Assembly: GCF_040361275.1 (NCBI RefSeq)
Contig: NZ_APNH01000002.1
Span: 868,001-932,000 of the forward strand
DNA: 64,000 nucleotides
DNA from: Salinisphaera sp. T31B1
Lineage (GTDB): Bacteria; Pseudomonadota; Gammaproteobacteria; Nevskiales; Salinisphaeraceae
Reading direction: 5' to 3'
Part shown: positions 1-64,000 of the stretch, in pieces
Position numbering within the stretch: the stretch's first letter is position 1
How the letters are laid out: every line of letters starts with the position of its first letter
The notes under the pieces: generated by a model
Told to the model about the DNA's origin: nothing
The model's input: only the letters and a program-made list of their open reading frames with translations
Database searches by the model: none
Position numbers and translations under genes: made by a program

Positions 1-7
1 ACCGCGC

Positions 8-37
8 TTGATGAGCAGCCCTGAGCACGCGTATTAT
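8..37 (+). promoter_or_regulatory. Sigma-70 promoter of 6S RNA
   Basis: A TTGATG -35 box (8-13) and a TATTAT -10 box (32-37) are separated by 18 bp. The predicted transcription start falls at about 43-45, which is where the closing stem of the 6S RNA begins. The agreement between the promoter and the RNA end supports both calls. Confidence 0.65.
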
Positions 38-42
38 CGAGT

Positions 43-235
43 GGCCGACACTCCTGCGGTGTTCGACGACCTCCCGGTTCCCCTTGAGCCTAATTACCTA
101 AACCGGGGTGGAAAACGTCGCAGGTGAGTACGCCCGCCTCGCTGCGGGAAACCTAATGCGGCGTGGAACGCCCCACTTGAGCGTCTGTCTCAAGGATAGT
201 GGACGGTCGACGGCACAGGCGGGAGTGGCGGTCCT
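43..235 (+). ncRNA. ssrS: 6S RNA (SsrS), RNA polymerase regulator
   Basis: This is a 6S-like RNA that would bind the sigma-70 RNA polymerase holoenzyme as a promoter mimic in stationary phase. The ends pair: the segment from 43 (GGCCG-ACACTCC) matches the segment at 220-234 (GGAGTG-GCGGTCC), giving the terminal closing stem. The conserved-looking CCCCTTGAGCC block sits near 79-90, as in gammaproteobacterial 6S RNAs. Length of about 190 nt is normal for the family. The gene lies directly upstream of fau, which is the classical ssrS-fau (ygfA) arrangement. I identified it by motif, pairing and context, not by a covariance search. Confidence 0.85.
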
Positions 236-256
236 TATTTGCCAGCATTTCAACGC

Positions 257-278
257 ACACGCCTCGGCGTGTTTTTTT
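257..278 (+). terminator. Rho-independent terminator after 6S RNA
   Basis: Stem CACGC (258-262) / GCGTG (267-271) with a CTCG loop, followed by a run of seven T. It lies between the 6S RNA and the GTG start of fau, 15 nt before that start, so read-through would be needed for co-transcription of fau. Confidence 0.7.
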
Positions 279-292
279 ATGCGCAGGTTTAC

Positions 293-892
293 GTGAGTGA
301 TCCGGCCGATCAACGCCGCTGTGCGCTTGCCGCACGGCGCCGGCTCACCCCCGCCGTTCGACGGCGGTTCAGCCACCGTGCCTGTACCCGACTGTCCCGG
401 CTGGCGGTATTCCGTCGTGCGCGGCGGATCGGCCTGTATTGGCCGTTGTCTAGCGAAATCGATCCTCGCCCCCTGCTGGCCGCATGCCGGGCCGAACAAC
501 GTGTGTATCTGCCGCGCGTGCAGGCACATCACCTGCGTTTTGTAGCGATCACCGGCCCCGACTTTCCCAGTCGTAACAGCTCGTTGGGCGTACGGGAGCC
601 GCGCGGCGGACGTAGCGTGGCCGTCCACACCCTCGACCTGCTGATCATGCCGCTGGCCGCATTCGATGCCCGAGCCCACCGGATCGGGCTGGGCGGCGGA
701 TTCTACGACCGCACACTGTCCGGGTATCGCCAACGTCCATATGCCTGTCCACAGCTGGTGGGCTTGGCCTATGACGTGCAGCGGGTCGACGCCATACGGC
801 CGAAGCCCTGGGACGTCAGCCTCGATATGGTCGTCAGCGAACGCGCCGTCTATCCAGGTTATCGCCGAGTTGACGGGCCTGGGCTGTATTGA
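293..892 (+). CDS. fau: 5-formyltetrahydrofolate cyclo-ligase
   Basis: The enzyme converts 5-formyl-THF to 5,10-methenyl-THF using ATP, in cytosolic one-carbon metabolism. The C-terminal signature is clear: HRIGLGGGFYDR at residues 129-140, preceded by LDLLIMPLAAFD and followed by a PKPWDVSLD segment. The 199-aa length from the GTG at 293 fits the family. An earlier ATG at 239 would read through the 6S terminator hairpin and is unlikely. The gene directly follows 6S RNA, as in many gammaproteobacteria, where the two are often one transcription unit. No strong Shine-Dalgarno sequence is visible before the GTG. Confidence 0.9.
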   Translation: MSDPADQRRCALAARRRLTPAVRRRFSHRACTRLSRLAVFRRARRIGLYWPLSSEIDPRPLLAACRAEQRVYLPRVQAHHLRFVAITGPDFPSRNSSLGVREPRGGRSVAVHTLDLLIMPLAAFDARAHRIGLGGGFYDRTLSGYRQRPYACPQLVGLAYDVQRVDAIRPKPWDVSLDMVVSERAVYPGYRRVDGPGLY

Positions 893-1025
893 AAGAACAT
901 ATAGCGCGACCCGTCCATATGGCGTCCGGCGCTGGCCCCGGCACTCGCCATACGTGCTCGACGTCCGGCCACTCCGCGCCTTGCAAAGACCACGGCGGCG
1001 CCGTTGGGCGCAGCGTTGGACAGCT

Positions 1026-1054
1026 CTGGACCCGGAGCCAGTGTCGGCTAGAAT
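1026..1054 (+). promoter_or_regulatory. Possible sigma-70 promoter for the EVE-domain gene
   Basis: CTGGAC (1026-1031) and TAGAAT (1049-1054) are 17 bp apart and lie 35 bp before the start codon of the EVE gene. The -10 is good, the -35 is weak. Confidence 0.35.
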
Positions 1055-1088
1055 GGCGGTCGTTTGAAAGCATATTAAGGATCGCCGC

Positions 1089-1565
1089 ATGCGCTACTGG
1101 CTGATGAAATCCGAGCCCGACGAGTTCAGCATTCAGGATCTGCAGGAACGCGCCGAGCAGACCGAGGGCTGGGACGGGGTGCGTAACTATCAGGCCCGCA
1201 ATTTCATGCGCGACGACATGTCGGAAGGCGATCTGGCGCTGTTCTATCATTCCAACACCAAGGTGCCGGGGGTGGCTGGAATCATGCGTATTTCGCGTGC
1301 CGGCTATCCGGACGATACGGCGTTCGACCCGAATGATCCGCACTACGATCCGAAATCGGACCCGGCCAACCCGCGCTGGTACCGCGTCGACGTTACATTC
1401 GAACGTGAACTCGATCGGCTCGTCCCGCTGGCTGAAATCAAGGATCACGCCGACGCGCTGGAGGGCTTCCCCTTGGTGCGCAAGGGCAACCGTCTGTCGG
1501 TGATGCCGGTCGACAAGCGGCACTGGGACTTCATTCTCGAGCTGGAGAAAAAACCGGCCGAGTGA
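1089..1565 (+). CDS. EVE domain-containing protein (thymocyte nuclear protein 1-like)
   Basis: This 158-aa protein is a single EVE (PUA-like) domain. It opens with YWLMKSEPDEFSIQDL and has the WDGVRNYQARNFMRDDM and GDLALFYHSN segments typical of the family. EVE domains bind modified bases in nucleic acids, and the cellular role of the stand-alone bacterial form is not settled. The start codon is preceded by AAGGATCGCC, a fair ribosome binding site. It is followed by convergent genes on the minus strand, so it is probably monocistronic. Confidence 0.9.
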   Translation: MRYWLMKSEPDEFSIQDLQERAEQTEGWDGVRNYQARNFMRDDMSEGDLALFYHSNTKVPGVAGIMRISRAGYPDDTAFDPNDPHYDPKSDPANPRWYRVDVTFERELDRLVPLAEIKDHADALEGFPLVRKGNRLSVMPVDKRHWDFILELEKKPAE

Positions 1566-1705
1566 ATTCGCCTGCCCCCTCGATGCGCGCCGCTTTCCGG
1601 CGGCATATCGCCGCTGATCGACGCCCTGCCGCCCGTTAGGCGGACAATGACAACACGATGTACCGCATCAAGCCCGGCTGTTGCAGGGGGGACGCGTGGC
1701 TATAA

Positions 1706-2824
1706 TCAGCGCGTGATGCGTTCGCGGCAGACGGGCATGTCGGACGACACGCGCGCACGGGGCGGGCGCGCCATGGCCTGGTCGATACGCTCGGTGACCG
1801 CGGCGACCGGGATTAGCGCCATCACGCCGTCGTCGTCTTCGATCCGTGTCCCCCACTTCAGCGTATCCGGCGTCGCGTTTCGATAGACCCGAGCGGCCTC
1901 TGCGAAATAATCGACACATAGTTGGCGGCTGCGATAGGCACCGCTTCGTCGCGGATCGGTGGCCGCATGCAGCGAGATCGTGTCGATATTGCTGGCATTG
2001 GCCATATGAGCCGGCCCGGAATCCGGAGTGAGCAGAATCCGACCCTGCTCGAACACCGCCAGCAGCTGCTTGAGTGACGTCTGGCCGATCAGATTCAGCG
2101 CCGGCGACTGCATCGCGGCTTCGATATCCGACCCCATCCGGCGTTCGATATCGCTGGGCCCGCCGACAAGCACCACACGCAGACCGTGGGCGCGTGCGGC
2201 ATGGTCGGCCGCGGCCGCATACCGCTCGGCCAGCCAGTTGCGGCGGGTATGGCTGGAACAGGGGCTGATCAACAAAAGCTCGCCGGGTGTCTCGGCGACC
2301 AACGCCTGCGCGTGTGCACGATCGGCATCGCTGATGGGCACGCGCCAGTCCATGATCGGAGCGCGCGCACCGAGCCGTCCGGCGAACGCGAGGAAACCGT
2401 CGACTACGTGTCGACTCGCGATCGCCGATATGCGCTCGCGCACGAACAGCCGCTGTGCATCGCGAGCGCGCCTGGCATCGAAGCCGATCCGGCGCCGGGC
2501 CCGAATGAGCAGGCTGATACGGTTGGCCCGCCAGCTGGCATGCATATCAAGCAACGCATCGAAGCGCCGGCCGGCCAGCGACCGCTTGAGCTCGCTGATC
2601 GCGGATCGGCCGCCCCGCTTGTCATAGGCCACGCATTCCACGCCCGGTAGATCGGCAACCAGCCCGGCCTCGGCGCGGTTGACCACCCAGGTGATACGAA
2701 TATCCGGCCGCGCCGCCTGTAATGTATGGATCGTGGGTACGACGTTGGCACAGTCGCCAAGCGCCGAGAGCCGCAGAATACAAACCTCCCGCGGCACTTC
2801 GTACGTATCGGACAGATCGGTCAT
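1706..2824 (-). CDS. Glycosyltransferase family 9 (heptosyltransferase-like)
   Basis: This 372-aa GT9 enzyme probably adds a heptose or related sugar to lipopolysaccharide core on the inner face of the membrane. The N-terminal Rossmann start (VCILRLSALGDCANVVPT, residues 14-31) and the C-terminal donor-site motif TPDSGPAHMANA (residues 266-277) are characteristic. WaaC and WaaF share both, and I cannot say which acceptor is used. It is last in a minus-strand series after the two CDF transporters, 71 nt downstream of the nearer one. Its 3' end faces the EVE gene. The last 20 residues are Arg-rich and look like a disordered tail. Confidence 0.82.
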   Translation of the reverse strand: MTDLSDTYEVPREVCILRLSALGDCANVVPTIHTLQAARPDIRITWVVNRAEAGLVADLPGVECVAYDKRGGRSAISELKRSLAGRRFDALLDMHASWRANRISLLIRARRRIGFDARRARDAQRLFVRERISAIASRHVVDGFLAFAGRLGARAPIMDWRVPISDADRAHAQALVAETPGELLLISPCSSHTRRNWLAERYAAAADHAARAHGLRVVLVGGPSDIERRMGSDIEAAMQSPALNLIGQTSLKQLLAVFEQGRILLTPDSGPAHMANASNIDTISLHAATDPRRSGAYRSRQLCVDYFAEAARVYRNATPDTLKWGTRIEDDDGVMALIPVAAVTERIDQAMARPPRARVSSDMPVCRERITR

Positions 2825-2895
2825 CGGCAGTCAGCAACGAATGGGCGACCCGGCAGGTTCCCGGGCCGTGCACCGAGCAGGCATAGACACACGGC

Positions 2896-3837
2896 TCACG
2901 CCGGCTGACCGGCCGGCTTGCCGTTCGGGCGATCGGCCTCGCGCTCGGCCTCGATGAATATACGCTCGACGTGCTCGCAGCCGGCCTTGATCTCGCCATC
3001 CATCCGTTCGATCGCCTGCTGGATCTGCTCGCCGGTCAGCCCGGCCCGGAAACGTACGCTGATATTGGCCAGGATGTATTCGGGCCCGACATGCATGGTC
3101 AGCACCTCGTTGACCCGTGCCACTACGTCTTCGCGGCCGACGATGGCGCGGATCTTCTGTACGACGTGCTGATTGGCCGCCTCGCCCAGCAACAGGCCCT
3201 TGGTCTCGATGGCAAGCCATACGGCGGTCACCGCCAGGATCAGGCCGATACAGATCGAGGCCGCACCGTCGAACCAGGCGATGCCGGTGAGCTGACCGGC
3301 GAGCAGCGCGGCAAACGCGACGACCAGCCCCAGCATGGCGGCGCTATCCTCGAACAGCACCAGAAACGAGGCCGGATCCTTGCCACGGCGAACCGCCTCG
3401 AATACGCCCCACTTGCCGCGCACCCGATTGAATTCGCGCGCGGCGATGAACCAGGCAGCGCCTTCAAACAACATCGCAAGACCGAGGACGACATAGTTGA
3501 CGATCGGGCTTTCCACCGGATGCGGATGCAGCAACCGGTTGACCCCTTCATAGATCGAAATGCCCGAACCCACGGCAAAGATGAGCACGGCCACCATGAA
3601 GCTCCAGAAGTAGATCTCCTTGCCGTAACCGAACGGGAAACGCGCGTCCGCCGGGCGCTTTGCGCGTTTCATTCCGTAGAGCAGCAGTCCCTGGTTGCCG
3701 GTATCCACCGTGGAATGAATCCCTTCGGCCATCATCGCGGCACTGCCGGTGAACGAGGCAGCGATGAACTTGGTGATCGCAATCAGCAGATTACCGGCCA
3801 ATGCCGCATAGATGACGGTCTTGGAACCTTTGGCCAT
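2896..3837 (-). CDS. Cation diffusion facilitator (CDF) transporter, copy 1
   Basis: This is a 313-aa inner-membrane metal/proton antiporter with six predicted transmembrane segments and a C-terminal cytoplasmic domain. TM2 has the H41-x3-D45 pair (AEGIHSTVDTGNQ) expected for divalent metal binding. TM5 has an Asp but not the usual His (WFDGAASICIGLIL), the pattern of the ZnT9-like CDF branch, so the substrate (Zn, Mn, Co or other) is uncertain. It is preceded by an AAGGGGG ribosome binding site. The adjacent upstream gene is a close paralogue, 119 nt away, and glycosyltransferase 9 follows. Confidence 0.88.
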   Translation of the reverse strand: MAKGSKTVIYAALAGNLLIAITKFIAASFTGSAAMMAEGIHSTVDTGNQGLLLYGMKRAKRPADARFPFGYGKEIYFWSFMVAVLIFAVGSGISIYEGVNRLLHPHPVESPIVNYVVLGLAMLFEGAAWFIAAREFNRVRGKWGVFEAVRRGKDPASFLVLFEDSAAMLGLVVAFAALLAGQLTGIAWFDGAASICIGLILAVTAVWLAIETKGLLLGEAANQHVVQKIRAIVGREDVVARVNEVLTMHVGPEYILANISVRFRAGLTGEQIQQAIERMDGEIKAGCEHVERIFIEAEREADRPNGKPAGQPA

Positions 3838-3956
3838 GAACTCTGCCCCCCTTTCAGACGCGATGCGCCGGTTGTCGACGCGTTCTCACGTCATGATCGG
3901 AATGAGTCTGACACAAATCGAACCTGCCCCCGCAAGCCAAGTGCCGGGCCGTACGG

Positions 3957-4928
3957 TCAGGCGGGCGTTGTGGAATCTTCGCCGATCTTGTCGGCCGTCT
4001 GGCCGTGCGCCGGCGACCGATCGGCCTCGTATTCGGCTTCGATGAACACCCGTTTGACCGTGGGACAACGCTGCTTGATGTTGCGATCCATGCGCGCAAT
4101 CGCATCCTGCAGCTCCCGACCCGACAGGTCCGGCTTGAATCGCAGGCTGATATTGGCGAGCACGTACTCCGGGCCGATATGCATGGTCGGGATCTCGTTG
4201 ATCCGCTCGACGGCCGGATCCGCGGTCAGCACCTCATGAATATCGCTGACCACGTATTTGTTGGCAGCCTCGCCGATCAAAAGTCCCTTGGTCTCGATGG
4301 CCAGGCCCACCGAGGCCACGGCCAGGATCAACCCGATGCCGATCGAGGCCACGCCATCGAACAACTCGATGCCGGTGATCTGTACGAGCGCCAGTCCAGC
4401 GATCGCCAGCAGCAGGCCGGCGATCGCGGCCGTATCCTCGAACAGCACGAGAAACTTGTTCGGATCCTTGCCGCGCCGAACCGCCTCGAACACGCCCCAG
4501 CTGCCCTTGATTCGTCGGAACTCGCGCGCCGCGATCAGCCAGCTGGTGCCCTCGAAGACGATGGCGAGCCCCAGGACCAGGTAGTTGATGTAAGGATGCG
4601 AGATCGGGTGCGGGTGCAGGATCTTCTCCACCCCTTCGAAAATCGACAGCCCGGCGCCGAGCGTAAACAGCAGCACGGCCACCATGAAGCTCCAGAAGTA
4701 GATCTCCTTGCCGTAGCCGAACGGATATTTCGCGTCCGGCGGCTTGGCGGCACGCTTCATGCCGAACAGCAGCAGACCCTGGTTGCCGGTATCGATCACC
4801 GAGTGGATACCTTCGGCCAGCATGGCAGTACTGCCGGTGAATATGGACGCCACGAACTTGCTTACCGCAATCAGGCTGTTGCCCGCCAGTGCAGCCAGAA
4901 TGACGGTCTTGGAACCCGATTCAGACAT
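3957..4928 (-). CDS. Cation diffusion facilitator (CDF) transporter, copy 2
   Basis: This 323-aa paralogue of the next gene has the same architecture: H42-x3-D46 in TM2 (AEGIHSVIDTGNQ), the FGYGKEIYFWSFMVAVL block, and a lone TM5 Asp (ELFDGVASIGIGLIL). The two copies align without large gaps over nearly their whole length, so they arose by tandem duplication. They differ most in the cytoplasmic C-terminal domain, and this copy has a longer tail (PAHGQTADKIGEDSTT). That suggests altered regulation or partner metal rather than altered transport path. GAGG lies about 10 nt before the ATG. Confidence 0.88.
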   Translation of the reverse strand: MSESGSKTVILAALAGNSLIAVSKFVASIFTGSTAMLAEGIHSVIDTGNQGLLLFGMKRAAKPPDAKYPFGYGKEIYFWSFMVAVLLFTLGAGLSIFEGVEKILHPHPISHPYINYLVLGLAIVFEGTSWLIAAREFRRIKGSWGVFEAVRRGKDPNKFLVLFEDTAAIAGLLLAIAGLALVQITGIELFDGVASIGIGLILAVASVGLAIETKGLLIGEAANKYVVSDIHEVLTADPAVERINEIPTMHIGPEYVLANISLRFKPDLSGRELQDAIARMDRNIKQRCPTVKRVFIEAEYEADRSPAHGQTADKIGEDSTTPA

Positions 4929-4955
4929 CGGCGACGCTACCTCGAAACAACGACA

Positions 4956-6533
4956 TCAGGCGTCGTGGAGAAACAGCTGATAGGCGGGATTGCCGGTCTC
5001 CTCGGCATATTCGTAGCCGAGTGCGTCCAGCGCGGCACGGCAGTCGGCCTGCTCGTGCGCGCCGACCTGCATGCCTACCAGTACCAGGCCATGGGCATGG
5101 CCATGATTTCGGTAGTGGAACAACGAGATGTTCCAGCGATCGCCGACACTTTCCAGGAATTTCAGCAACGCCCCGGGACGCTCCGGGAACTCCACCCGGA
5201 ACAGAATCTCGTCGCCGGCACCACGCGCCCGGCCACCAACCATATGGCGCACATGGAGCTTCGCCATTTCGTTACGGCTCATGTCCAGCACGGCATAGCC
5301 GCCGTCCTGGAGCTCGCCGATCAGGGCATCGCGCTCGGCGACGCCGTTGGTCAGCTTCACGCCCACGAAGATCTGGGCAGAGGCAGCATCGGCATACCGA
5401 TAGTTGAACTCGCTGATCGAGCGATCGCCAATGATCGTGCAGAACCGGCGAAACGAGCCCGGTTTCTCGGGAATGGTGACCGCCAGCAGAGCCTCGCGTT
5501 GCTCGCCCAGCTCGGCGCGCTCGGCGATATAGGACAGCCGATCGAAATTGACGTTGGCTCCGGACTGTATGGCGACCAGATGTTCGTCGATGATGCCGGT
5601 TTCGGCGGCATACTTCTTGGCTCCGGCGACCGCCAGGGCCCCGGCCGGCTCGGCGAGCGACCGCGTGTCTTCGTAGATGTCGCGCACGGCCGCGCAGATC
5701 TCGTCGACCGAGACCGTCATCATCGCGTCCACGTGCTTGGAGCACAGCCGGAACGGCTCCACACCCGCCTGTTTGACCGCCACGCCGTCGGCAAACAGGC
5801 CGACGTCCTTGAGCATGACGCGTTCGCCCGTGGCCAGCGCTGCACCCATACTGGCCGCATCCTCGGGCTCGACGCCGATCACCCGTATCGACGGCCTCAC
5901 GCTCTTGATATAGGCCGCGACACCGGCCAGCAGGCCCCCGCCACCCACGCAGACGAACACAGCATGAATATCCTGCGGATGCTGGCGCACGATCTCCATG
6001 CCGATGGTCCCCTGCCCGGCGATCACGTCCGGGTCGTCGTAGGGATGTACATAGACCAGTCCGTCGCGCTTCTGCAATTCGGCAGCGTGGGCGGCGGCCT
6101 CGTCGTAGCTATCGCCATGGAGCACGATCTCGCCGCCGAATCCGGCCACCGCGCGTACCTTGATCGCCGGTGTGGTGCGCGGCATGACGATCACCGCACG
6201 AATCCCCATGTTGCGCCCGGACAGCGCCACACCCTGGGCATGATTGCCGGCCGAGGCACAGATCACGCCACGCGCCCGTTCCTCCGGACTCAGCTGCGCG
6301 ATCTTGTTGTAGGCACCGCGCAGTTTGAACGAATGGACGGGCTGCAGATCCTCACGCTTTAGAAACAGCCGATTGCCGATACGCTGGCTGAGCTGCTCGG
6401 CAGCGACCAGCGGCGTTTCGATCGCGACATCGTAGACACGGGCCGTGTTGATACGCTTGAGATACTCGGCGTCGCCGATATCAACGGGCGATGCCGATAC
6501 GGCTTCTGCGGTCTGTTTGAGACTGCTGTTCAT
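4956..6533 (-). CDS. ilvA: Threonine ammonia-lyase, biosynthetic
   Basis: The PLP enzyme makes 2-oxobutanoate from threonine, the first committed step of isoleucine synthesis. The PLP lysine lies in HSFKLRGAYNKI (K70), and the glycine-rich phosphate loop is SAGNHAQG. Two C-terminal ACT-like regulatory regions (about residues 335-420 and 430-510) mark the long, isoleucine-inhibited biosynthetic form; 525 aa is normal for it. I chose the ATG at 6533 over a TTG three codons upstream. It is divergent from proC, and the 152-bp gap presumably holds both promoters. Confidence 0.95.
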   Translation of the reverse strand: MNSSLKQTAEAVSASPVDIGDAEYLKRINTARVYDVAIETPLVAAEQLSQRIGNRLFLKREDLQPVHSFKLRGAYNKIAQLSPEERARGVICASAGNHAQGVALSGRNMGIRAVIVMPRTTPAIKVRAVAGFGGEIVLHGDSYDEAAAHAAELQKRDGLVYVHPYDDPDVIAGQGTIGMEIVRQHPQDIHAVFVCVGGGGLLAGVAAYIKSVRPSIRVIGVEPEDAASMGAALATGERVMLKDVGLFADGVAVKQAGVEPFRLCSKHVDAMMTVSVDEICAAVRDIYEDTRSLAEPAGALAVAGAKKYAAETGIIDEHLVAIQSGANVNFDRLSYIAERAELGEQREALLAVTIPEKPGSFRRFCTIIGDRSISEFNYRYADAASAQIFVGVKLTNGVAERDALIGELQDGGYAVLDMSRNEMAKLHVRHMVGGRARGAGDEILFRVEFPERPGALLKFLESVGDRWNISLFHYRNHGHAHGLVLVGMQVGAHEQADCRAALDALGYEYAEETGNPAYQLFLHDA

Positions 6534-6685
6534 GACGAGCAACGGTTGGAACAGGCGTCAATGCTAAATGAAGCCACCACCTATTCATATATGTCTGTCG
6601 CCGACGGGGCGCCCGGCTCGCCCTGTGCGCACGCGATCACGTATCATGCGCCGAGTTTGAAGGCACTGGAATTCCGGGTTCCCCA

Positions 6686-7516
6686 ATGAACCAGACCATC
6701 GTATTCGTGGGCGGCGGCAACATGGCCACCAGCCTGATCAGCGGCCTGCGTAGCGCCGGCCATCCGGGCGAGCGGATCACCGTGGTCGAGCCCGATGCCG
6801 ACAAACGCACCACGCTGACCGAGCGCTGGGACGTATGCGCCGTCGCCGAGGCTTCGTCGGAGGCGCTCGACGCCGACGTGGTGGTGCTCGCAGTCAAGCC
6901 ACAGATGATGCGTGCCGTGGCCACCGATCTTTCCGAGCGACTGGACGGGGCCTCGCCACTGGTGATTTCCATCGCGGCCGGCGTCCCCCTGGCGGGTTTG
7001 CGCACGTGGCTGGGCGAGCACCTGGCCTACGTACGCTGCATGCCCAACACGCCGTCACTGATCGGTGCGGGCGCGACCGGACTGTATGCCGACGACAGCG
7101 TGACCGCCGACCAGCGGGAGGTCGCGGAAACGATGCTCGCCAGCGCGGGCATGACCGCCTGGGTCGGGCAGGAGTCGCTACTGGATGCGGTCACCGCCAC
7201 ATCGGGCAGCGGGCCGGCCTATTTCTTCGCTTTCATGGAAGCCATGGTCGAAGGCGCACGCGCTCTGGGGCTTGATGAAGACGCTGCCCGAACGCTGGTG
7301 CTCAACACCGCCCTGGGCGCGGCCCGCATGGCGATCGAATCCGGCGACGACCCGGCCACGCTGCGTCGCAACGTCACCTCACCCGGCGGTACCACGGAAC
7401 AGGCGTTGAACACCTTTTCCGAAGGCGATCTGGCCGGGCTGGTCGCGCGCGCGATGCGCTCGGCGGCCGAACGCGCCGATACGCTGGGCCGCGAACTGGT
7501 AGACGACGCGTCATGA
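6686..7516 (+). CDS. proC: Pyrroline-5-carboxylate reductase
   Basis: This enzyme performs the last step of proline synthesis, reducing P5C with NAD(P)H. The N-terminal nucleotide-binding motif is FVGGGNMATSLISGL, and the C-terminal family signature covers the RRNVTSPGGTTEQAL region. Length of 276 aa is normal. The stop codon overlaps the start of yggT (ATGATG with an embedded TGA), the common proC-yggT pair. The yggS gene often found upstream is absent here; ilvA lies there instead, divergently. Confidence 0.95.
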   Translation: MNQTIVFVGGGNMATSLISGLRSAGHPGERITVVEPDADKRTTLTERWDVCAVAEASSEALDADVVVLAVKPQMMRAVATDLSERLDGASPLVISIAAGVPLAGLRTWLGEHLAYVRCMPNTPSLIGAGATGLYADDSVTADQREVAETMLASAGMTAWVGQESLLDAVTATSGSGPAYFFAFMEAMVEGARALGLDEDAARTLVLNTALGAARMAIESGDDPATLRRNVTSPGGTTEQALNTFSEGDLAGLVARAMRSAAERADTLGRELVDDAS

Positions 7517-8079
7517 TGCTCGGTCACGCCAACAACGCGCTGCTGTTCCTGGTCGATACGGTCTTCGCGCTGTATATCGTCGTGGTACTGCTGCGGGTCA
7601 TCCTGCAGCTCGTGCACGCTGATTTTCGCAACCCCATCTCGCAGTTTGTCTGGCGGTTCACAGCCACACCGGTGGGCCTGATCGGACGCTTGGTGCCACG
7701 CTGGCGCAATCTCGATGTGCCTGCATTGGTCTTCGCTATCGCGCTTTGCTTTATCAACATCGAGATCGACCTGGCCTTGGCAGCGCCCGGATTCGGGGCA
7801 CAGCCGGCCATGGCCGTTGTATGGGCGGTGCTCAAGGCCGGCGTGCTCATCTGCAACTTCTATTTCTTCACCATCCTGATCCAGGCGCTGATGTCGTGGA
7901 TATCGCCGAACCAGTATTCGCCCGCGACCGCCATGCTGTTCACGATCAACGAGCCGCTGCTGCGGCCGGTACGCAACATCCTGCCACCGCTGGGCGGGCT
8001 CGATCTGTCGCCGCTGGTGGTGATCATCGGCCTGCAGGTCATAAGCCGTCTGTTGCCGCTACCGGGCCTGTTCCGCTGA
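7513..8079 (+). CDS. yggT: YggT family membrane protein
   Basis: This 188-aa inner-membrane protein has two copies of the YGGT module. Each is a hydrophobic segment followed by a short basic or proline-rich stretch (RVILQLVHADFRNPISQFV in the first copy, ALMSWISPNQYSPATAML in the second, then LLRPVRNILPPLGGLDLSPLV). The family has been linked to osmotic tolerance and cell-envelope organisation, but its biochemical role is not defined. It overlaps proC by 4 bp and sits 6 bp before metX, so it is probably co-transcribed with both. Confidence 0.9.
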   Translation: MMLGHANNALLFLVDTVFALYIVVVLLRVILQLVHADFRNPISQFVWRFTATPVGLIGRLVPRWRNLDVPALVFAIALCFINIEIDLALAAPGFGAQPAMAVVWAVLKAGVLICNFYFFTILIQALMSWISPNQYSPATAMLFTINEPLLRPVRNILPPLGGLDLSPLVVIIGLQVISRLLPLPGLFR

Positions 8080-8085
8080 TCGATC

Positions 8086-9231
8086 ATGGCTGAGCGACGC
8101 TCTCACTCGGTCGGGCTGGTCGAGCCCCAGACACTGCATGTGGATACGCCGATGGGGCTGGACTGCGGCAAGACCCTGTCGCAGTTCGACCTCGTCTACG
8201 AAACCTACGGAAAGCTCAACGCAGCCCGCTCCAACGCGATCCTCATCTGCCATGCGCTGTCAGGCAATCACCATGCCGCGGGGTATCACAGCGAAGCCGA
8301 CGTGAAACCCGGCTGGTGGGACAAATGCATCGGCCCCGGCAAGATGATCGATACCGACCGCTTTTTCGTGGTCAGTCCAGCCAATCTGGGCGGCTATAAC
8401 GGCTCGACCGGGCCACACAGCCTGCACCCCGAAACCGGGCGCCACTACGGCCCCGACTTCCCGGTGCTGACCTGTGCCGACTGGGTCCGCTCGCAGGATA
8501 TTCTTCGCCGCGCGCTGGATATCGAGCAGTGGGCTGCCGTGGTCGGCGGCAGTCTCGGCGGCATGCAGGTCATGCAGTGGTCGATCGACTACCCGGACCG
8601 GCTGGCCCACGCCATCGTGATCGCGGCCGCGCCGAAACTCTCGGCCCAGAACATCGCCTTCAACGAAATCGCCCGTCAGGCGATCGTCACCGACCCCGAG
8701 TTCCACGGCGGACGCTACTACGAACACGATGTCGTTCCCCGGCGCGGGTTGATGCTCGCGCGCATGCTGGGCCATATCACCTACCTGTCGGACGAAGCCA
8801 TGCGGGCCAAGTTCGGCCGCGATCTACGTGCCGGGCGGATCAACTACGGGTTCGACGTCGAGTTCCAGGTCGAATCCTATCTACGCTATCAGGGCGCATC
8901 GTTCGTCGACCGGTTCGATGCCAACACGTATCTGCTGATGACCAAGGCGCTGGACTATTTCGATCCGGCCTATGCCACCGGGGGCGATCTCGCAGCAGCG
9001 TTCGCACCGGTGACCGCTCGGTTCATGGTGGTGTCGTTCACTTCGGACTGGCGCTTCTCGCCGGCGCGCTCACGCGAGATCGTCGATGCGCTCGTCGATG
9101 CCGGCAAGGAGGTCAGCTATGCGGAGGTGACCTCCGATCTGGGCCATGACGATTTTCTCTTGACCATGCCGCATTATGTGAACTCGCTGCGTGCTTATCT
9201 GGGGCGAGTCGCCGACGAGGCCGGTACGTGA
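8086..9231 (+). CDS. metX: Homoserine O-acyltransferase (MetX family, probably succinyl-transferring)
   Basis: This alpha/beta-hydrolase-fold acyltransferase activates homoserine for methionine synthesis. The nucleophile elbow is [10 protein letters not shown] (S156). The catalytic Asp and His are in [10 protein letters not shown] and LGHDDFLL near the C-terminus. The oxyanion segment reads [11 protein letters not shown]. Many gammaproteobacterial MetX enzymes use succinyl-CoA despite the acetyltransferase-like fold, so succinyl transfer is likely here by lineage; this is inference. At 381 aa it has normal length, and its stop overlaps the GTG of metW. Confidence 0.9.
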
Positions 9232-9863
9232 ACACGCTGCTCACCCAGACCCACGACGGCCTGCGCGATGATCTCGCGCTGATCTCGAACTGGATCACCC
9301 CGGGCGCGCGCGTGCTCGATCTGGGCTGCGGCGACGGCACCCTGCTCGCCCATCTGCAGCGCACCAAGAACGTCACCGGCTACGGCCTGGAAATCGATCC
9401 CGACAACGCCATCGCCTGCATCGGCCTCGGCGTGAACGTGCTCCAGCTCGATCTCGACGCGGGCCTGGATCAGTTCGAGGACAATAGCTTCGATTTCGTG
9501 GTCATGAGTTCGGCGCTACAGGAAGTCCAGCGACCGGATCAGCTCATCGAGGAAATGCTTCGCATCGGCCGTGATTCGATCGTGACCTTTCCCAACTTCG
9601 GTCACTGGCGGCCACGGCTGTCGCTGGGCCTGCGTGGTCTCATGCCGGTGTCCAAGGCCCTGCCGAACCGGTGGTACGATACGCCCAATATCCATCTGTG
9701 TACCGTTCGGGACTTCGAGGGACTATGTCGGGACAAACAGGTCGATATCGTACGGCGCCATGTCGTCAATCATGCCCACCGCAGCAATCTGGGCATGCGC
9801 GCGTTTCCCAATCTTCTGGGCGAGATCGCGCTCTACCAGCTGCGTCGTACCGTGGGCTTCTGA
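9228..9863 (+). CDS. metW: Methionine biosynthesis protein MetW
   Basis: This is a 211-aa class I methyltransferase-fold protein. The SAM-binding motif I is [15 protein letters not shown] (residues 29-43). MetW is needed with MetX for methionine synthesis in several proteobacteria, and is thought to activate or scaffold MetX. The GTG start overlaps the metX stop (GTGA), which supports translational coupling of the pair. The C-terminal segment ([24 protein letters not shown]) is typical of the family. Confidence 0.93.
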
Positions 9864-10300
9864 ATCTGATCCTGCTGGCCGGGCTGGTCGCCGGCCAAGT
9901 CGCCGCGAACCTCGCACATGCGGCTGGCTCGGTGGGCAGCGGCGCGTTTACCGTCCAGTACAGCGCGGTCAACAGCCTGCAGATTCCACCGGCGGTCGCC
10001 CAGGCCAACGGCATCGAGCGCGACGGCGAAACCGCGGTCGTCATGATCACGCTGCAAAAACCCGCGCCGGACGCTCCGCTACAAGCGGTACCCGCGACGG
10101 TCACCGGCAGCGCGAGAACCCTGATGGGCGATCGCCGTACGCTGACGTTCCGCCGCGTCGAAGGCGCGGGCAGTGTCTATTCCCTGGCCCGCGTCGCCGT
10201 CGAGGACGATCTGACCCTGACCTTCGATCTGACCGTAAAAGCCAGCGACGGCAGTGCGACCATCCCCGTCCGCTTCAACCAGACGTTCTATACCGAATAG
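9860..10300 (+). CDS. DUF4426 family exported protein, apparent CTG start
   Basis: A signal-peptide-like stretch ([21 protein letters not shown]) leads into a domain matching DUF4426 (FTVQYSAVNSLQIPPAVAQ, then LTFRRVEGAGSVYSLARV). DUF4426 genes commonly follow metW, and the function is unknown. In this frame there is no ATG, GTG or TTG near the signal peptide. The frame crosses the metW stop as CTGA, exactly where an ATGA coupled start would be expected, so I place the start at CTG 9860. Far-upstream in-frame starts (GTG 9671 or ATG near 9725) would add some 50 residues of metW-overlapping sequence and spoil the signal peptide. Confidence 0.75.
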   Translation: MNLILLAGLVAGQVAANLAHAAGSVGSGAFTVQYSAVNSLQIPPAVAQANGIERDGETAVVMITLQKPAPDAPLQAVPATVTGSARTLMGDRRTLTFRRVEGAGSVYSLARVAVEDDLTLTFDLTVKASDGSATIPVRFNQTFYTE

Positions 10301-10319
10301 TGATCTGCGCCCGAACGGG

Positions 10320-10345
10320 TGGGACCGACCGCTGGGACCGACCGC
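10320..10345. repeat. 13-bp perfect tandem direct repeat
   Basis: TGGGACCGACCGC occurs twice in tandem (10320-10332 and 10333-10345) in the short gap between the convergent DUF4426 and TerB genes. There is no obvious coding or terminator role. The GACCGACC core also occurs in the leader at 28.17 kb. Confidence 0.8.
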
Positions 10346-10362
10346 GGCATGGCCCCCGAGGC

Positions 10363-10809
10363 CTACTCGCCGGTTACGGCCAGCTTGGCGCGAATGAACT
10401 CGCTGTGCGGCAGATAGAGCAGCTCGGCGAGCTCGCGCAGCAGATGTTCTTCCTGAGCGTCGAGACGCTGGTCGGCGTAGGCCACGCGCCATAGCATCTC
10501 CAGTACTTCGCGCTTTTCCTCCGGCGCGAGCCCATCGTTGAGCGTTTTCAGATAGCTGTAGAGCGATACCGATTGTTCCGCGCGCGGCGCCGCAGCGTCG
10601 ATGAGGTCTTCGACTTCCACGTCATCGAGCGAGAAATGCGTTTTCAGCTGGCGACGGATCTCGTCGTATTCTGCCAAATCGTGCTCGTGATCGGCGTGCG
10701 CCATTTCCAGCAGAAGCACGGCCGCTGCAATACGTTTTGCCCGTTCCGGGTCACGCTCGGTGTGGTGCTCGGGCTCCAGCGCCTGGCGCAATGTATCGAA
10801 TAATCCCAT
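10363..10809 (-). CDS. TerB family tellurite resistance-like protein
   Basis: This 148-aa all-helical, acidic protein matches the TerB domain (AAAVLLLEMAHADHEHDLAEYDEIRRQL, then LWRVAYADQRLDAQEEHLLRELAELL). The paired acidic helices can bind divalent metals in TerB relatives. Stand-alone TerB proteins occur widely outside tellurite loci, and no other ter genes are nearby, so resistance to tellurite should not be assumed. AGAGGA lies upstream of the ATG as ribosome binding site. Confidence 0.85.
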   Translation of the reverse strand: MGLFDTLRQALEPEHHTERDPERAKRIAAAVLLLEMAHADHEHDLAEYDEIRRQLKTHFSLDDVEVEDLIDAAAPRAEQSVSLYSYLKTLNDGLAPEEKREVLEMLWRVAYADQRLDAQEEHLLRELAELLYLPHSEFIRAKLAVTGE

Positions 10810-10884
10810 GCTGTCCTCTTGACGATTCCTGTCACCGACAAATGCCTGGCGGGCAGATCGCGCTGCCGTTCCGGTCCACCGAGC

Positions 10885-11520
10885 CTAGCCTTGGAGAAAG
10901 GCAGCCACGCGTTTTCGCAGATCGGTCAGCCGCCCGTGCAGGAAATGGCCTGCACCCTCCAGAATCTGGACATCCACCGGCGGTCGGAGTTCGGAAACCG
11001 TCTCGATCGAGGCCCGGACATCGATCACATCGTCTGCATCGCCGAAGATCGCCAGCCAGTCAGTGTCCGGGCGCGGGACCGAGGCCTCGAAATAGGCCGC
11101 CGGAAACCCGACGGTCACCAGTCGCGGCACCGTCCGGCGCTCGGCGGCTCGCAGCGCGGCGGCCGAGCCGAACGAAAACCCGGCCAGCCCGCCGAGCTCG
11201 AGCGCCGAGGCGTCCGCGGCCCAGTCGCACACTGCGTGTACATCGTCGACCTCGCCAACGCCGGCATCGTAGCCGCCTTCGCTGCGGCCCACGCCGCGGA
11301 AATTGAAGCGAACCGAGGCAAAGCCGGACTGGGTCGCTGCCCGGCCGAGCATGAACACGACCTTGTTGTCCTTGGTGCCGCCCTGCTGAGGATGCGGATG
11401 ACAGACCACGATCACCCCGCGCGGCGAATCGTCCGGCAGATCGACATCGACCTCGATTGCGCCGGCCGGACCATCGATCAGACCGGTAGCGGACCGGGCG
11501 TCCACGGGCCATTCGAGCAT
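10885..11520 (-). CDS. Alpha/beta hydrolase (COG2945-like)
   Basis: This 211-aa serine hydrolase has an early CHPHPQQGGTKDNKV segment and a nucleophile elbow GFSFGS (S116). The probable acid is in IFGDADDVID and the His is in GAGHFLHG. This is the small alpha/beta hydrolase family often annotated as esterase or dienelactone hydrolase-like, with substrate unknown. It starts 3 nt after the stop of the CPA1 antiporter and is probably co-translated with it. Confidence 0.85.
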   Translation of the reverse strand: MLEWPVDARSATGLIDGPAGAIEVDVDLPDDSPRGVIVVCHPHPQQGGTKDNKVVFMLGRAATQSGFASVRFNFRGVGRSEGGYDAGVGEVDDVHAVCDWAADASALELGGLAGFSFGSAAALRAAERRTVPRLVTVGFPAAYFEASVPRPDTDWLAIFGDADDVIDVRASIETVSELRPPVDVQILEGAGHFLHGRLTDLRKRVAAFLQG

Positions 11521-11523
11521 GGT

Positions 11524-13407
11524 TCAGGCTCCCTCGTTGTACTGTATCGCCGCCGAACGTTCACTGGCCGCCTCGGCGCGTTCGGCGCGCGCCCGCCGCC
11601 GTTCGCTGGCGTCCTTCTTCGGGGCGTAGTAGATCACGGTATCGCCCTCGTCGGGCCGCGCATTGCCACTGGCCGGATGGAACAGCAGCGTCTTGTCGGC
11701 ATACAGTGTGGCGATGACGACTGCATCCGACGGGCAGTCACGCTTGAAGTCGTCGCGCGTGTAGCTGTCGGTGATACGGGTCTTGTAGAACTGCCAGTTC
11801 TGGAAGTGTTTGCGCCAGAGCTCTTCGTACTGGGCATCCTCGTGAAAGGCCGGCCGGCCACGCAGCGGGCGGGCCACCACGCGCGAGTCGTTGGATTCGT
11901 CCGCCGCATACATGGGCAGCTGGAATACCCGGTCGTGCTCGAGGCTGGTCACGAAATGCGAGCACACCAGGGCGTTGTATGCGTCGTTGCTGGTCGCGGC
12001 CAGCAGACAGGCGATTTCGTTGAGTTCCAGCGATTGCTGGATCTGATCGGACAGCACCTCACCGTAGAGCACGCGCACACCGGCAAGGCGCGCAGTACGC
12101 AGACGGTGCCAGGATGAGTCCACCAGCAGCACCTGGACATTGAGCTCATTGGTCAGCGCTCTCGCCAGCTCGGTCGACCAGGGCGATGCGCCGACGATGA
12201 GCACGCCATTGGGCTCGGCCGACAGCCGCAGCCAGCGCGACAGTCGGCCGATCGAAAAACCGTGCAGGATGACCGTGGAGAACACGATCGCGAAGATCAA
12301 CGGCAGCAGCTGCTCGGCGCCGCCGTAACCGGCCTCGACCATCCGCGGGCCGAACACACCGGCGACCGCGGCGGCCACGATACCGCGCGGCGCGATCCAT
12401 CCGACCAGCACCCGATCGCGCCAGTTCATGTCGGTGAACATCGTCGAGATGAATACCGCAGCCGGGCGCACTACGAACAGCACCGCCAGCACCAGCGCGG
12501 CCGCGTGCCAGTCCAGATGCAGCAGCACGTTCGGGTCGAGGTCCGCGGTCAGCACGATGAACACGGTCGAGACCATGAGAATCGTGATGTATTCCTTGAA
12601 TCGGCGGAGCTCGGCCATGCCGGCGATGGTCAGGTTGCCCATCACCATGCCCATGACCGTTACCGCCAGCAGCCCGGCCTCGGCGAAGATCTCGCTGGCG
12701 ATACCGTAGATCACCAGCACGAAAGCGAACGTCAACGGCGCCTTGAGATACTCCGGCACCCAGATCTGGTTGAATGCCTTGGCCAGCATCCAGGCGACAC
12801 CGCCGCCCAGAACGAGCGAGATCAGGATCGCCCAGCCCAGATCCACGAACACCTGGGCACCGTCGCCGGCGTCCACGCCGGCAAACACGAAATACTGGAA
12901 AACCAGCACCGCCAGCAACGCCCCAATGGGGTCGTTGATGATGCCTTCCCATTTCAGATACGACGCCGTGCGGCGGTTGAGCCCAGCCTGGCGCAGCATC
13001 GGTATGATCACGGTCGGGCCGGTGACGATGAGAATCGCGCCGAACAATAACGACACGGGCAGGCTCAGCTGGCCGATGTAATAGGCGGCCAGCGTGTACA
13101 GCAGCCACGACAGGGCCGCCCCCACAGAGACCAGCCGCTTCACCCCCGAAGCGGCTTCCTTGAACTCGTGCAGCCGCAGGCTCAACCCGCCTTCGAACAG
13201 GATCACGGCGACCGCCAGCCCCACCAGCGGCGACAGGACGGCGCCGATATCTTCGGACGGGTGCACGATTCCGAGCACCGGCCCGGCGAGTACGCCGCTG
13301 ACCAGAAACAGCACGATGGCCGGCATCTTCAACGACCAGGCGATCCACTGGGAGAACACGCCCAGCGCGACGATGGTGATGAGGATCAGAGAAAGATGAT
13401 GTTCCAT
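11524..13407 (-). CDS. CPA1-family cation/proton antiporter with RCK-like domain
   Basis: This 627-aa inner-membrane protein has about 12 hydrophobic segments from residue 5 to about 400, in the Na+(K+)/H+ exchanger fold. It includes the conserved INDPIGALLAVLVF ion-binding segment. A nucleotide-binding Rossmann domain follows (GVLIVGASPWSTELARAL), resembling RCK/TrkA-N domains, and then a charged tail. It would export Na+ or K+ and be gated by NAD(H) or a nucleotide. I chose the ATG at 13407; a more upstream in-frame start would add 23 Arg-rich residues before the first membrane segment. It leads a two-gene unit with the hydrolase. Confidence 0.88.
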   Translation of the reverse strand: MEHHLSLILITIVALGVFSQWIAWSLKMPAIVLFLVSGVLAGPVLGIVHPSEDIGAVLSPLVGLAVAVILFEGGLSLRLHEFKEAASGVKRLVSVGAALSWLLYTLAAYYIGQLSLPVSLLFGAILIVTGPTVIIPMLRQAGLNRRTASYLKWEGIINDPIGALLAVLVFQYFVFAGVDAGDGAQVFVDLGWAILISLVLGGGVAWMLAKAFNQIWVPEYLKAPLTFAFVLVIYGIASEIFAEAGLLAVTVMGMVMGNLTIAGMAELRRFKEYITILMVSTVFIVLTADLDPNVLLHLDWHAAALVLAVLFVVRPAAVFISTMFTDMNWRDRVLVGWIAPRGIVAAAVAGVFGPRMVEAGYGGAEQLLPLIFAIVFSTVILHGFSIGRLSRWLRLSAEPNGVLIVGASPWSTELARALTNELNVQVLLVDSSWHRLRTARLAGVRVLYGEVLSDQIQQSLELNEIACLLAATSNDAYNALVCSHFVTSLEHDRVFQLPMYAADESNDSRVVARPLRGRPAFHEDAQYEELWRKHFQNWQFYKTRITDSYTRDDFKRDCPSDAVVIATLYADKTLLFHPASGNARPDEGDTVIYYAPKKDASERRRARAERAEAASERSAAIQYNEGA

Positions 13408-13529
13408 GCGGTGTCCGGGGTCGTCGCCCGAAGGGCGGCGGCGCGCTCGACGTCGCGTGCGCGGGAATTCACGCAACCATAGACAGGTTGCCTACGCGGG
13501 ACAATACAGCGATCGGCCGACGCTCGGGA

Positions 13530-14195
13530 CTAGAGCGAATCCCAGCTGCCCTTGCGACGCTTGCGGAACAGCGGCAGCAACAGGCCGACGACGATACCGC
13601 CGATCATGATCAAGGCGCCGATCTTCATGCCTTCGCGGCGACTCTGCAGCGCCTCGTTCTCGTGGCGCAGGCGTTCGTTGTCGCTGCGCATTGACAGCAG
13701 CTGCTCGCGGAATTTCTCGTTCTCATCGCTGATCCGGATCGCATCGGCAGAGGTCTCGCGAATCTGCTGCAGCTGGCTGGACAACGACTTGTTTTCCGCG
13801 ACGAGCTCACGCTTGGTATTGCCAAGTTCTTCAGAGCCGCTCAACGCCTCGGACAGCTCGCTCTTGAGATCCGCGTTCTCGCTTTCGAGCTGCTGGGTCT
13901 GTGCCTTGAGCTGGTCGATCTGGGTGCGCGCGGCCGGCTCGTCCGACAGAAAACGGGTGAGCACGTAGCCGGTCGCCCCGCCGGCGGTGCGGATCTGGGT
14001 CCAGCCGCTGTCTTCGGACAGGGTTTCGAGTTTCTCCCCGGCATCCAGCAGCTGAGTAATCCGATAACCCGTACCCGGGCCCCGCCGCATGTTGATCGAC
14101 AGCTCGTCACTGACATACCGGGTGGCTGCGGTGGCGACGGTGCTGACGATGAGCAGACCCGCCAGGCCGGCGAGCAGTCCGATTCTGTAACGCAT
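13530..14195 (-). CDS. TIGR04211-type SH3 domain protein (YgiM-like)
   Basis: The 221-aa protein has a signal peptide (GLLAGLAGLLIVSTVATAA) and a bacterial SH3 domain (about residues 26-88; YVSDELSINMRRGPGTGYRI). A long coiled coil follows (about 90-190), then a C-terminal transmembrane helix (IGALIMIGGIVVGLLLPLF) and a basic cytosolic end (RKRRKGS). This order matches YgiM. SH3b domains usually contact peptidoglycan, so it may tether the inner membrane to the wall; the exact role is unknown. It precedes the antiporter gene by more than 120 bp, probably in its own unit. Confidence 0.88.
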   Translation of the reverse strand: MRYRIGLLAGLAGLLIVSTVATAATRYVSDELSINMRRGPGTGYRITQLLDAGEKLETLSEDSGWTQIRTAGGATGYVLTRFLSDEPAARTQIDQLKAQTQQLESENADLKSELSEALSGSEELGNTKRELVAENKSLSSQLQQIRETSADAIRISDENEKFREQLLSMRSDNERLRHENEALQSRREGMKIGALIMIGGIVVGLLLPLFRKRRKGSWDSL

Positions 14196-14369
14196 GCGTG
14201 ACCCTTGATGAACGGCACGGAACCCGGGGCCGGAGCCAAGCCGGCGACGTCGAGGCGCGAGTGTAGCAAACCGCTCGGAACCGGTGACACGTCATCAGAA
14301 GGCGCGACGGTTCTCGTCGGTCGCGATCGTCGCTAGACTGCGCGGGCCATTCGTTGTGACCGCCTGTCC

Positions 14370-15161
14370 ATGCAGCTGACCGATATCGGCGCCAATCTCG
14401 CGCATGAAAGCTTCGACGACGACCGCGACGCCGTCATAGACCGGGCGCAAGCCGCCGGCATCGAGCGCCTGATCGTCACCGGTAGCGATGCAGCGAGCAA
14501 TGCCCATGCCATCGATCTGGCCGCCCGCCACGGATCCTGCTTTGCCACGGCCGGTCTGCATCCGCATCACGCCGCCGAGTGGTCCGACACGCTGCTCAGC
14601 CAGATCGACGATGCGGCAGCACGTGGGGCAATCGTGGCGGTGGGCGAAACCGGGCTGGATTTCTTCCGCGACATCTCGCCGCGCGATCGCCAGGAACAGG
14701 TCTTTGCAGAGCAGCTGGATATCGCCTGCCGTCATCGGCTGCCGGCCTTTCTTCATCAACGCGATGCGCACGAGCGCTTCCTGCCGATTCTCGAAGCGGC
14801 ACGCCCGCGGTTGTCTCAGGCGGTCGTACACTGCTTTACCGACAGCCATGCAGCGCTGGATGCCTATCTGGCGCTTGATGTCTATATCGGCATTACCGGC
14901 TGGGTTTGCGACGAACGACGGGGCCGCACGCTCTACGATCTGGTTGCGCGTATCCCCGACGATCGGCTGCTCATCGAAACCGACTGCCCCTATCTCATGC
15001 CGCGGACCATTCGCCCGCGGCCCAAAACGCGCCGCAACGAGCCCGCCAACCTGCCGTGGGTGCTCGCTACCGTCGCTGCGGCACGTCACCAGACGCCGGA
15101 GCATGTCGCCGCCGCCACCCATGCCAATGCCGCACGCCTGTTCGGCCTGACCGATCAGTGA
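14370..15161 (+). CDS. tatD: TatD family metal-dependent hydrolase (3'-5' DNase)
   Basis: This 263-aa TIM-barrel metallo-hydrolase starts with LTDIGANLAHESFDDDRD, the TatD-specific start rather than the YcfH/TatD-relative one. Metal-binding and signature segments are visible: GLHPHHAAEW, GETGLDFFRD, VVHCFTDS and ETDCPYLMPR. E. coli TatD is a 3'-5' exonuclease implicated in DNA repair. No tatABC genes are nearby. It is divergent from the SH3 protein gene. Confidence 0.92.
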   Translation: MQLTDIGANLAHESFDDDRDAVIDRAQAAGIERLIVTGSDAASNAHAIDLAARHGSCFATAGLHPHHAAEWSDTLLSQIDDAAARGAIVAVGETGLDFFRDISPRDRQEQVFAEQLDIACRHRLPAFLHQRDAHERFLPILEAARPRLSQAVVHCFTDSHAALDAYLALDVYIGITGWVCDERRGRTLYDLVARIPDDRLLIETDCPYLMPRTIRPRPKTRRNEPANLPWVLATVAAARHQTPEHVAAATHANAARLFGLTDQ

Positions 15162-15234
15162 CGACTACGGATGGCCGCATGCTGCCCAAGCGCGCTATGC
15201 TGGCTCAGATCAACCAACACAAGGATCAAGCGGT

Positions 15235-15504
15235 ATGAGCGACAACGCAGACACCCAGGCGCTGAAGAAAGACATCGAGCGGCTGCGCAACGACCTGTCC
15301 GAGCTTGCCAAGAGCTATCGGGCGGAAGGCGAGAAACGCGCCCAGGCCGGTCTGGATTCGGCCCGCGGCCACTACGACGATCTGCGCAATGAAGCGGTTC
15401 GCCGCAAACAGGATCTGGGCAGCGAGATCGAATCCCGCCCGTTTACCAGCGTGCTCGCCGCGTTCGGCATCGGGCTCGTGCTCGGCAAACTCATCGGTCG
15501 ATAA
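15235..15504 (+). CDS. DUF883/ElaB-YqjD-like small membrane-anchored protein
   Basis: This 89-aa protein has an amphipathic, coiled-coil N-terminal two-thirds (ADTQALKKDIERLRNDLSELAK) and a single C-terminal glycine-rich membrane anchor (VLAAFGIGLVLGKLIGR), which is the YqjD/ElaB layout. In E. coli such proteins bind ribosomes and are induced in stationary phase. CAAGGATCAAGCGGT before the ATG supplies a ribosome binding site. It is followed after 3 nt by another small membrane gene, with which it forms an operon. Confidence 0.8.
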   Translation: MSDNADTQALKKDIERLRNDLSELAKSYRAEGEKRAQAGLDSARGHYDDLRNEAVRRKQDLGSEIESRPFTSVLAAFGIGLVLGKLIGR

Positions 15505-15507
15505 TCG

Positions 15508-15996
15508 ATGAATCCGAAGGCCACGCTGGCGAAGGTGTTCAGCCTCAACGTCATCATCTGGATGGCGATGCTGACGTTCTTTGCCGGACTCATGTTCTGT
15601 GCCGTCGGCGTCTACATGCTGCTGGCCGAGCGGTTGGGCGCCACTCAGGCGTCGCTTCTGACCGGAGGCGGGCTGATCGCGATCGTGGCGCTCGCGCTGA
15701 TCGTCGTGCTCATCGCAAGTAGCAGCGGCGGCAAAAAGAAGAAGAAGGCATCGGCTAGCAAGAATGCCACGCACGAGCCGGACAACATGATCGAACAGCA
15801 GTTGCGACCCGTGCTGGGCGACCGCGCGACCAACTGGGCCAAGCAGAATACCGGTCTGGCCGTGGTCGGCGCGCTGTCGGCCGGCGTCATCCTGGCCGCC
15901 AGCCCGCGTTTCCGCTCGCTGCTGATCGGTGCGGCCGGCCCGCTGGCGACACGCCGGATCATGCAGACGTTCAACGATCTGACCGACAGTCACTGA
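15508..15996 (+). CDS. Small membrane protein of unknown function
   Basis: This 162-aa protein was not recognised. It has two N-terminal transmembrane helices (about residues 12-35 and 45-70), then a Lys-rich cytoplasmic run (GGKKKKKASASKN), an acidic linker, and a third glycine/alanine-rich hydrophobic segment near 120-150. The layout resembles the DUF3618 or phage-holin-like proteins that accompany DUF883 genes, and the pair may act together on the membrane. A clear terminator follows, closing the two-gene unit. Confidence 0.75.
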   Translation: MNPKATLAKVFSLNVIIWMAMLTFFAGLMFCAVGVYMLLAERLGATQASLLTGGGLIAIVALALIVVLIASSSGGKKKKKASASKNATHEPDNMIEQQLRPVLGDRATNWAKQNTGLAVVGALSAGVILAASPRFRSLLIGAAGPLATRRIMQTFNDLTDSH

Positions 15997-16038
15997 CCGC
16001 CGCGCCGCGGCTGGCTAAGCCACGCGAAGCCGATCAAG

Positions 16039-16074
16039 GCGCCGACTCGTTCACGCGATTCGGCGCTTTTTTTT
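16039..16074 (+). terminator. Rho-independent terminator
   Basis: GCGCCGA (16039-16045) pairs with TCGGCGC (16060-16066), with an inner TCG/CGA pairing, followed by eight T. It ends the operon of the two small membrane proteins. Confidence 0.85.
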
Positions 16075-16437
16075 GGCACGCATGCCGCAAACCGGACACG
16101 TATCAAATGCGCCTGGCCGGCCAGACCGGCCGAACGACCAATCCGCGGATTCACGCCGGGCGATCACCTACTTGCCAATGGGCTCGACCCGCAGCAGAGG
16201 CTGCGCGCCCCATGCCCACGCGCCGCCAGGCGTCTCTCGGCAGGCTTGTGCCCACCTTTCGTTATGTCGAGATCAGGCTCGGCTCACCCCGGCTATTCCA
16301 ACATGTCGGTGAACGCGCTTGCCCGCGCCACTGACCCGTAGTCGTATCCGATCCGGGTGAGCGCGCATCCGAAGCTGCTCATTCGCACTACCTCACTACA
16401 GGGCCCGATAGAGGACACCGTTTTCCAAGGGGGAGAA
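16075..16437. other. Non-coding gap upstream of the outer-membrane protein
   Basis: About 360 bp between the terminator and the next gene. I see no convincing ORF, RNA gene or promoter pair. The last 15 bp hold a strong ribosome binding site (AAGGGGGAGAA) for the outer-membrane protein. The rest presumably contains its promoter. Confidence 0.5.
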
Positions 16438-17589
16438 ATGAATCACCGTATAACGGCAGCCTGCGTACTCATGCTCACCGGAACCGGCCTCGCCTGCGCG
16501 GCGGACCAGAGCGCGGCGCAAGGCGCCGAGCAGATCACAGCCCAGCAGGGCAATACCCGGCAAGACCGTGCCGCCGTCTCCGGCATTCTCATCGGCACGT
16601 TCCAGAATACGAGCCAGGATCGCGTTGACGGACAGTCGGTCGAGGCGGAAGGCAACGGCCAGCTTTATCTGTTCGGCGACCGCGATATGGGGCCAGGCAC
16701 CTGGCACCTGGAGGTACGCGCCGGCACCACGCCGCGCAGCCGCGGGGTGACACGCTTCTATGGCGAGGTCAACGATTCCGTCGGTGAAACGGTCGATGCC
16801 GACGGCAACGGACGTATTGCGGCCACCCAGTTCTACTACGAGCTCGACGCGGCCGGCGGCGACCTCGCGGTGGGCCTGCTTGATGCCACCGGCCTGCTGG
16901 ACGCCAACGACGTCGCCGACGACGAGTACACCCAGTTTCTCGGCACCTCGTTCGTGAACAATCCCAGCGTCGACTACCCGAGCTTCGCTCTGGGCGCGGA
17001 CTACCAGCGCGACATCAATGACAATCTCGGTTTTCAGGCCTTTCTGAGCAGCTCTGGCGGACTAGGCGACCAGGACGATCCCACTTACGGCAACGTCTTC
17101 GACGTGGGCGAAAGCGGCAAGGGCGTGTTCGCCGGAACCGAAATGCTCTGGGAAGCCGGCCCGCTCTATGGTGATGTGGGGGTATGGTACAACGGCGCCG
17201 ATCACACCGAACTCGCCCATCCGGGGCGCGACAGGAAAACAAATTACGGCACCTATACCAGCATCGGCAGTGGTCTGGCGGGCGGTCAATGGGTCGCCCA
17301 GGGCGGTATCGCCAACGACAAGGTCGCCGCGGCGGCCAACTTCATGGGTCTGGCCTACGAACACCCCGCTGGCGATGTCATCGTCGGCACTGGCGTCGCG
17401 CGTATCGGTGTCTCCGACGACCAACCGGAACCCGCCGATTCGGTCGTCCAGGCCGAGGTGTATGCGCGCATACCGTTGGGCAGAGACGTCTATGTCACCC
17501 CTGATCTGCAGTACGTCAACAACAGCGGCTTCGACCCGACGCTGGACGACGTGCTCGTCGCCGGTGCACGAGCCGGCCTGGAGTTCTAG
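16438..17589 (+). CDS. Predicted outer-membrane beta-barrel protein, family not identified
   Basis: This 383-aa protein has a signal peptide (ITAACVLMLTGTGLACA) and then alternating hydrophobic and polar strands with acidic loops. It ends in LEF, a C-terminal Phe as expected for BAM-inserted barrels. It has no Cys after the signal and is strongly acidic. It could be a porin of the carbohydrate-selective (OprB-like) type, but I see no signature that settles this. Start chosen at ATG 16438 because GGGGGAGAA lies just before it and the signal peptide begins there. A terminator follows. Confidence 0.75.
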   Translation: MNHRITAACVLMLTGTGLACAADQSAAQGAEQITAQQGNTRQDRAAVSGILIGTFQNTSQDRVDGQSVEAEGNGQLYLFGDRDMGPGTWHLEVRAGTTPRSRGVTRFYGEVNDSVGETVDADGNGRIAATQFYYELDAAGGDLAVGLLDATGLLDANDVADDEYTQFLGTSFVNNPSVDYPSFALGADYQRDINDNLGFQAFLSSSGGLGDQDDPTYGNVFDVGESGKGVFAGTEMLWEAGPLYGDVGVWYNGADHTELAHPGRDRKTNYGTYTSIGSGLAGGQWVAQGGIANDKVAAAANFMGLAYEHPAGDVIVGTGVARIGVSDDQPEPADSVVQAEVYARIPLGRDVYVTPDLQYVNNSGFDPTLDDVLVAGARAGLEF

Positions 17590-17623
17590 CCTGGGCGCGA
17601 CTGGCCGGCAACGCCGGAGCTGA

Positions 17624-17651
17624 AAAAGGCCACGCTGCGGCGTGGCCTTTT
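17624..17651. terminator. Bidirectional terminator between barrel gene and ilvD
   Basis: Perfect 12-bp stem (AAAAGGCCACGC / GCGTGGCCTTTT) with a TGCG loop. T-runs occur on both strands, so it can end both convergent genes. Confidence 0.85.
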
Positions 17652-17683
17652 CAATACGCCGATTGGTGGACGCACAGCCGCGG

Positions 17684-19378
17684 CTAGTCCGGCTGATCCG
17701 TCACGGCGCCCTTGGAGGCGGTGCCGACAAGGCGCGCGTACTTGGCCAGCACGCCGCGGGTCGCCTTCGGCGGCTTCGGTTTCCAGGCTGCGCGCCGCTT
17801 TTCCAGCTCGGCGTCGTCGACTTCCAGCTGCAACAGGCGTTTACGCGCATCGATGGTCACGGTGTCGCCTTCCTCAATCAGGCCGATCGCACCGCCCACC
17901 GCTGCCTCGGGCGCCACGTGGCCCACGACCATGCCGTAGGTGCCGCCCGAGAAACGCCCATCGGTGATCAGGCCGACCTTCTCGCCCAGCCCACGGCCGA
18001 TGATCGCCGAGGTCGGCGACAGCATCTCGCGCATGCCGGGACCGCCCTTCGGACCCTCGTAGCGGATGACCACGATATCGCCGGCACCGACCCGTTCGTC
18101 GACGATGGCGGCCATGGCTTCCTCTTCGGAATCGAACACACGCGCGGGACCGGTAATGGCCGGGTTCTTCAGGCCAGTGATCTTGGCGACGGCGCCTTCT
18201 TCGGCGAGATTGCCCTTGAGAATGGCGAGATGCCCCTGGGCATAGAGCGGATCGTCGAACTGGTGGATGACCTGCTGATCGGTGGGCGGCGCATCCGGCA
18301 CGTCGGCCAGCACCTCGGCCAGGGTCTGGCCGGTAATGGTCAGACAATCGCCGTGCAGCAGGCCGGCGTTAAGCAGCATCTTAAGCACCTGCGGAATGCC
18401 GCCGGCGCGATGTAGTTCGGTGACCACGTAGCGTCCCGAGGGCTTGAGATCGCAGAACACCGGCACCTGTGCACGGATACGCTCGAAGTCGTCGATACTC
18501 AGGTCGACCTCGGCGGCCTGGGCGATGGCCAGCAGGTGCAGCACCGCGTTGGTCGAACCGCCCACGGCCATGATCAGCGTGATCGCGTTCTCGAAGGCCT
18601 TGAAGGTGAGCAGATCACGCGGCTTGATGCCCTTTTCGATCGCCGTGATCAGGGCCTCGGCAGAGGCTGCCGCACTGTCGGCCTTCTCGGCGTCCTCGGC
18701 GGCCATGGTCGAGGAATACGGCAGCGATAGCCCCATCGCCTCGATCGCGCTGGACATGGTATTGGCGGTGTACATGCCGCCACACGAGCCCGCGCCCGGG
18801 CAGGCATTGCATTCCACGCGGTGCACGCGCTCGTCGTCAATGGTGCCCGCCACGCGCTGGCCGACGGCCTCGAAGGCCGACACGATCGTAAGGTCCTCGC
18901 CGTCCAGATGGCCCGGCTTGATGGTACCGCCGTAAACAAAGATGGCTGGCACGTTCATGCGCGCGATGCCGATCATCGCCCCCGGCATGTTCTTGTCGCA
19001 GCCGCCAATCGCGATCACCCCGTCCATGGACTCACCCTGGACCGCCGTTTCGATGGTATCGGCGATGACCTCGCGCGAGACCAGCGAATACTTCATGCCC
19101 GGGGTACCCATCGAGATACCATCGGACACGGTCACCGTGCCGAACATCTGCGACTTGGCGCCGCCGTTCTCCAGCGCCGATTCGGCGCGCTGGGCCAGCA
19201 CGTTCAGACCGATATTGCAGGGCGTGATGGTCGAGTAGCCGTTGGCCACCCCGACGATGGGCTTGTCGAAATCCGCGTCGGTATAGCCCATCGCGCGCAG
19301 CATGGCGCGATTGGGAGCACGCGCGGTGCCCTGGGTGACGACTTGGCTGCGGCGTTTGAGCGGCTTGTCCTCGGCCAT
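17684..19378 (-). CDS. ilvD: Dihydroxy-acid dehydratase
   Basis: This iron-sulfur enzyme catalyses the dehydration step of valine, leucine and isoleucine synthesis. Cluster and active-site cysteines are in [10 protein letters not shown] and in [20 protein letters not shown]. The C-terminal [15 protein letters not shown] block is characteristic. Length of 564 aa fits the shorter [2Fe-2S]-type branch. It stands apart from ilvA in this window. A possible promoter overlaps the upstream peroxiredoxin terminator. Confidence 0.96.
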
Positions 19379-19406
19379 GAACGTTCTCGTTGTGGGAAGG
19401 CGCCGT

Positions 19407-19436
19407 ATTATGCCGGCTCGTATGCATCACGCACAA
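19407..19436 (-). promoter_or_regulatory. Possible ilvD promoter overlapping the upstream terminator tail
   Basis: On the minus strand TTGTGC (complement of 19431-19436) and CATAAT (complement of 19407-19412) are 18 bp apart, ending 28 bp before the ilvD ATG. The -35 box uses the end of the T-run of the peroxiredoxin terminator. Confidence 0.4.
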
Positions 19437-19467
19437 AAAAGGCGCAGCCCCCTGCGGGCTGCGCCTC
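19434..19467 (-). terminator. Rho-independent terminator of the peroxiredoxin gene
   Basis: On the minus strand GGCGCAGCCC pairs with GGGCTGCGCC and is followed by six T. It lies 22 bp after the peroxiredoxin stop codon. Confidence 0.88.
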
Positions 19468-19488
19468 GGATCGCTGCACGCCGGCGAA

Positions 19489-20124
19489 CTATTTGTTCGG
19501 CTGCTTGGTCATACGCAGATAGGGCTTGAGCTCGTTCCAGCCCGCCGGGAAAAGCTTCTCGGCCTCTTCGTTGGACAGCGCCGGCGAGACGATCACGTCG
19601 TCACCGTCTTCCCAGTTGGCCGGCGTGGTGACCTTGTAGTTGTCGGTCAGCTGCATGGAGTCGATCACGCGGATGATCTCGCGGAAGTTGCGGCCGGCAC
19701 TCTTCGGGTAGGTCAGCGTCATGCGGACCTTCTTGTTCGGATCGATCACGAACACGCTGCGTACCGTCGACGTGTCGCCGGCGTTCGGGTGAATCATGTC
19801 GTAGAGTTCGGCGACCTTGCGGTCGGTGTCCCCGATGATCGGGAAATTTACCGCGCAGCCCTGGGTCTCTTCGATATCCGAAGACCAGGCTTTATGGTCC
19901 TCGACGGAATCCACCGACACCACGATCACCTTGGTGTTGCGCTTGGCGAACTCGTCTTTCAGACGCCCGGTCTCGCCGAGCTCGGTGGTGCACACCGGCG
20001 TGAAGTCTGCCGGGTGCGAGAACAGTACGCCCCAGCTGTCGCCCAGCCACTCGTGAAAATCGATATGGCCTTCTGTCGTATCGGCCGTGAAATTCGGCGC
20101 GTCGTCACCAAGTCGCAAGCTCAT
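19489..20124 (-). CDS. 1-Cys peroxiredoxin (Prx6-type)
   Basis: This 211-aa thiol peroxidase reduces H2O2 and organic peroxides. The peroxidatic Cys is in HPADFTPVCTTEL (C45). The longer C-terminal domain (about residues 150-211, ending WNELKPYLRMTKQPNK) places it in the Prx6 1-Cys group. An additional Cys in TQGCAVNFP is not at the usual resolving position. AGGAGG lies 6 nt before the ATG, and a TATAGT -10-like box is present on the minus strand at about 20153-20158. It is monocistronic, with its own terminator. Confidence 0.93.
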   Translation of the reverse strand: MSLRLGDDAPNFTADTTEGHIDFHEWLGDSWGVLFSHPADFTPVCTTELGETGRLKDEFAKRNTKVIVVSVDSVEDHKAWSSDIEETQGCAVNFPIIGDTDRKVAELYDMIHPNAGDTSTVRSVFVIDPNKKVRMTLTYPKSAGRNFREIIRVIDSMQLTDNYKVTTPANWEDGDDVIVSPALSNEEAEKLFPAGWNELKPYLRMTKQPNK

Positions 20125-20417
20125 GTAATCCTCCTGTGCAATATCTGGCGCGACTATAGCAGTCGCGTCGCGCGTGCCTAAATAACGATCGCTTCGTTAG
20201 TTATGCATGGGGCTGACAGGGCGGCGCCACAAGACCGAGCGTCCGGATCGCTTTAGAATGATCGCGGACGCATGGCCGGCACGGTGAACTTAACCGCCGG
20301 CGTCGAAGTCCACAGACCTGCATGCACTCAAGGCGCGCCCGATTGGTTGATCCTGCTGACGATTATCGAAACGACCGTGCAACCCGGCGGACCCGGCGCG
20401 GCGCGTGTCGTGTCCTG

Positions 20418-22151
20418 ATGTGGTCGTGGCTGTTCGCTGCGTTGCTGCTGTGCGCGGCTGCTCACGCGGCCGAACAGCCTCTGGCCGTCGATCAGGCGTT
20501 TTCGGCAGCCGCCACCTCGGCCGCAAACGACAGTGTGCAGGTCAGCTGGACGATCGCCGACGGGTATTACCTGTATCGACACGGCTTCGATTTCGAGCTG
20601 ACCGACGCACCTGGACACACGATCGGCGCTATCCGTCTACCAGACGGCGCACGACACACCGATGAGTTCTTCGGCGAAGTCGAGACCTATCGTGATCGCG
20701 TGACCGCCGTGATCGATATCGAGGGCGATACACCGCTGCCCGATACCGCGCGGCTCAAGGTCAGCTATCAGGGCTGCGCCGACATGGGGCTGTGTTACCC
20801 GCCGCAGACACGGACCCTTGGGATCGCAAGCGAATCGGCCACCACCACGGCCGGGCCCGTCGCTCAGCAAGATGCGCTCGCCGCCCGGTTGGCCGGCGCT
20901 CACACGATCGCCACGCTGGCGCTGTTCTTCGGCCTGGGCGTGCTGCTGGCATTCACGCCCTGCATCCTGCCGATGATCCCGATCCTGTCCGGACTGATTG
21001 TCGGCGCGGGCGCTGGCCCTGGCCGGGCACTCAAATTGTCGTTGGCTTATGTCGTAGCCATGGCCTGCGCTTACGCGGTGTTCGGCGTGATCGCCGGCGC
21101 CTTTGGCGCCAATCTGCAGGCTGCCCTGCAGATGCCGGCGGTCGTCATCGTCTTCGCGGCCGTCTTCGTCGCGCTGGCCCTGGCGGCCTTCGGAGCATTC
21201 GAACTGCAGATGCCGAGCGCAATCCAGCAGCGGGTGGGCCGGGTTGGCCAGGGACGTGGCGGGCTGACCGGCGCGGCAGTGATGGGGTTTTTCTCGGCGC
21301 TGATTGCTGGTCCGTGCCTGGCGCCTCCGCTGGTCGGTGCGTTGCTTTATATCTCCAGCAGCGGCGACGTATTGCTGGGAGCAAGCGCGCTGTTCATGCT
21401 GGGCCTCGGCATGGGCATGCCGCTCCTGCTTATCGGCACGTTCGGTGCGCGCTTGCTGCCGCGCGCCGGCCGCTGGATGGATCAGATCCGGATCTTTTTC
21501 GGGGTGGTTCTGGCCGGCGTGGCGCTATGGCTGGTCTCACGCATTCTCGATCCCGAAATCAGTCTCGCCTTGTGGGGGCTGCTCGCCCTGGGCTACGGCG
21601 CCTATCTATCAATAGACAGCGGCGGCCCGGCCGTCATACGTGCGGGCCGACGCGCGCTCGTGTTCCTGTTGCTGATCTACGCCGGCTGCGCGCTGGTCGG
21701 CGCATCCGTCGGGGGTGGACGCCCCATCTCGCCATTGGCCGGATTGGGCGCCAGCCCGTCGAACATGGGCGCATCGGCCGAACAATCGCCGTTCACCCGT
21801 GTCGACGATCTGGCCGAACTCAAGACCGCACTGGCGGATGCAGCGCAGCGCGGCCGTCCGGCAATCGTGGATTTCTATGCAGACTGGTGTGTGGAATGCG
21901 TACAGATGGAACATTCCACCTTCGCCGATTCGGCCGTGCGCGCCGAACTTGCCGAGATGACTGCCCTTCAGGTCGATGTGACAGACTATGATGCCGCCGA
22001 CCGCGCACTGCTGCGCGCGGTCAGCGTATACGGCCCGCCCACGATGCTGTTCTATCGCGCGGATGGCCGCGAGGCCGCCGATCGGCGGGTGATCGGCGCG
22101 ATCGATGCCCCGGGACTGCTCGCTCATCTCGAAGCACTGGGTGGGCCATGA
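20418..22151 (+). CDS. dsbD: Thiol:disulfide interchange protein DsbD
   Basis: This 577-aa protein moves electrons from cytosolic thioredoxin to the periplasm. The order is signal peptide (MWSWLFAALLLCAAAHA), N-terminal DsbD-alpha domain with C120 and C126 (GCADMGLCYPP), and a membrane domain with one Cys in LAFTPCILPMIP and one in IAGPCLAPPL. The C-terminal thioredoxin domain carries WCVEC. All six functional cysteines are present. I placed the start at ATG 20418 because the signal peptide begins there; an ATG 32 codons upstream gives an Arg-rich extension. It overlaps the TlpA-like gene by 4 bp. Confidence 0.92.
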   Translation: MWSWLFAALLLCAAAHAAEQPLAVDQAFSAAATSAANDSVQVSWTIADGYYLYRHGFDFELTDAPGHTIGAIRLPDGARHTDEFFGEVETYRDRVTAVIDIEGDTPLPDTARLKVSYQGCADMGLCYPPQTRTLGIASESATTTAGPVAQQDALAARLAGAHTIATLALFFGLGVLLAFTPCILPMIPILSGLIVGAGAGPGRALKLSLAYVVAMACAYAVFGVIAGAFGANLQAALQMPAVVIVFAAVFVALALAAFGAFELQMPSAIQQRVGRVGQGRGGLTGAAVMGFFSALIAGPCLAPPLVGALLYISSSGDVLLGASALFMLGLGMGMPLLLIGTFGARLLPRAGRWMDQIRIFFGVVLAGVALWLVSRILDPEISLALWGLLALGYGAYLSIDSGGPAVIRAGRRALVFLLLIYAGCALVGASVGGGRPISPLAGLGASPSNMGASAEQSPFTRVDDLAELKTALADAAQRGRPAIVDFYADWCVECVQMEHSTFADSAVRAELAEMTALQVDVTDYDAADRALLRAVSVYGPPTMLFYRADGREAADRRVIGAIDAPGLLAHLEALGGP

Positions 22152-22693
22152 AGCCATCTGTACGACGCTGGCTGGCCGGCCTGGGGTTGCTCACCGTCGC
22201 TGTCGCCGGGGTGCTGGGCGCCTACCATCTCGCAGGGCCGGACAAACCCATGCGGCCGGCCTTCACGCTGGCGGATCTATCCGGCTCGCCGCGATCGATC
22301 TCGGACTTCGACGGCCGAGTGGTGGTGCTGAACTTCTGGGCCAGCTGGTGTGCACCCTGCCGCAAGGAGATTCCGATGCTGGTGGCGGCCCAGAACCAAT
22401 GGCGCGAACAGGGCCTGTCCGTGGTCGGCGTGGCCATCGACAGCCGCGAGGCTGCAAAAGCGTTCGCCGAGCGTTACGAGATCAATTATCCGGTACTGGC
22501 CGATGCCACCGAGGGGGCGCGTATCCAGGATCGCTATACCCGCACGGGTGCGCCCGCCGGCGTGCTACCGTTTACTGCCATCATCGATCGACACGGCCGG
22601 GTCGTGGCCCGGATCGCAGGCGCAATCACACACCAGCAGCTGGCCGATCGTATCGAACCCCTGCTGGGGGACAACGCCGGCCGTCCCGACTGA
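22148..22693 (+). CDS. TlpA/ResA-like periplasmic thioredoxin
   Basis: This 181-aa protein has an N-terminal membrane anchor (residues 8-28) and a thioredoxin domain with the WCAPC active site (C68, C71) in LNFWASWCAPCRKEIP. The cis-Pro region reads GVLPFTAIIDRHGRVV. It probably receives electrons from DsbD, encoded immediately upstream with a 4-bp overlap. It would reduce periplasmic disulfides, for example in cytochrome c maturation. No ccm genes are in the window. Confidence 0.88.
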   Translation: MKPSVRRWLAGLGLLTVAVAGVLGAYHLAGPDKPMRPAFTLADLSGSPRSISDFDGRVVVLNFWASWCAPCRKEIPMLVAAQNQWREQGLSVVGVAIDSREAAKAFAERYEINYPVLADATEGARIQDRYTRTGAPAGVLPFTAIIDRHGRVVARIAGAITHQQLADRIEPLLGDNAGRPD

Positions 22694-22843
22694 ACCGCAT
22701 CACGTTGCATCGCAACAATCGGCGTCATCTCTGTGCTAAACGTCGCCGAATTTTCGACAATACGGCGGCGAACGGTCGCGAAATGATTGGGCCGCTGTTG
22801 TAACGCGCTCCTGCATGGGGCAGACTTCGCGCTATCGCACTGC

Positions 22844-23311
22844 ATGGACGGCGATGTGGCTCATCTTCTGCTGCTCAACGGCCCGAATCTCAATCTGCTC
22901 GGCACGCGCGAGCCGACGATTTACGGACACGACACCCTCGCCGATGTGCAGGCAAGGCTGACCCGACGCGCCCAGGATAACGGCCATACGCTGAGCTGCT
23001 TTCAGTCGAACAGTGAAGGCGCGCTCATCGAGCGTATCCATTCCGCACGCGACGAGCACGTCGCCTGTGCGTTGTTCAATCCGGCCGGCTATACCCACAG
23101 CAGCGTCGCGCTGCGCGATGCGCTGCTGGCCACGGATCTGTCGTTCATCGAGATTCACCTGTCGAACACCGCCGCGCGTGAGTCGTTTCGACACCATTCC
23201 TACTTTGCCGACATCGCGATCGGCACCATCACCGGTTTCGGCGCACAGGGGTACGACATGGCGCTCGACGCGGCCATGCGACGTGTATCCGATACCCAGC
23301 GGGAGCACTAG
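22844..23311 (+). CDS. aroQ: 3-Dehydroquinate dehydratase, type II
   Basis: This is the shikimate pathway enzyme converting 3-dehydroquinate to 3-dehydroshikimate. The N-terminal signature [21 protein letters not shown] holds the active-site Tyr. [17 protein letters not shown] and [16 protein letters not shown] carry the remaining active-site residues. The ATG at 22844 is used; a GTG four codons later (22856) would give the family-typical N-terminus M-A-H-L-L-L-L and is a real alternative. It is followed after 7 nt by accB, the common aroQ-accB-accC order. Confidence 0.93.
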
Positions 23312-23318
23312 ACGCATC

Positions 23319-23792
23319 ATGGACATTCGCAAACTCAAGAAGCTGATCGAACTGGTCGAGGATTCGGGCATTGCCGAACTCGAGATCACCGAGGGCGAGG
23401 AATCGGTTCGTATCGGTCGGTATCCGGCGCCGGGCAGCATGCCGAGCATGCCGCCGCAGAACTACTATGCCGCGCCGCCGGCCCAGGCACCGGCCGAGCA
23501 GCCGGCGCCGTCCTCCGCCGCCGACACCGCCGACAACAGCGAGGACGACACCCCGGACGGCCAGCTCGTGCGCTCGCCCATGGTCGGCACCTTCTACCGA
23601 GCCCCCTCGCCCGATGCCAAGCCGTTCGTCGAGGTCGGTGACAAGGTCGGCCCGAGCGATACGCTGTGCATCATCGAGGCGATGAAGATGCTCAACCAGA
23701 TCGAAGCCGAGATCTCCGGCGAGATCACCGCCGTACTCGTGGAGAACGGACAGCCGGTGGAATTCGATCAGCCGCTATTCGTGGTGAAGTGA
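23319..23792 (+). CDS. accB: Biotin carboxyl carrier protein of acetyl-CoA carboxylase
   Basis: This 157-aa BCCP carries the biotinyl lysine in [10 protein letters not shown] (K123). The N-terminal helix ([22 protein letters not shown]) and the Pro/Ala-rich flexible linker (about residues 36-80) are typical. It moves carboxybiotin between AccC and the carboxyltransferase for the first step of fatty acid synthesis. The stop overlaps the accC start (TGATG). Confidence 0.96.
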
Positions 23793-25147
23793 TGCTCGGC
23801 AAAGTACTGATCGCCAATCGCGGCGAAATCGCACTGCGTATACTGCGCGCCTGTCGGGAACTCGATATCCCGGTCGTGGCCGCCTACTCCACCGCTGATC
23901 GCGACCAGAAGCACGTGCTGCTGGCCGAAGAGGCCGTATGTATCGGCCCGCCGCCCAGCACACAGAGTTACCTGAACATGGCCACGCTCATGAGCACGGC
24001 CGAGGTCGCAGGCGCGACCGCGATTCATCCAGGCTACGGCTTTCTCTCCGAGAACGCCGATTTCGCCGAGAGCGTCGAACAGTCCGGTTTCGTGTTCATT
24101 GGCCCCCGGGCAGAAACCATCCGGCTGATGGGCGACAAGACCTCGGCCATTCAGGAAATGCAGGCCGCCGGCGTACCCTGTGTGCCCGGTTCCGGCGCAC
24201 CACTGACCGCAGACGACACCGCCAATCGCAAGCTGGCCCAGAAGATCGGCTTCCCGGTGATCATCAAGGCCGCCGGCGGCGGCGGCGGACGCGGCATGCA
24301 CGTCGTCTATGAAGCCAAGGCCCTGGCCGGCGCGATCGACATGGCCCGTCGGGAAGCCGCCAGCTTCTTCGGCAACCCGGCCGTGTACATGGAGAAGTAC
24401 CTTGAGCTGCCCCGGCATATCGAGGTGCAGGTACTGGCTGACAGCCACGGCAACGCGATCCACTTGGGTGAGCGAGACTGCTCGCCACAACGACGTCACC
24501 AGAAAGTCGTCGAGGAAGCACCGGCACCCGGCATCACGCCCGAACAGCGTGCCGAGATCGGCAAGCTGTGCGTGGATGCCTGCAAGCGTATCGGCTACCG
24601 TGGCGCCGGGACGTTCGAATTTCTCTACGAGAACGGGGAGTTCCATTTCATCGAGATGAACACCCGTATCCAGGTCGAGCACCCGGTGACCGAAATGGTC
24701 ACCGGCGTGGACCTGGTCGCCGAACAGCTTCGGATCGCTGCCGGCGAAGAACTGCGTTATCGACAGGAAGACATCGTGGTGCGCGGGCACGCCATCGAGT
24801 GCCGGATCAACGCCGAGCATGCCGAGACGTTCGTGCCCTCGCCCGGCAAGATCCAGGCTTATCATGCCCCTGGCGGCCCCGGCATCCGGATGGATTCGCA
24901 TATCTATGCCGGTTACAGCGTACCGCCTCACTACGACTCGCTCATCGGCAAGCTGATCGCACATGGCGATACCCGTGCCGCGGCGACCGCCCGGCTGGAC
25001 ATGGCGCTGTCGGAAATGGTCGTAGAAGGCATCCACACCAACATCGCGCTGCACAAGCGGATCATTCACGACCCGTCCCATATCGAGGGCGGCGTGTCGA
25101 TTCATTGGCTGGAAAAGAAACTGCGCGAGGAAGCGGCGCGTGGTTGA
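23792..25147 (+). CDS. accC: Acetyl-CoA carboxylase, biotin carboxylase subunit
   Basis: This 451-aa ATP-grasp enzyme carboxylates biotin on AccB using bicarbonate. The start [17 protein letters not shown], the glycine-rich lid [11 protein letters not shown], the [15 protein letters not shown] segment and the [14 protein letters not shown] active-site motif are all intact. Translation is coupled to accB by overlap at 23792, and the stop overlaps the GTG of prmA. Confidence 0.97.
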
Positions 25148-26036
25148 AGCCGGCGACCTACCGGCCTGGCATCAGATCACCGTTATCAGCGAGCGGGCGG
25201 CGATCGCCGAAGCGGTGTTCGAACAATTCGACGCCGAGGCGGTCACCGTGCTGGACGCCGGCAGCGAAATGGCCGTGGAAAACGCCCCACACGAGCATCC
25301 CGATTTCGAGGCCTCACGCATCGTCGGGCTGTTCGTGCACGGCACGCCGGTCGAGCCGATCAAGACAGCACTACGACAGATGTTGGGCGCACGGGTCGAA
25401 ATCGAGATTACCGATCTGGCGAATCAGGACTGGGCGAGCGCCTGGCTGGCTCAGCACCCGCCGCTTCGCTTCGGTGCGCGGCTGTGGATCGCACCACATA
25501 GCGCGCCGGTCGAAGCCGACGATCAGGCCGTGGTGGTACGGCTGGATCCGGGACTGGCATTCGGTACCGGCACCCACCCCACGACCGCCCTGTGCCTGGA
25601 ATGGTTGGCAGGCGCTGACCTGGCCGGACGCCATGTGCTCGACTACGGCTGCGGGTCGGGCATCCTGGCGATTGCGGCGGCGCGGCTGGGCGCGGCCTCG
25701 GTGACGGCCGTCGATATCGATCCACAGGCGGTCCGCGCCACCCGTGACAACGCCCGAACCAACGAGGTCGCCGACGTCATCCATACCCCGGACATGGATG
25801 CGATCGCCGGCCAGCCCTTCGATGTGGTGGTCGCCAACATCCTCGCCAAACCGCTGATTGCACTGGCCGAACGACTTGCAGAGCATGCCCGGCCCGGCAC
25901 CCCCCTGATCCTGTCCGGATTGCTCAGCCGCCAGGCGGACTCGGTTCGCAGCGCCTATGAGCGCGCGTTTTCGTTCACGCCCGGGGCCGAACGCGACGAC
26001 TGGATACGACTGGATGCCCACCGCCGCGCTGATTGA
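25140..26036 (+). CDS. prmA: Ribosomal protein L11 methyltransferase
   Basis: PrmA methylates L11 at several amino groups using SAM. The protein has an N-terminal substrate-recognition domain (about residues 1-95), then the methyltransferase domain. Motifs include [35 protein letters not shown] and [14 protein letters not shown] (the N-[IL]-L active-site motif). The GTG start overlaps accC. Length of 298 aa is normal. Confidence 0.95.
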
Positions 26037-26123
26037 CCGGCGCTCGCCGAAAGTCGTCTTTCTCTGAGTGGCGATTGCCGTTATAGTTCGCCGTTCCTCA
26101 TCCCCCGCCCGCCGCTGGCACGA

Positions 26124-26396
26124 ATGACGCAGACGCAGACCGATACCGATTCTGATGCTGACGGCCAACCCCTCAGCCACTACGTCGGCGCCAGTCTCGA
26201 TCGCTACTTCGAATCGCTCAACGGCAGCGCGCCCCCCTGCGATCTGTATCGCATGATACTCGAACAAGTCGAGAAGCCGTTGCTCGAGCGTGTACTCGAC
26301 TACAGCCGTGGCAATCAGTCCAAAGCGGCGGCCATGCTCGGCATCAATCGCGGCACGCTTCGAAAGAAACTCCGCAGCTACGATCTCGACGGCTGA
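26124..26396 (+). CDS. fis: Fis family nucleoid-associated regulator
   Basis: This 90-aa DNA-bending protein binds as a dimer. It helps activate rRNA promoters and organises the nucleoid. The C-terminal helix-turn-helix (about residues 58-90, [24 protein letters not shown]) is nearly canonical; the N-terminal 30 residues are acidic and unlike E. coli Fis. It lies between prmA and purH, the Pseudomonas-like position. A terminator hairpin follows within 30 bp. Confidence 0.93.
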
Positions 26397-26422
26397 CCGG
26401 CCGCCGCCTACCCTGCAGACTC

Positions 26423-26444
26423 CACCCGCGCCGCGGGTGTTTTT
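26423..26444 (+). terminator. Rho-independent terminator between fis and purH
   Basis: CACCCGC (26423-26429) pairs with GCGGGTG (26433-26439) around a GCC loop, followed by five T. It lies only 25 bp before the purH start, so it would either separate purH from fis or act as an attenuator in the purH leader. Confidence 0.75.
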
Positions 26445-26469
26445 ATTTCAACCGGACCCATCGCCTACC

Positions 26470-28077
26470 GTGACTTCGACCACCGATCGCCCCGCCCAGC
26501 CTATTCGTCGCGCTTTGATCAGCGTGTCTGACAAGACCGGCGTCGCCGAATTCGCGCGCGCGCTCAGCGCCGACCACGGCGTCGAGATACTCTCCACGGG
26601 CGGCACGGCCCGCGCCCTGCGCGACGCCGGCGTGGCCGTCATCGACGTCGCCGACCATACCGGCGCCCCGGAAATCATGGACGGCCGCGTCAAGACGCTG
26701 CACCCGAAGATTCATGGCGGCATTCTCGGTCGCCGAGGCATCGATGACACAGTCATGGCCGAACAGCAGATCGCACCGATCGATCTGGTGGTGGTCAATC
26801 TATACCCGTTCGAACAAACCATCGCGCGGCCGGAGACCACGCGCGACCAGGCCATCGAAACCATCGACATCGGCGGACCGGCGATGCTGCGCGCCGCCGC
26901 CAAGAACCACGCCTTCGTTACACTGGTGGTCGATTCGGTCGACTACGACGCGGTGCTTGCCGATATGCAGGCGCACGGCGGGGCCACCACCCTATCCACC
27001 CGGGAGCGTCTGGCGGCCAAGGGTTTTGCGCACACTGCCGGCTACGACCACGCCATTGCTACGTACCTGTCGGACGCCGCCGACAGCGCCGGCAACGATA
27101 CCGATGATGCCGTCTTGCCGAGTCGCTTCGCGCCCAGTTACGAACGACGGAGGACGCTGCGTTACGGCGAGAACCCGCACCAGCGGGCCGCGCTCTATGC
27201 GGCCGCCGAACCGGTCGCGGGCAGTCTGGTCGATGCTCATGTCGTTCAGGGAAAGGCCCTGTCCTACAACAATCTGGCCGATGCCGACGCCGCGCTGGCC
27301 TGTGTCCGTGCGTTCGATCAGGCACCGGCGTGTGTGATCGTCAAACATGCCAACCCCTGCGGTGTAGCGGTCGCACGCAGCCTGGAACAGGCCTACGAGC
27401 GCGCGTTTGCCACCGACCCGACCTCGGCCTTCGGAGGCATTCTCGCCTTCAACCAGACGCTAGATGTGGCGACCGCCGAACGCGTTCTGGCCAATCAGTT
27501 CGCCGAGGTGATCCTCGCCCCAGCCATTGAAGACGCGGCCCTGGCCCTGTTCGCCCGGAAGAAGAATCTACGCGTGATCGCCACCGGCGAGGCGGCGGCC
27601 GGCCGGCCAAGCGAACCGGCCATCAAGCAGATCGCCGGCGGTCTGCTGGTTCAGGACGCCGACGAGCAGCTGCTAGACGATCAGCAGCTTCGTATCGTCA
27701 CCGAGGCCCAGCCCGACGGCAGTCAGCTGCAGGATCTGATGTTCGCCTGGCGGGTAGCCAAGTTCGTTAAATCCAACGCCATCGTCTATGCGCGCGACGG
27801 CGCGACCGTCGGCGTCGGCGCCGGCCAGATGAGCCGCGTCGATTCGGCCCGCATCGCGGGCCTGAAGGCCGCCGATGCCGGGCTCGACGTGGCCGGCTCG
27901 GTCATGGCCTCCGATGCGTTCTTCCCGTTCCGGGATGGTCTCGACGCCGCAGCGAAGGTCGGCGTGAAGGCGGTCATTCAACCGGGCGGATCGATTCGCG
28001 ACGAGGAGGTAATCGCAGCCGCCGACGAGGCCGGGATTGCCATGCTGTTCACGGGCGTTCGCCACTTCCGTCACTGA
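26470..28077 (+). CDS. purH: Bifunctional AICAR transformylase/IMP cyclohydrolase
   Basis: PurH performs the last two steps of IMP synthesis. The N-terminal MGS-like cyclohydrolase domain ([17 protein letters not shown], then [14 protein letters not shown]) is followed by the C-terminal AICAR formyltransferase domain ([16 protein letters not shown]-free [11 protein letters not shown] segment). At 535 aa it has usual length. I chose the GTG at 26470; the frame is open upstream through the fis gene, but that part is not PurH-like. No clear ribosome binding site is visible in front. Confidence 0.95.
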
Positions 28078-28252
28078 TATTTCAGATAGTTGACGCGCAC
28101 GGCCTGTGCGCTGACGTTGCCCGGCCGCGCGCGCTGCCTTGCGGCAACCGCGAAATCCATGTTACCCCTGACCGACCGGTCGAGCGATTGACCGTTTCGA
28201 TAACTATAAATAGTCACGACGGTTGCAGACCGTCGGTCAGGGGAGATAACCC
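28078..28252 (+). promoter_or_regulatory. Structured leader of the copper-radical oxidase gene
   Basis: This 175-bp gap holds several inverted repeats. A 12-bp perfect repeat (CCCCTGACCGAC, 28165-28176; GTCGGTCAGGGG, 28232-28243) extends outward as GTTA (28161-28164)/TAAC (28247-28250). The right arm contains the oxidase ribosome binding site (GGGGAG), 7 nt before the ATG. Within the arms are two palindromes (28173-28182 and 28228-28238) flanking an AT-rich stretch with TATAAA at 28205-28210. A competing hairpin, CGACGGT (28217-28223)/ACCGTCG (28229-28235), shares the right arm. A further hairpin, GCGCAC/GTGCGC at 28095-28111, lies just after purH and has no T-run. Confidence 0.6.
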
Positions 28253-30805
28253 ATGCGTCTGACTCCTTCCGCCGCCACGGCGACCCTCGTGTTCGTGGCG
28301 TTCAGCGCGCCGGCCTCCGCCGGCCTTCTGGGCGATCTGCTCGCCCCTGTCACTGAGCCGGACTCGACCCGTCCGAGCGAGACCATCCGCACCGATGACG
28401 CATCAGAGCGCTCGCCCGAGAAGGTCGGTCGCTTCAGCACACCGTTTGCCGAGCCCACCATCGTTGTGGACGGTCAGGCCATGGCCACTGATGAACGCTG
28501 TCTTCCCAATGCCGAAGGGATGCTCAGCTGCAAGCCGGCGGCCGGCACGGTCGCCAATCTCGGTGACGGCCGATTCGTATACCTGAACGCGCTTGAAGGC
28601 ACCGAGAACGTCGAGCTGTCGATCGTCGCCGAATTCGGCGAGGTGTCGGTCAACGACCAGTCGCGGGTACTCACACTGGATGACGAAGACCGCCCGAGCT
28701 GGAGCCGGCCCGATCCGGTCGACGGCGGCGCCAATCCCGACGGTGCCGACAGTACGACGCTGTCCGGTGCGCTGACCGGCGTGCCCGAGGGCCTGCTGGA
28801 CACGGCCGACAATACGGCCAAGAACGACGGCGCACTGTTCTGTGCCGACGTCACGTTCCTGGCTGACGGCCGGATGATGGCGGTCGGCGGCACCGATTAC
28901 TACACCGAACCCGGTGTCGACGGACTGCCGGTGGGCGTAGTCGAGCTAGAGGGGCTCAAGGCTTCGCGCATCTTCGATCCGGAAACCGAGACCTGGTCGC
29001 AGAGCGGCGATATGCGCTACGGGCGCTGGTACCCGTCACTGGTCACCCTGGCCAATGGCGATGTGTTCGTGGCCAGCGGGGTGACCAAGCTGCTCAAGCC
29101 GGTCTATCCCGAACAGCCACTCAATTCCGGGCGTAACGTGGTCCAGACCGAGACCTACGATCTTGACAGCGGCACCTGGTCAGAAAACGGCGGCCCCGCC
29201 CAGCGCTCGCTGCCCTTGTTCCCCCGTATGCATCTGCTGCCCAACGGCCAGGTGTTCTATAACGCCGGGGGCCAGGCCTTCAATCCCTTCGGACAGGCCT
29301 ACGATCAGGCGTTGTGGAATATTGTCGCCGCCTACGATCCCGACAGCCAGCAATGGACCGATCTCGGCTACGCCGGCCTGCCGCTCAAGCTCAACGAGGT
29401 TGGACTGGGCGCACTGGCCAGCACGCTCAACGTGACCAACCTGAATGCCGGCCAGGTGCAGCGACTGCTTGGCGATCTGGTCGGTCAGACCCTGGCCAAC
29501 CCGACCGGGTTGATCGAAGGACTGCTGGATACGCCGATCGACGGCCGTGCGCTCGAGCGGGCGATCGGCTCGGGCATGCGTGGCTCCACGTTCTCCGCGA
29601 TGTTGCCGCTACGCCCCGATGCCAACGGTGGTTATCACGACGCACGCTTTCTGACCGCCGGGGGCGTACCGACCTATGTCACCGTGGGCAGCCCGGGCGG
29701 TTACCTGCCGATCTCTTCGTCGCGTATCGACACGGTGCATGTCGACGGCGACACCATGGAGTACAGCTCCGAGCTCACCGGCCCGCTCAACGAACCGCGC
29801 TGGTACAGCTATTCAGTGGTCATGCCCGACGACAGCGTGATGATTTTTTCCGGCGGCAACCGCGACGGCGTCGTGTTGCCGGGCCTGGAGGGCGCCTATC
29901 GCCAGGCGGAGCGCTTCGATCCGACCACCGGCAACTGGACTCCGATGGCCGTGGCCCATCGCAAGCGGACCTACCACAACACCGCGCTGCTGATGCCCGA
30001 CGGCCGTGTGCTGGTCGGCGGCCATTCTCCGATCAACACGGCTTATCTGTCTTTCATCAACCTCGACCAACTGGGGCTGGCCGACTACCAGAGCCGTGAC
30101 CCATCGTTCGAGATCTATACTCCGCCCTATGCGATGCGTGACGATCGCCCGGTAATCGACAGCGCGCCGAGCGAACTGCGCACCGACGGCACAACGTTCG
30201 ATGTCGCGGTGGATAGCGGCGATGTAGATCAGGCCATGCTCATCCGGCGGACCGCGACCACGCATCTGGTCGACGGCGACCAGCGCGCGGTGGTTCTGCC
30301 GATCGTCGCGCGTAGCGGCGGTCAGATCACGCTCCAGATGACCGCCAACCCGGCCGTCCTCCCGGCTGGTCAATACATGCTGTTCGTCAGCCGCGAAGCT
30401 GATGACGGCATGCGCCTGCCGTCCGAGTCCACCCCGGTGGCAATACTGCCTGGTCAGGATGACGCGCCCATCGTTCAGCCCGCGCCGGTGGTGACTTCGG
30501 GCGAGGCTAACCACGGACTGGTCGGCAGCCTGCTCGGCAAGATCGGTGAAGTCGGCCGGATCGGCGACACCGACGGCGTGTCGCCCTTGCTGCCGGTCAC
30601 CGACCTGCTTTCGGGCGTGACCAGCGTCATTCCCGGGCCGCAGACGCTGATCGAAGGCGCACCGGGTACGGCAGGTGAACTCGCAGGTGCGCTACAGCGG
30701 GGCGCCGACATCGGCCGGGACACCGCGGCCAGTACACCGGACGCCGTACGTGGCCTGGCCGAGGATGCTCAGCGCGCGGGCCAGACCGGCGGCGAAGCCC
30801 CGTGA
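28253..30805 (+). CDS. Secreted copper-radical oxidase (glyoxal/galactose oxidase-like)
   Basis: This 850-aa exported protein has a signal peptide (about residues 1-23) and a Kelch-type beta-propeller followed by an E-set domain. The family active site can be placed: C197 (ALFCADVTF) and Y260 (GRWYPS) for the Cys-Tyr cofactor, Y574-H575 (RTYHNTALLMPDGRV), and H671 (TTHLVDGDQR). Spacings of 63 and 96 residues agree with fungal glyoxal oxidase; the Y260-Y574 gap is about 70 longer, owing to a helical insert near residues 378-450. A tail of about 115 residues (735-850) is unassigned. Such enzymes oxidise aldehydes or primary alcohols to yield H2O2. The substrate here is unknown. The stop overlaps the next gene by 4 bp. 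Confidence 0.82.
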   Translation: MRLTPSAATATLVFVAFSAPASAGLLGDLLAPVTEPDSTRPSETIRTDDASERSPEKVGRFSTPFAEPTIVVDGQAMATDERCLPNAEGMLSCKPAAGTVANLGDGRFVYLNALEGTENVELSIVAEFGEVSVNDQSRVLTLDDEDRPSWSRPDPVDGGANPDGADSTTLSGALTGVPEGLLDTADNTAKNDGALFCADVTFLADGRMMAVGGTDYYTEPGVDGLPVGVVELEGLKASRIFDPETETWSQSGDMRYGRWYPSLVTLANGDVFVASGVTKLLKPVYPEQPLNSGRNVVQTETYDLDSGTWSENGGPAQRSLPLFPRMHLLPNGQVFYNAGGQAFNPFGQAYDQALWNIVAAYDPDSQQWTDLGYAGLPLKLNEVGLGALASTLNVTNLNAGQVQRLLGDLVGQTLANPTGLIEGLLDTPIDGRALERAIGSGMRGSTFSAMLPLRPDANGGYHDARFLTAGGVPTYVTVGSPGGYLPISSSRIDTVHVDGDTMEYSSELTGPLNEPRWYSYSVVMPDDSVMIFSGGNRDGVVLPGLEGAYRQAERFDPTTGNWTPMAVAHRKRTYHNTALLMPDGRVLVGGHSPINTAYLSFINLDQLGLADYQSRDPSFEIYTPPYAMRDDRPVIDSAPSELRTDGTTFDVAVDSGDVDQAMLIRRTATTHLVDGDQRAVVLPIVARSGGQITLQMTANPAVLPAGQYMLFVSREADDGMRLPSESTPVAILPGQDDAPIVQPAPVVTSGEANHGLVGSLLGKIGEVGRIGDTDGVSPLLPVTDLLSGVTSVIPGPQTLIEGAPGTAGELAGALQRGADIGRDTAASTPDAVRGLAEDAQRAGQTGGEAP

Positions 30806-31821
30806 GCGGTATAGCCCCCCGGATCCGCCAGCTGATCGGAATGATCGTCCTGGCCGGGCTGCCGCTGACCGGCGTTCAGGCGCACGGCGGTGACACGGCC
30901 GGCGGCCAGGCGGAGGTACGCGCGGTACTCGATGAGCTCCCGCCGGCGTTGTCGGATCTGCGCGTGCAGCTGCGGCATACGCTGGCGGCTCAGCTGCTGG
31001 TCTACAACCCGACCGATCGGCTGCTGGTCGTCGAAGACGCGCGCGGGCGCCCCTTTTTGCGAATCGGAGCACAACGCGTGCAGGCGGATCTCGGCGCGGC
31101 GGCCTTTCATCGCACCAATACGCTGATGGCCCCCGGGGCGATCGATGCCGATGCCTCGAGTCGACCCGATTGGCAGGTCGTCGAGTCGACGCCCAGCTGG
31201 GGCTGGTTCGATCTGCGGCTGCGCAGTGATTCGATCGCGGTACCCCATCACGTCGTGGATGGCGGTCAGCCGCGTTCGGTGGCGCGCTGGTCAATCCCGG
31301 TGCGCTATGGCAGCCAGCGCAGCGCGATCCGTGGGCACTTCGAGTATGTCCCGCCGGCGCGCGGCATGATCGAGGCCCGGGTCATCGACGCCGGCCTGCT
31401 CGACGGCCAAGCCGTTGTCCGTGCGATGACGGGCAGCGCGCGGCCCGGGTTGTTCGTGTCCTATCGCGGCACGGAGCCGCTGATCGTGCTCGATGCCGAC
31501 GGCGCGCCGTTTCTACGCTTTTCGGAGACGGGCGTCGACGCCAATCGCGCGAGCGCGACCTGGGCGCGTGTACGCCCATCGGGCGCGCCGGCCGCCACGC
31601 CCGACAGCACGCCGGCGGTGGCCTGGGCGCGTGTATCGTCGACCGGCAGCTACGGCTGGATCGAACCGCGTGCGGCGGCCGACGCGCCGGCACACGATGG
31701 CCACGATCTGGCCGTAGTCAAGCGTTGGCGCATTCCGGTACGTATCGGCACGATGGACAGTTCGATCAGCGGCCAGACCGAATGGGCGCCCATCGCTCCG
31801 GCGGCCGCATCTCACCACTAG
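30802..31821 (+). CDS. Secreted two-repeat protein coupled to the copper-radical oxidase
   Basis: This 339-aa protein begins at a GTG overlapping the oxidase stop and has a signal peptide ending near QA/HGG (residue 27). It is made of two copies of one domain. Copy 1 is about residues 55-184 (LLVVEDARGRPFLRIG, SWGWFDLRL, ARWSIPVRYG, HFEYVPP). Copy 2 is about 190-330 (LIVLDADGAPFLRFSE, SYGWIEPR, KRWRIPVRIG, QTEWAP). The C-terminus ends SHH, and HDGHD occurs at 298-302. I recall similar single domains in actinobacterial exported proteins but cannot name the family. A role in copper delivery to, or anchoring of, the oxidase is inference from context. Confidence 0.72.
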   Translation: MSGIAPRIRQLIGMIVLAGLPLTGVQAHGGDTAGGQAEVRAVLDELPPALSDLRVQLRHTLAAQLLVYNPTDRLLVVEDARGRPFLRIGAQRVQADLGAAAFHRTNTLMAPGAIDADASSRPDWQVVESTPSWGWFDLRLRSDSIAVPHHVVDGGQPRSVARWSIPVRYGSQRSAIRGHFEYVPPARGMIEARVIDAGLLDGQAVVRAMTGSARPGLFVSYRGTEPLIVLDADGAPFLRFSETGVDANRASATWARVRPSGAPAATPDSTPAVAWARVSSTGSYGWIEPRAAADAPAHDGHDLAVVKRWRIPVRIGTMDSSISGQTEWAPIAPAAASHH

Positions 31822-31823
31822 AG

Positions 31824-31844
31824 GCCGGCGCCGAAGGCGCCGGC
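31824..31844. terminator. Hairpin between convergent genes, terminator-like
   Basis: GCCGGCGCC and GGCGCCGGC form a perfect 9-bp stem with a GAA loop just after the stop of the two-repeat protein. There is only a weak T-rich tail (AACTCTTCT), so termination strength is uncertain. Confidence 0.45.
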
Positions 31845-31852
31845 AACTCTTC

Positions 31853-32269
31853 TCAACCAGCGGCCGACAGCAGCGTCACCACGACTTCCCGGCGATGTGG
31901 CGCACTCCGGTGCTCGTAGAGATAGATTCCCTGCCAGGTTCCGAGGTTGAGCGCGCCGTCAGTGATCGGCACGCTCAGATCCATGCCGGTCAGAATGCTG
32001 CGGATATGGCCGGGCATATCGTCCGGGCCTTCCATGTCGTGCACGAACCTCGGATCGCCATCGACTACTGCACCAGCCATCCAGCGCTCGACGTCGGCAC
32101 GCACATCCGGGTCGGCGTTCTCGCAGATCATCAGCGACGCCGAGGTATGCCGGATGAAGACATGAGCCACCCCGGTGCACAGCCCGGCATCACTGACCAC
32201 GCGTCCGACGTCTGCGGTGATGTCACGGGTCGACCGGCCGGGCGTATCGAACGTCAGCGTTGTCTGCAT
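31853..32269 (-). CDS. yjbQ: YjbQ family protein (UPF0047, secondary thiamine-phosphate synthase-like)
   Basis: This 138-aa protein is a single UPF0047 domain. Characteristic segments include VFIRHTSASLMICENADPDV, HDMEGPDDMPGHIRS and GTWQGIYLYEHR with conserved His residues that bind metal in solved relatives. A weak thiamine-phosphate synthase activity is reported for the family, but the physiological role is open. It is convergent with the oxidase pair and separated from gatB by 62 bp on the same strand. Confidence 0.9.
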   Translation of the reverse strand: MQTTLTFDTPGRSTRDITADVGRVVSDAGLCTGVAHVFIRHTSASLMICENADPDVRADVERWMAGAVVDGDPRFVHDMEGPDDMPGHIRSILTGMDLSVPITDGALNLGTWQGIYLYEHRSAPHRREVVVTLLSAAG

Positions 32270-32331
32270 CGGCTTCCTCTACGGGCAGGCGACTGTTTGT
32301 TCGGCCGAGCCCGGCCGCATTCTCGACAGGG

Positions 32332-33794
32332 TCAGGCCAGCGCGTCCAGCTTGGCCACCATCAACTGATTGACCTCTTTCGGGTTGGCCTTGCCCTTGGA
32401 TGCCTTCATGACCTGCCCCACCAAAAACCCGAGAATCTTGGTCTTGCCGTCCAGATACTGCTGGACCTGATCCGGGTTGTCGGTGATGGCGGCATCGACG
32501 AAGGCTTCGATCGCCGAGCTGTCGGTGATCTGCTTGAGCCCACGATCGGCGATGATGGCGTCCGCACTTTCGCCCTCACCGGCCGCCAGCGCATCGAATA
32601 CGTCCTTGGCGATCTTGCCGGAAATGGTGTTGTCGGCAATACGGGCCAACAGCCCGCCCAGCTGCTCGGCGCTGACCGGCGCCTCTGTGATCGGTCGACT
32701 TAGGCGATTGAGCACCGCCGTGAGCTCGCTGTTGATCCAGTTCGCCGCCGGCTTGCCCTGTACCGACGGCACACCACCGGTCGCGGCGACGGTCGCCTCG
32801 AAATAATCCGCCAGCGCGCGGGAGTCGGTCAGCGCCATGGCGTCGGCGCCACCGAGCGCATAGTCGGACTCGAATCGACGCCGCTTGGCATCGGGCAACT
32901 CCGGCAGTGCCGTGCGTGCGGCCTCGATGAAATCCGCATCGATCGCAACCGGCAGCAGATCCGGGTCCGGGAAGTAACGATAGTCGTGCGCTTCCTCTTT
33001 GGAACGCATGCTGCGTGTTTCGTCGGCGTCCGGGTCGTAGAGGCGGGTCTCCTGAACGATCGTGCCGCCGGATTCGAGTACATCGATCTGACGCTCGACC
33101 TCGTACTCGATCGCTTTTTCCAGAAAACGGAACGAGTTGACGTTCTTGGTTTCGGTGCGCGTGCCAAATTCGCTGGTCCCGCGCGGACGCACGGACACGT
33201 TGGCATCCACGCGGAACGAGCCCTCGGCCATGTTGCCGTCGCAGATGCCCAGATAGGTGACCAGCGAATGCAGCTTGCGGGCGTAAGCCACCGCTTCGGC
33301 CGCACTGGCCATCTCGGGTTCGGAGACGCATTCCACCAGCGGCGTTCCCGCGCGATTGAGATCGATACCGGTTTCGCGATCGAAGGCTTCATGCAAGGAT
33401 TTGCCCGCATCTTCCTCCAGATGAGCGCGGGTAATGCCGATGCGCTTTTCCCCACCATCGGCCGTTGCGATATCCAAATGGCCGCGAGCCACGATCGGCA
33501 GCTCGAACTGGCTAATCTGATAGCCCTTGGGCAGATCGGGATAGAAATAGTGCTTACGCGCGAATACCGACCGCGGTGCGATCTCGGCGTCGATGGCCAG
33601 GCCGAACAGCGTGGCCATGCGAATGACCTCTGCGTTGATCACCGGCAACACGCCGGGCAAGGCGATGTCCACCGCGCTGGCCTGCGTATTCGGCGCAGCA
33701 CCGTAGGCCGTCGGCGCGCTGGAGAAGATCTTGCTCTGGGTGGCGAGCTGGATATGAACTTCGAGCCCGATCACCGTCTCCCATGCGCTCGTCA

Positions 33795-33798
<4 letters not shown>
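32332..33798 (-). CDS. gatB: Asp/Glu-tRNA(Asn/Gln) amidotransferase subunit B
   Basis: GatB binds the mischarged tRNA and, with GatA and GatC, converts Asp-tRNA(Asn) or Glu-tRNA(Gln) to the amide form. The start ([15 protein letters not shown]) and the kinase-like [11 protein letters not shown] segment are characteristic. The C-terminal YqeY-like tail ends [13 protein letters not shown]. It is 488 aa and overlaps gatA by 4 bp in the gatC-gatA-gatB operon. A second ATG one codon in is an equally good start. Confidence 0.96.
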
Positions 33799-35254
<1,456 letters not shown>

Positions 35255-35258
<4 letters not shown>

Positions 35259-35542
35259 TCGATGACCTTCGGCACCAGATAGACGCCGTCGCGTGTCGCC
35301 GGAGCGATCGCCTGGAATGCCTGGCGACGGTCGTCGACATCGGCTCGATCTGCGCGCAGGCGCGCGGTCAGGTCCAGCGGATGCGCCATGGGTTCCACGT
35401 CATGGGTATCGATGCGTTCGAGTGCGGCAAAGACATCCACGATGGTCGACAATTCGCCGACATAGTCGGCGATCTGGGCTTCATCCAGGCCCAAACGCGC
35501 CAGTCGGGCAACGTTTCGGACCTGATCGGCAGTCAGATTCAC
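35255..35542 (-). CDS. gatC: Asp/Glu-tRNA(Asn/Gln) amidotransferase subunit C
   Basis: This 95-aa subunit wraps around and stabilises GatA-GatB. It has the typical [21 protein letters not shown] start and a C-terminal [11 protein letters not shown]. It is first in the gatCAB operon and divergent from mreB across a 397-bp gap. Confidence 0.95.
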
Positions 35543-36980
<1,438 letters not shown>

Positions 36981-37255
36981 CTCGCCGGGCGGTTGCACGC
37001 CGGTGTTGGGCCGGCCTACTCTGATTCGTTATTGATAGTCGACTCGAAGAACGTCGACGGTCATTGCATGATGTCACGAAAATGCACGCCAGCCGCATCG
37101 CCCGTGCCGAGGAGCCATACCGGGTGTATCCCATGACACAGCAGCCGTCAGCACAGGCCCGGACCATCCGCCGCGCCCGCCGGCGTCCGCTCGGCGCCGC
37201 ACCCGGCGTGAAGCCGCCCGTCTTAGCTGGCGCGCGGCGCGCGTCCGGGGGTTAA

Positions 37256-38182
37256 GTGCGCGGCCTGACCGACGACGACAAGACACCGCTGCTCAACCGT
37301 CGCGTGGCGCCGGGTATCAAGATCGTCATCATCATCGTGGTTTCGATCGTGCTCATGATGGTCGACCACGCACACGACAGCCTGGCGCCGGTGCGCAGCA
37401 CCCTGGCCGTCGCCTTGCAGCCGATCCAGATCGCTGCCGAACTGCCTGGCGAGCTTACCGAATACCTCGGCCGTTATTTCGATCGCGGCGAACTGATCGC
37501 CGACAACGAAGCGCTGTCGCAGAAGGTTCTGCTGCTCAAGGTTCGGCTCCAGAAGCTTGCCGCGCTCGAAGCCGAGAACGAACGCATTCGCGCCCTGTTG
37601 GCCTCGGCGAGCTCGCTGGACCAGAACGTACTGATCGCTCGTATCCTCTCGGTCACACCCGACCCTTATCGCCATTACATCAAGCTCAACAAGGGCTCGG
37701 CCGACGGCGTATTCGTCGGTCAGGCGCTGGTCGATGCCAATGGCATCATGGGCCAGGTCACGGACGTCACGCCGCTGGATTCGCGTGCCATCCTCATCAC
37801 CGATGCCAATCACGGCATTCCTGTCGAAATCAACCGAACCGGACTGCAAACCATCGCCCAGGGCACCGGCAAGTCCGACGAGCTGCGTCTGCCCTTTCTG
37901 GCCAACAATTCGGACATTAAAGCCGGCGATCTCCTGGTGTCCTCCGGGCTGGGCGGGCGTTATCCCGCCGGTTATCCGGTGGCACGGATCAGTACCGTCA
38001 CCCATCAGCCAGGCGACGAATTCCTGGACGTAATCGCCCAGCCAACGGCTCATCTCAACCGAGGCCGAGAAGTACTGCTGGTCTGGACCCAGGATGATGA
38101 TCGTCTGACCGGGCCCGAGTCGCCCGACACATCCACGACCGACGATACGGACGCCGGAGCCCCCGCCGATTCGGGCTCATGA
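37256..38182 (+). CDS. mreC: Rod shape-determining protein MreC
   Basis: This 308-aa periplasmic scaffold protein has one N-terminal membrane helix (about residues 22-40, IKIVIIIVVSIVLMMVD) and a coiled coil (about 70-110). A beta-rich domain follows (NKGSADGVFVGQALVDANGIMGQV). The tail is acidic and Thr/Asp-rich. The start is GTG at 37256, preceded by GGGGG; an in-frame TAA stands immediately before it, so the protein cannot begin earlier. Confidence 0.94.
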   Translation: MRGLTDDDKTPLLNRRVAPGIKIVIIIVVSIVLMMVDHAHDSLAPVRSTLAVALQPIQIAAELPGELTEYLGRYFDRGELIADNEALSQKVLLLKVRLQKLAALEAENERIRALLASASSLDQNVLIARILSVTPDPYRHYIKLNKGSADGVFVGQALVDANGIMGQVTDVTPLDSRAILITDANHGIPVEINRTGLQTIAQGTGKSDELRLPFLANNSDIKAGDLLVSSGLGGRYPAGYPVARISTVTHQPGDEFLDVIAQPTAHLNRGREVLLVWTQDDDRLTGPESPDTSTTDDTDAGAPADSGS

Positions 38183-38664
38183 TCATCAATCATCACATCA
38201 GCGGATTATTGATTCTTTTCACCCTGGGCGTCGGCCTGATCCTGACGCTGCTGCCTGCCCCGGATGCGATCGCTGCGGCGCGGCCGGCGTTCTACCCTGC
38301 CACGGTGTTGTTCTGGGTACTGATGCAACCGTTGCGATTCGGGCTGTTGACGGCCTGGGCCTGCGGCATTCTGATCGATGTCATCTACGGCACGCCGTTC
38401 TCTGAACACGGGCTGGCACTGGCCGTGGCGGCCTATGCCGTAGTCAAGCTGCGAGAGTTGCTTTGGGCTTTCCCTCTCTGGCAGCAGGGTCTGTTGCTGA
38501 CGCCGGTGTTCGTGCTCTACGAGTTCGTGCTGTTCTGGATCGATGGCGTCGCCGGCGCAGAGGTCGACCAGTGGTGGCGCTGGCTTCCGATCGCCACCAC
38601 GGTGCTCGTGTGGCCGGTCTGGGCGTTCGTTCTGGAACGTCTGGCCGAATTGGAGGTCCGATAG
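38179..38664 (+). CDS. mreD: Rod shape-determining protein MreD
   Basis: This 161-aa membrane protein has about five transmembrane helices and is part of the elongasome with MreC. The segments LPAPDAIAAARPAFYPATVLFW and GLLTAWACGILIDVIYGTPFSEHGLAL are characteristic of MreD. It overlaps mreC by 4 bp. The 216-bp gap to the PBP2 gene probably contains a second promoter, since the ATG of mrdA has GGGAG upstream. Confidence 0.92.
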   Translation: MIINHHISGLLILFTLGVGLILTLLPAPDAIAAARPAFYPATVLFWVLMQPLRFGLLTAWACGILIDVIYGTPFSEHGLALAVAAYAVVKLRELLWAFPLWQQGLLLTPVFVLYEFVLFWIDGVAGAEVDQWWRWLPIATTVLVWPVWAFVLERLAELEVR

Positions 38665-38880
38665 AACCAGGGGTGCGCACGCGCGGCGACCTGAGCGCGA
38701 CAGCGACAGCTATTGCACCGTGCCGTGCGGCCGGGTTTCACACATCTCGACAGTTTCGTGCGAGCAGCATACGCTGAGCTCGATAGTCTACTTTAGCTTT
38801 TTTCGATAAGTCTTTGACTTCGCTGATTTCGGACCCTCTGGGCTCCGACGCAATCGCGACCAGGGAGATCTCACGCGCGC

Positions 38881-40764
38881 ATGCCCGCAGACGACGCGAT
38901 CAAGAATCACGCAGCCGAACGGCGCCTGTTCTTCCTGCGCACACTGGTTGCCGGCGGAGTGCTGTGCTTGCTCGTATGCGTGCTCGTGTCGCGCGTGATG
39001 TATCTACAGGTCCTGCGCCACGGCTATTACGAGACCCGGTCGCAGGACAACCGCATGCGCGTACAGGTCATGCCGCCCGTGCGCGGGCTGATCTACGACC
39101 GCAACGGCGTGCTGCTGGCCGACAATCTGCCCGCCTATCGGCTCGAGATCGTGCCCGAACAGGTCGATGACCTGGACGCGACGCTCGACCGGCTGGGCCG
39201 GATCGTGGAAATACGGCAGGCCGATCGCGACCGCTTCCGGGATCGGGTAGCCAAGACGCCGCGTTTTCGCGGGGTGCCGATTCGACTGAACCTGAGCCAG
39301 CGCGAGGTGGCCCGGTTCGAAGTCAATCGCGGCAATTTCCCCGGCGTGGAGATTCGTGCCGGTCTCACCCGCCACTATCCGCTGGGCCGGGTCGCCGCGC
39401 ATCTGGTCGGTTATGTGGGCGGAATCACTGCCCGCGATCTGTCGCTGGTCGATGACAAGCGGTATCGCGGGTCCAACCATATCGGCAAGTCGGGCGTGGA
39501 ATACAGCTACGAGTCGCGCCTGCACGGTTACCCGGGTTCGCGCGTGGTCGAAACCAATGCCAGCGGTCGTTCGCTGCGCGAACTGGAAATGCATCGCCCG
39601 ACCGCTGGCGAGAGCCTGTATCTGACCATCGATGCTCGACTCCAGAGCGCCGCCTACGAGGCGCTGGGCGATAACGACGGCGCCGTGGTCGCGATCGACC
39701 CGGAAACCGGCGGGCTGCTGGCCATGGTATCCAAGCCCAGCTACGACCCGGATCTGTTCGTCGACGGCATCAGTCACAGCAACTACAAGCGTCTGATCTC
39801 GGATCCGCACAAGCCCTTGTTCAACCGCGCGCTGCAGGGCCAGTATCCGCCGGGCTCGACCGTCAAACCGGTGATGGCCCTGGCCGGGCTGGAAACCGCG
39901 TCCATCGAACCGCAGAAGAAGGTGTGGTGTCCGGGCTATATCACCCTGCCCGGTAGCGATCATCATTACCGGGACTGGAAACGCTCCGGCCATGGCTGGG
40001 TCGATATGCGTGAAGCGCTGTATCGCTCTTCAGACGTCTATTTCTACAAGCTCGCGCTCAAGCTGGGCATCGACAATATTCATCGCTACGGCGCCATGTT
40101 CGGTCTGGGCGAAGTCACGGGCGTGGATCTGCCTCGCGAGAACAGTGGCATCATGCCCTCGCGCGCCTGGAAGCATGGCAGCCGCAATCTGCCCTGGTAT
40201 CCGGGCGAGACGCTCAATACGGTGATCGGCCAAGGCTTCATGACCGCGACGCCTCTCCAGCTGGCACAGATGACGAGCCTAATCGCCGAGCGCGGACACA
40301 GTTTCAAGCCGCACGTGCTGCGCGCCTGGAAAGACCCGGCCAGCGGTCGAATCAACGACACCGTGCCCACGCCGCTGGAGCCGATCGAGCTCAAGGATCG
40401 ACGCCACTGGCAGGTCGTCATCGAAGGCATGCAGCAAGTAATCACCGCGCCACGCGGCACCGCCCATCACTATGTCGGGCAGAACCTGGACTACAGCATC
40501 GCCGGCAAGTCCGGCTCGGCCCAGGTCGCGGGCTTGGCCCAGCATCAGGCGGCGCCGGATATCGAAGACGTCCAGCGACAACTGCGGGATCACGCGCTGT
40601 TCATTGCTTTTTCGCCGATCGACCAGCCCAAGATCGCGGTCGCCGTACTGGTCGAACACGGCGGCGGCGGTTCGAGCGTCGCCGGCCCGATCGCTCGCAA
40701 GGTCATCGATGCATTCCGCAGTCAACCGCCGGTCCTGCAGGCCTCTGCCCGGAGCCCTCGATGA
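38881..40764 (+). CDS. mrdA: Penicillin-binding protein 2, elongation transpeptidase
   Basis: This 627-aa class B PBP cross-links peptidoglycan during rod elongation. It has one N-terminal membrane helix (about residues 17-40), a pedestal domain starting PPVRGLIYDRNGVLLADNLPAYRL, and a transpeptidase domain. Its SxxK is S326-T-V-K329 (PPGSTVKPVMALAG), the SxD-type motif is in YRSSDVYFY, and the KSG motif is in AGKSGSAQVA. It overlaps rodA by 4 bp. Confidence 0.96.
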   Translation: MPADDAIKNHAAERRLFFLRTLVAGGVLCLLVCVLVSRVMYLQVLRHGYYETRSQDNRMRVQVMPPVRGLIYDRNGVLLADNLPAYRLEIVPEQVDDLDATLDRLGRIVEIRQADRDRFRDRVAKTPRFRGVPIRLNLSQREVARFEVNRGNFPGVEIRAGLTRHYPLGRVAAHLVGYVGGITARDLSLVDDKRYRGSNHIGKSGVEYSYESRLHGYPGSRVVETNASGRSLRELEMHRPTAGESLYLTIDARLQSAAYEALGDNDGAVVAIDPETGGLLAMVSKPSYDPDLFVDGISHSNYKRLISDPHKPLFNRALQGQYPPGSTVKPVMALAGLETASIEPQKKVWCPGYITLPGSDHHYRDWKRSGHGWVDMREALYRSSDVYFYKLALKLGIDNIHRYGAMFGLGEVTGVDLPRENSGIMPSRAWKHGSRNLPWYPGETLNTVIGQGFMTATPLQLAQMTSLIAERGHSFKPHVLRAWKDPASGRINDTVPTPLEPIELKDRRHWQVVIEGMQQVITAPRGTAHHYVGQNLDYSIAGKSGSAQVAGLAQHQAAPDIEDVQRQLRDHALFIAFSPIDQPKIAVAVLVEHGGGGSSVAGPIARKVIDAFRSQPPVLQASARSPR

Positions 40765-41879
40765 GTGCAAACGCCACCGACAGCCCGTCGAGCCTGGCCG
40801 AGTGGCTCGTCTACTGGCGTATCGATCTGCAACTGCTGGTTGCCTTGATCTGCTGTGCCGCACTCGGGCTGTTCGTACTCTACAGCGCATCCGGCCAGTC
40901 GCAGGCGGTCGTGCTCAACCAGGCGATCCGGCTGGGCATCGGCCTGATCGGCATGATTCTCATCGCCCAGATTCCCCCAGAATGGTTCCGGGTGGCCGCG
41001 CCCTGGGTGTTCGGCTTCGGCGTGCTGCTGCTCGTGCTGGTGATTGCTCTGGGCGATACCGCCATGGGCGCCCAGCGCTGGCTGGATCTCGGCGTCGTGC
41101 GCTTTCAGCCTTCTGAACTCATGAAGCTCGCCGCCCCGCTGACCGTGGCGGCCTATTTCCGCGATCGCAGCCTGCCGCCGACCCTGCGCGACGTGGCGAT
41201 CGCCGCCGCGTTGATCGCCGTACCCGTGGTGCTGGTGGCCGACCAGCCCGATCTGGGCACGGCGCTGCTGATCGCCGCGGCCGGCGGATTCGCGTTGTAT
41301 TTCGCCGGCCTGCGCTGGCGCGTGATTCTCGTGCTCGTGCTCATGGCAGCCGCGGCGGCACCGCTGCTGTGGTTCAACATGCACGATTACCAGCAGGAAC
41401 GGGTGCTGACGTTTCTCAACCCGGCCCGCGATCCGACCGGTGCGGGCTACCATATTTCGCAGTCCAAGATTGCCATCGGCTCGGGTGGCCTGTTCGGCAA
41501 GGGTTGGCTCAACGGCAGCCAGGCCCATCTGAACTTCCTGCCGGAGTCGGATACCGACTTCGTGTTCGCGGTCTACGCCGAGGAAACCGGTTTGCTCGGT
41601 GTGGCGGCTCTGCTTGCGATCTACTGCTTCATCGTTGCACGCGGTCTGTATATCGCCATGAAGAGTCAGGATACCTTTCAACGACTGGCCGCCGGTTCGC
41701 TGAGTCTGACGTTCTTCATCTATGTCTTCGTCAATATCGGCATGGTGGCCGGACTGCTGCCGGTGGTCGGGGTGCCGTTACCGCTGATCAGCTACGGCGG
41801 CACATCCATGGTGATCCTGCTGGCTTCGTTCGGCATTCTCATGTCCATCCATACGCACAGGAAGTTGCTCGCCACATGA
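40761..41879 (+). CDS. rodA: Peptidoglycan glycosyltransferase RodA (MrdB)
   Basis: This 372-aa SEDS-family polymerase partners with PBP2 in lateral wall synthesis. It has about ten transmembrane helices. SEDS hallmarks are visible: AQRWLDLGVVRFQPSELMKL, DQPDLGTALLI with the catalytic Asp region, HLNFLPESDTDFVFAVYAEE and VGVPLPLISYGGTSM. It is flanked by 4-bp overlaps with mrdA and mltB, which shows tight coupling. Confidence 0.96.
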   Translation: MSANATDSPSSLAEWLVYWRIDLQLLVALICCAALGLFVLYSASGQSQAVVLNQAIRLGIGLIGMILIAQIPPEWFRVAAPWVFGFGVLLLVLVIALGDTAMGAQRWLDLGVVRFQPSELMKLAAPLTVAAYFRDRSLPPTLRDVAIAAALIAVPVVLVADQPDLGTALLIAAAGGFALYFAGLRWRVILVLVLMAAAAAPLLWFNMHDYQQERVLTFLNPARDPTGAGYHISQSKIAIGSGGLFGKGWLNGSQAHLNFLPESDTDFVFAVYAEETGLLGVAALLAIYCFIVARGLYIAMKSQDTFQRLAAGSLSLTFFIYVFVNIGMVAGLLPVVGVPLPLISYGGTSMVILLASFGILMSIHTHRKLLAT

Positions 41880-42892
41880 CTCGTCCATTATTCCGACTCG
41901 TGCTGAGCGCCGCGCTCGGCCTGACCTGCACGACCGTCCTGGCGGCCAGCGCGACCGGCAATTACGCCGAACGCCCGGAGGGCAAGGCACTGCTCGAACG
42001 CCTGCAGCGCGTTGACCACGTGGATATGGACGCTGCACGCGCCCTGCTCGCCGACGCCAAGTACCAGCCCAAGATCGTGGCGACCATGCGCAAGCCGGCC
42101 GAGCGCACGCTCACCTGGGCGGATTACCGGCCGATCTTCCTGCAGCCCGAACGGGCCGACAAGGGAGCGGCTTATATCGCCGAACATCAGGCGATATTCG
42201 ACGCGGCCGAGGCCGAATATGGGGTCCCGGCCAACGTCATTGCCGCGATCATCGGCGTGGAGACCAAATACGGTGCGTTCATCGGCCGCGACCGGGTGCT
42301 CGATGCGCTGGCCACGCTGGGCTTCGATTATCCGGAACGGTCGAGTTATTTCATCAAGGAACTCGAGAACTTCATCGTCCTGTGCGTGGAAGAGGATCTC
42401 GACTGCGATAGCGAAATCGGCTCCTATGCGGGGGCCATGGGCCTGCCGCAGTTCATGCCGTCGAGCTATCGTGCCTATGCCGTCGATGGCAACGACAACG
42501 GCAAGCGCGACCTCTGGGGCGAGCCGGCCGATATCATCTATTCGGTGGCGAACTATCTGGCCGAGCACGGCTGGCAGCGCGACGGCGAGGTAGCCTTGCC
42601 GGCCTGGCTGGCGCAACCCAACGACATCGATGCGATCGAGCGCAGCAAGCGAAAGAGCGCCTATCGCTGGAGCGCACTCAGAAAGCTCGGCGTGCGCGTG
42701 GACCGCGAGCCGCCCGGCGATGCCGACGTGGGCCTGCTCGAATTCCAGGGCGCCGACGGCACCGAATACTGGGTGGCACTGAACAATTTCTTCGTGATCA
42801 CCACTTATAACCACAGTCCGCTGTACGCGATGGCCGTCTATCAACTCGGACAGGAGATCGCCGCACGCCAGCAGACGTCGAGTGCTTCGTGA
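41876..42892 (+). CDS. mltB: Lytic murein transglycosylase B
   Basis: This 338-aa periplasmic enzyme cleaves the glycan strand to anhydro-muropeptides. The catalytic Glu is E129 in IIGVETKYGAFIGR. SYAGAMGLPQFMPSSY and VANYLAEHGWQRDGEV are typical of family 3 transglycosylases. A signal peptide (residues 1-24) is present, but no lipobox Cys, so it is predicted soluble rather than a lipoprotein. It is coupled to rodA and rlpA by overlaps. Confidence 0.93.
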   Translation: MTRPLFRLVLSAALGLTCTTVLAASATGNYAERPEGKALLERLQRVDHVDMDAARALLADAKYQPKIVATMRKPAERTLTWADYRPIFLQPERADKGAAYIAEHQAIFDAAEAEYGVPANVIAAIIGVETKYGAFIGRDRVLDALATLGFDYPERSSYFIKELENFIVLCVEEDLDCDSEIGSYAGAMGLPQFMPSSYRAYAVDGNDNGKRDLWGEPADIIYSVANYLAEHGWQRDGEVALPAWLAQPNDIDAIERSKRKSAYRWSALRKLGVRVDREPPGDADVGLLEFQGADGTEYWVALNNFFVITTYNHSPLYAMAVYQLGQEIAARQQTSSAS

Positions 42893-43839
42893 GACGCGTC
42901 TACGCGATCGCCGCCGTATCGCTTCTGGTTGGCTTGCTGGCCGGCTGCGCCGGCACGCCGTCAGGCGGCGGCGGTGGCTCGGCGCGCACGGGCGGCGGCT
43001 ATTACCAGAACGACGGGCCGCCGGACGACGAGAACATCGACATCAGCGCCATTCCCGACGCGGTGCCTCGTGACGAACCCATGTCTCGTTATGGCAATCC
43101 GAGCAGCTACGAGGCACTCGGCAAGACCTACTACGTGATGCCGAGTGCGGCCGGCTTCACCCAGACGGGTATGGCCAGCTGGTACGGGCGTCAGTTCCAT
43201 GGCCGCCGCACATCCAGCGGCGAGCCCTACAACATGTTCAAGATGACCGCGGCGCACAAGCGGTTGCCGATTCCCAGCTATGTCCGAGTGACGAATCTGG
43301 ACACCGGCAAACACGTGATCGTACGAGTCAACGATCGAGGGCCGTTCCATGACGGACGCATCATCGATCTGTCGTATGTCGCCGCGCGCCGGCTGGGCGT
43401 GGTCGCCGCCGGCAGCGTGCCTGTACGTATCGAGACCGTCACGCCTGCGTCGTTGCGCGCCGAGCGCAGCCGTCGCAACGTCGAGGCGGTCCGCGGTGGC
43501 CGCACGCCTGCGCCGTCGAACACCGCCGCGTCGGATGCGACGGCAGGCGGCGCGCAACCCGCGGCGCGTCCGGTACCGGTGGCCAACCGGGGCAATGCGG
43601 CCGTACCGGGCGGTGGCCTGTTCCTTCAGAGTGGCGCCTTCGGCAGCGTCACCAACGCCCGCAGCATGCAGTCGCGCCTGGCCGGCGCCGGCTTCGAACA
43701 CGTGCGTATCGTGAGCCCGGACAGCACCACCCCGCTCTATCGGGTGCGCGTGGGGCCGTTCGAAAGCGCCCGCGCCCGCGCCCTGACGCGGCAGAGGCTC
43801 GTAGAGCGCGGCTTTGCAGCGCGTGATGTCGAGCGTTAG
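42889..43839 (+). CDS. rlpA: RlpA-like septal ring lytic transglycosylase lipoprotein
   Basis: This 316-aa lipoprotein has a lipobox LLAGC (C20). A double-psi beta-barrel domain spans about residues 90-185 (TGMASWYGRQFHGRRTSSGEPYNM, VRVNDRGPFHDGRIIDLS). After a Pro/Ala-rich linker comes a C-terminal SPOR domain (about 240-316, LFLQSGAFGSVTNARSMQ). SPOR binds denuded glycan at the septum. The catalytic Asp and His of RlpA are within the barrel. The GTG start overlaps mltB. Confidence 0.93.
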   Translation: MRRVYAIAAVSLLVGLLAGCAGTPSGGGGGSARTGGGYYQNDGPPDDENIDISAIPDAVPRDEPMSRYGNPSSYEALGKTYYVMPSAAGFTQTGMASWYGRQFHGRRTSSGEPYNMFKMTAAHKRLPIPSYVRVTNLDTGKHVIVRVNDRGPFHDGRIIDLSYVAARRLGVVAAGSVPVRIETVTPASLRAERSRRNVEAVRGGRTPAPSNTAASDATAGGAQPAARPVPVANRGNAAVPGGGLFLQSGAFGSVTNARSMQSRLAGAGFEHVRIVSPDSTTPLYRVRVGPFESARARALTRQRLVERGFAARDVER

Positions 43840-43921
43840 CCGCCAGCATAACGAGACGCTAAACTGCCGCTCGTCCGCCGAAATGGTCCTTATGTCCAGT
43901 CCATGTCAAGTCCAAGAGCCC

Positions 43922-45073
43922 ATGTCGATGAACCACGCTAACCGACTGTTCTGCTTCCTATTCGCTCTGCTCGCATGCGCCAGCGCGCTGGCCAAGCCGC
44001 TGCCGATTCCCGAGCCGCCGAGTCTGGATGCGCGCAGCTATATCCTGATCGACTTCGATTCAGGACAGGTGCTGGCGGGCAAAGATCCCGACAAGCGAAT
44101 CGAACCGGCGAGCATCACCAAGCTGATGACCACCTTCATCGTCTTCGACGAGATCAAGAAGGGGAACCTGTCGCTGGACGACAAGGTCACGGTCAGCGAA
44201 AAAGCCTGGCGCATGGGCGGCTCCAAGATGTTCATCGAGGTCGGCAGCCAGGTGACCGTCGACCAGCTTCTGCACGGCATGATCACGGCATCGGGCAACG
44301 ATGCCACCGTGGCGCTGGCCGAATATGTCGGCGGTACCGAGTCCACATTTGCCGACTACATGAACCAGTACGCCAAGGAACTGGGGTTGACCAACAGCCA
44401 CTTCATGGACGCCAGCGGCTGGCCGCATGAGAACCACTACATGTCGGCGCACGATATTGCACGGCTGCTCTCGGCGCTGATCCGCGACTATCCGGACCTC
44501 TACGAAAAATACTTCCACGAGAAGAAGTTCACCTACAACGGGATCGAGCAGTACAACCGCAATTCGCTGCTGTGGTCGGATGACAGCGTCGACGGCGGCA
44601 AGACCGGTCATACCGAGTCGGCCGGCTACTGTCTGTCGGCCTCGGCCAAGCGCGAGGGTATGCGGGTGGTCGCCGTGGTCACCGGCACCAACTCGAACAA
44701 CGCGCGCAAGTCGCAGACGGCCGCCCTGCTGAACTACGGCTTCCGTTTCTATGAAAACGGCCACCTGTTCGATGCCGGCAAGCAGATCGCCGAAATACGC
44801 GTCTGGAAAGGCGACCAGACCATGCTGCCGGTGGTCGCCGACGGCGCGGTCAACGTGGCATATCCGCGCGGACAGCGTGACGCGCTGACCACCAGCGCTG
44901 AATTGCCGTCGCACCTGTCGGCGCCGGTCAACAAAGGCGACCGCCTGGGCACGCTCAACGTCAAGTACGACGACCAGATTCTGGCCGAGGTACCGCTCTA
45001 TGCGGGCGCCAACATCGCCGAGGGCGGCATCTTCCGCCAGCTGACCGACGAAGTGATGATGATGTTCGAATGA
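43922..45073 (+). CDS. dacA: D-alanyl-D-alanine carboxypeptidase (PBP5/6 type)
   Basis: This 383-aa periplasmic DD-carboxypeptidase trims pentapeptides. The motifs are SxxK S64-I-T-K67 (EPASITKLM), SGN at S124-G-N126 (MITASGNDATV) and KTG in DGGKTGHTESAGYC. A C-terminal beta domain and an amphipathic anchor helix (IFRQLTDEVMMMF) follow. I chose the ATG at 43922, where the signal peptide begins; upstream in-frame ATGs add a non-signal stretch of 36 residues. It forms the end of the elongasome block. Confidence 0.95.
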   Translation: MSMNHANRLFCFLFALLACASALAKPLPIPEPPSLDARSYILIDFDSGQVLAGKDPDKRIEPASITKLMTTFIVFDEIKKGNLSLDDKVTVSEKAWRMGGSKMFIEVGSQVTVDQLLHGMITASGNDATVALAEYVGGTESTFADYMNQYAKELGLTNSHFMDASGWPHENHYMSAHDIARLLSALIRDYPDLYEKYFHEKKFTYNGIEQYNRNSLLWSDDSVDGGKTGHTESAGYCLSASAKREGMRVVAVVTGTNSNNARKSQTAALLNYGFRFYENGHLFDAGKQIAEIRVWKGDQTMLPVVADGAVNVAYPRGQRDALTTSAELPSHLSAPVNKGDRLGTLNVKYDDQILAEVPLYAGANIAEGGIFRQLTDEVMMMFE

Positions 45074-45080
45074 CCCTGTC

Positions 45081-45105
45081 CGACGGCGGCCAGGCCGGCC
45101 GCCGT
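45081..45105 (+). terminator. Intercistronic hairpin after dacA
   Basis: GACGGCGGCC and GGCCGCCGTC form a perfect 10-bp stem with an AGGCC loop between dacA and the aminotransferase gene. It lacks a T-run (TTGACC follows), so it may act as an mRNA processing or stabilising element rather than as a terminator. Confidence 0.35.
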
Positions 45106-45140
45106 CTTGACCGGACGTTCCCGATACCGCGGATACGCTC

Positions 45141-45986
45141 ATGAACACCGCCTATGTGAACGGCGAGTATGTCGCGCTCGACCAAGCCCGTGTGTCGATA
45201 CTCGACCGCGGATTCCTGTTCGCCGATAGCGTCTATGAGGTCGTGCCGGTCTATGCCGGGCGCGGCTTCGGGCTACGAGCGCATTTAGAGCGTCTGGATC
45301 GCAGCCTGGCCGCCCTGCGCATCCGCAACCCGCACGATATTCAGAGCTGGGCGGCGCTGCTCGAATCGCTGATCGAGCGCAACGGCGGCGGCGACGTGTC
45401 AGTCTATGTCCAGGTCACCCGCGGGGCGGCCGCACGGCGTGATCATCGCCTGCCCACGGATATCGAGCCCACCGTGGTCGCGTTCTGTCAGTCACGCACC
45501 GCGCCCGAGGCGGCCGTCATCGAACAGGGTATCGCCGCCATCACGCTGGCCGATACGCGCTGGCGCTACTGTTCGGTCAAATCGACGGCCCTGCTCGCGA
45601 ACGTGATGGCCGCCGACGAGGCGCGCGCCGCGGGCGCGACCGAGGCTATTCTCGTGCGCGACGGGGCCGTCATGGAAGGTACGTCGTCGAACGTGTTCGC
45701 CGTGGTCGAGGGACGATTGCTGACGCCGGCGCTGCGGGAGACCATCCTGGCCGGTATCACCCGGGCAATCGTGCTCGAGATCGCCGCCCGCGATGGTGTC
45801 GATCATGCCGAAGTCCAGACGCTCAGCCCGGACGCGCTGGCCGCGGCCAGCGAAATCTGGATCACCTCCTCGACGCGCGAGATATTCGCCGTCACCCAAC
45901 TCGACGGCGCACCGGTCGGCACGGGTCGCCCGGGCCCGCTGTGGACGCGCATGCGGGTTGCCCTGCAAGCTATGACCCATGACTGA
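45141..45986 (+). CDS. dat: D-amino acid aminotransferase
   Basis: This 281-aa class IV PLP aminotransferase interconverts D-Ala and D-Glu, so it can supply or recycle D-amino acids for peptidoglycan. The family signature is EAILVRDGAVMEGTSSNVFAVV; the PLP lysine lies in YCSVKSTALLANVMA, and the N-terminal SILDRGFLFADSVYEVVPVY is diagnostic for the D-amino acid enzyme. Branched-chain aminotransferase or aminodeoxychorismate lyase are less likely. The dacA-dat-ybeD-lipB order occurs in other Gammaproteobacteria. Confidence 0.9.
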   Translation: MNTAYVNGEYVALDQARVSILDRGFLFADSVYEVVPVYAGRGFGLRAHLERLDRSLAALRIRNPHDIQSWAALLESLIERNGGGDVSVYVQVTRGAAARRDHRLPTDIEPTVVAFCQSRTAPEAAVIEQGIAAITLADTRWRYCSVKSTALLANVMAADEARAAGATEAILVRDGAVMEGTSSNVFAVVEGRLLTPALRETILAGITRAIVLEIAARDGVDHAEVQTLSPDALAAASEIWITSSTREIFAVTQLDGAPVGTGRPGPLWTRMRVALQAMTHD

Positions 45987-46263
45987 TTCCACACCCGACA
46001 ACGAACGCGAGACGCTGCTCGAGTTTCCCTGCGAGTTTCCGATCAAGGCCTTCGGCAAGAAGGACGGTGACTTCGCCAAGCGTGTATTCGAGATCATCAA
46101 AGTTCATGCGCCCGAGCTCACACGCGAGGATCTGAGCGCGCGCGAAAGCAGCGGCGGCAAATATGTCGCGGTCACTGCACAGATCACGGCCCATAGCCAG
46201 AGCCAGCTCGATGCCATTTATTCCGACCTGACCGACAGCGGCGCAGTGCTGATGTCGCTATGA
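45979..46263 (+). CDS. ybeD: DUF493 family protein YbeD
   Basis: This 94-aa protein has an ACT-like fold with the family segments LLEFPCEFPIKAFGKKDGDF and VAVTAQITAHSQSQLDAIY. The function is not established. It is normally found between dacA/dat and lipB, as here, which has suggested a link to lipoate metabolism. It overlaps its neighbours on both sides. Confidence 0.92.
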   Translation: MTDSTPDNERETLLEFPCEFPIKAFGKKDGDFAKRVFEIIKVHAPELTREDLSARESSGGKYVAVTAQITAHSQSQLDAIYSDLTDSGAVLMSL

Positions 46264-46916
46264 TCGACCCGGCGCTGGAGATTCACCGCTTCGGCTGGCA
46301 ACCGCAGGCCTATCGGCCGGTCTGGCAGGCGATGCAGGCGTTCACCGACGAGCGCGACGAATCCACTCCGGACACGTTGTGGCTGCTCAATCACGCGCCG
46401 GTGTTCACCCAGGGCAAGAACGGGCGCCCCGAGCACCTGCTCGCGCCCGGCGATATCGAGGTGGTTCCCATCGACCGCGGCGGTCAGGTGACCTACCACG
46501 GCCCTGGCCAGATCATGGCCTATGTCATGGTCGATCTGCGGCGGCTGGGTATCGGCATACGCAGCCTGGTGAGCGCGCTGGAGAACGCCATGATCGCAAC
46601 GCTGGCCGGCTACGATATCCACGCGTTCGCCAAAATCGACGCCCCGGGTGTGTATGTCGGTCAAGACAAGATCGGCTCGATCGGGCTGCGCGTACGCCGC
46701 GGCGCCAGCTATCACGGCCTGGCGCTCAACGTCGATATGGACCTGGAACCCTTCTCGCGTATCGACCCCTGCGGGTATCACGGACTGCGCATGACTCAGG
46801 TCGCCGACCTGGGCGGGCCGACCGCCCTGGATCGCGTGGCCGATGACCTGTCGATACAGCTGGCGCGCAGCCTGAATATACCCGCCCGATCGGCCAGCAG
46901 CGCGGTTGTGATCTGA
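46260..46916 (+). CDS. lipB: Lipoyl(octanoyl) transferase
   Basis: LipB transfers octanoate from ACP to lipoate-dependent enzymes. The conserved Lys is in VGQDKIGSIGLRVRRG and the acyl-accepting Cys is in RIDPCGYHGL. The GGQVTYHGPGQIMAYVMVDLRRLG motif is strongly conserved. It is 218 aa. Unlike many genomes, lipA is not the next gene; the Mla transporter follows after 33 bp. Confidence 0.95.
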   Translation: MIDPALEIHRFGWQPQAYRPVWQAMQAFTDERDESTPDTLWLLNHAPVFTQGKNGRPEHLLAPGDIEVVPIDRGGQVTYHGPGQIMAYVMVDLRRLGIGIRSLVSALENAMIATLAGYDIHAFAKIDAPGVYVGQDKIGSIGLRVRRGASYHGLALNVDMDLEPFSRIDPCGYHGLRMTQVADLGGPTALDRVADDLSIQLARSLNIPARSASSAVVI

Positions 46917-46949
46917 TAGGCTTGCGCGCAAGTTCATCGCGCCATACCC

Positions 46950-47795
46950 ATGACTGACGACAGCTCACACAACGACCGCGCGGCGCACACCGCCGACAAT
47001 CTCGTGGAAGTGCGCGATGTGCATTTCTCGCTGGGCAAGCGCGTGATCTACAAGGCCGTCGACATGGATATCGCGCGGGGCCGCGTCACGGCGATCATGG
47101 GCCCCAGCGGCACCGGCAAGACCACCCTGCTGAGACTGATCAGCGGTCAGTGGCGGCCCGATTCAGGCACCGTGCATTTTGACGGCCAACATGTGGCCAA
47201 GCTGTCCCAGAGCGAACTCTTCGAGCAGCGCAAGCGTATGGGCATGCTGTTCCAGTCGGGCGCACTGCTGACCGATCTGTCGGTGTTCGACAACGTCGCC
47301 TTTCCGCTGCGAGAGCACACCAGGCTGCCCGAGCGGCTGATACGCGACATCGTGCTGATGAAGCTCGAGGCGGTGGGCCTGCGCGGTGCGCGCCGCCTGT
47401 ATCCGGCGCAGCTGTCGGGCGGCATGGCGCGCCGCGTCGCACTGGCCCGGGCGATTGCGCTCGACCCGGAAATGATCATGTACGACGAACCCTTCGCCGG
47501 CCAGGATCCGATCTCCATGGGTGTGCTCCTGCGCCTGATCCGTCGGCTCAACGATGTGCTGGGCCTGACCGCGATCGTGGTCAGTCACGACGTCAAGGAA
47601 ACCCTGGGCATTGCCGATTACGTGTATGTCGTCTCCGATGGCGAAGTGATCGACCATGGCACGCCGACACAGATTCGTGAATCCGACTCGCCCTGGGTGC
47701 AGCAATTCATCCATGCCGAGGCAGACGGCCCGGTGCCGTTTCACTACAGTGGCCGGCCCTACGCAGAGGACCTGCTCGAGGACGGCTCGCGATGA
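46950..47795 (+). CDS. mlaF: Phospholipid transport ABC ATPase MlaF
   Basis: This 281-aa ATPase of the Mla system powers phospholipid movement between the inner and outer membranes. The Walker A is GPSGTGKTTLL, the signature is AQLSGGMARRVALARAIA, the Walker B is EMIMYDEPFAGQDP and the H-loop is VVSHDVKE. It overlaps mlaE by 4 bp and begins the mlaFEDCB run. Confidence 0.95.
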   Translation: MTDDSSHNDRAAHTADNLVEVRDVHFSLGKRVIYKAVDMDIARGRVTAIMGPSGTGKTTLLRLISGQWRPDSGTVHFDGQHVAKLSQSELFEQRKRMGMLFQSGALLTDLSVFDNVAFPLREHTRLPERLIRDIVLMKLEAVGLRGARRLYPAQLSGGMARRVALARAIALDPEMIMYDEPFAGQDPISMGVLLRLIRRLNDVLGLTAIVVSHDVKETLGIADYVYVVSDGEVIDHGTPTQIRESDSPWVQQFIHAEADGPVPFHYSGRPYAEDLLEDGSR

Positions 47796-48577
47796 ACGCA
47801 GCGCAACGGACTTTCTTGACCGCCACGAACTGGATCGCCGAGCTCGGACGCAGCTTCATCTTTCTGCTGCGTATTCTGCGCAGTCTGCCGTCGCTTGTGA
47901 CCAAACCGCGGCTTCTCATCGAACAGATCTACTCGGTCGGCGTGTTGTCGCTGGTAATCGTGGTGGTGGCCGGACTGTTCGTGGGCATGGTCCTGGCACT
48001 GTCGGGCTATCGCCTGCTGGTGGGCTTCGGCGCCGAGGAGGCGCTGGGCACCTCCGTTGCTCTGGTCGTGGTTCGCGAGCTCGGCCCGGTGGTCACCGGC
48101 CTGTTGTTCGCCGGACGCGCCGGCAGTGCGCTGGCCGCGGAGATCGGGCTGATGAAAGCCACCGATCAGCTCTCGGGCATGGAGATGATGGCCGTCGATC
48201 CGGTCCGGCGTATCGTCGCACCGCGCTTCGCGGCCGGGGTGATCGCCCTGCCGCTGCTGACCTCGATCTTCTGTGTCATGGCGATCGGCGCCGGCGGCGG
48301 CTATTTCGTCGGCGTGGACATGCTCGGCGTGGATGCCGGTTCATACTGGTCGGGCATCCAGGCCAACGTGGACTTCGGCCGCGACATCATCAACATCTTT
48401 CTCAAGAGCGGCGTGTTCGGCGCCATCATCACATGGGTTGCCGTCTACCAGGGCTACCACGCACCGCCGACGTCCGAAGGCGTGTCGCGGGCGACCACCA
48501 ACACGGTCGTGATCGCGTCGCTGGCCATTCTCGGCGCCAATCTCATGCTCACCGCTGTGCTGTTCAGCGGCGGCTAG
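47792..48577 (+). CDS. mlaE: Phospholipid transport permease MlaE
   Basis: This 261-aa permease has an N-terminal amphipathic helix and about five to six membrane helices. Hallmarks include GLFVGMVLALSGYRLLVGFG, LGPVVTGLLFAGRAGSALAAEIGLM and GVDAGSYWSGIQANVDFGRDI. It forms the channel with the MlaD hexamer on top. Confidence 0.95.
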   Translation: MNAAQRTFLTATNWIAELGRSFIFLLRILRSLPSLVTKPRLLIEQIYSVGVLSLVIVVVAGLFVGMVLALSGYRLLVGFGAEEALGTSVALVVVRELGPVVTGLLFAGRAGSALAAEIGLMKATDQLSGMEMMAVDPVRRIVAPRFAAGVIALPLLTSIFCVMAIGAGGGYFVGVDMLGVDAGSYWSGIQANVDFGRDIINIFLKSGVFGAIITWVAVYQGYHAPPTSEGVSRATTNTVVIASLAILGANLMLTAVLFSGG

Positions 48578-48598
48578 GCAACTAGGGTATTCGAGCTT

Positions 48599-49120
48599 AT
48601 GCAATCTAGAGCGGTAGAACTGCTGGTCGGTTTCTTTGTCTGTCTCGGCATCGCCGCGATTTTCATTCTGACCATGCGGGTAAGCAATCTGGCCGACACC
48701 AGCGGTATCTCGGGCTATACCGTGGCCGCCGACTTCAACGATATCGGCGGGCTGAAGGTCGGCTCCCCCGTCAACATGGCCGGCGTGCGCATCGGCCGGG
48801 TGACCGACATCACCCTCGACCAGCAGACGTTTCAGGCCGTGGCCAAGCTGAGCATCAGCGACCAGTACAAGATTCCTAAGGACTCGGACGCGTCGATCCT
48901 GACCTCCGGCCTGCTCGGCGAGCAGTATGTCGGTATCGGCCCGGGCGGCTCCATGGACAACATGAAAGACGGCGACAAGTTCATCATCACGCAGAGTGCG
49001 GTGGTGCTCGAAAACCTGATCGGCCAGTTCATGACCACCATGGGCAGCGATAGCGGCGGCGGGGGCGGAAGCGGTGGCCAGAACAACGGTGGCCAGGCCC
49101 CGGCCGGCAACAACTTCTAG
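48599..49120 (+). CDS. mlaD: Phospholipid transport substrate-binding protein MlaD (MCE domain)
   Basis: This 173-aa protein has one N-terminal membrane helix (VELLVGFFVCLGIAAIFILTM) and a single MCE domain (about residues 35-120, GYTVAADFNDIGGLKVGSPV). A hydrophobic pore-helix follows (VVLENLIGQFMTTM), then a Gly/Asn-rich tail. MlaD hexamers form the periplasmic lipid tunnel. Confidence 0.95.
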   Translation: MQSRAVELLVGFFVCLGIAAIFILTMRVSNLADTSGISGYTVAADFNDIGGLKVGSPVNMAGVRIGRVTDITLDQQTFQAVAKLSISDQYKIPKDSDASILTSGLLGEQYVGIGPGGSMDNMKDGDKFIITQSAVVLENLIGQFMTTMGSDSGGGGGSGGQNNGGQAPAGNNF

Positions 49121-49173
49121 TCGCCGGTTGGCCCCCGCACCGGCTTCACCCAGGCCGAGTTAAGGGCCGATTC

Positions 49174-49854
49174 ATGGATCTGTCTCGATACTCGATGGCA
49201 ACCTCACCGGACCAAAACATGGACCACACTATGTCGCGCTGGAAATCCTCGATTACCCGCCTGCTTGCGATCGCCCTGCTCGTGCCCGGCCTCGCGCTGG
49301 CGGCTCCGACGCCGCCCGATCAGTTGGCCAAACAGACCGTGCAGGATGTGCTGTCGCGCATGGACGGCCATCGGGCGGAATTGCGCAACAATCCTCAGCA
49401 GCTGTATGCGCTGATCAACGAAGAGCTGCTGCCGCTGGTCGATCTGCCGTACATGTCGCAGCTCGTCCTCGGCCGGGCCTGGCGTACCGCCACGCCGGAT
49501 CAGCGCCAGCGCTTCCAGACAGCGTTCAAGAACATGCTGATCCGCACGTACGGCAACGGACTGCTGGCCTTCGACGACGATACCGATATCGAGTATCAGC
49601 CGGTGCGGGCCGCCGACGATGCCAAGGACGTGACCTTCCGCGCGATCGTCACCACCGACGACGGCACCAAGACGCCGGTGACCTTCCAGATGCACATCGT
49701 CAACGACGAATGGAAGATCTACGACGGCAGTGTCGGCAACCTGTCGTTCGTGACCAACTATCGCGGTCAGTTCAACTCGCAGATTCGCAACGGCGGGCTG
49801 GAGCAGCTGATCGAACGGATGGAATCGCGTTATAACGGCGGCAGCGGCAGCTGA
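49174..49854 (+). CDS. mlaC: Periplasmic phospholipid-binding protein MlaC
   Basis: MlaC shuttles phospholipid between MlaA at the outer membrane and MlaFEDB. The mature domain matches Tol2/MlaC proteins (LPLVDLPYMSQLVLGRAWRTATPDQRQRF). The signal peptide is ITRLLAIALLVPGLALA. AAGGG 8 nt before ATG 49174 favours that start, which adds about 19 residues before the signal core; ATG 49231 would give a normal signal peptide but has no visible ribosome binding site. No mlaA is in the window. Confidence 0.92.
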   Translation: MDLSRYSMATSPDQNMDHTMSRWKSSITRLLAIALLVPGLALAAPTPPDQLAKQTVQDVLSRMDGHRAELRNNPQQLYALINEELLPLVDLPYMSQLVLGRAWRTATPDQRQRFQTAFKNMLIRTYGNGLLAFDDDTDIEYQPVRAADDAKDVTFRAIVTTDDGTKTPVTFQMHIVNDEWKIYDGSVGNLSFVTNYRGQFNSQIRNGGLEQLIERMESRYNGGSGS

Positions 49855-49857
49855 TCC

Positions 49858-50169
49858 GTGGACACGCCTGAAGAGATCGACGCCAATCGCGAACTGGTGC
49901 ATCTGACCGGCGAACTCGACGCCGAGACCGTGCCACGCCGGCTGCGCGAGTCCGAAGACTGGTTCGAGCGCGGCGAGGAAACGATCATCGATCTATCGGG
50001 CGTGACTCGGGCCGACAGTGCAGGGGTGGCGCTCCTGCTCGAATGGGTGCGCGATGCGCATGCCAATCAAGCGTCGCTCAGCTTCGTCAACGCCCCGGCG
50101 CAGATGCGGGCAATCATCGACTTCTGTGCGCTCAACGACGTCATTCGCCTTAGACGACAGCGGTTGTAG
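49858..50169 (+). CDS. mlaB: STAS domain protein MlaB
   Basis: This 103-aa cytoplasmic STAS protein stabilises MlaF. The STAS core ETIIDLSGVTRADSAGVALLLEWVRDA is complete, including the Thr/Ser surface region. The GTG start is 3 nt after the mlaC stop. A terminator follows, ending the mla operon. Confidence 0.9.
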   Translation: MDTPEEIDANRELVHLTGELDAETVPRRLRESEDWFERGEETIIDLSGVTRADSAGVALLLEWVRDAHANQASLSFVNAPAQMRAIIDFCALNDVIRLRRQRL

Positions 50170-50200
50170 AACCACGCCCGCCTGCAACCGGCTCCGCGAT

Positions 50201-50228
50201 GGCCGGCCTCGATGAGGCCGGCCTTTTT
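50201..50228 (+). terminator. Rho-independent terminator of the mla operon
   Basis: GGCCGGCCTC (50201-50210) pairs with GAGGCCGGCC (50214-50223) around a GAT loop, followed by five T. It also separates the operon from the convergent acetoacetyl-CoA synthetase gene. Confidence 0.88.
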
Positions 50229-50261
50229 CATACAGCGGAATCTGCGGCGATAGCGTGCGGC

Positions 50262-52235
50262 TCAGCCGCGCGGCACCTCGAGCGCATCGATCGCCGCGAT
50301 CTCTTCGAGCGCCTCGGGATTGGCGATTGCTTGGGTATTGTCAACACGCATACCGCGCAGCAACTTGGCCACCGCCACCTCGACCTTCTTGCCGCTGCGT
50401 GTGTACGGCAGCGCCGAGACGGGCGCGATCACTGCTGGCACATGCCGGGGGCTGGCCTGTTCACGCAGGCGTCGACGGATCGCATCGGCCAGGGTCTGAT
50501 CGAACTCGTGGCCTTCGTTGACCACGACCAGCATGACGATCCGGTTGTCTTCGCCGTATGGCTGTGCCACGACCAGGGTATCGGCGATCGCGTCCATGGT
50601 CTCGACCTGACGATAGATCTCTGCCGTACCGATCCGGATTCCCCCGACATTGAGCGTGGCATCGCTGCGCCCGTAGATGATCGCCCCGCCCTGCGGTGTG
50701 AACAGCACGTAATCACCGTGCGACCAGACGCCCTCGAACGTTTCGAAATAGGCCGCCCGATAACGGCTGCCATCGCTGTCGTTCCAGAATTTAACCGGCA
50801 TGGACGGCAGCGGCTGGGTACAGACCAGTTCTCCGCATTCGTCGATGACGGACCGGCCGGATTCGTCGAACGCCTCGGCGGCCACACCCAGCATGCGGCA
50901 CTGAATCTCGCCGCGGCGCACCGCCAGCATCGGGTTGCCACCGATGAAACAGGACACGATATCCGTGCCACCGGCGATCGAGGCCAGCAACACGTCCGTC
51001 TTCACACGTTCGTAGACCCAGTCGAAATCGGCGTCCAGCAGCGGAGAGCCAGTCGAGAAGATCACCCGAAGCGTGCCGAGATCGTGGTTCTCCGATGGCG
51101 TTATATCGGCGTTGCGGCAACCGGCGATCCATTTGGCGCTGGTGCCGAAATGGGTGATCCGCTCGCGCTCGACCACGCCCCAGAGCATGTCCATATCCGG
51201 GTAGCCGGGATTGCCGTCGTAGAGCACGAGCGTGGCGCCGGTCAGCAATCCCGACACATGCCAGTTCCACATCATCCAGCCGCAGGTAGTGAAATAGAAG
51301 AACACGTCCTCGCGATGGATATCGCCATGCAGGATCAATTCCTTGGCATGCTGGAGCAGCGCACCGCCCGCGCCGTGGACAATACACTTGGGCACGCCCG
51401 TAGTGCCCGAGGAAAACAGGATATAAACCGGGTGATCGAATGTCTGCGGCGAGAACGACGGCGCGGCGCCGGCATGCTCGGCCAGGGCATCGGCCCAGGC
51501 GGTCACGCGGCTATCGGTCGAGACCGTACGGCCCTGGTTGGGCGTGACCAGCACGTGGCGGATCGACGGAATGGCCTCGCACAAATCTGCGATGCGCCCG
51601 GTTCGATCGAAATCCTTGCCCCCATAGCGATAGCCATCGACAGTGATCAGCACAGTCGGCTCGATCTGGGCGAACCGATCGACCAGCCCTGCGACCCCGA
51701 AATCCGGCGACGCCGAAGACCAGATTGCACCGAGACTGGCACAGGCCAGCAGCGCCACGATGGGCTCGTGGGTATGCGCCACCACACCGGCTACACGGTC
51801 GCCGGCGCGCACTCCCCGGGCGACGAGCCAAGCTTCCAGCGCACCAACCTCGGCCATCAGTTCGCCGTAGGTCAGCCGAACATCGTCACGCGATTCCGAC
51901 AGGCCCACGATCGCCGTCTTGTCGGCATCGCCATGAATCGCTTCCCTCAGCAGATTCTCCGCGAAGTTCAGGCGTGCCCCGGTAAACCAGCGCGCACCGG
52001 GCATTTGTCTCGAATCCAGCACGGTGTCGCCGCGGTTGGCCGCGATCACACCGGTGTAGTCCCAGATACTGGCCCAGAACGCCTCGAGCGCGTCGATCGA
52101 CCAGGCGTGCAAAGCGTCGTAGTCCGCAAGTTCGACGATATCCCGCTCGGCCAGCCACCGCATGTAGTCGTACAGCCGACTCGCCTGCACGCGCTCGGCG
52201 CTGGGCTGGTAAACGATGGGGTTGGCTTGGCTCAT
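50262..52235 (-). CDS. aacS: Acetoacetyl-CoA synthetase
   Basis: This 657-aa adenylate-forming ligase activates acetoacetate to acetoacetyl-CoA. The AMP-binding motif is ILFSSGTTGVPKC, and the C-terminal lysine lies in LPYTRSGKKVEVAV. The N-terminal ACS-type segment, the TTCGWMMWNWHVSGLLTGAT block and the total length match acetoacetate-CoA ligase rather than acetyl-CoA synthetase. Start chosen at ATG 52235 because AAGGA lies 9 nt before it; another ATG occurs 7 codons upstream. It is last in the IclR-adjacent minus-strand operon. Confidence 0.93.
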   Translation of the reverse strand: MSQANPIVYQPSAERVQASRLYDYMRWLAERDIVELADYDALHAWSIDALEAFWASIWDYTGVIAANRGDTVLDSRQMPGARWFTGARLNFAENLLREAIHGDADKTAIVGLSESRDDVRLTYGELMAEVGALEAWLVARGVRAGDRVAGVVAHTHEPIVALLACASLGAIWSSASPDFGVAGLVDRFAQIEPTVLITVDGYRYGGKDFDRTGRIADLCEAIPSIRHVLVTPNQGRTVSTDSRVTAWADALAEHAGAAPSFSPQTFDHPVYILFSSGTTGVPKCIVHGAGGALLQHAKELILHGDIHREDVFFYFTTCGWMMWNWHVSGLLTGATLVLYDGNPGYPDMDMLWGVVERERITHFGTSAKWIAGCRNADITPSENHDLGTLRVIFSTGSPLLDADFDWVYERVKTDVLLASIAGGTDIVSCFIGGNPMLAVRRGEIQCRMLGVAAEAFDESGRSVIDECGELVCTQPLPSMPVKFWNDSDGSRYRAAYFETFEGVWSHGDYVLFTPQGGAIIYGRSDATLNVGGIRIGTAEIYRQVETMDAIADTLVVAQPYGEDNRIVMLVVVNEGHEFDQTLADAIRRRLREQASPRHVPAVIAPVSALPYTRSGKKVEVAVAKLLRGMRVDNTQAIANPEALEEIAAIDALEVPRG

Positions 52236-52272
52236 GCGGATCGGTCCTTGTGTCATGGCATGGGTCAGGCGT

Positions 52273-53475
52273 TCAGGTTACACCGACAAAGCGATTGCGC
52301 ATGGTGTGCCGGGTCGCGTCCTTGATGCCCAGTGCGTCTTCGCCGATCAGTACGCGCTGAACGTTCTCCGAGCCCTCGCCGACGGTGAGCATGTCGATAT
52401 ACGCCTGCAGGCGCTGGACCGGGTATTCCGCGGTCAGTGCGTTGCCGCCGAACACCTCACGTGCCACGTCCACCGCCAGGCGTGCGGCCTGGGTGGCGAA
52501 ATACTTTCCGCGTGAGGCGATACGCGTGGATGTGCGAGCCTGGTCCATGGTCCAGCCGATCCGGCGTGCCATCAGACGCGCGGCCTCGACGTGCACGGTG
52601 GCATCGGCGATACGCTGCTGTACGAGCTGGTGGCGTGCAATCGGCCCGCCGCCGACCACGCGCTCGTTGGCATAGGCGATACTGGCATCCAAGGCGGCCT
52701 GGGCTAGCCCGGTCAGCCGCGCCGACACCGTCAGACGCCCGAATTCCAGCGCGTTCATGGCGATACCGAACCCCTTGCCCTCTTCGCCGAGCCGGTTGGC
52801 CACCGGCACCTTGAAGTCGTCCAGGAACACCGTGCAGGAGCGCAGACTTTTGGACAGCCCCGGCATGTCGATCGGCTGCGCGCTATAGCCTTCGAACTTC
52901 TTCGGCTCGACAATGAAGGCGGTGATGCCGCGGTGCGCGGGTTCGGCCCTGGGATCGGTCTTGGCGAACAACACGCCCACGTCGGCAGCGTGCGAGAAGG
53001 TAATCCACATCTTGGAGCCGTTGAGCAGATAATAATCGCCCTCTCGTCGTGCGGTGGTACGCATCGCACCCGCCGGATCCGAGCCGCCGCCGGCCTCGGA
53101 CAACGCGAACATGCCGATCGAGCGCCCGGCGATCAAATCGGGCACGAAGCGCTCGATCTGCTCTTGGCTGCCCCAGTTGTAGATTGTGTACGGACAGGTC
53201 GCACACTGCATGTTCATCGCATAACCGTAGGCCGGGGCGATACGCGAGATCTCCTCGGCGATGATTGACACGGCAAGAAAGCCGGCCTCGCTGCCACCGA
53301 GCGATTCGGGAAACGGCGCGCCGAAAAAGCCCGCTTCACCCATCTCGCGGATCAGGTCATAGGCGAATTCGCCGTTTCGTTCATAGACCTCGGCGTCCTC
53401 GGTCAGGCGACGCTGGGCGAAATCCGCCACGGCATCGCCGAGCGCGACCAGTTCTTCAGGCAGGTCGAAATCCAT
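52273..53475 (-). CDS. Acyl-CoA dehydrogenase
   Basis: This 400-aa FAD enzyme catalyses alpha,beta-dehydrogenation of an acyl-CoA. Visible motifs are FALSEAGGGSDPAGAMRTTA (flavin site), NGSKMWITFSHAADVG, and the C-terminal LTVGEGSENVQRVLIG segment holding the probable catalytic Glu. The substrate is not evident. In the context of a dicarboxylate-type cluster it may act on a methylsuccinyl- or glutaryl-like CoA ester. It lies 10 nt after the TRAP permease gene. Confidence 0.88.
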   Translation of the reverse strand: MDFDLPEELVALGDAVADFAQRRLTEDAEVYERNGEFAYDLIREMGEAGFFGAPFPESLGGSEAGFLAVSIIAEEISRIAPAYGYAMNMQCATCPYTIYNWGSQEQIERFVPDLIAGRSIGMFALSEAGGGSDPAGAMRTTARREGDYYLLNGSKMWITFSHAADVGVLFAKTDPRAEPAHRGITAFIVEPKKFEGYSAQPIDMPGLSKSLRSCTVFLDDFKVPVANRLGEEGKGFGIAMNALEFGRLTVSARLTGLAQAALDASIAYANERVVGGGPIARHQLVQQRIADATVHVEAARLMARRIGWTMDQARTSTRIASRGKYFATQAARLAVDVAREVFGGNALTAEYPVQRLQAYIDMLTVGEGSENVQRVLIGEDALGIKDATRHTMRNRFVGVT

Positions 53476-53485
53476 ATCGGTCTCC

Positions 53486-54775
53486 TCAGTGACTCATCAG
53501 ATTGGGAAGCAGCAGCGAAATCTGCGGAAACGCCAGTAACAGGGCCAGCACGGCAGCCTCGACCAGCAGAAACGGCGCGACGCCGCGGAAACAATCGGCC
53601 AGCGGTACGCGGGTCACCCCGGAGGTAACGAACACGTTCAGACCCAGTGGGGGCGTGACCAGGCCGATCTCCACGGTCTTGGTGATGATGATTCCGTACC
53701 AGATGCCGTCGAAACCGAGCTGGGTGATCAGCGCATGCGTGACCGGTACGGTCAGTACGAGGATCGCGATCTGATCCATGAACATGCCGAGCACGAGATA
53801 GACGAGCACCAGCAGACCCATCACCATCCAAGGCGACAGTCCGGCATGCTGGATCGCATCGAACAGCGACTGGGTAGCCTGGGTCAGGGTCAGGAAATAG
53901 CCGAACATCATCGCGCCGATGACGATGGTCACGATCATGACCGTGGTGCCGAGCGTGTCCTCGAGTGCGGCCACGAAGCGGGCGCGATCCATGCGCCGCA
54001 TGATCAGCGTGATGACCAGTGCGGCCGCCGCGCCGACCGCGCCGATCTCGGTCGGTGTGGCCGCGCCGCCGTACAGCCCGCCGACGATGAGCAGCATCAG
54101 CAGCATTACGGGCCAGACCGGCCCGAGCGCACGGGTGGCCGCGCCCAGATCGAACGACGGCTGTGCGGGCATCTTGTCCGGATGCCGCCAGCCGATCCAC
54201 ATGATGGTTGCGATATAGCCGGCGGCCGTGAGTACGCCCGGCAACAGACCGGCAATCAGCAGCTTGCCCACCGACAGCTCGGTGAGAATGCCGTAAATGA
54301 TGAGCACGATGCTCGGCGGAATCATGATCGCGAGCGTGCCGGAGATGGCGATGATGCCCACCGACAGCCGCCGGTCGTAGCCGACCTCGCGCATGGACGG
54401 ATAGGCAGCTGCCGACATCGTCGCCGAGCTGGCCGTGCTCGAACCGATAATCGCTGCCATGAAGGCACTGGCCATCACGCAGGCCACACCCAAGCCGCCG
54501 CGCAGTCGTCCAAGCCACAGATCACTGGCACGGATGATGTCGCGCGCCATGCCCGACTGGGCCATGAACTGCGCCAGCAATACATACATCGGAATGGTCA
54601 GAAACACGTAGGAAGCCGATACGCTGTGGTAGACGTCGGCCAGATAACTGGCCACGAACGACTCTCCGCCAACCAGGTACAACCCGACGGTCGCCGCGAT
54701 CATCATCGCGAACGCGATCGGCATCTCCATGAGCAGCAGGACGACGAGCACGCCCACGCCGGCCGCCACGATCAC
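53486..54775 (-). CDS. dctM: TRAP transporter large permease (DctM)
   Basis: This 429-aa protein has about 12-14 transmembrane segments and is the main translocation subunit of a Na+-driven TRAP carrier. The family block SGMARDIIRASDLWLGRLRGGLGVACVMASAFMAAI and the PPSIVLIIYGI segment are present. The GTG start overlaps dctQ by 4 bp. Confidence 0.93.
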   Translation of the reverse strand: MIVAAGVGVLVVLLLMEMPIAFAMMIAATVGLYLVGGESFVASYLADVYHSVSASYVFLTIPMYVLLAQFMAQSGMARDIIRASDLWLGRLRGGLGVACVMASAFMAAIIGSSTASSATMSAAAYPSMREVGYDRRLSVGIIAISGTLAIMIPPSIVLIIYGILTELSVGKLLIAGLLPGVLTAAGYIATIMWIGWRHPDKMPAQPSFDLGAATRALGPVWPVMLLMLLIVGGLYGGAATPTEIGAVGAAAALVITLIMRRMDRARFVAALEDTLGTTVMIVTIVIGAMMFGYFLTLTQATQSLFDAIQHAGLSPWMVMGLLVLVYLVLGMFMDQIAILVLTVPVTHALITQLGFDGIWYGIIITKTVEIGLVTPPLGLNVFVTSGVTRVPLADCFRGVAPFLLVEAAVLALLLAFPQISLLLPNLMSH

Positions 54776-55323
54776 GATCGGCCTCCGTGTTCGGCGATAT
54801 CGCGTGCGTCCTCGACCCGTTCGTCGTGCCCGTCGACTCTACGATCGAGGTTGAGCAGTCGCCGCAGCGCATCGACCACAAGGCGCAGCGAAAGCATGCC
54901 GCAACCGACCGGCACCCAGATCGTCGACAGCCACACGGGCCAGTCGATGACGCCGAACATGGCGTCTCCGCCCAGATACTTGTCCAGGGTTCGCACGCCC
55001 GAGAACCACGCGATCGCAGCGAGCACGAGTGCGGCCGCGATCGCGTTGAATGCATGCAGCAGGTTATGTCCACGCACGCCCAGCCAGCGGCCGATGACCG
55101 ACAGCCGAATGAAAGAGCCCCGGCGCTCGCACCAGGGCAAGGCCAGCGTTGCCACCATCACCATCAGATAGTTGGTGGTCAATTCGAACTGAAACGTCAA
55201 CGGGGCGTTGAACAGATAACGGGCGACGACGTCGACGCTGACCAGCACCATCATCGCAACCAGCGCGACGCCCGCCAGCCAGAACAGCGCCACATCGACG
55301 CCGTGGTGAATTCGTTCAAGCAT
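54772..55323 (-). CDS. dctQ: TRAP transporter small permease (DctQ)
   Basis: This 183-aa protein has four transmembrane helices in the DctQ pattern (ALVAMMVLVSVDVVARYLFNAPLTFQFELTTNYL near the N-terminus). It bridges DctM and the binding protein. It is coupled to dctM by overlap and lies 38 bp after dctP. Confidence 0.9.
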   Translation of the reverse strand: MLERIHHGVDVALFWLAGVALVAMMVLVSVDVVARYLFNAPLTFQFELTTNYLMVMVATLALPWCERRGSFIRLSVIGRWLGVRGHNLLHAFNAIAAALVLAAIAWFSGVRTLDKYLGGDAMFGVIDWPVWLSTIWVPVGCGMLSLRLVVDALRRLLNLDRRVDGHDERVEDARDIAEHGGRS

Positions 55324-55361
55324 GAGTATTCCACCGTTGAAAAACAGGCCTCGACGCTGTG

Positions 55362-56399
55362 CTAGTCGGCGGCGCGAACGTGCTCGAGCTCGGATTCATA
55401 GGCATCGATGACCGCCTGCCCGTCGAGCCCACGGTCGGCCATGCGTTTGACCCAGGCCTGCTGGGCCTCGGCATACTTGGGCTCGAGCGCCTGCTGCATG
55501 GCCTCGGGTATTTCGTAGATCGCCATGCCCTGATCGCGGAACTCGGCCAGATCGGTCTGGACTTCGTTTTCGACCACGTCGGCCAGATGGGCAACCGTCT
55601 CGTCGCCGGCCTGATCCACGGCTTTCTTCTCGTCGGCGCTTAGCCCGTCGTAGACTTTCTTGTCCATGACCACCGTGATGCCGAAGCTGCCGAAACGGCC
55701 GTTGGTGCTCAGGCTCTTGGTCACTTCGTTGACCTTGTACGGCGCGATACTGGTCACCGGCAGCACGGTGCCATCAAGCGTGCCGCGCTGAATGGCCAGA
55801 TAGGCGTCCGGCGCGGCCATCGACACCGGATTGGCGCCCACGGCCTGTACCACCAAATTGAGGCTGCCCGTCGAACGCAGCTTGAGCCCTTTCAGATCGG
55901 CCAGCGAAGCCACCGGTCCTCGCTTGAGAACCAGCTGGTACGGCGGCAGCATCACTGCATAGACCGGCACCACGCCGTTGTCGAGAAACTCCTGGCGCAG
56001 CGGCGTATCGCTCTTGAGCAACTGCCAGTAGGCCCGACTGGCCTCGACCGTGTCGCGAACCTCGCCCGGCAGCATCAGCGCACCGTTGAGCGGCAGTTCA
56101 TCACTGACATAGCCGGTGCCGACATAGCCCGCCTGGATCACGCCGTCTTCGATCTTCTGCAGGATCTCGCCGGCTTTGGCGAGCTGCTCGGCAGGGAAGT
56201 GCCGGAAGCTCAGGTCGCCGTCGGTCAGGGTTTCCACCCGATCCATCCACCAGACCGTGCCGTCGGTGGACAGCGTATGCGACAGCGGGAACGAGTCGGC
56301 GAACATCAGCGTGCGCGCCTGCGCCGGCAGGCAGGCCAGGCCGACCAGCAGACACAGCGTCGCCGCCGCCAGGTTCTTGCAAAGAGAATATTTCAACAT
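55362..56399 (-). CDS. dctP: TRAP transporter substrate-binding protein (DctP)
   Basis: This 345-aa periplasmic binding protein has a signal peptide (NLAAATLCLLVGLACLPAQA) and the DctP fold. The carboxylate-binding Arg is in LKGLKLRSTGSLNLVV, followed by GANPVSMAAPDAYLAIQRGTLDG. The ligand should be an organic acid, not specified by sequence. Start chosen at 56399 because GGAGGA stands 5 nt before that ATG; an upstream in-frame start lacks this and the signal. Confidence 0.92.
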   Translation of the reverse strand: MLKYSLCKNLAAATLCLLVGLACLPAQARTLMFADSFPLSHTLSTDGTVWWMDRVETLTDGDLSFRHFPAEQLAKAGEILQKIEDGVIQAGYVGTGYVSDELPLNGALMLPGEVRDTVEASRAYWQLLKSDTPLRQEFLDNGVVPVYAVMLPPYQLVLKRGPVASLADLKGLKLRSTGSLNLVVQAVGANPVSMAAPDAYLAIQRGTLDGTVLPVTSIAPYKVNEVTKSLSTNGRFGSFGITVVMDKKVYDGLSADEKKAVDQAGDETVAHLADVVENEVQTDLAEFRDQGMAIYEIPEAMQQALEPKYAEAQQAWVKRMADRGLDGQAVIDAYESELEHVRAAD

Positions 56400-56481
56400 G
56401 GGATCTCCTCCGTTGATGGAATGAACCGGTGGCCGACCTTCTGGGTGTCGGTCCTCCCGTTCGGAACAGCTTTCTGGCAAA

Positions 56482-57246
56482 TCAGTCGTTACGCTCGAGG
56501 GCAGCCTCGATGCGTTGGCGTGCTTGCATGAGCATCGGGATATAGGTCTTTTCGAAATCGCGCATCGGTACCGCCTGCGCCAGGCCGATGACGTTGAACG
56601 AGCACATCACGCGCCCCTGGTGAAGCACCGGCACCGCAGCCGCACGAATGGTAGCCACCGATTCACGCTCGTTGATCGCATAGCCGCGCGCCCGGGTTTG
56701 CTCGAGCAGTGCATCGAGCGCCGGCCGGTCTGTTGCTGCACGGTCATCGGCATCGTCGCTTGCGATCAAAGTTTCGATGATGGCGTTGCGCTGCTCGGCA
56801 TCGCAGAACGCCAGATACACGCGACCGATCGCGGTCAGCATCACCGACACACGCGTTCCGATCTTGCGGTTGACCGAGAAGCTGCCCGGCCGACGGTTCG
56901 TATCGGCGATGACCATCTTGCCGGCCTGGTAGAACGCCAGGTCCGACGGCCAGCCAGTGGCATCCCTAAGTTCCTGGAGAATCGGCGCGGCAGCCGCCAG
57001 CAATGCTTCATCGGCCTGATAGTTGTTCGACAGCGACAAGGTGCGTGCCGTGACCAGATATTCGCGGCTGTCGGCGGTGACCGTTACATAGCCGCCGTGG
57101 CGCAGCGTATCCAGTACGCGTAGCGCCGAGGCCTTGGGCAGACCGGTCTCGGCCTGGATATCGGTCAGACGCGCCGGGCCCAGACGGTTGACCGCCTCGA
57201 GGACCTTGAGTCCTCGCATTAAAGCCGTGATCGGCGCATAGGCCAT
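56482..57246 (-). CDS. IclR family transcriptional regulator
   Basis: This 254-aa regulator has an N-terminal winged helix (about residues 10-70, LTDIQAETGLPKASALRVLDTLRHGGY) and a C-terminal effector-binding domain (about 85-250) ending in QARQRIEAAL. It lies between the TRAP operon on its own strand and the divergent CoA-transferase operon, so it is the likely local regulator of both. Repeated GTTTCA motifs just before its ATG may be its operator, giving autoregulation. Confidence 0.92.
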   Translation of the reverse strand: MAYAPITALMRGLKVLEAVNRLGPARLTDIQAETGLPKASALRVLDTLRHGGYVTVTADSREYLVTARTLSLSNNYQADEALLAAAAPILQELRDATGWPSDLAFYQAGKMVIADTNRRPGSFSVNRKIGTRVSVMLTAIGRVYLAFCDAEQRNAIIETLIASDDADDRAATDRPALDALLEQTRARGYAINERESVATIRAAAVPVLHQGRVMCSFNVIGLAQAVPMRDFEKTYIPMLMQARQRIEAALERND

Positions 57247-57250
57247 AAAA

Positions 57251-57276
57251 GTTTCACTGGATGAACCAACGTTTCA
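57251..57276. promoter_or_regulatory. Candidate IclR operator in the divergent region
   Basis: GTTTCA occurs at 57251-57256 and again at 57271-57276, exactly 20 bp (two helical turns) apart. TGAACC at 57262-57267 forms an imperfect palindrome with the first copy (GTTTCA-N5-TGAACC). The site begins 5 bp from the regulator start codon. The assignment is inference. Confidence 0.4.
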
Positions 57277-57385
57277 AAAATTATTGCAGCTTGGTGGCAC
57301 CCATGCAAGACTTGGCATCAATAAAGCCGCTGGCCGGCCCGCCGCCCCTCGGCGCCGGCAGGCAACCCATAGGCAAGGAGTCCGG

Positions 57386-58612
57386 ATGTTCGAATTGTTG
57401 AAAGGCATCACCGTGCTCGACCTGAGTACGGTCGTGTTCGGGCCGTTCGCCTCCCAGATGCTGGCCGACTTCGGCGCCGATGTGATCAAGATCGAGTCGC
57501 CCGACGGCGATATCTTCCGGGCCGCCGCACCGGCACGCAGTCCCGGCATGGGCGCGGGCTTTGTCAACCTCAACCGTAACAAGCGCTCGATCTCGCTGGA
57601 CCTGAAGACCGCCGACGGCCGGAACGCACTCGACCGGCTGGTTGCCGATGCCGACGTGTTTCTCCACAACATGCGTCCGGCGGCGATTGCGCGTCTGGGA
57701 CTGGACTACGCCCGTCTATCGCAGATCAACGAACGGCTAATCTACTGCGCGGCGGTGGGGTTTGGCAGCGACGGCCCCTACGCCGACGACCCGGCCTACG
57801 ATGATGTGATTCAGTCGATGACCGGATTTGCCTCGATGAATCTCGACCCTGATGCCGAACCGCAGCTGCTGCCCACCATCCTCACCGACAAGGTCGCGGG
57901 GTTGTATGCTCTGGCCGGCATACTTGGTGCGCTGATGGGCCGCGAGCGTTGCGGCCACGGCATGGCCGTAGAGGCAGCGATGTTCGAGAGCCTGGCGTCG
58001 TTCATGCTCGCCGAGCATCTGTCGGGCCACGTCTTCGACCCGCCCGAGGGCGGTCTGCGCTACGACCGGCTCACGTCGCCGCACCGCCGGCCGCATCGCA
58101 CCGCCGACGGCTATATCGCCGCACTGCCCTATTCCTCGCGCCACTGGGAGAAATTCCTGCGCCTGATCGGTCGTCATGATCTGGCCGAGGCCGACTGGGT
58201 TCGCGATGCCACTCGACGCAGCGAACGCATCGGGGAGCTCTATGCCGTGCTGACCGAGGCCACGCCGGCGCGCACCTCCGCCGAGTGGCTGGCCGAGTTC
58301 AAGCGTCTGGATATTCCCTGCGGCCCGGTCAACCGCCTCGAGGACCTGCTCGTCGATCCGCATCTGGCCGCCGTTGGATTCTTCCAGCCGGTCGACCATC
58401 CCACCGAGGGTGCGATCACGACCGTACGTCAGCCGCTTCGGTTCATCGACACCCCCACCCAGGCGGACCGACCCGCGCCCCGGCTGGGCATCGACGGACG
58501 CCGTGTGCTCAACGAATACGGTATGGATGATGCCGCTATCGACGCCCTGGTCGCTGCCGGCGCACTGATTCTGCCCGGCGAGTCCGAACCCGATCCCAAG
58601 AACAACGCCTAG
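57386..58612 (+). CDS. Class III (CaiB/BaiF) CoA transferase
   Basis: This 408-aa CoA transferase moves CoA from a donor such as succinyl-CoA to an organic acid. The catalytic Asp is D168 in LLPTILTDKVAGLYALAGI. The N-terminal DFGADVIKIESPDGD and NLNRNKRSISLDLK segments are typical. Start chosen at ATG 57386 with AAGGAG 6 nt upstream. It leads a three-gene unit with a MaoC hydratase and a CitE-like lyase. This suggests activation, hydration and cleavage of a C5 dicarboxylate. Confidence 0.92.
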   Translation: MFELLKGITVLDLSTVVFGPFASQMLADFGADVIKIESPDGDIFRAAAPARSPGMGAGFVNLNRNKRSISLDLKTADGRNALDRLVADADVFLHNMRPAAIARLGLDYARLSQINERLIYCAAVGFGSDGPYADDPAYDDVIQSMTGFASMNLDPDAEPQLLPTILTDKVAGLYALAGILGALMGRERCGHGMAVEAAMFESLASFMLAEHLSGHVFDPPEGGLRYDRLTSPHRRPHRTADGYIAALPYSSRHWEKFLRLIGRHDLAEADWVRDATRRSERIGELYAVLTEATPARTSAEWLAEFKRLDIPCGPVNRLEDLLVDPHLAAVGFFQPVDHPTEGAITTVRQPLRFIDTPTQADRPAPRLGIDGRRVLNEYGMDDAAIDALVAAGALILPGESEPDPKNNA

Positions 58613-58620
58613 GAGCCCTC

Positions 58621-59082
58621 ATGGCCGGTCTGTATTTCGAACAGTTTCACGAAGGACAACGCTTCGAGCACGAGCTCACCCGCACGGTTACCGAAGCCGA
58701 CAACATGTGGTTCTGCGGCATGACGATGAACCCGCAGCCGCTGCATATCGATCGCGCCTTCGCCGAACAGACCGACTTCGGACAGCCGCTGGTCAACAGC
58801 CTGTTCACGCTCGGCCTGATGATCGGCATTTCGGTACAGGAGACCACGCTGGGCACGACCGTGGGCAACCTCGGCATGACCGATACCCGCTTCCCCGCGC
58901 CGCTGTTTCATGGCGACACCGTGCATGTGACCACCGAGGTCGCCAGTCTGCGCGCCAGTCGTTCACGACCCGGGGTCGGTATCGTCGAATTCGTCCACCG
59001 CGCGTTCAAGCAGGACGGTACCGAGGTAGCCAGCTGTCGCCGCCAGGCGATGATGCACCGCCAGCCCGAGAACTCCGCATGA
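58621..59082 (+). CDS. MaoC-like hot-dog-fold enoyl-CoA hydratase
   Basis: This 153-aa single hot-dog domain matches MaoC-type hydratases. The segment MTMNPQPLHIDRAFAEQTDFGQPLVNSLFTLG carries the Asn and His of the active-site loop. The usual GDxNPxH Asp appears as Met (GMTMNP), a pattern found among mesaconyl- or itaconyl-CoA-type hydratases as far as I recall. It would hydrate the CoA ester made by the upstream transferase. It overlaps the lyase gene by 4 bp. Confidence 0.85.
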   Translation: MAGLYFEQFHEGQRFEHELTRTVTEADNMWFCGMTMNPQPLHIDRAFAEQTDFGQPLVNSLFTLGLMIGISVQETTLGTTVGNLGMTDTRFPAPLFHGDTVHVTTEVASLRASRSRPGVGIVEFVHRAFKQDGTEVASCRRQAMMHRQPENSA

Positions 59083-59972
59083 GCGCGCGCCAGGCAGGCC
59101 CACGCTCCTATCTTTTCGTACCTGGCGATTCAGCGGCCAAGATGGCCAAGGCCGTGGCCGGAACCGCCGATGCGCTGATCCTGGACCTGGAGGATTCCGT
59201 GGCCGTTTCGCGCAAGGCCGAGGCGTTGGCGACCACGATCGAGTTTCTCGCCGCCTGCGAGCCCAGCGCCGATCGGCGTGCCCTGTGGGTCCGTGTCAAC
59301 GCCAGCGAGCCGTCGGCTGCGCTCTCCGAGCTCGCCGCCCTGCCGCTGGCGCGCGTGGCCGGCATTGTCCACCCCAAGCTCGCCGAACATGCCCAGCTCG
59401 AACGCATGGGCGCCTGGCTCGATGCGCTGGAAGCCCGCGACGGACTGCACGGACAGCCGATCGGTATCGTCGGCATCATCACGGAAACCGCCAGCGCGGT
59501 GGTCGGCGAATGCGGCGCGAGCCTGGCCCGCGGCCACGCGCGATTACGCGGCTATAGCTGGGGCATGGAAGACCTGTCCGCCGTGCTAGGCCGGCCGCCG
59601 ATCGCAGGCACCACCGGCGCTCAGGCCACCCTCGCCCAGGCCATGCAGCGCCATTGTCTATTGATGGCGGCCGCGGCCGGCGTGGAAGCCATCGACAGCA
59701 TCAGCGCGGACTTTCGCGATCTCGACGCACTCACCGACCAATGCGACTACGCACGCGAGCTCGGCTACACCTCGAAGATGGCGATCCACCCCGCCCAACT
59801 GGCGACCATTCATGCCGCGCTGGCACCGAGTCCCGCCGCGCTCGACTGGGCGCACAGGGTGCAGGCGTTGGTAGACGAAAATCCGGACGCCGCATCGTTT
59901 GCGCTCGACGGACGCATGGTCGACCAGCCGCATTTTACCGTTGCCCGCCAGATTCTCGATCGGGAGCGTTGA
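59079..59972 (+). CDS. HpcH/HpaI aldolase, CitE-type acyl-CoA lyase
   Basis: This 297-aa TIM-barrel lyase of the CitE/malyl-CoA lyase family has the start SYLFVPGDSAAKMAKAVAGT, the metal-site ILDLEDSVA and IVGIITETASAVV segments, and a C-terminal YTSKMAIHPAQLATIH block. Related enzymes cleave citramalyl-CoA, malyl-CoA or beta-methylmalyl-CoA. No citrate lyase alpha or gamma subunits are nearby, so citrate lyase itself is excluded. Confidence 0.9.
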   Translation: MSARQAGPRSYLFVPGDSAAKMAKAVAGTADALILDLEDSVAVSRKAEALATTIEFLAACEPSADRRALWVRVNASEPSAALSELAALPLARVAGIVHPKLAEHAQLERMGAWLDALEARDGLHGQPIGIVGIITETASAVVGECGASLARGHARLRGYSWGMEDLSAVLGRPPIAGTTGAQATLAQAMQRHCLLMAAAAGVEAIDSISADFRDLDALTDQCDYARELGYTSKMAIHPAQLATIHAALAPSPAALDWAHRVQALVDENPDAASFALDGRMVDQPHFTVARQILDRER

Positions 59973-60186
59973 ATCGGCCAGGGCGGCGCCGGCTCGATAC
60001 CCTGATTTCGATCGCATCGCGATACGGCTCTCAGATCAAATCCCTTCCGCTTTGCCGGTCGGCACCGACATGAAGCTCGACGTCTTCGGACGCTCGCCGG
60101 GCGGGTCGCTGGCGTTCTATAGCAGGACCGAAAGCGCCGGCCGCGGCCTGCTCGCTTGCCCGCGCAACGCCATGGGAAAGTCGCCG

Positions 60187-60663
60187 TTACGATCGGCCGC
60201 CGATTTGTGGGGAACCGTCTAACGCGCGGCGCGCCCAGTCATCGGCCTCGAGGCGTTTGCCCAGCGGCACGGCATCGTCCGTGGCGTAGCCCAGACGACG
60301 ATAGAAGGCGAGCGCGTCGGTATTTTCGCCGCGGATCATCAGATTGATTTTGGGGCAGCCGCGCTCGCGCAGCAGGTGCTCGGCGTGCGCCATGAGCGCA
60401 CGCCCGATGCCTTCGCGCTGGCATGCGGGTGCAACCGCCAGATAGTTGATCCAGCCGCGATGGCCTTCGTAGCCGATCATGATGCTGGCGACGATTTCGC
60501 CGGCCCGTTCGGCCACCCGCAAAAGCTCCGGATCGACCGCCAGTTTGCGCTCGATATCGCGATACGGGTCGTTCCACGGGCGGGTCAGGCCACAGGCCTG
60601 CCACAAGGCCACCAGCGCCTCTACGTCATCGGGCGCGAACGCCCGCAGCGTAAACGCCGCCAC
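60187..60663 (-). CDS. GNAT family N-acetyltransferase (YpeA-like)
   Basis: This 158-aa acetyltransferase has the acetyl-CoA motif VAPACQREGIGRALMAHAEHLL and a GNAT end RGENTDALAFYRRLGY. The combination WNDPYRDIERKL and INLMIRGENTDALAFY resembles YpeA. The target is unknown. The GTG at 60663, 17 nt after the purL stop, gives MAAFTLRAFAPDD; the longer frame runs back into purL and is not GNAT-like. Confidence 0.85.
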   Translation of the reverse strand: MAAFTLRAFAPDDVEALVALWQACGLTRPWNDPYRDIERKLAVDPELLRVAERAGEIVASIMIGYEGHRGWINYLAVAPACQREGIGRALMAHAEHLLRERGCPKINLMIRGENTDALAFYRRLGYATDDAVPLGKRLEADDWARRALDGSPQIGGRS

Positions 60664-60680
60664 GCCGAAAGCCGCGACCG

Positions 60681-63600
60681 CTAGCCGACAAAACGCCGTG
60701 CGTTGCCGAACAACCGTGCCCAAGGACTCAACTCGCCCCAGCCTTTTGGCGCCCAGGACAGGTTCACGCTGCGGGTGACACGTTCGGGATGCGGCATGGT
60801 GATGAACACCCGGCCATCGGCATTGCACAGCCCGGTCACGCCCTGGGGCGACCCGTTCGGGTTGGCCGGATAGGTGCTCGCCGGCGCGCCGCGACCGTCG
60901 ACATAGCGCATGCCGACCTGGCCGTTGGCAGCGAGCATGTCCAGATCGTTGGCATCCGCGAATTCAGCCCGGCCTTCGCCATGGGCCACCGCAATCGGCA
61001 CACGGGTGCCGGCCATGCCCTCGAGCAGCACCGCCTTGGACTCGACGATTTCCACGCCGCTGGTCCGGCCTTCGAACTGGCGCGACGCATTGGCTACGAA
61101 GCGCGGCCAGTACTCGGTGCCGGGAATGATTTCGGCCAACGCCGCCAGCATCTGGCAGCCGTTGCACACACCCAGCGTGAACGTCTCGTCGCGTTCGAAG
61201 AAGTCGGCAAAAGCCGCGCGTGCACCGGCATTGAACAGGATCGATTTGGCCCAGCCCTGGCCGGCACCGAGCACGTCGCCATAGGAGAAGCCGCCACAGG
61301 CCGCCAGCCCCTGCATGTCCGACAGATCGCGACCGGCCGCAATCTCGCTCATATGCACATCGACCGCTTCGAAACCGGCACGCGAGAACGCCCAAGCCAT
61401 TTCGTTATGGCCGTTGACGCCCTGCTCGCGCAGAATCGCCACGCGCGGGCGTGTGGTATTCACGAACGGCGCCGCCCGGTCTTCGCTCAGATCGAACGAC
61501 GGCGCCGCCGGCAGACCCGGATCTTCGTCGTCGAGCAGCGCCTCAAACGCCTGATCGGCACTCGCCGGGTCGTCGCGCAGCGCGGCCATGGCATGGCTGG
61601 TAGCGGCCCAGGCCCGTTCCAGCGCGGCGCGCGTATTCGTATAGATCGTTTGCCCGGCATGACGCACCACCAGGCCAGGCTCGGCCGTGACCGTGCCGAT
61701 CGCATGCGCGGTCAGGCCCGCGGCGCGCAGTTCGCCGACCACGACCGAGGCATCGTCCGCGCCGACCTGCAGCACGGCACCCAGTTCTTCGTTGAACAAC
61801 GCGGCCAGCGCATCGTCGCCGAGGTCGTCGAGCGCGATATCCGCGCCCACACGGCCGGCGAATACCATTTCGGCCACACAGGCCAGCAGGCCGCCATCGC
61901 TGCGGTCGTGATAGGCCTTGATCCGGTTCTCACCGGCCAGGCGCTGGACGACGCCGAAGAACTGGCGCAATTGTTTGGGCTGATCCAGATCCGGTGCGAC
62001 ATTACCGAGCGCACCGAATGCCTGGGCGAAGGCCGAGCCGCCGAGGCGGTTCTTGCCGCTGCCCAGATCGGCCAGCACGAGTGCGGTGCGGGCTTCATTC
62101 GATGCCACCAGCTGCGGCGTGAGCGTCGCGCGCGCCGCGCTCACCGGCGCGAAGGCGGACACGATCAACGACAACGGCGCGCTCATACGGCGCTCGTTGC
62201 CATTGTCGTCGCGCCAGACGCTGCGCATGGACAAGGAATCCTTGCCCACCGGAATCGCAAGACCCAGTTCGCTGCACAGCTGTTCGCCCACCGCCTGTAC
62301 GGTGTCGTAGAGCCGTGCATCCTCGCCCGGTTCGCCGCAGGCCGCCATCCAGTTGGCAGACAAACGGATATCGGTGAGCTTGTCGATACGGGCGGCCGCG
62401 ATATTGGTCACGGCTTCCGCCACCGCCATGCGGCCGGAGGCCGGCGCATCGATCAAGGCCAGCGGCGTGCGTTCGCCCATGGCCATCGCTTCACCGGTAT
62501 CGCCCGTATAAGCGGTCGTGGTCACGGCCACGTCGGCCACCGGCACCTGCCAGGGCCCGACCATCTGATCGCGTGCGGTCATGCCGCCCACGCTGCGATC
62601 ACCGATGGTGATCAGAAACGATTTGCTGGCCACGCTGGGCACGCGCAGCACGCGTTCGACAGCATCGGCCACGTCGATCGCGCTGTGATCCCAGGCGTCC
62701 AGCTCGAGGCGCTGGTGTTCAACATCGCGCTGCATCTGCGGGGTACGCCCGAGCAATACGCCCATGGGCATATCGACCGGATAACGCGCGTCCTCGTTGT
62801 CGGCTTCGCCGTCTTCGACGGTGAGCCGCGACTCGGCCGTGGCCGTGCCGACCACGGCATAGGGGCAACGCTCGCGTGCGCACAGCGCTTCGAATGCGTC
62901 GAGCTGGTCGGCCCCGATCGCAAGCACATAGCGCTCCTGCGATTCGTTGCACCAGATTTCCATCGGCGACAGGCTCACATCGGCCGCGTCCACGTCGCGC
63001 AGGCGAATACGCCCGCCGCGATCGTCGGCATCGATGATTTCGGGCAGCGCGTTCGACAGCCCGCCCGCACCCACGTCATGGATTGAAGCAATCGGATTGT
63101 GGGCGCCGAGCGCGATACAGCCTTCCACGACTTCCTGGCAGCGGCGCTCCATTTCCGGATTGGCGCGCTGTACCGAGGCAAAATCCAGCTCGGCCGACGA
63201 GGTACCGCTGGCCATCGACGAGGCCGCGCCGCCGCCCAGGCCGATCAACATGGCCGGGCCGCCGAGCACGATCAGCGCGGCATCGACCGGCACCACGTGC
63301 TTTTCGACGTCGTCGGGGCGGACGTTGCCCATCCCGCCGGCGATCATGATCGGCTTGTGATAGCCGCGGATGCCGGTGGCGTCGGACTGATACTGGAAAC
63401 TGCGGAAATAGCCGCCTAGCGCCGGTCGGCCGAATTCGTTGTTGTAGCGCGCCGCCCCGATCGGCGCATCGCGCATGATCTCCAGCGGCGTGGCGATGGC
63501 TTGCGGGCGTGCGTCGTCGGTCTCCCAGGGCTGGATATCGCCCGGCAGACGCAGGTCGGACACCGAAAAACCGGTGAGCCCGGCCTTGGGCTTGCCGCCG

Positions 63601-64000
63601 CGCCCGGTGGCGGCTTCGTCGCGAATCTCGCCGCCGGCGCCCGTGGCCGCACCCGGATTGGGCGCGATCGCGGTCGGGTGGTTATGCGTTTCCACCTTCA
63701 TGAGCAGATGCACGGGTTCTTCGTGCAGCCGATAGACACGATCGGCGCCGACCAGCTGGCGCGTTGCGTGGTGACCCTCGATCACCGATGCGTTGTCGCG
63801 ATAGGCCGAAAGCACGCCCTCGGGCGCGGCACGGTGCGAATCGCGGATCATGTCGAACAGCGACTTGGCACGGGTCTCGCCGTCGATCGTGAACGCGGCA
63901 TTGAAGATCTTGTGCCGGCAGTGCTCGGAGTTGATCTGGCCGAACATCATCAGCTCGACGTCGGTGGGGTCGCGATCGAGCGCGCGATACTGCTCGGCGA
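60681..64000 (-). CDS. purL: Phosphoribosylformylglycinamidine synthase, N-terminal part beyond the window
   Basis: This is the large single-chain FGAM synthetase of purine synthesis. The C-terminal glutaminase domain has the nucleophile Cys in TLGVCNGCQMLAAL and the His-Glu pair region in AHGEGRAEF. The synthetase part includes MMFGQINSEHCRHKIFNA, HNHPTAIAPNPGAATG and the metal-binding GVGAGGLSN-type segment. The gene extends past position 64000, so about 200 N-terminal residues are missing from the window. The GNAT gene follows it. Confidence 0.97.
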   Translation of the reverse strand, partial: AEQYRALDRDPTDVELMMFGQINSEHCRHKIFNAAFTIDGETRAKSLFDMIRDSHRAAPEGVLSAYRDNASVIEGHHATRQLVGADRVYRLHEEPVHLLMKVETHNHPTAIAPNPGAATGAGGEIRDEAATGRGGKPKAGLTGFSVSDLRLPGDIQPWETDDARPQAIATPLEIMRDAPIGAARYNNEFGRPALGGYFRSFQYQSDATGIRGYHKPIMIAGGMGNVRPDDVEKHVVPVDAALIVLGGPAMLIGLGGGAASSMASGTSSAELDFASVQRANPEMERRCQEVVEGCIALGAHNPIASIHDVGAGGLSNALPEIIDADDRGGRIRLRDVDAADVSLSPMEIWCNESQERYVLAIGADQLDAFEALCARERCPYAVVGTATAESRLTVEDGEADNEDARYPVDMPMGVLLGRTPQMQRDVEHQRLELDAWDHSAIDVADAVERVLRVPSVASKSFLITIGDRSVGGMTARDQMVGPWQVPVADVAVTTTAYTGDTGEAMAMGERTPLALIDAPASGRMAVAEAVTNIAAARIDKLTDIRLSANWMAACGEPGEDARLYDTVQAVGEQLCSELGLAIPVGKDSLSMRSVWRDDNGNERRMSAPLSLIVSAFAPVSAARATLTPQLVASNEARTALVLADLGSGKNRLGGSAFAQAFGALGNVAPDLDQPKQLRQFFGVVQRLAGENRIKAYHDRSDGGLLACVAEMVFAGRVGADIALDDLGDDALAALFNEELGAVLQVGADDASVVVGELRAAGLTAHAIGTVTAEPGLVVRHAGQTIYTNTRAALERAWAATSHAMAALRDDPASADQAFEALLDDEDPGLPAAPSFDLSEDRAAPFVNTTRPRVAILREQGVNGHNEMAWAFSRAGFEAVDVHMSEIAAGRDLSDMQGLAACGGFSYGDVLGAGQGWAKSILFNAGARAAFADFFERDETFTLGVCNGCQMLAALAEIIPGTEYWPRFVANASRQFEGRTSGVEIVESKAVLLEGMAGTRVPIAVAHGEGRAEFADANDLDMLAANGQVGMRYVDGRGAPASTYPANPNGSPQGVTGLCNADGRVFITMPHPERVTRSVNLSWAPKGWGELSPWARLFGNARRFVG

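Follow-up and report, generated by a model that had tools for sequence, protein, structure and literature searches.

A copper radical oxidase gene of Salinisphaera overlaps the gene of a conserved partner protein that may handle copper

To our knowledge, the supply of copper to bacterial copper radical oxidases (CROs) has been worked out for GlxA alone, through Sco and DtpA. In the available part of PMC4736821, C121 is the cross-linking cysteine of GlxA, and maturation at low copper requires the copper chaperone Sco. Liman et al. (2013) put the number of proteobacterial orthologues at 22 and suggested that they were acquired from fungi by transfer (PMC3543389, accessible portion), and Fong et al. 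(2024) placed bacterial CROs outside both fungal subfamilies (PMC11267884, in the text available). Since CROs of Proteobacteria had been published by 2013, such an enzyme alone is not new. Two kinds of copper proteins also serve for comparison: CopC, which has an N-terminal-His copper site (PMC7529816, available extract), and the 'anglerase' domains, which likewise start with a histidine and bind Cu2+ with a Kd of 62–74 nM; the crystal structure of one of them shows a mono-histidine brace (PMC12537917, available extract). What appears to be new in the locus described here, judging from sequence comparison, is a seemingly copper-linked partner family paired with a CRO in a clade distinct from that of GlxA.

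The window, a stretch of 64,000 nucleotides, comes from Salinisphaera or a very near relative, which agrees with the marine-type gammaproteobacterium proposed as host in the first-pass annotation. The oxidase ORF given in that annotation (28253–30805, 850 residues) proved exact; it lies on the + strand and starts with ATG. The gene and its main features are:

28253..30805, + strand: copper radical oxidase (CRO, AA5-type) gene P0001, ATG start, 850 aa
28253..28321, + strand: signal-peptide-like N-terminus of P0001 (residues 1–23), from translation and alignment, by eye
28841..28843, + strand: C197, predicted cross-linking Cys, aligned with GlxA C121
29027..29032, + strand: W259 (aligned with GlxA W288) and Y260 (predicted cross-linked Tyr), from alignment
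29972..29977, + strand: Y574-H575, predicted Tyr and His copper ligands, from alignment
30146..30394, + strand: galactose-oxidase-like E-set domain of P0001 (residues 632–714), PF09118
30263..30265, + strand: H671, predicted second His copper ligand, from alignment

P0001 is a copper radical oxidase by sequence and fold, as had been claimed: domain families, residue alignment and predicted fold agree, and together they make it very probable that the enzyme works, with a predicted cofactor and activity. Among the Pfam families, GO-like_E_set (PF09118) matches residues 632–714 with 51.3 bits (cut-off 25, E 1.5e-13), the sole PF09118 match in the whole genome of the window, and Kelch_6, Kelch_4 and Kelch_1 are all above cut-off. 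Glyoxal_oxid_N (PF07250) gives a partial match of 32.2 bits, under its cut-off of 37.5. The closest solved relatives are the Streptomyces GlxA entries (111 bits by phmmer, 287 bits by profile search), followed by a bacterial galactose oxidase and then by fungal oxidases. The AlphaFold2 model of P0001 is of medium quality (mean pLDDT 66.4, pTM 0.71, 15 alignment rows, several low-confidence stretches); GlxA is again its best Foldseek match (5lxz, E 1.7e-34, TM 0.68 by target length). Export, also part of the earlier claim, is predicted from a hydrophobic, signal-peptide-like start with an ASA/G signal-peptidase-like site, judged by eye. In the related oxidases of Marinobacter and of an order-mate (genome G020), an LSAC lipobox-like motif replaces the plain signal-peptide form of Salinisphaera (alignment, by eye).

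The residues C197, W259, Y260, Y574, H575 and H671 are unchanged in 15 of 15 aligned sequences, namely P0001 and 14 relatives from Gammaproteobacteria, Chloroflexota, Actinobacteria, Acidobacteriota and one haloarchaeon; the five assigned earlier to the cofactor (all but W259) are thus both correctly placed and invariant. Nine more gammaproteobacterial CROs all keep these five, and eight of them keep the tryptophan, with a tyrosine at the W259 position in the ninth. In GlxA 4unm, chain residue 258 aligns with W259 and chain residue 91 with C197, as counted in the printed alignments. The residue aligned with W259 is Trp in 4unm and Ala in 5lxz and 5lqi, both titled W288A, which sets the GlxA numbering offset at 30 and identifies C91 with C121. 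The glyoxal oxidase of Phanerochaete (GLOX) carries the same cofactor residue set. The residue gaps of P0001 are 63 (C–Y), 314 (Y–Y) and 96 (H–H), against 65, 242 and 93 in GLOX; the fungal spacing ascribed to P0001 is only partly borne out, the middle gap being about 70 residues longer.

Set beside the described enzymes, P0001 is closest to GlxA (SCO2837; 4unm, 5lxz, 5lqi), which it matches in fold, E-set, Cys/Tyr pair, copper ligands and the Trp preceding the Tyr. The two nevertheless share 17% identity in the Foldseek alignment, and P0001 has a longer insert before Y574, to which the Salinisphaera forms add a C-terminal extension; it also comes with a partner gene, and no cslA-type gene is found among the neighbours scanned. 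The AA5_1 glyoxal oxidase of Fusarium (9n3u) is matched by sequence profile and by fold, but P0001 departs from this group in its PF07250 score under cut-off and its longer middle gap. The galactose and alcohol oxidases (fungal AA5_2; bacterial 9g43 and 9g8h) have the core fold and the Cys, Tyr and His positions in common with P0001; in 9g43 and 9g8h, a Gly precedes the aligned Tyr, where P0001 has a Trp. The stacking tryptophan of galactose oxidase (W290) lies elsewhere in the sequence.

Half of the same-genus genomes (7 of 14, with that of the window counted) encode a CRO near P0001. Beyond the genus, relatives were found in the order-mate G020 (57% to P0001) and in the Marinobacter loci L013 and L014 (57% and 64%, respectively), and a more distant one in G050. 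Class-wide, a CRO in which the five residues were checked is encoded by at least 11 of the 321 gammaproteobacterial genomes drawn (G000, G003, G020 and eight others); a raw tally of 26 of 321 also takes in matches to kelch alone and should not be read as a count of CROs. The five-residue CROs of these 11 or more genomes rule out P0001 as an isolated oddity and, together with the 22 proteobacterial orthologues counted by 2013 (PMC3543389, accessible portion), weaken the earlier judgement that such an enzyme is unusual. Around the other gammaproteobacterial CROs, 26 neighbour proteins from eight loci (nine were fetched, the ninth contig being entirely CRO) included no family found in more than one protein and no shared copper family. 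Full-text literature searches returned no report for Salinisphaera with galactose oxidase, and for Marinobacter with glyoxal oxidase the matches shown concern other subjects by title.

In a tree of 43 CROs (4 of 47 rows were dropped as duplicates, and three rows sit on very long branches), 11 partner-linked CROs fall inside one 13-row set with support 100/100, separate from GlxA, which forms its own fully supported set. The 13 rows include Salinisphaera, Marinobacter, the order-mate and some Actinobacteria, and two of the actinobacterial members (L148, L150) come from genomes without a detected partner. This separation and a score of 181.4 bits against NF052501, the GlxA equivalog model with a cut-off of 800, rule out P0001 as a GlxA orthologue. 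Matches to NF052501 above cut-off were found in 5 of 198 actinobacterial genomes.

The oxidase gene is directly followed by a second, overlapping gene, on which the first-pass annotation is silent. This gene, its features and the flanking genes are:

26290..28077, + strand: purH, upstream neighbour, TIGR00355, 723 bits
30802..31821, + strand: partner gene P0002, 339 aa, GTG start, an ORF sharing 4 bases (GTGA) with the end of the oxidase gene
30883..30885, + strand: H28 of P0002, predicted first mature residue (VQA/HGGD), from a signal-peptidase-compatible site
30883..31365, + strand: N-terminal repeat domain of P0002, from alignment and AlphaFold2 model
31366..31818, + strand: C-terminal repeat domain of P0002, from alignment
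31853..32269, - strand: UPF0047 gene, convergent, next gene downstream of the pair, PF01894, 131 bits
32332..33798, - strand: gatB, downstream, NF004014, 755 bits

The neighbours scanned were accC, prmA and purH upstream and UPF0047, gatB, gatA, mreB and mreC downstream; none is a polysaccharide synthase, as noted previously. A promoter scan of positions 27900–32400 gave no sigma-70-like site, an outcome that carries little information.

A partner homologue lies directly 3' of the CRO in all seven CRO-bearing genomes of the genus, and also in both Marinobacter loci and in G020. Measured on first-start ORFs, the junction is a 4-base overlap in 8 of 10 cases, a 1-base overlap in G020 and a 9-base gap in L013. 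The arrangement extends to another phylum: the actinobacterium G396 (locus L092) encodes a CRO with 31.6% identity to P0001 and all six residues kept, and the TTG start of a two-domain partner homologue follows 2 bases after its end. Among 61 relatives, partner and CRO occur together in 8 genomes, a CRO (the distant one) occurs alone in G050 and the partner occurs alone in G015; the seven CRO-less genomes of the genus lack the partner as well. In Salinisphaera the pair sits downstream of purH, whereas in G020 pair and purH are on different contigs. The partner of G015, without a detected CRO, is the next gene after purH, is followed by UPF0047 and gatB, and has no His after its likely cleavage site. 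As it occupies the place of the window's pair, the oxidase was probably lost from that locus. A literature search by title and abstract start, in which subscription papers are little covered, found no report of a CRO-linked partner.

P0002 matches no Pfam or NCBIfam family. The Salinisphaera partner has a signal-peptide-like start and two repeats of about 140 aa each; the Marinobacter partner has one repeat, and that of G020 has two, followed towards the C-terminus by a stretch rich in Met and His and by an additional domain. The AlphaFold2 model of the N-terminal repeat is mostly beta (pLDDT 77.9, pTM 0.75, with the first seven residues at low confidence); it has no Foldseek match to a PDB fold at E <= 0.001, and the partner sequence finds nothing in the PDB better than E 0.88. 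Invariant positions are mainly Trp, Gly, Pro and Arg, and the ten CRO-linked partners compared have no invariant internal His, Cys or Met beyond the N-terminal His. A single internal His is shared by all seven partners of the genus and by no others; G020 has a Tyr in its place. With no invariant internal His, the partner would not form a classical two-His brace.

The N-terminal His itself is a predicted feature of the mature protein. A signal-peptidase-compatible site stands directly before a His in 10 of 10 CRO-linked partners tested, and the eleventh, from G396, has the likely mature start HGNEVP (by eye). Across the family, such a site followed by His was found in 17 of 25 signal-filtered members (the CRO-linked ones included) and in 27 of 268 background proteins taken from the fetched loci, a contrast that is inflated by sequence kinship and was obtained with a cleavage rule changed after the first result had been seen. 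The earlier, cruder rule had given His at +1 in 4 of 25 family members and 4 of 268 background proteins; it chose sites early in Ala-rich signal peptides and was replaced by any compatible site followed by His.

Outside the oxidase loci, the partner family is linked to copper genes. Homologues were found in 22 of 198 actinobacterial genomes, many with C-terminal membrane-like segments (by eye). Among 87 neighbours, picked by eye at 20 loci from sets of candidate ORFs, one of which comprised 132, the commonest Pfam families are CopC (8 of 87) and CopD (7 of 87); two of the 87 match DUF1775, which we take to be the YcnI family. This tally depends on the by-eye choice of neighbours; a distance test does not. 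A search of the 22 genomes for CopC gave 43 places, and a CopC domain is found no more than 7 kb away from 12 of 24 actinobacterial homologues (0.19 expected) and no more than 3 kb away from 9 of 24 (0.086 expected), both expectations assuming uniform placement and rounded genome sizes. The remaining 12, of which some sit on short contigs, have no CopC inside the 7-kb limit.

The partner is thus often adjoined by CopC and CopD genes in Actinobacteria, and it has a predicted N-terminal His in common with CopC and other histidine-brace proteins. It differs from them in missing the conserved second, internal His, and neither P0002 nor the other members scanned match the CopC family PF04234. With the anglerases Ang-1 and Ang-2, DUF4198 and DUF6702 (PMC12537917, available extract), it has in common a predicted secretion and a predicted mature N-terminal His, as well as the membrane-like C-terminal segments seen by eye in many of the actinobacterial members; however, Pfam scans of 12 partner-family members gave no HupE/UreJ_2 (PF13795), DUF4198 or DUF6702, and the family is linked to a CRO or CopC instead. 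The absence of these family matches is our ground for rejecting the partner as a CopC, a DUF4198-like protein or a HupE/UreJ-linked anglerase.

Given the anglerase precedent (PMC12537917, available extract) and the Sco dependence of GlxA (PMC4736821, available part), the simplest account of the overlapping genes is that they encode an exported CRO and a dedicated secreted copper-handling protein, an account towards which we lean. The two proteins would be co-translated. The oxidase would be exported via its signal peptide and take one copper at Y260, Y574, H575 and H671, and copper and O2 would then form the C197–Y260 thioether cross-link beside W259. The mature enzyme would oxidize a primary alcohol or an aldehyde with O2 and release H2O2 outside the cytoplasm. 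Signal peptidase would trim the partner so that His becomes its first residue, and this His would hold copper that is passed to the oxidase or kept available for it. Several observations count against this account: the same-clade CROs of L148 and L150 come from genomes in which no partner was detected, G015 has a partner and no detected CRO, the partner shows neither an invariant internal ligand nor a PDB fold match, half of the actinobacterial homologues are not near CopC, the other gammaproteobacterial CROs share no copper family among their neighbours, and the cruder cleavage rule gave few N-terminal His. That the partner handles copper is, on these grounds, probable; direct action on oxidase maturation is plausible, though slightly the more doubtful side of an even question. 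In its most specific form, which we offer tentatively, the partner may be a dedicated metallochaperone whose single N-terminal His captures copper, loads the CRO and starts the Cys–Tyr cross-link, while single-domain, often membrane-anchored homologues may have a comparable copper function next to CopC/CopD in Actinobacteria.

The partner gene is the more interesting part of the locus than the oxidase alone. CRO and partner genes that overlap or abut in two phyla make a small, directly testable pair, and if the partner binds copper, a role would be gained for a family for which no Pfam or NCBIfam entry was found and which is often a neighbour of CopC/CopD in Actinobacteria. Bacterial production of such biocatalysts could also become easier with a salt-tolerant bacterial CRO that brings its own helper.

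Several other explanations have to be weighed against this account. The partner may serve a structural or targeting role by keeping the enzyme at the outer membrane or on its substrate, the oxidase being loaded by Sco or by free periplasmic copper. The window genome encodes Sco on another contig, which could load the oxidase alone, and within the genus a strong Sco match was found for six of the seven genomes with a CRO and for one of the seven without, although kinship may explain this distribution. The two repeats of the partner, modelled mostly as beta, would suit a structural role, and targeting would fit the two kinds of N-terminus seen by eye in the clade's oxidases, lipobox-like in Marinobacter and G020 and of the plain signal-peptide type in Salinisphaera. 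We nevertheless regard this explanation as unlikely, as it leaves the actinobacterial CopC/CopD linkage and the conserved N-terminal His unexplained. Under the preferred reading of a dedicated copper-handling partner, Sco also has a place: as the window genome has Sco and no CopC match, the partner could complement or replace the Sco route.

A protective role, in which the partner binds copper released by the oxidase or limits copper and H2O2 damage and does not feed the enzyme, predicts an N-terminal copper site just as copper delivery does, and the frequent position of actinobacterial homologues beside CopC/CopD, which are copper resistance or uptake genes, speaks for it. The joint absence of partner and oxidase from the seven CRO-less genomes of the genus fits a need of the oxidase better, and protection is accordingly less likely still. 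The pairing might also be a chance result of how the operon was inherited in a single lineage, with no functional link: G015 keeps the partner alone, and independent pairing events are few because the partner-linked oxidases form one clade. This is improbable, since the pair persists in differing contexts (after purH in Salinisphaera, on a non-purH contig in G020) and occurs in another phylum (the actinobacterium G396). Finally, the low-confidence stretches of the model (mean pLDDT 66.4) and a so far predicted activity would leave room for an oxidase that is catalytically dead, or is no copper enzyme at all, and acts as a kelch adhesion protein, a very improbable reading in view of the five residues and the Trp kept in 15 of 15 sequences, the five in nine further CROs and the Trp in eight of these.

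One homologue of the proposed copper-handling partner of the window's copper radical oxidase (CRO), in genome G015, lies between purH and UPF0047/gatB:
L111:6444-7400, (-) strand, partner homologue of G015

No oxidase gene is adjacent to it at this locus, and no histidine follows its likely signal cleavage site. This single case looks like a loss of the oxidase in which the histidine of the partner was lost too.

A longer form is encoded by the order-mate G020:
L009:1-1486, (-) strand, partner homologue of G020, open reading frame cut at the locus edge

Towards the C-terminus this protein has a linker rich in Met and His, and also an additional domain (GHAHLYVDG...), for which a Pfam scan returned no match. 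The CRO of the same genome, like those of Marinobacter (L013, L014), has an LSAC lipobox-like motif at its N-terminus, in place of which the Salinisphaera CROs have a plain signal-peptide-like start. Judging from these N-terminal sequences, a single clade perhaps comprises anchored and released CRO forms.

An actinobacterial CRO also groups closely with the window's clade:
L150:1489-3417, (-) strand, CRO of G504, 748.6 bits to profile A2

The partner gene was not seen in the 1.5 kb examined downstream of it. Among the neighbours of other gammaproteobacterial CROs (loci L112-L120, pooled), HupE_UreJ_2, CCP_MauG (a di-haem peroxidase) and E1-E2 ATPase each had one match, and are possible metal or peroxide partners of those oxidases.

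Finally, a strong Sco match lies on another contig of the window's genome:
G000:C3:464018-464410, Sco (SCO1-SenC) match

Within the genus, strong matches of this type occur in six of seven CRO-bearing genomes versus one of seven CRO-less ones, a co-occurrence that kinship may explain.
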